IMG/VR virus record: IMGVR_UViG_3300025131_000121
Span: 1-39,860 of that record
Reading direction: 5' to 3' (one strand)
DNA length: 39,860 nucleotides
From: a virus
Part shown: positions 1-39,860 of the stretch, in pieces
Layout: every line of letters starts with the position of its first letter
Numbering within the stretch: position 1 is the first letter of the stretch
Notes under the pieces: generated by a model
Seen by the model: only the letters and a program-made list of their open reading frames with translations
Databases searched by the model: none
What the model was told of the DNA's origin: nothing
Made by a program: the position numbers and the translations under genes

Positions 1-324
1 GAGAATGAAGTAGAGGATTATTGGGAAGAGAATAAAGCGTTGAAAGTCGACCTCAAATCCTTGGAAAACAGGTTCGATGAGGTGGTAAGTGAGTTACATT
101 GTTCAAAGGATAAACAGCATGATTTACAAGAAACACTGTATGAGGGTCGAAAGAAAGTTGATGAGTTAGATTGGTGCTTCAATATGTCATTTGTTTCTAA
201 TGCTAAACAGTTGGCAAAGGGAAGACCAGCAATTGCTTCCTTGGCTTCGTTTCTTCTACAGGCAAGGGAAGATTACTGTTTAAAATATTATGGTGTTGAT
301 GTTGATGAACAGGAGGAGAAATAG
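1..324 (+). CDS. Small coiled-coil early protein, 5' end cut by window edge
   Basis: The reading frame is open from base 1 and has no start codon inside the window that must be used, so the gene begins upstream. About 107 residues are visible, mostly charged heptad-like helix followed by a more compact C-terminal half. The pattern of a leucine-rich helix, then 'ELDWCF', then a short Lys/Arg/Ala stretch is echoed in the next gene ('MLDHWF', then 'YGKKVVDRL'), so the two look like tandem paralogues. The gene ends in an AGGAGG-containing junction and its TAG stop is one base from the next ATG. The function is not recognised. Position and size suit a phage early accessory protein. Confidence 0.7.
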   Translation, partial: ENEVEDYWEENKALKVDLKSLENRFDEVVSELHCSKDKQHDLQETLYEGRKKVDELDWCFNMSFVSNAKQLAKGRPAIASLASFLLQAREDYCLKYYGVDVDEQEEK

Positions 325-325
325 G

Positions 326-619
326 ATGAAAACCGAAACAACCAAGAAGTTATCTTTGCCGACATCTCTAGTAGATTTTAGGAGATTGGAAGCCGAGAAC
401 AGAGAGTTGAAAGCCAAGAACGAAGAGGTGATAAGTAAGTTAATTCGTTTAAGGGAGCAATTTAGTGACGTGCATGGAACACTACTTCGTTGTAAAGATG
501 AGATTGCAATGTTAGACCATTGGTTCAAAACATCAGATGATACCATAGGAACAAGGTTGGCATACGGCAAAAAAGTAGTTGATAGATTGCATAAGTATAT
601 CTTAAAGGAGGAGAAATAG
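326..619 (+). CDS. Small coiled-coil early protein (97 aa), tandem paralogue of the preceding gene
   Basis: The ATG at 326 is chosen because AGGAGG lies 9 bases upstream; the longer open frame from 290 has no such signal. Residues 1-60 are a charged coiled coil with repeated Leu/Glu/Lys, followed by 'MLDHWF' and a basic C-terminal helix. The resemblance to the upstream gene suggests duplication. The last codons and the junction to the next gene (606-624) are identical over 19 bases to the junction at 311-329. No enzymatic motif is visible and the function is unknown. Confidence 0.75.
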   Translation: MKTETTKKLSLPTSLVDFRRLEAENRELKAKNEEVISKLIRLREQFSDVHGTLLRCKDEIAMLDHWFKTSDDTIGTRLAYGKKVVDRLHKYILKEEK

Positions 620-620
620 G

Positions 621-704
621 ATGACTGGAATTGTATTTTTATTGGTCGGAATTTTAGTTGTGTTTATGGCTTTAGAAATCAACTTTCCGAGAGACAGTAA
701 ATAG
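621..704 (+). CDS. 27-aa single-pass membrane peptide
   Basis: The ATG at 621 follows AGGAGG with ideal spacing, one base after the preceding TAG. The peptide is a hydrophobic helix (about residues 3-18, 'GIVFLLVGILVVFMA') with a short charged C-terminus (NFPRDSK). That is the layout of a one-pass inner-membrane micropeptide. The stop codon ends on the first base of the tRNA-like element at 704. The strong ribosome binding site and the repeated junction upstream support translation. The role is unknown; membrane micropeptides in phages can act in lysis, superinfection exclusion or host takeover, but nothing here decides between these. Confidence 0.55.
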   Translation: MTGIVFLLVGILVVFMALEINFPRDSK

Positions 705-751
705 CATAGAATGGTTCCGTATTGGGGTGGGTTCGATTCCCACCCTATGCA
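704..751 (+). ncRNA. Miniature tRNA-like element: acceptor stem plus canonical T-arm
   Basis: GCATAG (704-709) pairs with CTATGC (745-750). Between them is a perfect T-arm: GTGGG (727-731), the loop TTCGATT (732-738) with the canonical T54-T55-C56-R-A pattern, and CCCAC (739-743). Only 16 bases (711-726) replace the D-arm and anticodon arm. This is therefore not a working tRNA, but a tRNA-derived minihelix or the remnant of one. A second hairpin (GAGCA 754-758, TGCTC 763-767) follows. No gene covers 705-795. It could be a decayed tRNA, a structured RNA or processing signal, or the phage copy of an integration core, since tyrosine recombinases often use tRNA 3' ends. The sequence alone does not decide. 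Confidence 0.6.
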
Positions 752-795
752 CAGAGCAGTATTGCTCAAAACCAAAAAACGAAAGGGAAGACAAA

Positions 796-1302
796 ATGAA
801 AACCGAAATTGAAATCTTGAAAGCCGAAATTGAAACCTTGAAAGGTAGATTTGAAAGAACAGCGGGCAAAAGTGAATATACACGCACCGTAACTGCTTTA
901 GCGAAAAACATCGAGGAGTTGAAAATCGATAACGAGGTTCTCAGAAATATAAATAGGACAATGGAAGACACCTTGAAAACAAAGGCGGAAGAAACCAAAC
1001 GCACAAGTTTGACAGCAGAATCCATAGTCAAAACTCGTGTAAATCTTAACTCGGGGCACGAGGAAGCAAAGAAAGTTTGTTGTCCTCATTGTAGCAGTGA
1101 TAGTTTGTCAGTATACCTAACAGCAGATTATAATCACCTTGTTGACCATATAAATGGCAAGGCAGAACTTGGATTTAATTTTAGCGATGCTTTTGATGAA
1201 TTATTCTGTGATGAATGTGGCGATGAGGTAGATGCTGATGAATTAACCGATAAAGATGGCAATGCGGTCAAACACGCTAGTTGGTTTCATTATGAAAATT
1301 AA
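796..1302 (+). CDS. Coiled-coil plus zinc-ribbon protein (168 aa)
   Basis: The start is the ATG at 796, preceded by GAAAGGGAAG; the longer frame from 727 would begin inside the tRNA-like T-arm and is rejected. Residues 1-95 are predicted coiled coil, rich in Glu, Lys and Leu. The C-terminal third carries two Cys pairs, 'CCPHC' near residue 98 and 'CDECGDE' near residue 138, in the spacing of a zinc ribbon. The C-terminus is acidic. Its opening codons resemble those of the gene at 326 (MKTE...), consistent with shuffling of small modular genes in this arm. It may bind nucleic acid or protein, but no family is recognised. Confidence 0.7.
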   Translation: MKTEIEILKAEIETLKGRFERTAGKSEYTRTVTALAKNIEELKIDNEVLRNINRTMEDTLKTKAEETKRTSLTAESIVKTRVNLNSGHEEAKKVCCPHCSSDSLSVYLTADYNHLVDHINGKAELGFNFSDAFDELFCDECGDEVDADELTDKDGNAVKHASWFHYEN

Positions 1303-1321
1303 TTTAACGGAGGGGAAAAAG

Positions 1322-1624
1322 ATGAAAAAAACCAAAAAGTTACCCAAGGATGAGATAGCAAGCAAAATGTCAATTAGTTTTATCAGGAAGTGTAGAACTA
1401 TTAAGATTGCTCAAGACGAAGAAATGAGATTACGAAAGGAAGCAAAAATAAAACTAGAATGTTGTTCTGATTGTGGTTGTGATGATATAGAATGGAAACG
1501 TTGGGCAGATGAATTTGGCAATGTAAACTACACTACTAGTTCTTGGGATGATAATACAGAAGTTTACTGCCCTAACTGTGAAGACCTAACCAATCCAATA
1601 AGCAAAAAAGAGAGGAAGAAATAG
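1322..1624 (+). CDS. Small basic zinc-ribbon protein (100 aa)
   Basis: The ATG at 1322 follows GGAGGGGAAAAAG. The N-terminus is very basic (MKKTKKLPK...). The C-terminal half holds a four-cysteine cluster, 'CSDCGCDD' near residue 50 and 'CPNCED' near residue 84, typical of a zinc ribbon. The tail is basic (KKERKK). Its end and the junction to the next gene (1605-1628) match 2645-2668 at 23 of 24 bases, so the same end-of-gene module was reused. The function is unknown; a small nucleic-acid-binding protein is a reasonable guess. Confidence 0.7.
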   Translation: MKKTKKLPKDEIASKMSISFIRKCRTIKIAQDEEMRLRKEAKIKLECCSDCGCDDIEWKRWADEFGNVNYTTSSWDDNTEVYCPNCEDLTNPISKKERKK

Positions 1625-1628
1625 GATG
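1605..1628 (+). repeat. Gene-junction repeat, copy A
   Basis: The 24 bases over the end of the zinc-ribbon gene and the start of the ArdC-like gene recur at 2645-2668 with one mismatch. The unit includes the ribosome binding site (GAGAGGAA), a TAG and the following ATG. A related junction, AGGAGGAGAAATAGGATGA, occurs identically at 311-329 and 606-624. Confidence 0.8.
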
Positions 1629-2567
1629 AGAAAATTCAAAAGAAAATCCACTGAGCAAATCATGAAAGAAGTTACCGGTATCGTCATTGAGGGATTGAAG
1701 AAAGGCAAGATTCCATGGCGTAAACCTTGGGCATCGGCTAGTATCGGTGGAGCACCACAGAATTACAATCACAAAACCGCGTATCATGGCAGTAATACGA
1801 TAATCCTTACATCCGTTATGATGGCGAAAGATTACACCACGAATTACTGGGTGACCTACAAAGGTGCTAAGGATTTGGGTGGAAATGTAGCGAAAGGTCA
1901 AGGTGGTTATCCTGTTGTTTATTGGAAGTTTATTGAGAAAGAAGAAACAATAGATGGCGTTGTTGAGACAATTAAAATACCTTTCCTGAGACATTTCACT
2001 GTCTTCAATCTCGATCAATTGGAGGGTATCGAGATGCCGAAGAAACCGAAGAAATCTCCAGCAAAACCTCTCAAAGTTATTGCGGAAGCAGAGGAAGTGG
2101 TGACCAACTATGTTGAACGTGAAGAGAATTTGACGCTAGATATTAAGGCATCTAATAAAGCACGTTTCATTCCTAGTCTTGATAAGATAGAATGCCCTAC
2201 GATACGTCAGCACGTCGAAGAAGCCAAAGAGAATGGTCAATCGGTCACAGATGGCAAACAGCATTACTATAGCACCATGTTTCACGAGATGGTGCATAGC
2301 ACAGGTACAAAAGAACGCTGTAATCGCGAAGGCGTAACAAAGCCGATTCACTTTGGTGACCACGAGTATTCAAAAGAGGAATTGGTCGCTGAGATTGGTT
2401 CGGCTATCCTGTCTGCGAAACTTGGTTTAATCTCTGACCGAGTAATTGAAAATAGACAGGCTTACTTAAACAGTTGGATTAGTAAATTAGAGTCCAATCC
2501 AAAGTGGATTATTTGGGCGGGTGGTCGTTCAGAGAGGGCAGTAAAATACATCCTCGACGAATCCTAA
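1626..2567 (+). CDS. ArdC-like antirestriction protein: ssDNA-binding domain plus zincin metallopeptidase
   Basis: The 313-aa protein has the ArdC two-domain layout. Residues 1-130 match the N-terminal ssDNA-binding domain: 'IPWRKPW' near 29-35, 'NYNHKTAYHGSN' near 46-57, and the 'GGYPVVYWKF' strand near 93-102. Residues 180-310 form a zincin-like domain with the HExxH motif HEMVH (H220, E221, H224) and a downstream 'ELVAEIGSA' helix supplying a likely third ligand (about E256). ArdC-type proteins on plasmids and phages protect incoming DNA from restriction and bind ssDNA. The basic 'PKKPKKSPAK' linker near 138-148 joins the domains. The gene starts two bases after the previous stop, and a hammerhead ribozyme follows immediately, so its mRNA 3' end is probably made by RNA cleavage. 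Family assignment is firm; the phage role is inferred. Confidence 0.88.
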   Translation: MRKFKRKSTEQIMKEVTGIVIEGLKKGKIPWRKPWASASIGGAPQNYNHKTAYHGSNTIILTSVMMAKDYTTNYWVTYKGAKDLGGNVAKGQGGYPVVYWKFIEKEETIDGVVETIKIPFLRHFTVFNLDQLEGIEMPKKPKKSPAKPLKVIAEAEEVVTNYVEREENLTLDIKASNKARFIPSLDKIECPTIRQHVEEAKENGQSVTDGKQHYYSTMFHEMVHSTGTKERCNREGVTKPIHFGDHEYSKEELVAEIGSAILSAKLGLISDRVIENRQAYLNSWISKLESNPKWIIWAGGRSERAVKYILDES

Positions 2568-2571
2568 AACA

Positions 2572-2631
2572 GACCGAAACAGTGAGTCATTTGACTCGCT
2601 GTCTACAGGTGAATCCTGTACTGACGAGGTC
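2572..2631 (+). ncRNA. Type II hammerhead ribozyme
   Basis: All conserved core parts are present in order. The open stem II strand GACC (2572-2575) is followed by GAAA (2576-2579). Stem III is CAGTGAGTCA (2580-2589) against TGACTCGCTG (2592-2601), with one G-T wobble. The A15.1-U16.1 pair is A2579-T2602, and the cleavage-site base is C2603. Stem I is TACAGG (2604-2609), loop TGAAT, CCTGTA (2615-2620). The core CTGACGA (2621-2627) fits CUGANGA, and the returning stem II strand is GGTC (2628-2631). Cleavage is expected after C2603. The element lies between the ArdC-like gene and the next small gene, in a gap without coding capacity. Every helix and every invariant base fits, so confidence is high, although activity was not tested. 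Confidence 0.92.
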
Positions 2632-2644
2632 AGCAAATGAAACC

Positions 2645-2668
2645 AAAAAGAGAGGAAAAAATAGGATG
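2645..2668 (+). repeat. Gene-junction repeat, copy B
   Basis: This stretch matches 1605-1628 at 23 of 24 bases. Unlike copy A, it is not the end of an intact upstream gene: it follows the ribozyme and supplies only the ribosome binding site and start codon of the next gene. It looks like the remnant 3' end of a lost or replaced gene. Confidence 0.75.
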
Positions 2669-2863
2669 TCTTATAATAGCATAGGTGAGTTTTACGCAAA
2701 GTTTGAAAGGTCTGGTTCTGCACTAAGAAAAGCAACAAAATGTAATCCTAGGAATCTGCCTTGTCCAACGTGTAAGGAAGAGAATAAATTGACTTCCGCA
2801 GATAAAGCAAAAGGTTATCAATGCGATGATTGTGCTAACAGAGCGGAAGGTTTGTGGTTCTAA
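2666..2863 (+). CDS. Small zinc-finger protein (65 aa)
   Basis: The ATG at 2666 follows GAGAGGAAAAAATAGG; the longer frame from 2504 would run through the ribozyme and is rejected. The protein contains 'CPTCKEE' near residue 32 and 'CDDCANR' near residue 53, a C-x2-C...C-x2-C zinc knuckle. Translation would start from the RNA 3' of the ribozyme cleavage site. The function is unknown. It belongs to the run of small Cys-pair proteins in this arm. Confidence 0.7.
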   Translation: MSYNSIGEFYAKFERSGSALRKATKCNPRNLPCPTCKEENKLTSADKAKGYQCDDCANRAEGLWF

Positions 2864-2888
2864 TGAAAACAAAAGAAGGGAAGAAAAA

Positions 2889-3143
2889 ATGAGAAAGAGT
2901 GAACTTATTAAACAGGTACGTTTTCTCGAGGGTAAGGTTGAGGGCTTGCGGAAAACCGCAGAATGTTTTCAACTTATGGCAAAAGACCTTAGCAAAGCGG
3001 CTTTCAAAAGTATTAAACTAGCCGAGAAGAATAAGGTCTTAAAAGAGGAAATCAAATCCTTGAAAGATGCTGGTCTTTCTGTTAGCGAGGTTCTCAAAAA
3101 ACTGAGTAGAAGCAATAAAAAAAAGGAAGGGAAGAAAAAATGA
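2889..3143 (+). CDS. Small basic coiled-coil protein (84 aa)
   Basis: The ATG at 2889 follows AAGGGAAGAAAAA. Almost the whole protein is charged helix with heptad-like Leu/Val spacing ('LIKQVRFLEGKVEGLRK', then 'LKEEIKSLKDAGLSVSEVLKKL'), ending in a Lys-rich tail. The TGA stop overlaps the next ATG (ATGA), so the two are translationally coupled. No family is recognised. Confidence 0.65.
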   Translation: MRKSELIKQVRFLEGKVEGLRKTAECFQLMAKDLSKAAFKSIKLAEKNKVLKEEIKSLKDAGLSVSEVLKKLSRSNKKKEGKKK

Positions 3144-3343
3144 CTTACAGAAGAGATGTATTGATACCGTTTATGAAGGCAAAAGAGTGTAGTAATATAC
3201 TTCACAACGATTGCATCGAGGAAGCAGGAAAATGCTATGTTTGTGATGGAAAAGAATTGTTTGATGTTAATGTACACTCGTCTGAACTAAAAACTAAAAA
3301 CTGTCAAATTTGCAAAGATGAGGAGCAATTAGAGCATGTATAG
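3140..3343 (+). CDS. Small zinc-finger-like protein (67 aa)
   Basis: It starts inside the previous stop codon (ATGA) with GGAAGGGAAG upstream. Cys pairs 'CYVCDG' near residue 32 and 'CQICKDE' near residue 55 suggest a zinc-binding fold. The end overlaps the next start by 8 bases. The function is unknown. Confidence 0.6.
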   Translation: MTYRRDVLIPFMKAKECSNILHNDCIEEAGKCYVCDGKELFDVNVHSSELKTKNCQICKDEEQLEHV

Positions 3344-3545
3344 AATCGTGGTGACAAGAGAAAACGGTCAAGAAGACACCATCTATATGAGTGAGTCAAG
3401 GCATGATACATTAGCGTATTACAATAATATGCTGTATCTAATGCGGAGACGAAAGTTAGGATGGAGAGATATCGTTTTGATAAATGAAGACAAGGTAATA
3501 CAATCGGGACTTGGTTCCGTTATAGAGGAGAATGCGAATGGCTAG
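3336..3545 (+). CDS. Hypothetical early protein (69 aa)
   Basis: The start is the ATG at 3336, within the end of the previous gene (ribosome binding site 'GAGGAGCAATTAGAGC'). The protein is a short alpha/beta sequence with no Cys pairs and no motif I recognise. It ends in the next gene's ribosome binding site and start (overlap 3538-3545). Continuous coupling with its neighbours is the main support. Confidence 0.55.
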   Translation: MYRIVVTRENGQEDTIYMSESRHDTLAYYNNMLYLMRRRKLGWRDIVLINEDKVIQSGLGSVIEENANG

Positions 3546-3780
3546 TTACGATAAGAATGATGAAGAAATCGAGAACTTATGGTGCGCAAAGCAATCCCTT
3601 GTAGACCTAATGGTTGGCAGAGGTCGTGGAAAGTGGATACGCGAGGACTATGTTGTGCCAAAAGAAGACAGTAGACAATTCAAGATTCTAAAGCAAAGGT
3701 TTGTCAAGATTACGTTAGAACTTGAAAAAAAGAAACTAAACAAAGAAGAAAGGAAAACAAAATGTCCGAGAACAATATAG
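3538..3780 (+). CDS. Hypothetical early protein (80 aa)
   Basis: Two in-frame ATGs exist at 3532 and 3538. The second is preferred because GAGGAG is about 8 bases upstream of it and only 2 from the first. The sequence is charged and mostly helical, with a basic 'GRGRGKWIRED' segment near residue 28 and a Lys/Glu-rich C-terminus. It overlaps the following gene by 19 bases. No family is recognised. Confidence 0.55.
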   Translation: MASYDKNDEEIENLWCAKQSLVDLMVGRGRGKWIREDYVVPKEDSRQFKILKQRFVKITLELEKKKLNKEERKTKCPRTI

Positions 3781-4085
3781 AAATGAAAGAGTTAAAAGAT
3801 GCTGTGATTGTCAAGGAGACAGAAAAGGCAGTGAACCTAAACATCCTCATAAATACTAAGAAAGGTGATACAAAATGGTTCGTATGGGTACCTAAATCAC
3901 AGATAAAAATTGAGGGTGACCGGATGTGGATGGCGGAATGGTTAATATCCGCAAAAGAGGATGAGATAGAAAGTCAATTCACTGGTGATGGTTTTAAGAG
4001 TATTTCTCTTGTAACCGATGGTGAGGTATCGGAAGAAGATAAAACGTTGTCAGATAACGAATTTGACAGCGAGATACCATTTTAA
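3762..4085 (+). CDS. Acidic protein with an SSB-like C-terminal tip (107 aa)
   Basis: The ATG at 3762 follows GAAGAAAGGAAAACAAA. Residues 25-75 look like a small beta-rich domain ('NLNILINTKKGDTKWFVWVPKSQI'-type strands). The last 20 residues are acidic and end in 'DNEFDSEIPF', close to the DDDIPF-type tip that single-stranded DNA-binding proteins use to recruit partners. The fold is not clearly an OB fold, so SSB itself is not claimed. The position just before the recombinase and the YqaJ/RecT set fits a recombination or replication accessory. The motif is seen directly; the function is inferred. Confidence 0.6.
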   Translation: MSENNIEMKELKDAVIVKETEKAVNLNILINTKKGDTKWFVWVPKSQIKIEGDRMWMAEWLISAKEDEIESQFTGDGFKSISLVTDGEVSEEDKTLSDNEFDSEIPF

Positions 4086-4086
4086 G

Positions 4087-4650
4087 ATGACTGTCGAACC
4101 AATTAAACGGGAGAAAGAAGTTAAGAGGATGCTGAAGTATTTCCGTAAGACATCTCGTCGGAATTTTTTGCTATTCCGATTTGGGTTGAACACGATTCTC
4201 AGGATAGGTGATATCTTGAGAATCAAACACAAGGATATCTTTACGGCTAACGGTCAGTTTCGGGAATATCTCACAATGGGTGAACAGAAAACCGGAAAAG
4301 GCAAAAAGATCAAGTTGAATGAGAAGATAAAGAAGGAACTCAAAAATTATACGAAGTATTTTGAGTTGGAACCTGATGATTATTTTTTCTTCAGCACGAA
4401 GAATCCGAATGAGCATCTCTCAAGATGCCAGGCGTGGCGAGTTTTAAAGGATGGTGCAGAACATTGTGGTGTCGAGAACTTTGGTACCCACAGCATGCGG
4501 AAGACCTTGGCTTTTAGAATATATACTGAGACCAAGAATCTTGCATTGGTTCAAAAGATGTTGAACCATTCATCACCGGCCTATACACTTCGGTACATCG
4601 GGATTGACCAAGAACTTATTGATGAAGCATACGATGAGTTCGCAATATAG
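4087..4650 (+). CDS. Short tyrosine recombinase, catalytic domain only (187 aa)
   Basis: The start at ATG 4087 lies one base after the previous stop. The full catalytic set is present: R39 ('LRIGDIL'), probable K67 on the beta-hairpin, H135 and R138 ('HSMRKT'), H161 ('MLNHSS') and the nucleophile Y170 ('TLRYIGI'). The N-terminal SAM-like core-binding domain of typical integrases is missing; full-length family members run to about 300-400 residues. Short recombinases of this type occur in phages of Firmicutes and other bacteria. It could integrate the phage, resolve multimers or invert DNA. No excisionase or repressor was recognised nearby. The tRNA-like element at 704 is the only att-like sequence seen. 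Confidence 0.88.
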   Translation: MTVEPIKREKEVKRMLKYFRKTSRRNFLLFRFGLNTILRIGDILRIKHKDIFTANGQFREYLTMGEQKTGKGKKIKLNEKIKKELKNYTKYFELEPDDYFFFSTKNPNEHLSRCQAWRVLKDGAEHCGVENFGTHSMRKTLAFRIYTETKNLALVQKMLNHSSPAYTLRYIGIDQELIDEAYDEFAI

Positions 4651-4658
4651 GAGATAGA

Positions 4659-5309
4659 ATGAAAAAAAAGAAGTTGAAAGAGAAACTGAAAAAGGACAAG
4701 GAACAACAGGCCTATAGCATAGATTTGAAAACAGCGAAGCAGTACGGCCTGGAATCCCTGGAACCTGTTAAGAAGAAGAAGAAGGAACTGGCTAAGAATA
4801 TTGTAGAAGCAATCGAGCCAATCCACGAACCACCACCGTTGCTAACACAGGGCGGTGGCGGTAACAAGCGTTGGCGGATTGATGAGAAACAATTTGCCTT
4901 GATGTTCTTAGAAGTATTTCAGGATGAGAATGATATAACGGGTGAGTTTATTCCTAAATATACCACAGTGAGTAAATGGTTAGGTATCCCTCGCCAAACG
5001 CTGAATAGGTGGTGGGCAGATAGAGAGGAAATTCGAGCCCAACACTCCACCTTGATGGATCAAGGATTAAATTATGCTACATCCGCAATGATGGTTGAAC
5101 TTATTCGGATGATGCAATCATTAGCAAAGGTAGACTATGATGATTTCTTTGAGTCTCCAAAGGGTGTTAATAATTTTATTGGCCTAATGTCTATGATGAT
5201 TAATAAAGTTCGGTTGATGCAGAACATGTCTACTAACAATGTTGCCCATGAGCACAGGCATCGTGGTGGCGTTCAAATGATTCTGCCCGATGATGAAAAT
5301 AATTCTTGA
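4659..5309 (+). CDS. Helix-turn-helix DNA-binding protein (216 aa), possible small-terminase-like
   Basis: It begins at ATG 4659 after AGGAGATAG. The N-terminus is very basic (MKKKKLKEKLKK). Residues about 98-122 form a helix-turn-helix ('TTVSKWLGIPRQTLNRWW'). The remainder is helical with a His-rich patch ('AHEHRHRGG' near 198-206) and an acidic tail. A helix-turn-helix with a long helical C-terminus is the layout of phage small terminase subunits, and no other small terminase is seen in the window. However, the gene sits in the early arm far from the large terminase, so a transcriptional or replication role is equally possible. Confidence 0.6.
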   Translation: MKKKKLKEKLKKDKEQQAYSIDLKTAKQYGLESLEPVKKKKKELAKNIVEAIEPIHEPPPLLTQGGGGNKRWRIDEKQFALMFLEVFQDENDITGEFIPKYTTVSKWLGIPRQTLNRWWADREEIRAQHSTLMDQGLNYATSAMMVELIRMMQSLAKVDYDDFFESPKGVNNFIGLMSMMINKVRLMQNMSTNNVAHEHRHRGGVQMILPDDENNS

Positions 5310-5343
5310 CACCATAGACAAAATAGAACTAAATTACGATAAT
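5306..5343 (+). promoter_or_regulatory. Weak sigma-70-type promoter candidate
   Basis: A consensus -35 box TTGACA lies at 5306-5311. About 18 bases on is TAAATT (5330-5335, four of six matches), and a better -10, GATAAT (5338-5343), is too far at 26 bases. It sits in the 49-base gap before the YqaJ gene and just upstream of GAGGAGG (5344-5350). The poor spacing keeps confidence low. Confidence 0.25.
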
Positions 5344-5358
5344 GAGGAGGAAAGAAAA

Positions 5359-6201
5359 ATGAGATTTGTATCAACAAAAAATATGTCTCGTAAGAGGTGG
5401 TTGGAACTCCGTATGAAATCTTTAGGTGCGAGTGATGCCGGTGCTATCATCGGTGTCTCAACGTACAAATCAGCGGTTGATTTGTATTACGAGAAGATAG
5501 ATGGAATTGTAGATAATGACAGTCTTCATCTAAGGTTAGGGCGTGAGATGGAACCAATTCTTCGGACTTTATTTACAGAGGAAACAGGAAAGAGGGTTCG
5601 ACAGGATAACAAAATCAGAGTTTCTAAGAAGTATCGGTTTCTATCTGCCAATCTTGATGGAGTCACCACAGGCGGAATCCCTGTCGAATTAAAAACTAAG
5701 ACACACTGGAACGGTGTGATGCCCGATCAGGATTATTGCCAACTGCACCATCAGATGTACGTTACAGGCAAGAAATCAATTTATTATGCTGTCTTAGTGA
5801 TTGGGTATCAAAAACAATTCATTGTCCAATTAATAGACAGAGATGATAAATTTATGGATGAGTTGATTGATGCTGAAATAAATTTTTGGATTGAACATAT
5901 CCTTAAAGGAGTACCACCGGAACCAGTCTCGCCAGGCGATGCTAGAAAAGTGTGGAGAAACGAAGATTTAATCTCTGAACTAGGTGGAGATGTTGTTGTT
6001 GCTGATGAAGAAGCCGAACAGATTTATAAGGATATGATTAATATTCGTGGTACGATGACAGACAATAGACATCTTCTTGAAGATATGCAGTTAAAAATTA
6101 TGGTCAAGATGCAGACGGCTACATCAATGCGTGGTGCAGATGACCTGGAATTGTTTTCATGGAAACAGTCTAAAAAAGGAAGACGTTTCCTAATCAAATA
6201 A
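5359..6201 (+). CDS. YqaJ-type phage recombination exonuclease (280 aa)
   Basis: The start is ATG 5359, with GAGGAGG 8 bases upstream; the longer frame from 5290 lacks a ribosome binding site. YqaJ/lambda-exonuclease motifs are clear: 'SLGASDAGAIIGVS' (21-34), 'GREMEPILRTLF' (61-72, E65), and the active site 'LDG...PVELKTK' with D100, E110 and K112, then 'QLHHQMYVTG' (128-137). These enzymes resect 5' strands of dsDNA, leaving 3' tails for annealing. The gene lies 13 bases before recT, the usual exonuclease-annealase pair. The length is normal for the family. Confidence 0.9.
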   Translation: MRFVSTKNMSRKRWLELRMKSLGASDAGAIIGVSTYKSAVDLYYEKIDGIVDNDSLHLRLGREMEPILRTLFTEETGKRVRQDNKIRVSKKYRFLSANLDGVTTGGIPVELKTKTHWNGVMPDQDYCQLHHQMYVTGKKSIYYAVLVIGYQKQFIVQLIDRDDKFMDELIDAEINFWIEHILKGVPPEPVSPGDARKVWRNEDLISELGGDVVVADEEAEQIYKDMINIRGTMTDNRHLLEDMQLKIMVKMQTATSMRGADDLELFSWKQSKKGRRFLIK

Positions 6202-6214
6202 GAAAGGAAGAATA

Positions 6215-7009
6215 ATGGGAAAAACAACATCGGTAACAAAATCTAAAAAAACACAATCAAGTGCAAATGCAAAGAAAGATATCTTTGCTGTCGTACAGGC
6301 CAGGCGTGATAAATACGCCATGGTTTTACCCGATTCGGGCCAGGCAGATAGGTTTGTTTCCGCCTGCTTAATAGCCATTTCTATGGACGTGAAACTTCAA
6401 CAGGCCAATAGAGACAGTCTATTAAAGGCTATCATGGAATCTGCTCGCTATGGGTTAGAGCCAAACTCTCCACTTGGAGAGGCGGCTTTAGTATGCTACG
6501 GCAGTAAGGTCGAGTTTCTTATTGAGTATCGTGGGATGCTGAAATTGGCATGGCAATCGGGATTGGTCGAGATGATTGATTATGATATCATTAAAGAGAA
6601 CGACCAATTTGAATTTCAAAAGGGGTTTAATGCGAAGTTTGAACACTCGCCATTGCTGACTGGTGCAAGAGGAAAACCTATTGCATATTACGCCTACGCC
6701 GAAATCAAGGGCGGTGGTAAGGTATTAACCTTAATGAGCAAAGATGAGATCGTTGAGCATGGCAAGCAATACTCTAAAAGTTTTGGGGTAAAGTCAAGTC
6801 CCTGGCAGACAAACTTTGATGCTATGGCTATTAAAACCGTGTTGAGACAGTTGGTGGATAAGAAGTTACCGAAATCAACAACGGTTGAGGGCAGAACACT
6901 TGCTCGTGCTGGTCACATAGAAGATATTCCCGAAGAGAGAATCCAGGAGTATGATGCGACTGCTGATGTTATTATTGATAATGCCCCAGGTGAAATACCG
7001 TTTGAATAA
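6215..7009 (+). CDS. recT: RecT-family single-strand annealing protein (264 aa)
   Basis: Family-typical segments are present in order: 'LLKAIMESARYGLEPNSPLG' near 69-88, 'VEFLIEYRGMLKLAWQSG' near 104-121, 'GKPIAYYAYAEIKGGGK' near 150-168, 'MSKDEIVEHG' near 174-183, and 'SPWQTNFDAMAIKTVLRQL' near 195-213. RecT proteins coat ssDNA tails and anneal complementary strands. The C-terminus ends 'APGEIPFE', an acidic IPF tip like that of the 107-aa protein encoded at 3762. The start ATG follows AGAAAGGAAGAATA. The gene pairs with the upstream YqaJ nuclease, and a structured intergenic RNA follows it. Confidence 0.92.
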   Translation: MGKTTSVTKSKKTQSSANAKKDIFAVVQARRDKYAMVLPDSGQADRFVSACLIAISMDVKLQQANRDSLLKAIMESARYGLEPNSPLGEAALVCYGSKVEFLIEYRGMLKLAWQSGLVEMIDYDIIKENDQFEFQKGFNAKFEHSPLLTGARGKPIAYYAYAEIKGGGKVLTLMSKDEIVEHGKQYSKSFGVKSSPWQTNFDAMAIKTVLRQLVDKKLPKSTTVEGRTLARAGHIEDIPEERIQEYDATADVIIDNAPGEIPFE

Positions 7010-7019
7010 AATTCAATTT

Positions 7020-7092
7020 GTGGGGCGAGGTTCATCGGGTTGGTTACCCGTAGCGGTTCATTTCAGATCCCGCTTCTTCCGCCTTGCCCCAC
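7020..7092 (+). ncRNA. Structured intergenic RNA, three-way junction with tRNA-like arms
   Basis: An 11-bp outer stem joins 7020-7030 (GTGGGGCGAGG) to 7082-7092 (CCTTGCCCCAC) with one G-T wobble. Inside are two hairpins. The first, CGGGT 7036-7040 with ACCCG 7046-7050, can also be read as an anticodon-like arm with the seven-base loop TTGGTTA. The second, AGCGG 7052-7056 with CCGCT 7070-7074, has a loop beginning TTCA and ending ATC, like an expanded T-arm. There is no D-arm and there are extra bases before the 3' outer strand, so it is not a normal tRNA. It fills most of the 107-base gap between recT and the RusA gene. It could be a degenerate tRNA, a regulatory RNA or an mRNA processing structure. 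Confidence 0.55.
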
Positions 7093-7116
7093 CTCTTCAA
7101 AAAATGGAGATATCTA

Positions 7117-7584
7117 ATGGGAATTGAAATAGAGGTTAATGGAAACCCTGTAGCGCAAAAAAGACATAGACACACACGCACAGGGCATGTCTACGATCCT
7201 TCATCTAAAGATAAGGAATTATGGAAAAAGATGTTAGCACGATACGCCATATCTAAACCGTTGGCGGATGAGTTAGTAGTGCTATTAAGGTTTACCATCG
7301 CACGCCCTAAATCTCATTATCGGACCGGAAAAAACGCACACCTCATTAAGGGTAGTGCACCAAAAAAACATATCCAACGCCCTGACATAGATAATTTTGT
7401 TAAGTTTTACCTTGATGTTCTCCAAGACATGGGCATGTACGAGAATGATAGCCAAATTATAACCATCATTGCAGAAAAGAAATGGGGGAAACATGGACGG
7501 GTTGAAATATGTATTGACGAGGAAGCCACCTTTGATGAACAAGCAGCGTTTTGGGGATGGAACGATGAAATTTACACCGCCTAA
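7117..7584 (+). CDS. RusA-like Holliday junction resolvase (155 aa)
   Basis: The start is ATG 7117 after TGGAGATATCTA; the frame from 7084 starts inside the RNA element. RusA hallmarks are D90 and D92 in 'RPDIDNFVKFYLDVL', with N93, K96 and D100, then D111 in 'NDSQI' and K121/K122 in 'AEKKWG'. RusA enzymes are dimers that cut four-way junctions symmetrically using a cluster of aspartates. It follows the exonuclease and annealase, completing a resection-annealing-resolution set. The 3' end overlaps the next gene by about 20 bases. Confidence 0.88.
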   Translation: MGIEIEVNGNPVAQKRHRHTRTGHVYDPSSKDKELWKKMLARYAISKPLADELVVLLRFTIARPKSHYRTGKNAHLIKGSAPKKHIQRPDIDNFVKFYLDVLQDMGMYENDSQIITIIAEKKWGKHGRVEICIDEEATFDEQAAFWGWNDEIYTA

Positions 7585-8116
7585 AAATTACGAGAAAAAC
7601 AACCCCAATATATTAAAAAGGGTTGTGGATGATATGGAGAACGATAAACCATTCCATTATCTGTTCCTGGGAAACGCCGGTGTTGGCAAAACGGCGTTGG
7701 CAAAGTTAATTAGAAGATCATACCTAGATGAAGACTGGCGTTGGCTTAATGTAAGAAAATTCTATCGGAACTACATTGAACTGATGTCAACAAGTTATAA
7801 CGACAAGTATGATGTAATTAGAGATTCAGAAAAAATAATGAGAGCCAAGAATCTTGTTATTGATGATCTCGGAAACGAACGGCCTAACACAGCATCAGCA
7901 CATGATTATATGGGCAGTATGTTAGAAGAGAGGTATGACTGGTTAACTGTATCTAATAAAGAGGCTAGAACAATCATCACCACCAATCTAGGAGCCAATG
8001 AATTGCATCAAATCTATGGTGCAAGATTAATTGACCGCCTGGAAGGACTATTTACTATTATGAGATTTAAGAATCAATCGTTTAGGCGAGTTAATCGGGA
8101 AATAATTGAGGGCTAA
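7565..8116 (+). CDS. DnaC/IstB-like AAA+ ATPase, probable helicase loader (183 aa)
   Basis: Walker A 'GNAGVGKT' lies near residues 35-42, Walker B 'LVIDDLG' near 97-103, and the sensor-like 'TIITTNLGANEL' near 136-147. It ends with a short arginine-containing segment ('ARLIDRLEGLF'). This is the compact DnaC/IstB type that loads replicative helicase onto DNA. ATG 7565 is preferred (GGGGATGGAACG upstream), giving MKFTPPKNYEK; upstream alternatives at 7493 and 7535 are possible and would add up to 24 residues. The stop overlaps that of the convergent metallophosphoesterase gene. Confidence 0.85.
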   Translation: MKFTPPKNYEKNNPNILKRVVDDMENDKPFHYLFLGNAGVGKTALAKLIRRSYLDEDWRWLNVRKFYRNYIELMSTSYNDKYDVIRDSEKIMRAKNLVIDDLGNERPNTASAHDYMGSMLEERYDWLTVSNKEARTIITTNLGANELHQIYGARLIDRLEGLFTIMRFKNQSFRRVNREIIEG

Positions 8117-9387
8117 GAGTAAACCACTCCATCATAAATAAGTTCCCCGTTTTCTATGGGGATTAATTTTACATCAAATCTATACTCATCATAATCCACC
8201 ACAGCAAATCCTTGTTGCCAGTTCATTTGTGACGATCCTCCATGGGGCACCCTTCCGTCTATATGGGCTAAAGTTCCTATGGATGCGGCGGTATATATTA
8301 TAGGTTGTCCCCTATGCCAAACAGTATGACTTGCTGTTTCCAGGCGATGAACATGACCACAAATTGTAGAGTACCTTGCATTCTCCAAAAGTTTAGTCGC
8401 AGTTTGTCCCGATTTAGATCCAAACTTAATGCCGTGTATCACTGACAGGTTGTCATTGATCCAGTGTTCACCGTCGGGGTATGTATAGTAAATGATGTCC
8501 ATCTTATCTAAACCCAATAGGAAAGGGATGCTTAGTACCGGTTCTGAGTCGGGCATGTTGGCCACTCTAAGACCGTAGGCAACAACACTATTCTTAATGA
8601 TAGCATCTGTCATCCTCTGTTCGTGATTGCCACCCAGGTAATATATATCATTACAGTGTTTTCTTAATTCTGCTAGGTAGGTTCCAAGCCAGTCAATAGA
8701 CATCTGTGTGGTCATAGCAAATTCTGGTGAAACAAGATAATGAGTGGACCAATCTGCAAGATCTAATGCATCTCCCACAAGAATAACCTGTTCTGGTGCT
8801 AGACGTTTTATTAAATCCATAGCAAGATTGCAAGCATGTAGGTCATGTAAGGTAGTATATTTGCCTGTTTTAAAATCTCGCTTATAACCTACATGCATAT
8901 CAGAGAGAATAACCGCGCGTCGCAGGGACTTCCTAGGTTTACCGGGACGGGTAGCAGAAGAAAACGACGGCACGGTTGCTCCCTCAACAGTAGGCCAAAG
9001 GTGTTTAGTAGGTATACCCCTAATTAATGAGGCTTTGGCCTGATAATTTGTTTTAGTTGACCATATTACTTCTCCAGTATCACGGTCTTTATGCGACGAA
9101 CTAACGTCCCACTGGTTGATCTTCCATGATTCTACTTTCCAAGTGTCTTCGTCTACATTGAATGCACGTAGAAGAGACTCGAGTGTTGGAACTTTATCCT
9201 GTGGTTTCCCGGTGAGTACAGCGTTGTTACCGTCCTCTTGCCAGGAAGTTTCCTCAGCCTTTGAGTATTTATACTCTTCCTGAAACCACTTACTACATTT
9301 TGTACAGAAATATCTTGATTTGCCAGAAGCATGCTTACCTCGGCTCTGGGTTCCCGAGCCACAATGTGGACATCTGAAATCACTCAT
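8113..9387 (-). CDS. Calcineurin-like metallophosphoesterase with N-terminal zinc finger (424 aa)
   Basis: Residues 1-35 form a transposase/IS1-type zinc finger: C6, C9 ('CPHCGS') and C28, C31 ('CTKCSKWFQ'). Residues 60-150 are an unassigned linker. From about residue 155 the metallophosphoesterase motifs follow in order: 'SDMHVG' (about 161), 'VGDALD' (about 203), 'GGNHEQR' (about 251) and 'CGHVHR' (about 342). Such proteins hydrolyse phosphomono- or diesters, and phage versions include nucleases and SbcD-like enzymes. The DNA-binding finger points to nucleic acid as substrate, by inference. The start overlaps the stop of the giant gene by 8 bases, so it is translated as the last gene of the late operon. 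Confidence 0.85.
   Translation of the reverse strand: MSDFRCPHCGSGTQSRGKHASGKSRYFCTKCSKWFQEEYKYSKAEETSWQEDGNNAVLTGKPQDKVPTLESLLRAFNVDEDTWKVESWKINQWDVSSSHKDRDTGEVIWSTKTNYQAKASLIRGIPTKHLWPTVEGATVPSFSSATRPGKPRKSLRRAVILSDMHVGYKRDFKTGKYTTLHDLHACNLAMDLIKRLAPEQVILVGDALDLADWSTHYLVSPEFAMTTQMSIDWLGTYLAELRKHCNDIYYLGGNHEQRMTDAIIKNSVVAYGLRVANMPDSEPVLSIPFLLGLDKMDIIYYTYPDGEHWINDNLSVIHGIKFGSKSGQTATKLLENARYSTICGHVHRLETASHTVWHRGQPIIYTAASIGTLAHIDGRVPHGGSSQMNWQQGFAVVDYDEYRFDVKLIPIENGELIYDGVVYS
8144..8170 (+). terminator. Weak terminator candidate for the + strand early transcript
   Basis: TCCCC (8144-8148) pairs with GGGGA (8158-8162) around a 9-base loop and is followed by TTAATTTT (8163-8170). It lies just inside the 3' end of the convergent gene, where early transcripts would need to stop. 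The stem is only five pairs, so this is tentative. Confidence 0.25.
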
Positions 9388-12300
9388 TTTCCTCCTGTTT
9401 TTTAAGCCTGTTTATTTCTTTCAAATTTTCCTCCATTATTTTAAGCCTTTTCATAACAGGTTCAAGTTCTAACTTCCTGGCCTCTGGGGAAGGTGCCATG
9501 TCGGGGTATTTTGCGTAGAACTTTTCAAGCGACGTTACTATCTCAACCAGGTGGCTATATCCTTGTTGAATATTTGCACGTTCCCTTAACATCTTTAATA
9601 GTCGTTCGCTCGTTTTCTTTTGTTCTAAGGTTAGTTTGTGTCTCTCATTTTCTTCAAGCCCCGCTTGCTTTAACTGGGTCTTATATTCTTTCAATTTTAA
9701 GTCGAGTTCTTTTATGGTTTTGGCATCCTCAAATAAGGCCTTACTCCATTCAATTTCAACATTACGTATTGCCGTAGAATACAGGCCACTGGCATCAAGT
9801 TCATTTTGAACACACGCTCCCCATGTTTCTTCTATCAGGGCCTCATTAACAGGTCGTGTCTTTAGGGCTTGCATATAATATTCCATAGCCTTATAGTTTG
9901 AAAACTTACGGCTTGGAAAGACTATATCACTTAGGTGGGCTTCTCGTTCTTCATCTAAAGCGGATTGCATGGAAAATGGAGTAAATGACATCATCCACAT
10001 TTCAAGTGTCTTCTTAAATTTATCCATTTTAGGATCATCATGGGCATATATTTGCCATCCCGATGCTGTCTTGCCCGTAAGTGTTGCAAAAAGATTATGA
10101 AGCAGTGGTGCAAACTTCCCTGTAAATTTCTTGATTGGGTGTAGAAAAAATTCTGGTACCTCTCTAAACTGCTTACCCGGAATAAGATAGCGTTCTGTAC
10201 CATCATCATTTCGACCCCAGAACAGGCTAAACTTTTCACCAGGTGCGTTGCCACGCATTGTATAATCCCAAAAATCCATATTATCTTTTTCAAGATACTT
10301 GTCTGGGTTCTCTTTCACATCATAATTTCTCATAAACATATTAAGAATCTGCGTTCCACCCCAATAAATAACTAAAGCCTTAATCCAAAAATTAATGCCC
10401 ATCATCATCCTCATTCGCCTTGCTTGAGGAGTCGTTCCTCGCGTGAAGGCCCCTAGTGGTGCCAACCCCTGGCGAACTGTGGAGACAAGCCAATCCGATG
10501 ATAAGAAATTTCTTCGTAGCCACTTTTGTGCCTCGGGAGAAACCATCAGCACATCCCAGTTTTGGCCACCAAACTGATCATTCGCAAGTTGTGCAATTTC
10601 GTATTTTGCTTCATCCATATTCTTTACTTTCTTTGGATCTAGCCTGGCGACGCGCTGACTGAATGCTATCACCTTAAATGCATCATGCATATAATCCCAC
10701 AATGCAAAGTCCAGTTTTCTATTGCCAGCAGCCACGCCCTTTACAAAAAGTCTAGGGAGTTTATAGGGACTCCATTTCGGTAAATCTCCAAACTTTTCAA
10801 CAAGACCATCTAATGCCTTTTGGATTCCTGCCGCGGGATAGTCTTGGGTTTTACCCAACTGTACACCATACTTTGCAGCCTCCGGTGCCATATCCATCAT
10901 CTCATCGAGCACAAGACTTCTTTCTTTAATGAGACCATCTTTTATGTAACTATATGGATTAACTATTTTGAGTGCACGAAGGAAACCAACATTGGTACAG
11001 AGGGCAGTTTCAAAAAGTGTTGCATTATGAAAGAGCGACATTCTTAGTTGGATCATCCTCTGCCATCCGTTAATTATATCGTAAGCATTCCCGAGTAGTG
11101 CAACAGCACCTATCTCAGATTTACGGGGACTTCCTAAAATTACATCAATTGATTTAGCAATTTCTGGATGTGCCCTTGCGTATTCTTTCGTGATAGGGTG
11201 TCTTAATATCGGATGTTTTATTTCTATCCAATTACTTGGTGCCAGGTCACTCGGTAGTAATAACTTCATTCCAGTGGGTTCTTCCAATCTTTTTATATCA
11301 TCCAGGAATTTTCTGTTTGCAATTGTTTTTATAGCAATCCCATTATGTATTCTGAGTATCTCAGCAATATCTAGAATCTTTGGTTTGAGACCGAGTTCTA
11401 TAATACCAGCAGAGAGAGTAGGAATGTACCGCTTCTTTTCAAATGGGTTCATCGTTTGAAACCAACCAGAGACCTCGGAAACTCTATTAGGCTCGAGATC
11501 CCAGATGTGGGTAACATAATCCTCAATTTGCTTATCACTTAGATCCTTGTTCGACTTGACCATCATATCCCAAACGTGGGTCATTTGTTTCTCATATGCC
11601 CCACCTTTTTTTACCAGGTTTTCTAATCGCTTGACAACTTTCTTGTCACTCAGTAGGTCAGCAAGATCTGATCGCCCGATTCCATTGAGTAATCCCTTTG
11701 TTTGTTTGATACTTTCAGGGAGGTGTGCTTTTTCTATAATAAACGACAGTAATTCACGTTCTAGTAGTGTTGTTCGTTGTTTAATATTCTCAATTGTATG
11801 GTTCATAAATAAAACTTCTTTACCAATAAAACCACGGCGAGTCATAATAACGCTTCTAAAGGAATTTTTAATAGCACGACGTGCTTTTCTAATCCTGCGT
11901 GGGATCCAATCCAGGACAGCGGCAAGTCCATCTCTAGTACCAAGACTTTCGTCCATCTTAGCAACCGTTTCTTTATTCTTCTCTGATAGTTCTCGCCTGA
12001 TCCTTCGCGTTAATCCCTCAAAGTCATTAGAAATATTAAAAGGATATTCTAATTCTTTAGTTTTGGTCTCTTGAATCTCTTTCTTTGATGCCTTTTTAGT
12101 GGGGATACGCCTTAGTGCATGCTTAACTGTTGGTGGTTTTTTTGGTGGTGCTTTTTTAGCCAAGTCTTTTGAAAGCCCCAGTGCTCTCATTAAAAGTTCA
12201 ACTTCTGGAGATTCAGAACGATTCATAAAAAAATTATATTGATTCATCATCATCCATGCTGTGTTACCTTTGTATTTCTCTGGCAATTTAGATTTGCTTA

Positions 12301-15300
12301 CCACATCATTAAACGAGATTGGTGTATCTAGTTTCTTGAAAAGAGAAAATAAAACTTCAATTGGGTATACCTCATGTGGATAGAGTCGATCATCGCCTCT
12401 ACGTATTTCTTTAAATTTACCAACACCCACGATATTACCATAGAGGCTCTCTGCACCTTCTACAGAAGCCACCTTAGCCAGAGATGTTAAGGCGACACCC
12501 TTTTGTAGTCCAGCAGCCTTAACCCACGGGTGATTTTGTTTTATCCAATATCTCTCTTTTTTTATTTTATCTTTATCAGCATTCTTTATTGCTGTTTTTA
12601 ATGCTTCTTCATGTGGTTTTATATCTTTTAGGGCCCTGTTGTATACCTCTTTTGTTTTTGGAGTTCGCACTTTGTTACCGGCTTCCCCATTAGCCATTAG
12701 AATTGCCTTACGGCAAAGTTCCTGGAATATTGGATTAACCCTAAGAGGCTTTAGAGGATCGTTATAGGCGACAATCGCAACGGTATCAAAGCCAGCGTTG
12801 GCTAATTTTTCTAGGAAGGCGGCACCATTCTCGCTAAAAGCCCAGGCATGATATACCTCACCATATTCTATTCCTTTAACGGCTCTCTCGCCCGTCATGC
12901 CAACGCCGATACAGTCGCCACCTATGAAGGCAACACCATTAAAATTAGAAGGTATATCACCCTCATAATACATAATCGTTTCTCTTTCCGAACTTCTCAT
13001 AGATCTAGGTACCTCTACGGTTACCTGTACCATTTCCTTACCCTCAAACATCACGGTGCGTTTTGAAATTAATTTAGCACCAGAAATCCCGCCATAGGCA
13101 CCCGCTACTTCACCATCAAAGACTGCCCCTGTATTTTCTGGGATTGGTTCGTTGCCAAGCATACCTGGTTTAAAGTCTTTTTCCACTCCTATTGCTGTTT
13201 TGGGATCAAACTTTGGAAAAACATTCCCCGTCATTTTATTAATTACATTAGGACCATCTGTCTGTGCACCTACATAGCCTGAGAATCTATTTACCAGTTC
13301 GTTAGGGATCCAAACATGTTTAGCAATATGAGGATTTTCCTTCGCGTAACCCATCACATTAAAGACAAAGGCCTGTTCAAAGAGTTCTCCCCTTCCAGGA
13401 AGATCTTTAATGCCTCGTTTTTTAGCGTCTGCTATTACTTCTTTTTCCCAGTTGTCGATTCTTTTTCCGAGGTCGGGGTCTGTTCTGTCGATGACACCTC
13501 TGCATTGGTGACAGATTTCTTCAAGCCCAACCGCTGGGCTAAGTAGTCCACGACGGAGTATGATTTGTCCCGTCCCGTCAGGATTACTTTGCGAGAGACC
13601 TTCTTCTTTAAGTCTGTAGAGTTGTTTTCCTGCGACATAGCCTTTTTCTCCTTTTTTTAATAGATTTGCGGGATTCACTTCGTGCGGATACCCTATTCCT
13701 TTCAATTGTTTGGCTGAGAGGATAAGATCTTTTGCCCTTTCGACACTAATCTTAACGCCATTGAAGAATGGGTTTTTTTCAAGATGCTTTACAACCTCTA
13801 TTAACTTTGGAGAGGTCCCTTTCGGCCATTGTTCTTTAACCTTGCGAATTATATTCAGCATCTTGTTTCTGAGGGGGTCTATTGCGACCTCACTGCTAGC
13901 CTCAATTTGATTACCGGTTGAGTAATTTCCGGATGCTTCTTTTATTTTCTCAGTAACTTTAGGTTCCTGTAGTGACCATTTCGGTAGTCCTTTTTCCTTA
14001 AAATCATCTATGAATTTTTTTGTAAAGAAAGTCATTCTAAATGGGGTTTTCCCGAGTTTTCCACGATTCCAAACCTGGTTTAGTTCTATCGTCATTCCCC
14101 ATTTCTTAAGATATTTCTTAAGAAAGTTTCCTATCCTGTCATCATAGTGTTTTTTCATTCCCAGGCCGCCGATAGTGAGTTGATCTCCTGTAAAATCACC
14201 ATTGTAAAGGTTAGAGTTGATATCCTTACGAATTTTTGATGACATTGGTCTACCAAGCATATTATCTAGCGAAACATGATCAAAGTGGTCACCAATTTTT
14301 GTTTTTCCATTTAGTGGTATAAGATGGGTAACTTTTCTATTCCCGTCCTTAAACCCTGTAACTCGTACCCACAAATCTTTCATCTCAATATCTTTTCTAG
14401 CGTAAAGATCAGAGAGTTTTTGCGGATGCCCCATTCCTTTCAATTGAAATAAATGGGGAACCTTTAATTTAAGAGAAGGATAATCTTTTAAGAGCCTTTC
14501 TCGTGTAAATAAAGGTAAATCGCTCCACTCTGCATCCAGATCCCATTCAATTTTATCTACCCGCATCCGCAGATCATTCTCATATCTTTCTATTTGTCTT
14601 AATCCCGATGTCAGTGAAATTCCTGAATAGCCTTCCTGTACAGCAATTGCTAACATTCTGCGGAGACTAAACTTCCACCATTCCTCACCCTTCATAGGAT
14701 AATTAGGTAACCTTTTTCTGTTCAGCATAGTAAGTGCCTTAACCGCCACTTTTTGTTTGCTATCCGAGGAAAAAGCATGCCTAATACGGATTTTTACACC
14801 ATCAGGACCTTTATAATACCAACGATAGTACTGTGACGCACCTGTGTCAATGATTTCAGAGCCCTCCGGTAACTCGGATAATTGATATCCTACGCCCGCC
14901 TTTCCTAACTGATGGACATCCGCTTGAGACTCGTCAAGGTGAAATACTCTGTTGCCCTGTCCTACCTTGTCGCTCGGTGATCTGGGTACAATGAAATCAT
15001 TTACCCTAATCCATGCTAACTTTCGGTCTGAAGTGCCTGGAAAATGTCTTCTATTTTGAACTTCTCTAGCGAATTTACCGGATAGTTCAAAGATTATCTC
15101 ACGGTGGTTATGTCCCCCCTCCTCAGAGTATTCTTTATACTCTAATGAACTTTGTGTTATCATCGCATCCACTTTATCTTTAAGTAATTCGTTAGCCGAC
15201 CTTTCTGCCTTTAACATGGCGGTTTGAAAATCCTCAATTGCTCCACCTACCTGTCTTATGCTCAGATCCGCATGGTCCTTGATATAGATAGTATGCGCTA

Positions 15301-18300
15301 AATAGTCTTCATCTTTTAACAGAGATTTATGAGTAACTACAAACGCATCAACCAGTGAATAAACACCACTACGGGGGCCTTTACCTCGAAATTCAAGTTC
15401 TATCAGATTAACATTCTGGGCCGGTGGTATCAGTAATTTACCCGCGCTTAAAACTGACTTCACATTGTGAAAGGCTTCAATCTCTTCGATCTTATCTAGC
15501 CTTTCCGAAACCCCCTGAGAATAATACCGACGCTCTGGGTCGACAAGAGATTCCAACTCATTTTTTTCAGCAGCATATACAGTTAAGCCCTTCTTATATT
15601 CATTATCAGTAAGGTCTTTGATATCCTCGCTTAATATTACCTCTGTGATCTTGAAATCTGTTTCCCGGATATGAGCAAGTAGTGACTCTTGATTAATTAC
15701 ATCTCTGCCCTTAACGTAATCCTCAATACCAAGTACCTCTATTTCTGCTTTTTTAATGCCAGGCTGTTTCTTCAACCAGTTTACAACTGACGTTGCCTTC
15801 ATGTTCTTTGGAAAGGTCTCTTCAACAGCAGTTTCTACCGCAGATTTTATTTCTGTCTTCGGTATTTCCCGCCTTTTTAAGGCATGTTTAACTTCTGGGG
15901 CTTCTGAAAATTCCGTTGTTAAATCACCAACATCTTTTAGAAACTTTTCTACCTTTGCTTGATTATTAGAAGCAACAAACCCCTTAAAATTTCCAGCATC
16001 CCAAAACTCCTTAACATATTTAAAGTTCTTTTCTAATAAATTGCGGTAATCTTCTAATTTCACCATGTCCTTGGACATTCCGGTAACAATACCCTCGGCA
16101 TCTTCTGTTAGTTCACGCTTATCAAAGTATTTTTTTTGATGTTCTAATTTTTTTTGTTCATTTGCCTCAAAGTTTTCTGTATGGAATTTCTCTGATGTAA
16201 TAAAGAGACCATCATCTTTTAACATAGATTTAATTTGCTTAATTTGTCCTGGTCTATCATTACTTATAAATTGAAAGGTGAAATCCTCATTAATAATATC
16301 AAATTTTTGTTTTGGCTTAAATTCTTTAATAACTGTGCCATCTGGTTCCGTCCATGAAGCACCAATGGCTTTTAACTGATATTCTGCATTAGAGACATCT
16401 CTAGTAGATTTATAGTTTTTTAACATTGCTGGATTGGGATCAACACCAACAGACTTAATATTTTTGTTGTTATCTGCTACTGTCTTGACAAGGCCTCCCT
16501 CAGAGGTTCCAACATCCAAGAAAGATGTAGCATCACTTTTGACGATTGCCTCAGCAACCATCTGTTGCTTTTCTGCAAAGCCTGGAATCATTTTTGAAAT
16601 ATGTCCGGTAAAATTACCACCTTGTGTGAACTCCAGGTATGATTTGGCCACCGGTGTTTTTTTATCAACTTTGATTACTGGCTTATATGGAATTTTGGAA
16701 GATGGTTTTTTTGCCTTTTCTGTGAAAAACTCAACATTTTGTTGACCAGTTTTCTGAGAGGACAAAGATAAATCTAGTGGTTTGCTAAAATCAGGTTTAC
16801 CAGGTAGGGCCTTTTTCTCAGCGGCAGTATATTTAATTGGAATTAGATCACTTTTTCCAACCTCGAAGATATACTCTTGAGCATATCTTTTAGCAAGGGC
16901 CTCCGCATCACTTAAGTTATCTACAACAAAACCAGCATCAATCTCTGTCCCCACAGTTGGAGAAACCCAGCCTCCAGTACCCAATCGCTCATCTCTCGAC
17001 ATAATATCATAGACCTCGTCCAGTGATTGTCCTTTATAGGTTATTCCATTTGTTACGCTCACAACAAACTTTGGTATACCTTTTTTTGTGGTAATTTTAT
17101 TTCCTGCATGATCAATACTGAAGCCGCCTGGATTTTTATCGGCAATTTCCTTAACCTTTTGCTTGCTAACAAGCGGTTTTGGTTCACCTTTTAATATTTC
17201 AATGGTTGTTTCACCGTCTTTAATCGCTTGTGCAATTCTATTGTAGCCATCCAGCACTTCACCTTTTGAGGTTACAATAGGTTCTACATAGGTCCCCGTA
17301 TCTTCAAACTTTCTAACTTCTCCCTTTGTTTTATCTAAATATTCTTGTAATTCTGGATCATTTTTAATTAAGTCCTTAATAGCAACGGTTTCAGTACCAT
17401 AGTCTTCCTTGGCAATCTGATCACCAAGAAATTTACTTATTCCCCCTTGGTCGCTACCCATTTTTATTACTTTCCTAGAGATATCTTCACCTTTTTTAAG
17501 GGGCTTAATAATCTGTTCACCTTTTTTAAGAGCAGGGAGTTTATCTTCGGGAACTTCAATAGGTTCTGTAGGCCGTCCGCCTCTTGCTTCTGTGTAAGGA
17601 ATAACTCCTTTTTTTGTATGTAGTTGTGGTTTAAAATATTCTTTAATGCCTTCTGTTATTTGTGCATGAGTTTCCTTAAATTTAGAGAGAGAAGGATTTC
17701 CATCATTGATATATTTTTTAAGTTTTAGATCAACAAGTGTGCTTAGTACTTTTTTTTCTTTTGGAGAAAAACCACTATTCTTTATTGCCTCCTGTGTTTC
17801 TGTTCTAAACTCTTTTCTAACTTGTTCACGATATTCTTCTAGTGGCATTCGGGTCCCGAGCGGAGTTTTTGAGAAACCCCCTCCTTCCCAATCCTCGATT
17901 TTATAGCGTTTTTCTCCTTCGACATAACCTTTTTCACCTTTTTTTATCAGAGGTCTAAGTTTAAGTCTACCGAGTGTGGCATACGCTGCCATAACAAGGC
18001 TAGAAACGAAGGCTTCTTTATTATCTGCCCCCTCCAGTTTCGCAGATAGGTAGGCAATAGTAGCATTCAGCGGGACACCAACCGCCATCTTAGGAATAAC
18101 ATCACCAGGCCCCAACACAAAACCAAATAAGGCTGAGTGGACCACATCCTTTGCAAATTGTTCACGACTGATTCTATCATGTAACAAATCAGGGGTCCCT
18201 TCAAGGGCAGCATAGGTGCCAAAGGTTGTTAATCCGGAGATGCCACGGCTAAACGCAGCCAATGAAAACTCCGTTACTTTTTTAACTGTTTTTGAGGCTG

Positions 18301-19744
18301 TTACTGCTGGGAGTAACGGCCTAGTAAAACTCGTTAAGGCTGTTGATATCTCAAGCGGTGCCAGAAATTTAGAAACAAGCATTATTTTACCAAATGCAGC
18401 GGCCCCTTCTCCTATTCTTGCTGGAATACTACCAGAGAGAATTTGTTCTACTTCGGAGGTTTCATAAGGAAAATATTTTGTTATCATACTAGCAAGGTTA
18501 GCCGCAGTGTGCAACCCAAAAGTTTTAATTGAACTGAATCCCTCTGGATGATATTTTTTTAATTGTTCCTGTACATATGATAATGGATCAAGACCTTGTC
18601 TCTGTGCTTCTTGTCCCCAACTTGCAATATATTCTCCCCAAAACTCATCGCTATATCTAATATCTTTAGCATATTGACCGAAGTATTTTTCAAGGGTATC
18701 CCATGCTTGTTCATAATTACCTCTTGCTGATGATGCAAGTATACTCTTCTGGGCTTTCTTCTGGTCCGGTGACATATCAGGATAAAGTGTTTTAAGTGAT
18801 CTTCCCCTCATAGTTCCACCGAGCAGATATGGTTTCTTTTCGGTAGAATATATTCCTGTGAGTTCAACCTCTATCTTCGGTGTCGCGATGTTTTCAGCAT
18901 CGATATAGCGGTCTATGGTCTCTTCCCATTTACCCACCTCTTCGTTATGGGCTATGACATTTTTATCATATGTTTTTCTTAGAGATTCATATTTTTTATT
19001 CAATACAGCGTGCTGCTCAATCATGCTATTCAACCCTGCTATATCGGTATTATACTGCTCTATCAGAACATTTTGTTTATCCGGGAGGTTAGAAAGTATA
19101 TCAATCCTTTTTTTATCCTTGGTTAATTTTTCATAAATCTCTGTTATGCTTTTTACCAGGGGTTCAATCTGATTATATATCTCTGAAACAATTTGATGTT
19201 CTTTATTAATCTTAATATTTGATTTATCTACCTCTTCACCCTGTGTAGCAATTGAAAGTCTGTCATCCGTTTTTTGGACATAGAAATCTTCTATTCTTTC
19301 ATCAAGGAGTGTGGGTGGAACATTGAAGAGTGATTTTGTCCTAATATCACGGGCTGCATCATTCTTGACATATTCTGGATTAATACCATAGGGTAGACGA
19401 TATTCCCAACCTTGTTCAAAAGAATGCTGGTCATATGTAGAAGATGTTTCTAGTGTCTTTGCACCGCCCGCCTGGGTAGGTAGTAAGAAATATGCCATAG
19501 ATGCAATTTCTTCATCGGAGACCTCTATCGTGGGAATTTTGTAAGGATCATAATCCGTTAGGTAAAAAGGATTATTTCTCGTCTGTGGGGTCTTGTATTT
19601 TGCTTCTATCTCTTCTTGTGGGAGATCTTCATACTGCTTGCGAATCGCCTCTACTATGTCAGTATAGAATGGGTATAGTTTTTCTAGTTTTTCCCCTGGA
19701 AGGGCCTCTACGGCCTCATTACCAATGTTTTCCCCGTCGACCAT
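9380..19744 (-). CDS. Giant multidomain phage polyvalent protein (3454 aa), probable ejected protein
   Basis: ATG 19744 follows AAGGGGGCG. Visible regions, with approximate residues: helical N-terminus; hydrophobic Gly/Ala-rich stretch 430-590; ParB-like segment 740-850 with 'VLDGYNRIAQAIKDG'; Rossmann methyltransferase 1030-1270 with 'FLDVGTSEGG' and 'GVDPNPAML'. The large polyvalent-protein domain spans 1470-1910 ('GGHNHREIIFEL', 'VFHLDESQADVHQ', 'EEWWKFSLRRML', 'TSGLRQIERY', 'GMKKHYDDRIGNFLKKY'). An unassigned region follows at 2020-2530, then a C-terminal block with 'NDQFGGQNWDVL' near 3055, a hydrophobic stretch near 3110-3130 and coiled coil 3340-3454. Short linkers recur ('KHALKRR'/'KHALRRI', and KKGEKGYV twice). 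Such proteins are thought to be injected with phage DNA and to act early in the host. Position after the tail and internal virion genes agrees. Individual enzyme activities are inferred. Confidence 0.85.
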   Translation of the reverse strand: MVDGENIGNEAVEALPGEKLEKLYPFYTDIVEAIRKQYEDLPQEEIEAKYKTPQTRNNPFYLTDYDPYKIPTIEVSDEEIASMAYFLLPTQAGGAKTLETSSTYDQHSFEQGWEYRLPYGINPEYVKNDAARDIRTKSLFNVPPTLLDERIEDFYVQKTDDRLSIATQGEEVDKSNIKINKEHQIVSEIYNQIEPLVKSITEIYEKLTKDKKRIDILSNLPDKQNVLIEQYNTDIAGLNSMIEQHAVLNKKYESLRKTYDKNVIAHNEEVGKWEETIDRYIDAENIATPKIEVELTGIYSTEKKPYLLGGTMRGRSLKTLYPDMSPDQKKAQKSILASSARGNYEQAWDTLEKYFGQYAKDIRYSDEFWGEYIASWGQEAQRQGLDPLSYVQEQLKKYHPEGFSSIKTFGLHTAANLASMITKYFPYETSEVEQILSGSIPARIGEGAAAFGKIMLVSKFLAPLEISTALTSFTRPLLPAVTASKTVKKVTEFSLAAFSRGISGLTTFGTYAALEGTPDLLHDRISREQFAKDVVHSALFGFVLGPGDVIPKMAVGVPLNATIAYLSAKLEGADNKEAFVSSLVMAAYATLGRLKLRPLIKKGEKGYVEGEKRYKIEDWEGGGFSKTPLGTRMPLEEYREQVRKEFRTETQEAIKNSGFSPKEKKVLSTLVDLKLKKYINDGNPSLSKFKETHAQITEGIKEYFKPQLHTKKGVIPYTEARGGRPTEPIEVPEDKLPALKKGEQIIKPLKKGEDISRKVIKMGSDQGGISKFLGDQIAKEDYGTETVAIKDLIKNDPELQEYLDKTKGEVRKFEDTGTYVEPIVTSKGEVLDGYNRIAQAIKDGETTIEILKGEPKPLVSKQKVKEIADKNPGGFSIDHAGNKITTKKGIPKFVVSVTNGITYKGQSLDEVYDIMSRDERLGTGGWVSPTVGTEIDAGFVVDNLSDAEALAKRYAQEYIFEVGKSDLIPIKYTAAEKKALPGKPDFSKPLDLSLSSQKTGQQNVEFFTEKAKKPSSKIPYKPVIKVDKKTPVAKSYLEFTQGGNFTGHISKMIPGFAEKQQMVAEAIVKSDATSFLDVGTSEGGLVKTVADNNKNIKSVGVDPNPAMLKNYKSTRDVSNAEYQLKAIGASWTEPDGTVIKEFKPKQKFDIINEDFTFQFISNDRPGQIKQIKSMLKDDGLFITSEKFHTENFEANEQKKLEHQKKYFDKRELTEDAEGIVTGMSKDMVKLEDYRNLLEKNFKYVKEFWDAGNFKGFVASNNQAKVEKFLKDVGDLTTEFSEAPEVKHALKRREIPKTEIKSAVETAVEETFPKNMKATSVVNWLKKQPGIKKAEIEVLGIEDYVKGRDVINQESLLAHIRETDFKITEVILSEDIKDLTDNEYKKGLTVYAAEKNELESLVDPERRYYSQGVSERLDKIEEIEAFHNVKSVLSAGKLLIPPAQNVNLIELEFRGKGPRSGVYSLVDAFVVTHKSLLKDEDYLAHTIYIKDHADLSIRQVGGAIEDFQTAMLKAERSANELLKDKVDAMITQSSLEYKEYSEEGGHNHREIIFELSGKFAREVQNRRHFPGTSDRKLAWIRVNDFIVPRSPSDKVGQGNRVFHLDESQADVHQLGKAGVGYQLSELPEGSEIIDTGASQYYRWYYKGPDGVKIRIRHAFSSDSKQKVAVKALTMLNRKRLPNYPMKGEEWWKFSLRRMLAIAVQEGYSGISLTSGLRQIERYENDLRMRVDKIEWDLDAEWSDLPLFTRERLLKDYPSLKLKVPHLFQLKGMGHPQKLSDLYARKDIEMKDLWVRVTGFKDGNRKVTHLIPLNGKTKIGDHFDHVSLDNMLGRPMSSKIRKDINSNLYNGDFTGDQLTIGGLGMKKHYDDRIGNFLKKYLKKWGMTIELNQVWNRGKLGKTPFRMTFFTKKFIDDFKEKGLPKWSLQEPKVTEKIKEASGNYSTGNQIEASSEVAIDPLRNKMLNIIRKVKEQWPKGTSPKLIEVVKHLEKNPFFNGVKISVERAKDLILSAKQLKGIGYPHEVNPANLLKKGEKGYVAGKQLYRLKEEGLSQSNPDGTGQIILRRGLLSPAVGLEEICHQCRGVIDRTDPDLGKRIDNWEKEVIADAKKRGIKDLPGRGELFEQAFVFNVMGYAKENPHIAKHVWIPNELVNRFSGYVGAQTDGPNVINKMTGNVFPKFDPKTAIGVEKDFKPGMLGNEPIPENTGAVFDGEVAGAYGGISGAKLISKRTVMFEGKEMVQVTVEVPRSMRSSERETIMYYEGDIPSNFNGVAFIGGDCIGVGMTGERAVKGIEYGEVYHAWAFSENGAAFLEKLANAGFDTVAIVAYNDPLKPLRVNPIFQELCRKAILMANGEAGNKVRTPKTKEVYNRALKDIKPHEEALKTAIKNADKDKIKKERYWIKQNHPWVKAAGLQKGVALTSLAKVASVEGAESLYGNIVGVGKFKEIRRGDDRLYPHEVYPIEVLFSLFKKLDTPISFNDVVSKSKLPEKYKGNTAWMMMNQYNFFMNRSESPEVELLMRALGLSKDLAKKAPPKKPPTVKHALRRIPTKKASKKEIQETKTKELEYPFNISNDFEGLTRRIRRELSEKNKETVAKMDESLGTRDGLAAVLDWIPRRIRKARRAIKNSFRSVIMTRRGFIGKEVLFMNHTIENIKQRTTLLERELLSFIIEKAHLPESIKQTKGLLNGIGRSDLADLLSDKKVVKRLENLVKKGGAYEKQMTHVWDMMVKSNKDLSDKQIEDYVTHIWDLEPNRVSEVSGWFQTMNPFEKKRYIPTLSAGIIELGLKPKILDIAEILRIHNGIAIKTIANRKFLDDIKRLEEPTGMKLLLPSDLAPSNWIEIKHPILRHPITKEYARAHPEIAKSIDVILGSPRKSEIGAVALLGNAYDIINGWQRMIQLRMSLFHNATLFETALCTNVGFLRALKIVNPYSYIKDGLIKERSLVLDEMMDMAPEAAKYGVQLGKTQDYPAAGIQKALDGLVEKFGDLPKWSPYKLPRLFVKGVAAGNRKLDFALWDYMHDAFKVIAFSQRVARLDPKKVKNMDEAKYEIAQLANDQFGGQNWDVLMVSPEAQKWLRRNFLSSDWLVSTVRQGLAPLGAFTRGTTPQARRMRMMMGINFWIKALVIYWGGTQILNMFMRNYDVKENPDKYLEKDNMDFWDYTMRGNAPGEKFSLFWGRNDDGTERYLIPGKQFREVPEFFLHPIKKFTGKFAPLLHNLFATLTGKTASGWQIYAHDDPKMDKFKKTLEMWMMSFTPFSMQSALDEEREAHLSDIVFPSRKFSNYKAMEYYMQALKTRPVNEALIEETWGACVQNELDASGLYSTAIRNVEIEWSKALFEDAKTIKELDLKLKEYKTQLKQAGLEENERHKLTLEQKKTSERLLKMLRERANIQQGYSHLVEIVTSLEKFYAKYPDMAPSPEARKLELEPVMKRLKIMEENLKEINRLKKQEENE

Positions 19745-19755
19745 TATTCGCCCCC

Positions 19756-20901
19756 TTATTCAGACCATATATTTAATACATCATATTTTGTTCTATCATC
19801 TATAAGTTGTTCTTTTGTTGGTACATTAATAACTTTTCCAGTACCTGTCTCGAAGCCTGTAAATTCCTTTGCCATCCGCTCGGTATCTGCATCCCATGGT
19901 TTTAGTTTAGCGAGTCGCTTTGCTCCTGCATTAATTAGTTTTTCTAGAAACTTTAAGTACGAAATAATATCATCACCAGGAAGACCTTTGCCGGTAGACT
20001 CTAGAAAAATTAATTCACCATATTGTTCTATTTTATAATTGCCACTTTGGTCATACATTCTGCTCTGCTTAATTGCTTCTACGTTAATATTAGGAAAGTT
20101 TACTTCAGAGCCATCAACTGTATGTTCCCTGAATTTTTTAAAGAGTGTTCTAAGTTCCTTTCTTTCTTCTTTTGAAACACCACCCTCAAGCATTCTACCA
20201 ATGATGTCGCTAAAATTGTCAGACATAGTAGCAGATCCCTTCGGTACAGGTCCCCTTCCGATATCGGGGGTCCCAGCAAAGTCATCTACCTCAAGTTGTA
20301 TCTCATTAAAGGTATCAGATCTGACCTCATTAAGTATTTGAAGGTTATCAACCATACGTTGATATTTTTTTATTACTGGATCGGCTTCGAGTCCTAGTTG
20401 TTTTTGTTTTTCATCAAGTTCATCTTGTATCTTATCAAGGTCTCTTTTCTGAATGTTACCTCTCTCTGTATTATATGTAGATAACTCACTCTTTGAAAAT
20501 TGGTCCTTTTTCATAGACCATGTATCATCAAAGTCTTTTAGTGTTACTTCTGCTTGTTCACCAAATGCAGTCATTGCTTTTTGATTATCCGTAGCCATCT
20601 TTTTGGATTGTGAAACAATTTCCTTGAGAGGTACTCCTAACTCCAACTGCTCTGAGAAATATTGGTCGCCGCCCTTTATTCCCATAATAGATGTGACTGT
20701 TGCGCGAGAGGTCTTTTTTTCTTGCTCATATTTTTTATCGGCTTCTAGTTGGGCTTCCTGCTCCGTTTCATATTCTTCTATAAGTTTTGCAGCCCTGTCG
20801 GGGTCTTGCATTGCCCATCGAATAGCATCTACCGATGGACCAGTACTTTGCTGAGCCACTTGTGGCTGATTAGGCTGTACTATTTGTCCTTGTTCTGGCA
20901 T
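19756..20901 (-). CDS. Probable internal virion or ejection-associated protein (381 aa)
   Basis: ATG 20901 is chosen because GGGAG lies 9 bases upstream; a GTG at 20916 would add five residues. The N-terminus is Gln/Pro-rich ('MPEQGQIVQPNQPQVAQQ'), then charged long helices follow to about residue 180 and a mixed C-terminal half. No enzymatic motif is seen. It lies between the MORN-repeat protein and the giant polyvalent protein, the position where podoviruses encode internal virion proteins, so a structural or ejected role is inferred from position and helical composition. Confidence 0.6.
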   Translation of the reverse strand: MPEQGQIVQPNQPQVAQQSTGPSVDAIRWAMQDPDRAAKLIEEYETEQEAQLEADKKYEQEKKTSRATVTSIMGIKGGDQYFSEQLELGVPLKEIVSQSKKMATDNQKAMTAFGEQAEVTLKDFDDTWSMKKDQFSKSELSTYNTERGNIQKRDLDKIQDELDEKQKQLGLEADPVIKKYQRMVDNLQILNEVRSDTFNEIQLEVDDFAGTPDIGRGPVPKGSATMSDNFSDIIGRMLEGGVSKEERKELRTLFKKFREHTVDGSEVNFPNINVEAIKQSRMYDQSGNYKIEQYGELIFLESTGKGLPGDDIISYLKFLEKLINAGAKRLAKLKPWDADTERMAKEFTGFETGTGKVINVPTKEQLIDDRTKYDVLNIWSE

Positions 20902-20916
20902 GATTATTTCTCCCAC

Positions 20917-22689
20917 TTATTTTGGACCAATCTGGCTTGCCTTTCCTGTGTAAAACTTCGACCTTACTTTCCAAGACGACCAATCAAATTTCTTATTATA
21001 TTCATCTAAACCACCATGGTTTTTTGATTTCTGAAATTTCCCATTCTCGTCGTAATAAAGCCAATATCCGACTTTATTGCCGTTGGAGTAATAGCCTTCT
21101 TCAATTACCTTGTTAGCGTCGCTTTTTACTTTTCCATTTCCAGAGTATTTTTGATATAAACCTGTTTTTGCACCATCCTCGTACGTCGTCAATTCGTCGA
21201 ACCCGCCTACCACGTTCCATGTTCTACTTATACCGTGTTTTTTACCTTCTTTCCAACGAATTTCTTCCTTCTTCTGACTGCCGCCCGTAGCGAAAAATAG
21301 TTCTTCCCTACCATGTTTTTTGCCATGCTTATACGGTGTTGTTGATTTTACGATGGGTTCGTCGCCTTTGGAGTCACCTTCTTCGCGTATAATGTCCCAT
21401 TCTGAATAATATTCTGTCCATGCTTTATCGCCACTTCCATGTTGCTCCATATCGTTATCATAATAACCGTGCCAGCCTATATCTCCACGGCTATCGAAAA
21501 ATTTAGATTCAACTTCTAGTTCATCTCTGGCGTCGATATGCTCTGTTGTTGTATATCCATCACCGGGATATACTTTCTCAATTGTAGCATCTTCACCAAC
21601 TTGTTTTTGTATTTTTGCTTTTACCTCCTTCTCGTTTATCTTTTTTGTTTCTACTATTTTCGTTAAACTTTCTTGTTTTTTATCCTTTTTTTCTTTTGTG
21701 TATTTATCCTTATAATGCGCGTCTGCGTCCTGTTCCTCTTTTGTTTTATATATCGCTACATCGTCATTTAAATCACTAATTTCCGCCTGTTCTGAATAAT
21801 GCCAATCAGGAGACGGGGTACCACCACCAGGAGTGGTAGTTGTAACAGGCGTAGTAGGAGTAGTAGTAGTTGTAACAGGCGTAGTAGGAGTAGTAGTAGT
21901 TGTAACAGGCGTAGTAGGAGTAGTAGTAGTTGTAACAGGCGTAGTAGGAGTAGCAGCCTTCTGCGCATCAAAAATACTCTGGAGTGCGGGGTTTGTAGTT
22001 ACCTCCATTAATTTTTGGTTTCCTGCAATATTGGCAATTTGGGCCTGGCTAAACCCCTCGTCAGTCAGTTTTTTTACTAGATCATCGCCCAATAGTGCTG
22101 TAGCATCCTTAAACGATTGAGCCTGTTGCATATAGTCCATACCAATACTCGCAGCACTCTGTATTGCAGACTGCCACATACCTGTTTGCCATTTACCCTT
22201 TGCAGTTTTATATGCTTGCTCACTTTGGAGTTTAGCAGCCTCTACTCGTTGTCTATGTTCTGCCTTAGACTGTCCAATCTGCATTTGCACCTCATCGGCT
22301 TTTTCTCCCAATCTACGGGACTCTGATATCTGTTGAGCCATAGCCCCCTCGCTGGCTCTTTGCAGTGCCTCTGAGGTCTGTTGTTGGGCCGATAAACGAT
22401 ATTGTGCTTCTATACCTGAGTCCTCCATACCCATTCTAGCCACATCATAGCCAACTTGTTTTTGCATCTTGCGGCCTTGCTGTCCTATTTGTCTCTTTTG
22501 TGGTTGCATAGCACCTCTATAAACTTCGCCACTCTGTGCTCTGCCTCTTAAATTTGCCATATATCTCTCAGCATATCTTGTATCTGTTTCCGGTACATCG
22601 ATATCATAATCAGATTTACTCGGTTTATTCATATAGGACATCAATAAGTTGCCAGCAGCAGGTATAATTAAACTCCAGGGTGCAGCCAT
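20917..22689 (-). CDS. Internal-virion-like protein with Thr/Pro repeats and MORN-type C-terminus (590 aa)
   Basis: ATG 22689 follows AAAGGAGGGGGAGAATA, overlapping the stop of the upstream gene. Residues 1-15 are hydrophobic. Residues 40-190 are Gln/Ala-rich helix ('LSAQQQTSEALQRASEGAMA') resembling podoviral internal virion proteins of the T7 gp14 type. A Thr/Pro repeat of 10 residues (TPTTPVTTTT) covers about 246-283. A charged Lys/Glu linker follows, then about 400-560 carry MORN-variant/YwqK-type repeats: 'YKHGKKHGREELFF', 'WKEGKKHGISRTW', 'YEDGAKTGLYQKY', 'YSNGNKVGYWLYYDENG'. MORN repeats bind lipids or proteins at membranes in other systems. The combination suggests a virion protein touching the host envelope; this is inference. 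Confidence 0.7.
   Translation of the reverse strand: MAAPWSLIIPAAGNLLMSYMNKPSKSDYDIDVPETDTRYAERYMANLRGRAQSGEVYRGAMQPQKRQIGQQGRKMQKQVGYDVARMGMEDSGIEAQYRLSAQQQTSEALQRASEGAMAQQISESRRLGEKADEVQMQIGQSKAEHRQRVEAAKLQSEQAYKTAKGKWQTGMWQSAIQSAASIGMDYMQQAQSFKDATALLGDDLVKKLTDEGFSQAQIANIAGNQKLMEVTTNPALQSIFDAQKAATPTTPVTTTTTPTTPVTTTTTPTTPVTTTTTPTTPVTTTTPGGGTPSPDWHYSEQAEISDLNDDVAIYKTKEEQDADAHYKDKYTKEKKDKKQESLTKIVETKKINEKEVKAKIQKQVGEDATIEKVYPGDGYTTTEHIDARDELEVESKFFDSRGDIGWHGYYDNDMEQHGSGDKAWTEYYSEWDIIREEGDSKGDEPIVKSTTPYKHGKKHGREELFFATGGSQKKEEIRWKEGKKHGISRTWNVVGGFDELTTYEDGAKTGLYQKYSGNGKVKSDANKVIEEGYYSNGNKVGYWLYYDENGKFQKSKNHGGLDEYNKKFDWSSWKVRSKFYTGKASQIGPK
21841..21953 (-). repeat. Tandem 30-base repeat encoding a Thr/Pro linker
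   Basis: Three perfect 30-base units (21841-21870, 21871-21900, 21901-21930) and a partial fourth unit (to 21953) are translated on the - strand as TPTTPVTTTT decapeptides. Because the unit is a multiple of three, copy number can change without breaking the frame. It probably forms an extended, flexible linker between the helical half and the MORN half of the protein. Confidence 0.95.
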
Positions 22690-25600
22690 TATTCTCCCCC
22701 TCCTTTAGTTTTAAATTTCATTTGGATGCTCTTAATCTTATCCGCATCCGAAATTCTTATTTGGGCTGAGCGTCCACGACTTCTGCCTTGTGGGACACCC
22801 CTCCATTCATTATCTTCTATTCCATCAAGAACACTTAGGGACAATCCTCGTTCAACATATGCATAATCTTCAATCACTGAGGTAGAATCATCAACATCTC
22901 TATTTTTTAGGTATGTCCTGGCCTCTATCGGTGATCCTCCTTTTTCATAATCTGCTCTAAGTTTATGAAGGACACCTTTCTCTAAATAAAATTCTTTGGT
23001 CTTAATGGTTGCTCTTTTTGATGTATAAGTGTTCCCTGGGTACTGGTGAATCTCAGTTCCTCCCTTTGTCAAAAATAAATTAACATTATGGATATCTTGT
23101 CCTCCAGAAAGGGTAATCGCATTTTCAAGGACAAGACCATCCATTTTTGTCCAAGACCCTACATCCAAATGATATACCCATGAAGAGTCTTCACGTCTAT
23201 TTAGTCTTTGACCTGTGGCGTGTGCCCTCACAGTGGTTCCATTCTGCCCTCGTTCTACCCCTAGGTGCCAGTGGAGAACTGAAGAATGGCCGTCCTCTTC
23301 AATAATTTTATTAATACTTATAATTTTTATATCCTCATCTTCGATTCTTATAACATCTTCAATAGAGAGGTCAATGTCAAACATGCTGGTATCAATGTTG
23401 GGATCCCCCAGGTCATTATAATTCCAGCCAACAACAAGAGGCTCGTCATTTGAAAGTCCTGCTGGGAATACTAATTCTATTGCTCTATCATCATTTATAT
23501 TTGTTGATGCATAAACAAAGCCGTTACCATAATCAACTAATCCCCAACAGCGACTCCACCAATCTCTAGTCAATATATATTGATTTCTAATTGGTTGAAA
23601 TACAGCCCTGTATTCGCTGATTGGTCGGCCTCTTCCATAACCATCAAACTCCTCCACAACGGTTTCATCATCGTCTTCCTCCACTGGTGGGTCGTCTTCT
23701 GGTGGATCTTCCTCATCCTCGTCGTCTTCTGGTGGTGTTGACTCTTCAATTTCAAGATAGGCAATTTGGAAAGCCACGTCATTCTCTTGTTCTGAATCAA
23801 GCGGAATAATCTTTAGAATATCCTCTGTTTCGTATTCTTCACCGGAATCAGCGATAGACCAACTATTGCCCAATCCCTCGTCTGTAATTGACCCATCTAA
23901 ATCACTAACTTCTAAGATATTTATCCTAAAATCATGGCCATACGCCGTGTTCGTATTTCCTATTGTAGAAGAAACTTCAACACGTATAACATCAAGACCA
24001 AAATGTTCAGGTTCAAGCCGCAATTCATCAAATCTGTTATAGCCACTTCCTCCATCTACAACCCGCACCTGAGTGATTTCTTGCATACCTGGCCCATGCC
24101 CCGCCACAACAGCAAGTACCTGCACTTTACAACCTGTGCCATCGATATTATTAGGATTAGATGTTGCAAGTATATCTCCCACAGTTATAGTATAGTTCTG
24201 ATTTACATAGTTTCCTTGACTAATTTGTAATGTGTGAACTGCCTTATGTACAATCTCAGTATCATGGGTATCACCCGCACGGTAGCCCAAACCAAAGTCC
24301 TGGAAGGAACCATCTTCAACCTCACCACCTTCTCTGGTTCGTCTACCACCAACAATATTTTCTCCTAAACTAGCAAGGTTTATTGGTAATAAAGTTATAG
24401 GAATATCAACAACATCTTTTGATATTAAAGATATGCCATCAGAGTTCCACATCACTACGCCAGCCTCAGATAACCAGACAAGACTACTCCCACATCTCAC
24501 TAGGGACTGGGGTGCATATAATCCATATTTTTCATGTTCCTCAATTAATGATTCTGTGCTACCTCCCCAACTAGATGCACTTCCTTCTAAAACAAAACGA
24601 CTAATTGTGTTTCGAGTAAAAACAAGGAATGTATTGGCATATTTCAATTGTAAGAAACTAGGTGCTGGGACAATTCTAAGCACAGGTTCTTTCATCTTTT
24701 TAAACCATAGGTCTGGAAAACTTATACCATAAATATCGGTCCATCTTAAAAGGTTTGTGTCTCCATCCCCTAATATCCCACTATAGCCACCTCCAGGACT
24801 TCCTATAATATCACCACCGCCTCTAAAGGTTTCATCAATCGAACCAGAGATTACTGGGCTTATGTTCCCAGTTGCCTCTTCTCTGCGACCCTCACCTGCT
24901 GTATCAAAATATTTTGCACCTACATATGATTCATATTGGTTCTGAAATTTTCCAATTGCAGCAACAATGTTTTTATCGTTTATATAACGACTTGCAATAT
25001 AGTTAACCCCATCTGTTATGTTGTTTCCTGACCAACCATACATTTTTAAATCATCCCAATTATGGGAATCACCGTCATTTTCATTAACGTCAGACTTTAA
25101 ATATTCCTGTTTAGCCCTAATAGATATAACTGCACCCGTTTCTTCGTCAATCTCGGCGACTCTGAATCTACATTCTTCACCCTCTTCTGTATATGGGACC
25201 TCATCAAGGTCTCCTGAGATGTGTGGTACCTTAACTTTTTCGCCGACTCTATAATCGACACCTGCATCTACGATATTCCATTCTACAATCCCCGCGTCAG
25301 CATTAAGGGACGTGGGATGTATCGTCAGGCCAGAACCATATACATCCGGATATAGGAGGTCAGTCTCGTATACTAAGCCACCATCTTCATTGTCAGTTGG
25401 GGAGCCGTCATCATATATATGATAATTTTCCCCGCCAAACACATTCTGGAAGGATACTTCGTCTAATAGGGAAACACCGCCACCTATCCTTAATGCTCCA
25501 CCAATACTTAAAGTTTTAGGATGTAACATTGTCATCCTCTGCGTATCCTGTCCCTGTGTGGCATCCTCTAAAATACTATCATCAGTTATATAGTGTTGAG

Positions 25601-28517
25601 GAAAAGAAAAATTATCTTGTATTGTTGGTATCTCTTGGCCGTCGGCCTCGACGGTCTGAAGAAAGGGAAACCATTGTTGAAGTTCCCCAACAAAAGGAGT
25701 CTCCGTATTATCACACATAAGCCTGGTGTAGCAAGTTAGTTCACGCGTTTTAGGAGATACCGACAAAAACCAAAACAGGTTTAATTTTTTTAAGTACAAA
25801 TAATTGCCAGCCACAGTTTCTAAATCATCAATAATTCGATGATCCTCATGTGGAACCCATAGGGTTGTTTCTCCAGCATCAGGAAGAATATTTTGACCAA
25901 CTGTGAAATCCTGAGCACCAAGTAATAGTGCAGGTTGCCATATTCGTTGGTCTCTATCAGCGGTCATTCTTCTTAATAGCCCAAAAGACCAGCCACCACT
26001 GAGATAATTGTTAGAATGTTCTGCTTCGGTGTACCCCGCTGCATAGTTTCCCAATAAAACACTCATTGCCGGGTCTTCTATAGTTGAAGTTTCGCCTGTT
26101 AACATGGGCTTAAATCTATGCCAGCCCCATGCCGTAAACGAATCCTCTAAATTACCGTGTATATTTCCAAAATTTACGTCACTCTCAGAAAAAGAATTGT
26201 CATCATGCACCCATTTTAATCCCGTTTTTCCTATATGGAATGGCTTAAAACCAAGGTCACCATCTCGGCGAGGAAACATAGCCGCTGGTTGGCTCCCGAA
26301 TTTTAATGTTGTTTCTCCGTCCTGGTGAATTATGCCAGAGCCATCCTGGAGCCCAAAACTAAAATCTGCCTTATTCGGCACTGGTTCAGATGTTTCCGGT
26401 AACCAAGGCTCTTCCATTGGACAACAAATCTTATGTGTGAGAGAAACAATACCAGTAGGCTTAAACATTTTATCTACGATACTAATATCCTCTTCTGCCT
26501 GGGTATAAAATCTGCCATGGTCGTAACCTATTGCGAGTCTTGTTGGAACTTCACCTCCATCTATATCTAGGGTATTCCCATTAAAGTAATCGTTAACACC
26601 GCCGAAGGCCCCAGTTTCAATTTCTATACCATTAAATTCTTTCTCGGGCGTGTAGACTAGATATAGTGTATAATGTTCTGTTAATTGTGGTATTTTAATA
26701 TAAAACAAAAAACGACGCTCTATCTCGCCAACAACTTCATTCTGAGCACCCCAAAGCATTGTCTTTAACGGGGTTGTCATATCCTGGTCATAAAACCTTA
26801 TTTGATGTGAAAACTCTGGTATAACTCTCAGTGTATTCTCTACTGTGCTGTGTTCAAAAAACCTAGTCCAATTAAGGTTTCCATCTTCAATATTCTCTGA
26901 TTCTCCAAAATCTATATTAACTCTTATAATTGCATCTGTGCTAGAGGTTGCATTCGCAAATTCCCATTTCTTAAAGGCATAGAATTGCCATGGGAACTTC
27001 ATTGCATTACTCATAGCATTGCCAACAAGGGTTATTCCGCCATTGGTAGCACCTACATCTGAGATTGGTGCTATGTCATTTTCATAAGATGCAATATTAC
27101 CAGACTCAATTTCCTGTATAACTGTATAGTTATTCCCCGTATTAAATTCCTCATTAAAAGATTGAGTGACAACTTCTTCCTCGCCATCGTGTGTCTGACT
27201 ATAATTTTTGATAGATACTCTCTGGCAAAATTCCAGATTTCCAGAAACACCTTCGAGGTTTTGTGAAACCCTGAAATAGATATTAAAATATTTGAACAGT
27301 TTCTTCGCCATAATAAGGTGTATACCAGACGGGAGTCCAAGATTTCTAACCTCTATTCGATTTATCCATCTGCCATTAACGCCATCCTCATCAAGGCTAA
27401 ACCATTGAAAATCAGCAGAATTAGAAACTGGAGATGGGTTTGTTTCATTCCCCTTAGAGTCAACAACCGTATATGAACATTGCACTATACCAGGAGAAGA
27501 TACACGACTTCCATATTCATCATTTTCCCAATACTCTGATTTCCACCTGTCGTCCTCTGTATAAGACTCTCCGATTGGGGAAACTACTTCAGGTTTTAAT
27601 AGTGGGGCATGGTTCCCATATACTTGCGGCATAAATGCATTTTGTTTTGGTGCCATTTCCCAGAACCAATTTCCATCTTCATCAACACCCCCTCTAACAT
27701 TTACGTCAAATTGGAATGTGCGGGTCATACACCAAACTGGATGGACTCCATCAGTAATTATTATTTTATCATCAGATATATGTGTGCTGAACTCTTCTAT
27801 CTTTATATTATTAAGGTTTATTCCCGCTGCGGAAAGTACCTCGTGGTTGACAGTCTCGGGCTGCCATTCTTGGGCACCTAATGAAACATCTATATCAGAG
27901 GAAATCCTAACCTTGAACCACATATCCACCACGCCACCCATGAAAACTTTGGTAACCGCCAGGTACGCTCCACCATCTCCAATATCCAACAGGTCACCTA
28001 CTTTATAATTCAGTCCAGGGTCTACAATTTCATAACCATCCTCGCCATCAATCGCAGAGCCGTCCAGTTCAGTAACCTTTATTGTAAGACCAATCCCATT
28101 ATCATTCGATGTTTGATTTCGATACGATGTCCCATAAATACTATTTAAAGAATAACCGGTGCCGCTATCTTCTAGGCTAGTTTCAACAGCACCTCTATGT
28201 CCCTCTGATATTGTCAGAAAAGCATAATCACCGAATAACTCTGATGATTTTTTAGTGAAATATAGCGGCTCAGAGATATATCGAATTGTTCTATTATAAT
28301 ATTCAATCCAATGGTTCAAACCACTGTATATAACAAAGTCACCAACCGTTTGTGGACGGTCAAATAACTCTGGATCTGTACGTTTTTTTAAGACACCAGC
28401 ACCATCAAACTCATAATTTAAACACTCAGTTAGTTGAGAGTCTTCAATTATATCAGGTCTGGATTTCTCGTTTAGTCCACCAGTCAATGCAGGAAGATTT
28501 AGGCGTTTAATGGGCAT
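22689..28517 (-). CDS. Very large tail-nozzle-like protein (1942 aa)
   Basis: The N-terminus 'LTGGLNEKSRPDIIED' followed by 'CLNYEFDGAGVLKKR' is the signature of phage nozzle/stabilisation proteins (T7 gp12 and P22 gp10 type), which open with a GGL-N motif and a 'N...G.L.KR' strand. Those relatives are about 470-800 residues, so this one is greatly expanded. The expansion contains recurrent modules around 'G.(G)Y..G(D/E)' ('VDPGLNYKVGDLLDI', 'VDAGVDYRVGEKVKV', 'VDGGSGYNRFDELRL', 'ADSGEEYETEDILKI'). A strongly acidic Pro-rich linker lies near residues 1585-1625 ('PPEDDEDEEDPPEDDPP'). The start is coupled to the upstream gene, two bases from its stop. It probably forms the distal tail tube with extra adhesive or shielding domains. 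Confidence 0.75.
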   Translation of the reverse strand: MPIKRLNLPALTGGLNEKSRPDIIEDSQLTECLNYEFDGAGVLKKRTDPELFDRPQTVGDFVIYSGLNHWIEYYNRTIRYISEPLYFTKKSSELFGDYAFLTISEGHRGAVETSLEDSGTGYSLNSIYGTSYRNQTSNDNGIGLTIKVTELDGSAIDGEDGYEIVDPGLNYKVGDLLDIGDGGAYLAVTKVFMGGVVDMWFKVRISSDIDVSLGAQEWQPETVNHEVLSAAGINLNNIKIEEFSTHISDDKIIITDGVHPVWCMTRTFQFDVNVRGGVDEDGNWFWEMAPKQNAFMPQVYGNHAPLLKPEVVSPIGESYTEDDRWKSEYWENDEYGSRVSSPGIVQCSYTVVDSKGNETNPSPVSNSADFQWFSLDEDGVNGRWINRIEVRNLGLPSGIHLIMAKKLFKYFNIYFRVSQNLEGVSGNLEFCQRVSIKNYSQTHDGEEEVVTQSFNEEFNTGNNYTVIQEIESGNIASYENDIAPISDVGATNGGITLVGNAMSNAMKFPWQFYAFKKWEFANATSSTDAIIRVNIDFGESENIEDGNLNWTRFFEHSTVENTLRVIPEFSHQIRFYDQDMTTPLKTMLWGAQNEVVGEIERRFLFYIKIPQLTEHYTLYLVYTPEKEFNGIEIETGAFGGVNDYFNGNTLDIDGGEVPTRLAIGYDHGRFYTQAEEDISIVDKMFKPTGIVSLTHKICCPMEEPWLPETSEPVPNKADFSFGLQDGSGIIHQDGETTLKFGSQPAAMFPRRDGDLGFKPFHIGKTGLKWVHDDNSFSESDVNFGNIHGNLEDSFTAWGWHRFKPMLTGETSTIEDPAMSVLLGNYAAGYTEAEHSNNYLSGGWSFGLLRRMTADRDQRIWQPALLLGAQDFTVGQNILPDAGETTLWVPHEDHRIIDDLETVAGNYLYLKKLNLFWFLSVSPKTRELTCYTRLMCDNTETPFVGELQQWFPFLQTVEADGQEIPTIQDNFSFPQHYITDDSILEDATQGQDTQRMTMLHPKTLSIGGALRIGGGVSLLDEVSFQNVFGGENYHIYDDGSPTDNEDGGLVYETDLLYPDVYGSGLTIHPTSLNADAGIVEWNIVDAGVDYRVGEKVKVPHISGDLDEVPYTEEGEECRFRVAEIDEETGAVISIRAKQEYLKSDVNENDGDSHNWDDLKMYGWSGNNITDGVNYIASRYINDKNIVAAIGKFQNQYESYVGAKYFDTAGEGRREEATGNISPVISGSIDETFRGGGDIIGSPGGGYSGILGDGDTNLLRWTDIYGISFPDLWFKKMKEPVLRIVPAPSFLQLKYANTFLVFTRNTISRFVLEGSASSWGGSTESLIEEHEKYGLYAPQSLVRCGSSLVWLSEAGVVMWNSDGISLISKDVVDIPITLLPINLASLGENIVGGRRTREGGEVEDGSFQDFGLGYRAGDTHDTEIVHKAVHTLQISQGNYVNQNYTITVGDILATSNPNNIDGTGCKVQVLAVVAGHGPGMQEITQVRVVDGGSGYNRFDELRLEPEHFGLDVIRVEVSSTIGNTNTAYGHDFRINILEVSDLDGSITDEGLGNSWSIADSGEEYETEDILKIIPLDSEQENDVAFQIAYLEIEESTPPEDDEDEEDPPEDDPPVEEDDDETVVEEFDGYGRGRPISEYRAVFQPIRNQYILTRDWWSRCWGLVDYGNGFVYASTNINDDRAIELVFPAGLSNDEPLVVGWNYNDLGDPNIDTSMFDIDLSIEDVIRIEDEDIKIISINKIIEEDGHSSVLHWHLGVERGQNGTTVRAHATGQRLNRREDSSWVYHLDVGSWTKMDGLVLENAITLSGGQDIHNVNLFLTKGGTEIHQYPGNTYTSKRATIKTKEFYLEKGVLHKLRADYEKGGSPIEARTYLKNRDVDDSTSVIEDYAYVERGLSLSVLDGIEDNEWRGVPQGRSRGRSAQIRISDADKIKSIQMKFKTKGGGE

Positions 28518-28519
28518 GC

Positions 28520-29278
28520 TTAATACGTATATTTCCGGTCGAGTTCTGTTGTAGGAGTTCTCCCTATTTCACGCATAGCAACATTCTGTAGTCCAGAATA
28601 ATATAATTCCTTATTCATTGTCAATAAATCAGGGTTCTTATGTTTCGGAAGTGAATATAGACAATATAAAACACCAGAAACCAAGACATCATCTAATCTA
28701 TATGGTATATCAATTTCTACCTCAGATAAGTCTTCTATGTGTTCTGCATTAGAAAGTCCAACCGTTTCTACATAGGCTGGTATTTTCAAAGTCTCAAACG
28801 CTTTGGTATATTTTATTATAACCTCTATATCTGTGGTGCCAGAGATTGTAGTTCCTTCAAATCCGATTGCACCTGGATGAGGTAAAAAATAATAATTATA
28901 ACCAGCATTTGCAGCCACTTTTTCGTAAGAAACGCGAGTCCATTCTTCTTCCTCAATAACAACTGCGAGCAATTCTTTAACATATTTTGGAAAATAAATA
29001 ATATCAAGGTCTGGATAAATACCCTCTTCAACACGAATGTTGAGTTCCTCGATATCTATATTTATATCCTCGATGTCTTCTCCCCAATTAAATCCGTAAC
29101 CATCATGGAAAATATCGACACTAGATACACGCTCACAGGCTATCTCAAGCCGCTCTTCTGCTGGAAAAGCACTATTAATCTGATGAATAACCCTATTAAC
29201 TGTTCTTCGTAATTCGCCCTTACTCTCAAATGTGGGTACTTCTGCAACAACCCGTCCATACAGTTCGCCAAAGGTCAT
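28520..29278 (-). CDS. Probable head-tail connector / tail tube adaptor protein (252 aa)
   Basis: The N-terminus ('MTFGELYGRVVAEVP') leads into a helix with a conserved-looking 'RRTVNRVIHQINSAFP' segment, followed by beta-rich sequence and a helical C-terminal part ('DDVLVSGVLYCLYSLPKHKN'). This layout and the position immediately before the nozzle-like gene match adaptor proteins of the T7 gp11 type in short-tailed phages. No catalytic motif is visible. Its ribosome binding site (AAAGGTGG) lies inside the end of the small upstream gene. The assignment rests on layout and position. Confidence 0.55.
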   Translation of the reverse strand: MTFGELYGRVVAEVPTFESKGELRRTVNRVIHQINSAFPAEERLEIACERVSSVDIFHDGYGFNWGEDIEDINIDIEELNIRVEEGIYPDLDIIYFPKYVKELLAVVIEEEEWTRVSYEKVAANAGYNYYFLPHPGAIGFEGTTISGTTDIEVIIKYTKAFETLKIPAYVETVGLSNAEHIEDLSEVEIDIPYRLDDVLVSGVLYCLYSLPKHKNPDLLTMNKELYYSGLQNVAMREIGRTPTTELDRKYTY

Positions 29279-29279
29279 G

Positions 29280-29441
29280 CTATTTTTTAACCACCTTTTC
29301 TGGTTTAGGTTCTACGTCCGGTTCCAGCATTTTGTTGAGTACCTGGATGGCCCCCTCACACTGATGAAACATTTCCCTAGCCTGTTCTTGTTGTTTCCTT
29401 AGAGATACTATTTGCTCTTTAAGGTCTTCTGTCTTTGCCAT
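29280..29441 (-). CDS. Short coiled-coil protein (53 aa)
   Basis: An open frame from ATG 29441 to TAG at 29280-29282 follows AGAAAGGGACAAA. It encodes MAKTEDLKEQIVSLRKQQEQ..., a charged helix of about 40 residues with a Pro-rich basic tail ('PDVEPKPEKVVKK'). It lies between the fibre-like gene and the adaptor gene, one base from the latter, and fills the only gap there. Small coiled-coil proteins like this can act as chaperones or connectors in tail assembly, but no family is recognised. Confidence 0.65.
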   Translation of the reverse strand: MAKTEDLKEQIVSLRKQQEQAREMFHQCEGAIQVLNKMLEPDVEPKPEKVVKK

Positions 29442-29470
29442 TTTGTCCCTTTCTTCTGTTTAATTACCTA

Positions 29471-31360
29471 TTAGGTGCTCTTCCTATCAACTTCAAACCA
29501 ATGCGAACCATTACACACAAGCGTCCATCCCCCATATTGGGTCGTTAGTGTTGTGTCCGCCTTGCCATTTAGATAAATTTTCTGATACGCATGGCCTTCA
29601 TTATGTTCTACTACACCATTGTTTGATACATCAGTGATAACCACCTGTACAACCTGGCCAGCAACACCACCCGTAAAACCACCGAGTGTGACATTATTTG
29701 AAGATGTGTCCATAAATACAACATTTGCAGTAGTTACATCAAAATTATCAGTTGGTCCTGATGCAGTAATGGTTGCTGTTGCAGAAGAAACTGGTTGTTT
29801 ATATAACTCAACCCAATAGGAACCGTTAAATATTAAAGATAGCCCCTGCCCTTCTTCTGTGAGAATTATATCGTTCCCGTCATTTGTTCTTATTTGTTGG
29901 TTAGAGCCAGATAAATCTTTTATTGTGATTTGATAAACACCTGGGTCTGCCGTAACAAAATGTAGTATCTGACCTGTTACACCACCCGCCAAATCATTAA
30001 CATTAAAACTTCCCCCAGCAGCATTTAATTTGAAAATATAATCATCGGCTACATTATAACCCGTCATAGCGGAAGTTATCGTTACTAGACCACCTACATG
30101 TGTACCATTAAGTGTTGTATTCCCCGTAACAGTTAGATCATCAGAAAATGTTAGGTCGCCATCAGATGCAATTGTAATCGCAGCAGGTGTACTGTCAGAT
30201 CCAATCGTACTTCCGTTATCAATGGTAACAGCACCATCAACAGCAAGAGTACCAGACATCGTAACACCCTCTGAAGAATTTGTAGTTTTTACAACAAGGA
30301 TACCAGTTTTTCCAGAGGAATCAAAGGACCACGCATCGGCCTTATTATCTGGTAGCGTAACATCTACATCGTCTCCTGCAGAAAGGTCAATATCTGTTGT
30401 TTCTCCAGATTTACCCAATTGCAATAAGAGGGTATCTAGATAAACTTTCGTACCTCCAACTAATTTGACAACCCCATCTCCATCGATTTCTATGTCTGAA
30501 GTTGTCCCTTTAATATATGTACTTGAATCAACCCATTGAATTTTTTTACCTGTTGCCATCGAAACAGTATCGACAATACTGACATTACCTGACGCTGTAA
30601 TCAAACCCGCAACGGTTAGATAACCGCTCATTGTGACACCCTGTGCACTATTTCTACTATCAAGCACAATAATACCTGTATCACCAGATGCATCAAAACT
30701 CAAAGCAGTCGCGCTATTATCATTAAGGGAAACTACCGTATCCGCTGTAGTTAAATCAATTCCGCCGCCGTCAATATCCAGATCTCCATCTAATTGAAGG
30801 TCACCACCCTCTGTTAATTCGGCTACAAGTGTAGAGGTATGATTATAGAAATTAAAAGACTGGCCTGTTTCACCGGTATCATAATCAATATAAAAATTCA
30901 TTTCACCATCAGATCTAATATTAAAATCCGCACCATTAGGACCAATTAGATTACCAGTTCCATCAGAACCAATCGTTAAATCTCCAGTCAATGAGAGACT
31001 TGTTAAGGATAGTGTCGCCGACAATGTACCCGAAACGGTTAAGTTGGTACAGGTAACATCCCCGGTCCCAAAGTCAAAATCTTTATTGGCATCAAGCACC
31101 ACAGCCTTACTTGCTGTAGCGTCTCCTATCGACGCTGTTAAATCTAGGTAGTTTAATTCCGTCGCTGTTGACGTAACCGCAGTTCCAGCCAACTGGAATC
31201 CTGAGATTACATTTACCGCTGCCGTAGACAATTGCAGTTTTGAGACAGTTCCGTCTCCATCCCACACCCCCGTTAAAGAACCAGAGAGGCCACCATCGGC
31301 TTCTGTTATTAAAAATTGGGGATAACTATCTTTAATCTTCTTTCCTGTTAGATTACTCAT
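29471..31360 (-). CDS. Fibre- or collar-like structural protein with beta repeats (629 aa)
   Basis: ATG 31360 follows AGGAGGTTGGC. The protein is rich in Gly, Thr, Ser, Asp and Val with short repeated strands ('VSGTLSATLSLTSLSLTGDL'), typical of trimeric beta-fibre phage proteins. Two modules are near duplicates: 'SFDASGDTGIIVLDSRNSAQ' then 'GVTMSGYLTVAG', and 'SFDSSGKTGILVVKTTNSSE' then 'GVTMSGTLAVDG'. The C-terminal 200 residues contain two 'GGVTGQ/GGVAGQ' units and end in 'WTLVCNGSHWFEVDRKST', like the tips of many phage fibre proteins. It is probably a tail fibre, tailspike base or collar appendage. No hydrolase motif was recognised. Confidence 0.7.
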   Translation of the reverse strand: MSNLTGKKIKDSYPQFLITEADGGLSGSLTGVWDGDGTVSKLQLSTAAVNVISGFQLAGTAVTSTATELNYLDLTASIGDATASKAVVLDANKDFDFGTGDVTCTNLTVSGTLSATLSLTSLSLTGDLTIGSDGTGNLIGPNGADFNIRSDGEMNFYIDYDTGETGQSFNFYNHTSTLVAELTEGGDLQLDGDLDIDGGGIDLTTADTVVSLNDNSATALSFDASGDTGIIVLDSRNSAQGVTMSGYLTVAGLITASGNVSIVDTVSMATGKKIQWVDSSTYIKGTTSDIEIDGDGVVKLVGGTKVYLDTLLLQLGKSGETTDIDLSAGDDVDVTLPDNKADAWSFDSSGKTGILVVKTTNSSEGVTMSGTLAVDGAVTIDNGSTIGSDSTPAAITIASDGDLTFSDDLTVTGNTTLNGTHVGGLVTITSAMTGYNVADDYIFKLNAAGGSFNVNDLAGGVTGQILHFVTADPGVYQITIKDLSGSNQQIRTNDGNDIILTEEGQGLSLIFNGSYWVELYKQPVSSATATITASGPTDNFDVTTANVVFMDTSSNNVTLGGFTGGVAGQVVQVVITDVSNNGVVEHNEGHAYQKIYLNGKADTTLTTQYGGWTLVCNGSHWFEVDRKST

Positions 31361-31369
31361 GCCAACCTC

Positions 31370-32095
31370 CTATTGACTATCTTCGGCAAGAAGTGTAGCC
31401 CCTGCCATTGCTGTTATCTTATTTAAAAATGGTACGCTAAAAGTTTCATATGTTTCTCCGGCGGTAAAGGAAGACTTAGTTAAAACTGTATCGTCCGTCC
31501 ACTCCGAATCATCTATTTGTTTAATATATTTTAACCATGCGGATGATTGTCCAATTTTAGCAATTATAGACCAAGCATAAAGATAATTTCCAACCGACCA
31601 AAAATATAATTCTTTTTCCGTCGGGTAATCCTCTCTTGAAATAGCCAATCTTGCAATCTCTTCATGGGTTTTTAAAAAACACGCAACCTCTGTACGTATC
31701 CAATCGTTTGGCGTATCTAGGGTTGCTTGCATCCTTCCGGGGTTAAATAGGCCAACTATCTTTAAAATTTTTAATGGACCAATGTCTAGCCAGAACTGTG
31801 CAAATGGGGAATACACGGCATCACCTACATGGTCCTCCGGAAGATGTGGGTTGGTATCTGCTTGGGTGTGAGGTGATTGCCATCCATTTCGGCCAGCCTC
31901 ATCAGAAAAACCAATCCAATTAGGTAGTTCCCACATGCGCACAGAACCAGGTATATCACTTTCTGAATATTCTCCAGATGCAATCACAGCCGAAACTGCA
32001 CGCATAAAATGGTCTTTTGCCCTGTCTTTTAATGAATCAAGATTAGGGTCATTAGCAATTGCACCAATATCTGTTAGTACATCAAGATATGTCAT
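31370..32095 (-). CDS. Putative connector or virion protein (241 aa)
   Basis: The N-terminal helix and spacing ('MTYLDVLTDIGAIAND', then 'HFMRAVSAVIASGEYSE') resemble the adaptor-like protein encoded at 28520, so this may be a second member of the connector group. The middle contains Trp/Pro-rich segments ('MWELPNWIGFSDEAG') and the C-terminus a beta stretch. The start overlaps the end of the previous gene by 14 bases. The assignment is by position and weak resemblance only. Confidence 0.45.
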   Translation of the reverse strand: MTYLDVLTDIGAIANDPNLDSLKDRAKDHFMRAVSAVIASGEYSESDIPGSVRMWELPNWIGFSDEAGRNGWQSPHTQADTNPHLPEDHVGDAVYSPFAQFWLDIGPLKILKIVGLFNPGRMQATLDTPNDWIRTEVACFLKTHEEIARLAISREDYPTEKELYFWSVGNYLYAWSIIAKIGQSSAWLKYIKQIDDSEWTDDTVLTKSSFTAGETYETFSVPFLNKITAMAGATLLAEDSQ

Positions 32096-32438
32096 GCCCT
32101 TGTTTCTCCTTTATCATCTGAATAAGGATATCTTTTTTAACCATAACATCTTTATTCTTGTAGCCCAGTTCTCTCGCACGCGCTTTCAATTCATTGTATC
32201 CTAACTTATTGATAGGATCTGCTTTAATAACCTCATCCGCTGATGATAGTGTCGGATATTTTTTAAGCAGCAAGGCGGCTTCCTGGGTAGGAATATTTTC
32301 CGCCTTGTTGACTTTAAATATATAACTTAATCGTCTGGGATGACCTTCTTGAGGATAAATTCTCATAACCTCTTCACGCGTTAAGAACCGAGAAGTTTTG
32401 CCGTCAGATATACAGGCGTTGTCCCTAATTCTTGCCAT
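32082..32438 (-). CDS. Small protein with SAP/HeH-like C-terminal motif (118 aa)
   Basis: The C-terminal 40 residues contain 'LGYNELKARARELGYKNKD' followed by 'VKKDILIQMIKEK', the helix-extended loop-helix pattern of SAP, HeH and Rho-N motifs, which often bind nucleic acid. In phages the motif is common in small head-completion proteins. The N-terminal part contains 'FLTREEVMRIYP' and no enzymatic motif. It overlaps both neighbours, so it is part of the coupled late operon. It may be a head-completion or DNA-contacting protein, by inference. Confidence 0.55.
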   Translation of the reverse strand: MARIRDNACISDGKTSRFLTREEVMRIYPQEGHPRRLSYIFKVNKAENIPTQEAALLLKKYPTLSSADEVIKADPINKLGYNELKARARELGYKNKDVMVKKDILIQMIKEKQGHDIS

Positions 32439-32658
32439 GCTTCATATCCTTAGTCATATTAGCCAATTTACTCAATTTAGCACTAAATGCTGCACCTGTC
32501 CAAAAGACCCAGGCTTTCATCATCCATTCATAAAGGCCAACATCAATCCAGCCAAAATAATAAACAGCACTTGTAAATAATGCTCCACCAATACCAATTT
32601 GTCTCTTTTTTGAACTTGGGCCTATAAAAAGTCCCACTACGTTATCTATCAGTCTCAT
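32425..32658 (-). CDS. Small membrane protein (77 aa), holin candidate
   Basis: Two hydrophobic segments are visible, about residues 20-36 ('GIGGALFTSAVYYFGWI') and 42-58 ('LYEWMMKAWVFWTGAAFSA'), with a basic C-terminus ('MTKDMKHGKN'). This is the size and shape of a class II holin. It lies two genes downstream of the M15 peptidase, the usual lysis neighbourhood. A second candidate membrane protein is encoded at 32953, so which one makes the pore is undecided. Confidence 0.5.
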   Translation of the reverse strand: MRLIDNVVGLFIGPSSKKRQIGIGGALFTSAVYYFGWIDVGLYEWMMKAWVFWTGAAFSAKLSKLANMTKDMKHGKN

Positions 32659-32951
32659 TATATTGTTGCTCCTTCTTCTAATTTTGCTCTATATAAACTC
32701 TGTTTGTCTACCGGTCTTTCACTAGCATCTAAGGACGTTTCTTCTTCCTCAATACTTTTCCAGTAGTATTCATACTCCTTATCTTTTTTCTTTAGCCTTC
32801 TAATCTCAGTTCCCTGTTCATCAAATAGAATAATGTCAGATCCATAAGTTCCCGGCGGTACCGCCTTGAAATCTGCAATATCGTTAGAACCCTTTTGGGG
32901 ATTCTGTTTGTTTTTTACTGCATCTTTGTAAATTCCTTCTTTATGCGGCAT
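32658..32951 (-). CDS. Hypothetical hydrophilic late protein (97 aa)
   Basis: A charged, mostly hydrophilic sequence with 'PPGTYGSDIILFDEQGTEIR' near residues 32-51 and a Glu/Lys-rich C-terminal half. No motif or membrane segment is seen. Its start lies 1 base from the neighbouring stop and its end overlaps the next start by one base, so it is expressed with the lysis and connector genes. The function is unknown. Confidence 0.55.
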   Translation of the reverse strand: MPHKEGIYKDAVKNKQNPQKGSNDIADFKAVPPGTYGSDIILFDEQGTEIRRLKKKDKEYEYYWKSIEEEETSLDASERPVDKQSLYRAKLEEGATI

Positions 32952-32952
32952 G

Positions 32953-33207
32953 TTATTTCTCCTCTAACTTTTTATCTATACTTTCCAACTTTTTTTCTAT
33001 TCTGTAAAAACCCTCAGAAATTTTTGTCTCTAGAACCGTAACTCGCTTATCTAGTTCCGTAATTTTATCAGAATTTTCATCGACCTTGGCATTCATCGGA
33101 ACAATTAAATATCCCAATACCAGCATTATTGTCGCAGAGGTTACGCCCCAAAAATAATGACGAAGAGCACCAATGCCCTTTGATTCTATTTGCTCTTTGC
33201 CGTCCAT
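32953..33207 (-). CDS. Membrane-anchored coiled-coil protein (84 aa), holin/XhlA-like candidate
   Basis: One membrane helix spans about residues 19-37 ('FWGVTSATIMLVLGYLIV'). A heptad-repeat coiled coil follows to the end ('KITELDKRVTVLETKI', 'GFYRIEKKLESIDKKLEEK'). A single membrane segment plus coiled coil is the layout of XhlA-type lysis helpers, though orientation differs between families. The ATG at 33207 uses GGGAGG inside the end of the M15 gene, a 22-base overlap. A role in lysis is inferred from topology and neighbour. Confidence 0.55.
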   Translation of the reverse strand: MDGKEQIESKGIGALRHYFWGVTSATIMLVLGYLIVPMNAKVDENSDKITELDKRVTVLETKISEGFYRIEKKLESIDKKLEEK

Positions 33208-33557
33208 AAGACATACCTCCCATGACTTCTTGGTTTAAGGTCAAAATGAAAATGGCGACTACCAATCTCAATTCCTACAAATCCAACCTTGGTCGCTGCT
33301 TCTAAAATATCTCTATCCTTGGTTGGGCTAGACCTTGCTATATCTATTGCTAATCCCTCCATGTGTGCTGATGTGGGATGACCACCAATTTCTCGATTAT
33401 GCCACTCGCATCTCCAACCAGATGTAACCCTAAATGGTATGCGAGATATCACACGGCATGCCTCAACTAAATCCATAAATAGGCTACCCATCTTTTGTTT
33501 TCCACAGCATGGACAGATTAATTCTTTTTCTTTGAAATGTTTTGTAATTAATGCCAT
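33186..33557 (-). CDS. M15-type peptidoglycan peptidase, probable endolysin (123 aa)
   Basis: The Peptidase_M15_3 pattern is clear: 'TSGWRCEWHN' (45-54), the zinc ligands in 'SAHMEGLAID' (H65, D72), and the C-terminal 'SRHFHFDLK' (H102/H104). A 'CPCCGK' pair near residue 15 is an extra Cys feature at the N-terminus. These enzymes cut peptide bonds in the peptidoglycan stem peptide. No wall-binding domain or signal peptide is present, so a holin is needed for release. The length is normal for the short single-domain family. Confidence 0.85.
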   Translation of the reverse strand: MALITKHFKEKELICPCCGKQKMGSLFMDLVEACRVISRIPFRVTSGWRCEWHNREIGGHPTSAHMEGLAIDIARSSPTKDRDILEAATKVGFVGIEIGSRHFHFDLKPRSHGRYVLWTAKSK

Positions 33558-33573
33558 TTATTCGTTCTCTTCA

Positions 33574-34455
33574 CTATACCCCTTGTGTTGTATCAAATTT
33601 AAAAATTATTGTTGCGACTGTATCATATGCTGAACTTGTTGGGTCAAAACTAATCGCGATAATATCACCAGCATCAAAACTTGACGTTCCTGTAAAATTA
33701 AATGCATAAGCCGTATCGTCTGACCCCATGGCTACTGTAATTTCTTCTGTCGCTGTAGAATTTGGAACCTCTGTATTTGTAGCACTTTTATGGAATCCAA
33801 CTTTAGAAGACCCACAAGCATTTTCGCTTCTTACTACCACTTTTTCTAATTCGCCATCATATGGTGCAACAAAAGATATATATTCATTATTACCTGTTGT
33901 TGCGGTTTTCTCAATAGTATATCCAGTTAAAGGCAAATATATCTTGCCTGTTGTTGAATACCAACCTACATTCATTATATGAAGTATATATTGTGGGGTA
34001 CTAGCGTCTACATAAGCCTTAATAGATTCTGCCGAAGCCACTGCTTGCGCATCTACACCAGAAGTGAAAGTATCATCGTCAATCATATCATTTATAAATC
34101 TTGAATGACCATTAAAATAAATTCTATTTATACCCTCTACACTGCTTCCATCCATATCTATATTACCAGTCATCGTTCCACCCGCAAGTGGAAGTTTGGT
34201 AGTATCGTCTATGACATGTGTATGTTCATCTACGTATGCCTTTATACTACGCTGTGTACAAACAGCAGAATTTGAATCTCTTGATAGCGAACTATCGTTA
34301 TCAATATCAACGCTTGTTGTTTGTTTTCCTGAGATTTTAACAAGCCCATCAAATTGAGATACATCTGCATCTAGACCACCCTGCTTATAGCGTAGTTTAC
34401 CAGCATGGTCATCCGAAGATGCTAAAAAATGTTTTCTTTTGTGTTCGTTACTCAT
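33574..34455 (-). CDS. Fibre-like appendage protein (293 aa)
   Basis: ATG 34455 (MSNEHKRKHF) is preferred over TTG 34479, because the latter lies in the loop of a strong hairpin. 'LPLAGGTMTGNIDM' near residues 89-102 is the classic repeat of phage tail-fibre shafts. 'SIKAYVDEHTH' and 'SIKAYVDAST' form a duplicated pair. The C-terminal half is a beta-rich Ser/Thr/Gly domain ('YISFVAPYDGELEKVVVRSE', then 'GDIIAISFDPTSSAYD') like a jelly-roll tip. It is probably a head or tail appendage. Its ribosome binding site is unusual: no Shine-Dalgarno lies between hairpin and ATG. Confidence 0.65.
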   Translation of the reverse strand: MSNEHKRKHFLASSDDHAGKLRYKQGGLDADVSQFDGLVKISGKQTTSVDIDNDSSLSRDSNSAVCTQRSIKAYVDEHTHVIDDTTKLPLAGGTMTGNIDMDGSSVEGINRIYFNGHSRFINDMIDDDTFTSGVDAQAVASAESIKAYVDASTPQYILHIMNVGWYSTTGKIYLPLTGYTIEKTATTGNNEYISFVAPYDGELEKVVVRSENACGSSKVGFHKSATNTEVPNSTATEEITVAMGSDDTAYAFNFTGTSSFDAGDIIAISFDPTSSAYDTVATIIFKFDTTQGV

Positions 34456-34461
34456 ATCAGT

Positions 34462-34491
34462 GACCGGAGGTGCGATCAAGCACCACCGGTC
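34462..34491 (-). promoter_or_regulatory. Strong hairpin directly upstream of the fibre-like gene start
   Basis: GACCGG-T-GGTGC pairs with GCACC-T-CCGGTC (transcript sense), 11 pairs with one T-T mismatch and a six-base loop. It ends six bases before the ATG at 34455. No U-run follows, so it is not a standard terminator. AGGAGG at 34513-34518, itself inside a TCAGG/CCTGA hairpin, has no start codon at normal distance. Confidence 0.7.
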
Positions 34492-34535
34492 TATCCTTAT
34501 ATCAGGCTATTACCTCCTGAACTTCAGATTTTTTC

Positions 34536-35066
34536 TTATGCGTTTACAGCAGTGTTTTCAAAATGTGCTGTCAGAGTCGGGTCATTTATTTCACTAATTA
34601 AATGCCCTCTATAGAACATCACATTTGCAACACCAGGATACCAGAAATCAAGTACCGTACCACCAGTGCCACCGGCACTCGCTACGGTATCTAGATTAAA
34701 GTGAACCCTGAGAATACCATCACCCGCATCGGCTATTGCCGTTGCATAATCTAAAGAACTACCAGCACCTTCATCGGTGTCACCTACAGCGACTGCACCA
34801 CCCTGAATCACACTTGTTACAAAGCCGATATATAAATCATCGAGAATTGCGATTCCAAGAACGACTTTAACGTGCAAACCAGCATTTTTAACTGTTGCTT
34901 CGGGTAATCTAATATATTTACCGTCGGCCATTGCAGCATTAACAATTATCGTTTTGGTTCCACCGTACCAAGGTTTAGCACTATAATCATAGTTTTCACT
35001 AGCATCTGTGATATAGATTGACTCACTACCATACGCATTTTGGAACATATCTAGACTTTTAGCCAT
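34536..35066 (-). CDS. Possible head decoration protein (176 aa)
   Basis: The start follows AGAAAGGAGAACAAAAC, 15 bases after the major capsid stop. The sequence is beta-rich with many Gly, Ala, Asp and Val residues ('GGAVAVGDTDEGAGSSLDYA') and contains no Cys and no catalytic motif. Placement directly after the major capsid gene is where phages commonly encode decoration or head-stabilising proteins. This is positional inference; a tail component is the main alternative. Confidence 0.5.
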   Translation of the reverse strand: MAKSLDMFQNAYGSESIYITDASENYDYSAKPWYGGTKTIIVNAAMADGKYIRLPEATVKNAGLHVKVVLGIAILDDLYIGFVTSVIQGGAVAVGDTDEGAGSSLDYATAIADAGDGILRVHFNLDTVASAGGTGGTVLDFWYPGVANVMFYRGHLISEINDPTLTAHFENTAVNA

Positions 35067-35081
35067 GTTTTGTTCTCCTTT

Positions 35082-36350
35082 CTACGTTGTCATCACGATT
35101 AGTGATGATTGGTTAGTTGCTGAAATTGCGCTTCCACTTTTTACTGTCGAATTACCTTTTGAGAACGCATCACTAGAGCCACCACCAGATGAAACACCAG
35201 CAGTATCTTCTGTGAAGAAATCATTGCGTCCATAACCATTGATAATAGCACCACCAATTTCATGGGTATTTTCATGGTCATCAACCTCACTCGTGAAATG
35301 AGCGTCTCGAGCAACAGCACGACCTATAGCAGAATTACCAAACACAATAGCATTATAATTGGTAGAACCTGGAGAACTTGCATCTGGGGCAAGCATCGTT
35401 GCTGTAGTAGCACCGAAAAGTTCTTGTCCTTCAGCCGCAGTGTCGTCCCATTGTCTAATACCAACAATGTCCTCATAAATAGCAAAACCAGCATAATATC
35501 CTTGTGCTCCTGCAAGTTCAGGTAGCCCAAGCATTTTACCACTAAAGGCTTCACGCTGTGCGCCATAGAATTGAGAATCTGCTTGTAGGGCCTTCATCTG
35601 TGATGGATGAACTATCATTGCCCAAAAACTATTTCCACCCTTTGTTTCAATCTGCGGAATCCTAAGTGTCATACACTTAATGCGCAAATTTTGAAGCATC
35701 GCGGCGGTAAAGGCCTTTTGATTATTTTCAGCGTCATCCATCTGGGCAATTGTTTTTGTTTTCCCAGCAGTGCCAATTTCTGTTAAGACTCCAGTTGTGT
35801 CGTGGGCACAATAAAACCAGTTAGGATTTAAGCGAAGGGATACACCAAGCCCATCATCATCAGTCCCAGCACTCAAGTTCGGTGAAACACCTTCGTAGAA
35901 TGCACGGAAAATAGATTGGTTCTCATATTTCGCGAACCAGCGGGCTAGTTGTGGCTTTGCTGCCTCAAACAGTTTGTAGATTTTTGCTCGTTGTTCAGAC
36001 ATCGAACCCGAGCGTTTCATAACTGCCTTGCGATATTGGTTGACATAAGCACGCATCCAGTTCATAACGAGTTCTTCACCTGTACCTTTAAGGACAGTAT
36101 CGCCAAAAACGGGTGCACCAGTTAGGTCTTTTAAGAATGGAATCAGCATGTTATCGCGACCCTCACTGATAAAATCATTCAATACTTCGATTGGTTTACC
36201 AGAAGGTTCGTACTTAACATTTCCATTATCGTCGGTTATTTTACCAACGGGACCAGAGAACCTGGAGAAAAATGTGTTATACCAAGTTTCTTTCGCAAGG
36301 AGTTTATTCAATATTGCTACATTAGCAATAAATGTCTGTGAAACTTCCAT
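35082..36350 (-). CDS. Major capsid protein, N4gp56/DUF4043-like (422 aa)
   Basis: The pattern 'FLKDLTGAPVFGDTVLKGTG' followed by 'EELV', then 'RKAVMKRSGSMSEQRAKI' and 'LARWFAKYENQSIF', matches the DUF4043/N4gp56 major capsid family, where a 'GD..L.G.EE' segment precedes 'G.MS.QR'. The protein forms the icosahedral shell in the HK97-like fold. It is preceded by the scaffold-like gene and has the strongest ribosome binding site in the late operon (AAAGGAGGAAACTTC), as expected for the most abundant protein. The C-terminus ends with a Ser/Gly-rich stretch. Confidence 0.85.
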   Translation of the reverse strand: MEVSQTFIANVAILNKLLAKETWYNTFFSRFSGPVGKITDDNGNVKYEPSGKPIEVLNDFISEGRDNMLIPFLKDLTGAPVFGDTVLKGTGEELVMNWMRAYVNQYRKAVMKRSGSMSEQRAKIYKLFEAAKPQLARWFAKYENQSIFRAFYEGVSPNLSAGTDDDGLGVSLRLNPNWFYCAHDTTGVLTEIGTAGKTKTIAQMDDAENNQKAFTAAMLQNLRIKCMTLRIPQIETKGGNSFWAMIVHPSQMKALQADSQFYGAQREAFSGKMLGLPELAGAQGYYAGFAIYEDIVGIRQWDDTAAEGQELFGATTATMLAPDASSPGSTNYNAIVFGNSAIGRAVARDAHFTSEVDDHENTHEIGGAIINGYGRNDFFTEDTAGVSSGGGSSDAFSKGNSTVKSGSAISATNQSSLIVMTT

Positions 36351-36375
36351 GAAGTTTCCTCCTTTTCTTTGTTAT

Positions 36376-36408
36376 TTACATTATCATCTTTTGGTTAATA
36401 CACTTCAT
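36376..36408 (-). other. Possible 10-codon leader ORF before the capsid gene
   Basis: ATG 36408, with GAGGG 7 bases upstream, opens a 10-codon frame (MKCINQKMIM) ending in TAA 26 bases before the capsid ATG. The ribosome binding site overlaps a small hairpin (AAACC/GGTTT, 36413-36426). This lies in the 148-base gap 36351-36498, which otherwise holds no gene. It may be chance. Confidence 0.25.
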
Positions 36409-36498
36409 CGCGAAACCCTCTGGTTTGCCCTGCGGTTTACTGTTCCCAGTCCGTGGTCAGGGTCTTTTGTGTTTGTTGTCTCGTTGCTTTAGCCAAAA

Positions 36499-37503
36499 TT
36501 ATTTACTTAACTTTATATAAAGGGCGTTGATTTCTTCAATAGACATGCTGTCCAGTTTTGAGTCCAGTTCTCTCCTGGACATATCACCGACACGAATCAT
36601 GCTACTGTTTTTGCCAGAACCACGAACATCTACGCGTTCACGTACTTTGCCCGTTGCTTCTTTAATATCTGTTCTGGCCTTCTCTTCGCCATTCATAGTA
36701 TAAAATGTTTGGAATTTATCAATCCCATATTTATCTATAATCGCTTTCGCGACTGAACGCTCTGTGAATTTACCATTCTCATGGTATCCCTCAGCGTGTT
36801 TAATTATTTCGTCATACTCCTCTTTGCTTACATCAATACCGTCATCCTGGAGTTTGTCATAGTGTGTTTTAATAAAATCTTTATTATCCTGATCAATAAA
36901 TCTTCGATTAAGGGATTCATCTGTTTTCTTATCAATGACATCAGACTCAATTGCACTGATAATACCTCGTTGAGTATTCAATGAATCTGAATCATATGGA
37001 TCAATATTTTCCAATTTATCCCTCTCATCATCTAGGATCTTTTCCAAATCTTTTGAGGTCAAATGTGTCATAACCTCTTTATCGCTCATATCATCAACAG
37101 TTTGTTTCTTACGTAGGTCACCAAGTTCATTACCTTGTTCGCTAATTTTTTTATTAGCCTCTTGATGCATTCTTATAATATCTTCGCGAGATTTACCCTG
37201 GTATGACCCAGGTTCCTCAACCTTTTCCTCAACCTTTTCCAATGAAGAAACCGGTGGCGTTGAATCCGTTTCGGTAGCCTCTTTAGGTTCTTCATCTGAT
37301 TTCTCTTCAGACTTTTCTTCTGATTCGGCTTCGACCTTTTCATCTGTAAAATAAACGTCTCCGTCTTTTTCAACAAATTCACCCTCAGAAGAAGTCTCTA
37401 CCTTTTCTTCTACAGGCTCATTATCAGCCGCTTGACTTTCAGCATACTGAGTTTCTAAATCAGCAATCTCTTGTTCAAGTGTCATATCTTTATTCTCTGC
37501 CAT
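36499..37503 (-). CDS. Probable scaffolding protein (334 aa)
   Basis: The sequence is strongly acidic and helical. Residues 1-100 are dominated by Glu/Ser/Lys ('EKVEAESEEKSEEKSDEEPK'), followed by long amphipathic helices and a short basic region ('KVRERVDVRGSGKN', about 285-298) before a helical C-terminus. Scaffolds of HK97-type phages typically have an acidic helical body with a basic C-terminal capsid-binding part. It lies between portal and major capsid genes, the standard site. The ATG at 37503 follows AAGGGGGCGTT. Confidence 0.75.
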   Translation of the reverse strand: MAENKDMTLEQEIADLETQYAESQAADNEPVEEKVETSSEGEFVEKDGDVYFTDEKVEAESEEKSEEKSDEEPKEATETDSTPPVSSLEKVEEKVEEPGSYQGKSREDIIRMHQEANKKISEQGNELGDLRKKQTVDDMSDKEVMTHLTSKDLEKILDDERDKLENIDPYDSDSLNTQRGIISAIESDVIDKKTDESLNRRFIDQDNKDFIKTHYDKLQDDGIDVSKEEYDEIIKHAEGYHENGKFTERSVAKAIIDKYGIDKFQTFYTMNGEEKARTDIKEATGKVRERVDVRGSGKNSSMIRVGDMSRRELDSKLDSMSIEEINALYIKLSK

Positions 37504-37512
37504 AACGCCCCC

Positions 37513-37686
37513 TTATGTAGTCCTCACTTTTTTATTAATTATATTACGGTACTTCTTATTTGCTTCATATCGCGGATTTGCATTGCGAAAGGTTTCTTTT
37601 CCATCTTCTTCTTTCATAAATTTTCTAGCCATGTCGGGTAAATTTGAGTACATCCACCCTCTCTGTTTCTCTGATTTAAACGGCAT
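37513..37686 (-). CDS. 57-aa 'MPFKSEKQR' small phage protein
   Basis: The frame from ATG 37686 to TAA at 37513-37515 overlaps the portal 3' end by 11 bases. It encodes MPFKSEKQRGWMYSNLPDMA..., which matches a short protein type common near phage structural genes (MPFKSEKQR..., then a 'N.P..A..' helix). The rest is basic and helical. It fills the gap between portal and scaffold. The role in the family is, to my knowledge, not established; location suggests head assembly. Confidence 0.7.
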   Translation of the reverse strand: MPFKSEKQRGWMYSNLPDMARKFMKEEDGKETFRNANPRYEANKKYRNIINKKVRTT

Positions 37687-39583
37687 CTGTCATTGTTCCT
37701 TCCCTCGCCGGCTGAATTACACCAGCCTTAGCACGCTCAACATCCATCTTTTCAGCATCGGTAACCATACCTCTGGTAACCTTTTGTTGTTCAAGCATAG
37801 CACCAGTCTCTTGCATCTGTTGCTCTCTCTGCGCTGCTTCGGCCTGGGCCTGTTTCATTTGTTGGACATATGCCAGCATTTCTTTTGCACCTGGAACAGG
37901 AGCCTGTGCCAATAATGTTTCTACATCAACAAGTTCTGGATTGAATTGTCCAATAAGATTGATCAGTGCTAATAGCCTGTTAAAGTTTTCTTCTTTTGCC
38001 GTAATATTATCTTCACCCTCATCAAGTTCAACATACATCGAAGGATTACTTGTATCATTAATCGTTTGCCCGGCCATTACCAGATTAACAATAACCTCTT
38101 GATGCATGCCCTCTCCTGATTGGATCTTAATTAATCGGGCCTGTTCAGCATATACAAATCCAAAATTATCTACAAAATCCTCCACCAATGCTTTACGCAA
38201 TCTTGAAAGATTATAGAAATATGGGTTTATTGCTGCAGCGGCCCGTTGTACTTTTTGTTGAAATAATACACCTGATTCACCAGACCTGGCGGATTCGCCA
38301 CGCATTGCTTCTGATATCAAAGAAACTCTCTGAGCATACCCAAAAGAGTTCTCTGCATTGTTCATAATATCTGGTGGAATCTGTCCTGGTGGTAATTTTT
38401 GTGGCATCGCAGCAGGATTATTTAATTCATATACCTGGTTAGGCTGGTTGCCTTTTTCTTTTAATTTTTTGATAGCCTCTTTTTCACGCTTATCAATAAA
38501 GACACCACCACTTAGGATCTGTGTTACATAATCGCGAATCTGAGATTTACCTTTATTTACATCATCCTGGACATCAATTAAGAGATCTACCAGGCTAGTT
38601 TGTTCTGATACCTGTACATTATAATTATAAGAGTATACCGGGAAAACATCAAAGTTTCCTGATGGGGATGGATCATCTTCATCAAGCACAACAGCATTTT
38701 CAAAATAAGGTATGATCGTAGTTAGATGTATCCCATCAGTTTCATATTCCATGATTTTCTTAAGGTTCGGGATCATTTTTTTTGCCTCAACAAATTGTTT
38801 TGGCTCAAGTCTCATATAGTTTTCACCATCAAAACAATGGTACATCTTACGGACCACCCGTTCCTGCATCTCTAATATTTTATAGCGATCATTCTCTTTG
38901 TCATAATTAGCCACATTAGAGTAACCACCATCTGAGATTCTTTTAAAATATTCAGTTAGATTATTCCACCAGGCGACCTTATCCTCATTATTATAGTCCT
39001 CTGGCTTTAGTCCATATTTTTCTTTAATAACATCAAGACTCTCCCAACCCTCTTTAACAATCCATCGACAATTTTTTAGTCTATAGTCATTGGCCCTTGT
39101 TTCCGGGTCAAGAAAAAGACGCATATTGTTTGTAACATTGTATCTAAAATCAAGGAACCCATCTTCTGTTATCTCAAATCTACGCTCAATATAGCCACCA
39201 ACCTTTGTTGATAGAGCATCAACGAATACCAACTGCAACATCTCTTCAATATTCTGCTCATCATTTAGAGCATTCCATCTACCCTGGATGACATCTGCCA
39301 TCTCAACATTAGAAATTGTTTGTGGTTTAATTCTTGCTCTTCGTCGGTTTAATTGTTCATTACCCTGGAGGGTCGATATAATTGGAACAATTAAGTTATA
39401 GGTTAGTGCAGGTTTGTCTGCATTCTCGGCCTTACCTTTGTCTGTCGAGGACCATTGATTATTATTAACGTAACGTATCGCTTTTTCAGAGTCTTGAATC
39501 GCTTGAGCAAAAGCATCTTGGGAAATATCATAACATTTAAGAACTTTATCTGCGGCTTCTTTTGTCTTATTTATTGTTGTCAT
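37676..39583 (-). CDS. Portal protein, P22-like (635 aa)
   Basis: The ATG at 39583 overlaps the terminase stop (ATGA); a TTG at 39595 would add four residues. The N-terminal region carries 'YVNNNQWSS', 'KPALTYNLIVPIISTLQGNE' and 'RRARIKPQT', the usual P22-type portal opening. Wing and stem regions are followed by a Gln/Glu/Ala-rich C-terminal coiled coil ('QQMKQAQAEAAQREQQMQET', about 582-601) resembling a portal barrel. Portals form the dodecameric DNA gate at one capsid vertex and dock the terminase. Gene order (terminase, portal, scaffold, capsid) supports it. Confidence 0.85.
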   Translation of the reverse strand: MTTINKTKEAADKVLKCYDISQDAFAQAIQDSEKAIRYVNNNQWSSTDKGKAENADKPALTYNLIVPIISTLQGNEQLNRRRARIKPQTISNVEMADVIQGRWNALNDEQNIEEMLQLVFVDALSTKVGGYIERRFEITEDGFLDFRYNVTNNMRLFLDPETRANDYRLKNCRWIVKEGWESLDVIKEKYGLKPEDYNNEDKVAWWNNLTEYFKRISDGGYSNVANYDKENDRYKILEMQERVVRKMYHCFDGENYMRLEPKQFVEAKKMIPNLKKIMEYETDGIHLTTIIPYFENAVVLDEDDPSPSGNFDVFPVYSYNYNVQVSEQTSLVDLLIDVQDDVNKGKSQIRDYVTQILSGGVFIDKREKEAIKKLKEKGNQPNQVYELNNPAAMPQKLPPGQIPPDIMNNAENSFGYAQRVSLISEAMRGESARSGESGVLFQQKVQRAAAAINPYFYNLSRLRKALVEDFVDNFGFVYAEQARLIKIQSGEGMHQEVIVNLVMAGQTINDTSNPSMYVELDEGEDNITAKEENFNRLLALINLIGQFNPELVDVETLLAQAPVPGAKEMLAYVQQMKQAQAEAAQREQQMQETGAMLEQQKVTRGMVTDAEKMDVERAKAGVIQPAREGTMTDAV

Positions 39584-39860
39584 GCTGTTTTCCAACTCTG
39601 TTTTGGACCATCACTTCTATCATCAAATAATCTATCTCTCCAGCCTTGTTTCTTTTCACCCTGTTCTTCCATTAACTCCGGCAAGATTCTCATACATCCA
39701 TATCTTAGTGCATCATATGCGTGGTCTTCTGCCTTTGTGTCAATATCTTCGGGATCAGTTTCAGACGCGGGTAAATTAGGAATAGTCTCAATGCAATACA
39801 AGCAATTTTCTCGGAAACGAACTCTCGAGTTCCCCTCGTCATCTATCGTGAGTGCTTCAT
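39580..39860 (-). CDS. Large terminase subunit, C-terminal fragment
   Basis: The frame stays open to the right edge, so only the last 93 or so residues are seen. 'DIDTKAEDHAYDALRYGC' is the typical C-terminal nuclease-domain ending of large terminases (D-T..EDHA.DA.RYG). The visible 'CLYCIETIPNLPAS' precedes it as in related proteins. The enzyme cuts and pumps DNA into the procapsid. Its stop overlaps the portal start. The ATPase half lies outside the window. Confidence 0.85.
   Translation of the reverse strand, partial: EALTIDDEGNSRVRFRENCLYCIETIPNLPASETDPEDIDTKAEDHAYDALRYGCMRILPELMEEQGEKKQGWRDRLFDDRSDGPKQSWKTA

Follow-up and report, generated by a model that had tools for sequence, protein, structure and literature searches.

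In the window, the whole 39,860-base viral contig taken from IMG/VR, a complete type II hammerhead ribozyme is located at positions 2572–2631 of the + strand, between an ArdC-like antirestriction gene and a small open reading frame (ORF). The element combines an intact catalytic core, three stems, membership in a ribozyme family, the gene-junction layout of that family and a covarying alternative helix. Its sequence places it, as an ordinary member, in a type II subfamily that is abundant in phages. We think it likely that this is a natural hammerhead, the predicted cleavage of which would split the transcript and leave hairpins at both new ends, with the downstream piece refolding in a manner that counteracts re-ligation.

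Genome setting and architecture of the element

The genes at the left end of the window, on the + strand, include ArdC (1626–2567), an integrase, a YqaJ nuclease, RecT and an ATPase; the structural genes, including those of the portal and the major head protein, are on the − strand further right. Profile matches (PF08401, PF18818 and phrog_7245) confirmed the proposed ArdC-like identity of the upstream gene, which consists of an N-terminal ssDNA-binding domain and a zincin-like metallopeptidase domain. The downstream ORF had been called a zinc-finger gene; a resemblance to zinc ribbons was indeed present, but every match fell below the Pfam cut-off (best E 1.3e-4). The gap of 98 bases between the ArdC stop codon (2565–2567) and the next start (2666) contains the ribozyme element, and a purine-rich ribosome-binding stretch at approximately 2650–2660 precedes the ORF at 2666. 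The features of this region are as follows.

1626–2567, + strand: ArdC-like antirestriction gene (PF08401, E 7e-33; PF18818, E 6e-23; phrog_7245, E 2.2e-66)
2572–2575, + strand: GACC, 5′ strand of stem II, pairing with 2628–2631
2576–2579, + strand: GAAA (G12, A13, A14, A15.1), invariant in the alignment of 67 relatives; A15.1 is A2579
2579–2602, + strand: stem III hairpin, consisting of A15.1–U16.1 (A2579–U2602) and 10 more pairs, from sequence and fold
2603, + strand: C17, with predicted cleavage 3′ of this base, from its place in the core
2604–2620, + strand: stem I hairpin TACAGG-TGAAT-CCTGTA, from the match to the family loop consensus and the fold
2621–2627, + strand: catalytic core CUGACGA (C3, U4, G5, A6, C7, G8, A9; DNA CTGACGA), from the sequence
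2628–2631, + strand: GGUC (DNA GGTC), 3′ strand of stem II, pairing with 2572–2575
2621–2633, + strand: alternative hairpin CUGAC-GAG-GUCAG of the minimum free energy fold, which sequesters the core and replaces stem II
2632–2636, + strand: 3′ tail AGCAA, identical to the family consensus AGNAA, although the tail was absent from the search pattern
2666–2863, + strand: small zinc-ribbon-like ORF of 65 amino acids, with weak profile matches below cut-offs

All invariant positions occur in the type II order, that is, GACC, GAAA, stem III (A2579–U2602), C17 at 2603, stem I, CUGACGA and GGUC, and the original prediction of a complete type II hammerhead at 2572–2631 was correct to the base. The core comprises CUGANGA, GAAA and a UH cleavage site with the A15.1–U16.1 pair, and is enclosed by helices I, II and III with closed first pairs (U2604–A2620, G2628–C2575 and A2579–U2602, respectively). 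Loops close stems I and III, and stem II is open, which is the type II permutation. The strands of stem III are CAGTGAGTCA (2580–2589) and TGACTCGCTG (2592–2601), plus the A2579–U2602 pair, with a loop of 2 nt, or of 4 nt with one pair fewer; those of stem I are TACAGG (2604–2609) and CCTGTA (2615–2620). Hammerheads cleave 3′ of C17, leaving a 2′,3′-cyclic phosphate on the upstream product and a 5′-OH on the downstream product, which here would begin at 2604.

When both strands of the 39,860-base record were searched with a descriptor for all three permutations, this hammerhead was the single match; neither a twister nor a second hammerhead was found in the window. Among 3567 Markov-matched random windows of the same dinucleotide make-up, none (0/3567) held an element as good, and a much looser descriptor gave 0.037 matches per random window. 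The fold z-score of the element is −4.07. The random windows bear on the reading that the region is only a stable intergenic hairpin region, serving 3′ protection or as an RNase III site, that resembles a hammerhead by chance, or that it is an inactive relic. Plain hairpins or a pseudoknot do occupy the same place in other phage ArdC loci, and a locus of the same clade (L205, described below) looks like a decayed hammerhead. Nevertheless, we consider this reading very improbable: (i) chance is excluded by the random windows; (ii) the full core and a stem II that joins distant segments are intact, and a plain hairpin would not keep these; (iii) the family flanks match in the covariance model R1 (described below); and (iv) no terminator-like site was found at 2572–2631 in a search for intrinsic terminators.

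Two further features were observed among the early genes. Similar ribosome-binding stretches (of the GAGGAAAAAATAGGATG type) lie ahead of several of them, at approximately 310, 607, 1610 and 2650, and in places use the TAG stop of the preceding gene; this repetition is probably what had been described earlier as a duplicated gene junction. Between genes at 704–752 (+ strand) is a tRNA-like acceptor and T-arm (GCATAGA ... GGTGGGTTCGATTCCCACC CTATGCA) without a D or anticodon arm, at which ARAGORN called no tRNA and Rfam gave only a weak, odd match.

Relatives of the element and the subfamily covariance model

Rfam gave no hammerhead match to the window, either at the gathering score or at E ≤ 10; the element thus did not reach the gathering score (37) of RF02276 (Hammerhead_II). 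Therefore, relatives were sought directly by pattern. The first pattern, GACCGAAAC-N24-54-CTGANGAGGTC, was found in at least 120 stretches of viral contigs, in which the descriptor identified at least 191 type II hammerheads, at least 154 of them distinct. This pattern fixes the core and stem II and leaves stems I and III, the loops and the flanks free, so that pairing in stems I and III constitutes independent support. A second pattern with stem II GGAC/GTCC was collected separately, its counts likewise being lower bounds; stems I and III form in 152 of 156 of its matches (among the matches listed). After clustering, the two pattern scans of viral contigs together gave at least 289 distinct elements.

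An alignment of 67 relatives was used to train a covariance model (R1), with the window excluded from training. In this alignment, 98.2% of cells are paired and 351 double changes occur, versus 90 in shuffles; stem II is 100% paired, with covariation in 3 of its 4 pairs. R1 matched the window element end to end, including the tail AGCAA, with 59.9 bits (E 9.8e-14), a score that is inflated because the training set was collected with a pattern whose 19 positions were taken from the window. In 16 loci, R1 found 57 elements and Rfam at its gathering score found 1, and one further locus scanned with R1 gave two matches. Because Rfam misses nearly the whole subfamily (1/57 found), its cut-off is not a fair test of the window element, and an Rfam-only annotation of the window genome would overlook it. 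Rfam was also rejected as an arbiter on the grounds that it gave no hammerhead match in phage PaP3, which has a published hammerhead with a variant core. R1 did not find the PaP3 hammerhead either; thus, the lack of a match from either model is weak evidence. The original prediction had named a covariance score below the family cutoff as one part of what would speak against it; such a score was observed, with no match even at E ≤ 10, and the support came instead from a model of other phage hammerheads. The type II reading is upheld by the identity of the core, by R1 trained without the window and by strong covariation in the family.

An exact search with GAAACAGTGAGTCA was discarded as a route to relatives, as its 70 stretches had no convincing hammerhead at the matches. 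No close nucleotide relatives were found in phage records, and no identical loop plus stem I was found elsewhere.

Layout of the subfamily at gene junctions

Members of the subfamily usually have a 4-bp stem II, a 5-nt loop I that follows GTNANNC, and a tail that is typically AGNAA. The window loop (the pentaloop UGAAU) and tail (AGCAA) fit this consensus, and neither was used in the search. Position N7 is C in 81/154 and U in 69/154 relatives (among the matches listed), so the CUGACGA of the window is normal. The published type II consensus has a pseudoknot between loop I and the tail (PMC3088659). As a feature of the subfamily this was rejected, since complementarity was observed in 24/133 elements versus 19.5 by random pairing; in the window, UGAAU has no complement in the tail AGCAAAUGAAACC, and the pseudoknot of the published RF02276 consensus is absent.

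The position of these ribozymes relative to genes is stereotyped. Among the matches listed, 109 of 154 elements start at −1 to +4 nt from the upstream stop codon, with 57 overlapping the stop by one base, and the next gene usually starts 15–35 nt beyond the element. The window element is arranged in the same way, starting +4 nt from the ArdC stop and ahead of the next ribosome-binding site, with 34 nt to the next ATG. In some contigs, arrays of 5 to 8 such ribozymes in a row punctuate runs of small genes.

On this basis, the function that we favor is the separation and end-capping of messages. Cleavage after C2603, as predicted, would occur during transcription and split the early transcript. 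The ArdC message would then end in the 11-bp stem III hairpin, and the downstream message would begin with the stem I hairpin as a blunt 5′ end bearing a 5′-OH. The upstream piece would depart, stem II being only 4 bp, and the downstream core would refold into CUGAC-GAG-GUCAG. The new 5′ end would then carry two hairpins side by side, and this refolding would work against re-ligation, so that in effect the cut could not be reversed. The net effect would be longer-lived, separate, hairpin-capped messages, with separate control of the stability of ArdC and its neighbor. Such a role fits the stop–ribozyme–start layout apparent in the sequences of many phage junctions. Against this explanation, the record has a single hammerhead and hence no array.

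Hammerhead 5′-OH and cyclic-phosphate ends can be ligated, and the ribozyme could serve a different kind of RNA processing, for example the generation of circular or re-ligated RNAs or the disposal of read-through transcripts, rather than the separation of two useful messages. Of all the readings this appears the most remote: with one ribozyme copy in the record, no RNA of unit length can be released, and the strict stop–ribozyme–start spacing suits message separation. Spliced or circular products have been considered, and none were detected (PMC3088659).

An alternative helix between the core and the tail

In the minimum-energy fold of the window element, CUGAC (2621–2625) pairs with GUCAG (2629–2633) and stem II is not formed. 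The energies of the alternative and hammerhead folds are −27.1 and −26.8 kcal/mol, respectively, a gap of 0.3 kcal/mol. These secondary-structure energies give the alternative hairpin a small advantage over the catalytic fold, and some transcripts may therefore stay uncut. After the predicted cleavage, the downstream RNA of the window folds into two hairpins.

The core–tail complementarity of the subfamily (NUCAG with CUGAN), which is present in the window, follows the class of stem II. Among the matches listed, the tail begins with AG, giving UCAG, in 85 of 107 elements with a stem II ending in UC, and in 40 of 182 otherwise (p 4e-22); some elements without a UC-ending stem II carry AUCAG instead. 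Such a dependence of the tail on the stem II class would not be expected of an accidental core–tail pairing. Within the first 12 bases of the tail, UCAG is present in 15/44 non-GGUC elements, compared with 0/44 in each control stretch (upstream and further downstream), and in the second sample the corresponding values are 22/121 versus 3 and 1 in the controls (both among the matches listed). Position N7, unpaired in the hammerhead fold, covaries with its tail partner: among the matches listed, the C/U counts are 57/21 with G and 4/19 with A in the first sample (Fisher p 3e-6), and 7/0 with G and 1/17 with A in the second (Fisher p 2e-5). Within the GGUC class, C7 accompanies the AG tail (Fisher p 4e-5, among the matches listed). 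Part of the strength of these p-values may reflect shared ancestry; across stem II classes, the association keeps the same direction.

The same data raise the question of whether the element is a real hammerhead that acts mainly as a bistable switch, in which the CUGAC/GUCAG pairing is the off state, formed in competition with stem II, and in which the predicted cleavage depends on transcription speed, on the terminating ribosome at the adjacent stop, or on a ligand or protein. The 0.3 kcal/mol between the two folds, the enrichment of TCAG at the tail start of non-GGTC elements in both samples, the covariation of N7, and the many elements that overlap the upstream stop codon (the last three among the matches listed) are all consistent with such a switch. 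Nevertheless, a hairpin formed purely after cleavage explains the same pattern, core–tail pairing is not favored by energy in the uncleaved fold of 33/67 family members, and part of the association could come from shared ancestry; we regard the switch as unlikely to be the main function. For the subfamily as a whole, we offer only as a speculative suggestion that a selected core–tail helix might turn gene junctions into bistable, timed self-cutting switches. If so, the switch here would adjust the time for which the ArdC message remains attached to its neighbor.

Comparison with known hammerheads

Hammerheads that are active and flank genes, ardA among them, have been published from phages and prophages (PMC3088659), and their arrays are likewise known (PMC3088659; PMC10085705). 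Comparison of the window element with known systems revealed that (i) the type II hammerheads of RF02276 (Perreault et al. 2011, PMC3088659) have the same permutation with an open stem II, the same core and cleavage site (here predicted) and the same location at phage and prophage junctions, whereas the Rfam model has a 2-bp stem II and the window element has 4 bp and the UGAAU pentaloop, and the published loop I–tail pseudoknot contrasts with a complementarity not above random in the window subfamily; (ii) the Agrobacterium tumefaciens prophage hammerheads near ardA (PMC3088659 Fig. S2) also adjoin an antirestriction gene and were tested for cleavage, but form clusters of multiple copies with ArdA, in contrast to one copy with ArdC in the window; (iii) phage regions rich in ribozymes, in which hammerhead and twister occur together (from gene-association studies reviewed in PMC10085705), similarly have ribozymes adjoining phage genes and one another, and the twister-P1-like RNAs found here lie 5′ of ArdC in L097, L098, L126 and L127, with none found in the window; and (iv) the pseudoknot-containing hammerhead of a crystal structure (PMC11300833) shares the core and the chemistry, but relies on a pseudoknot helix, of which the window subfamily shows none.

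What seems to be new is the size of the subfamily outside Rfam, its lack of the usual pseudoknot, the repeated occurrence of hammerheads, in several permutations, at the ends of ArdC genes, and the core–tail helix. In the open-licence literature, no description of the window subfamily or of ArdC with a hammerhead was found. What phage hammerheads do is an old question, which this subfamily makes directly testable because its layout and covarying core–tail helix give definite predictions for the ends, the product-trapping bases and the stability of the messages.

Hammerheads at ArdC loci of other phages

The antirestriction context had been singled out as noteworthy. The ArdC setting is genuine and is seen again in other phages. 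The majority of genes next to ribozymes of the subfamily, however, are small, unrelated orphans, which makes ArdC a recurrent but minor neighbor. ArdC as the defining partner was rejected, there being 1 ArdC and 1 ArdA among the 114 upstream genes in the collected set.

Hammerheads directly 3′ of ArdC were found in L097 (type II, RF02276 35.9 bits), in L098 (variant core) and in L277, a locus found without using ArdC. The ArdC proteins of L097 and L098 are nearly identical, and their stem III differs by a compensatory change from CCGCC/GGCGG in L097 to CCACC/GGTGG in L098. In L001 and L002 (both 5947–6001), a type I hammerhead-like element with an A–A mismatch at 10.1/11.1 is directly 3′ of ArdC, in the place of the type II element of the window, and L186 has a type I-like element with a one-base insert 3′ of ArdC. 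Since type II, variant and type I forms are found there, the permutation at one and the same ArdC gene end varies between phages. In L127, L176 and L407, hammerheads lie 5′ of ArdC. Most ArdC loci are without a hammerhead, and in L084, whose ArdC is the nearest relative (66% identity), the same place holds no more than a plain hairpin; therefore, ArdC can function without the ribozyme.

Several other elements were observed at these loci. Hammerhead-like elements at L186 (2690, 3677 and 5208) and 3′ of ArdC in L098 have one additional U, placed after A9 and before stem II; recurring in unrelated contigs, this form is possibly a tolerated core variant. In L205, which belongs to the ArdC clade of the window, the segment 4931–4989 located 3′ of the ArdC stop has an intact CUGAUGAGACAG and has lost GAAA, and its sequence is probably that of a decayed hammerhead. 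Twister-P1-like ribozymes below the Rfam cut-off are located 5′ of ArdC at L097 2548–2600, L098 2958–3010, L126 3849–3911 and L127 3451–3511, near the ArdC start in three cases and further upstream in L127; some ArdC genes may thus be bounded by ribozymes on both sides. Finally, in L003–L012, which represent a different ArdC clade, a covarying H-type pseudoknot (GGYC-A-GCNGGG ... GCC/GACC ... CCCNGC; for example, L004 5835–5865) lies just 3′ of the ArdC stop, ahead of the next ribosome-binding site.
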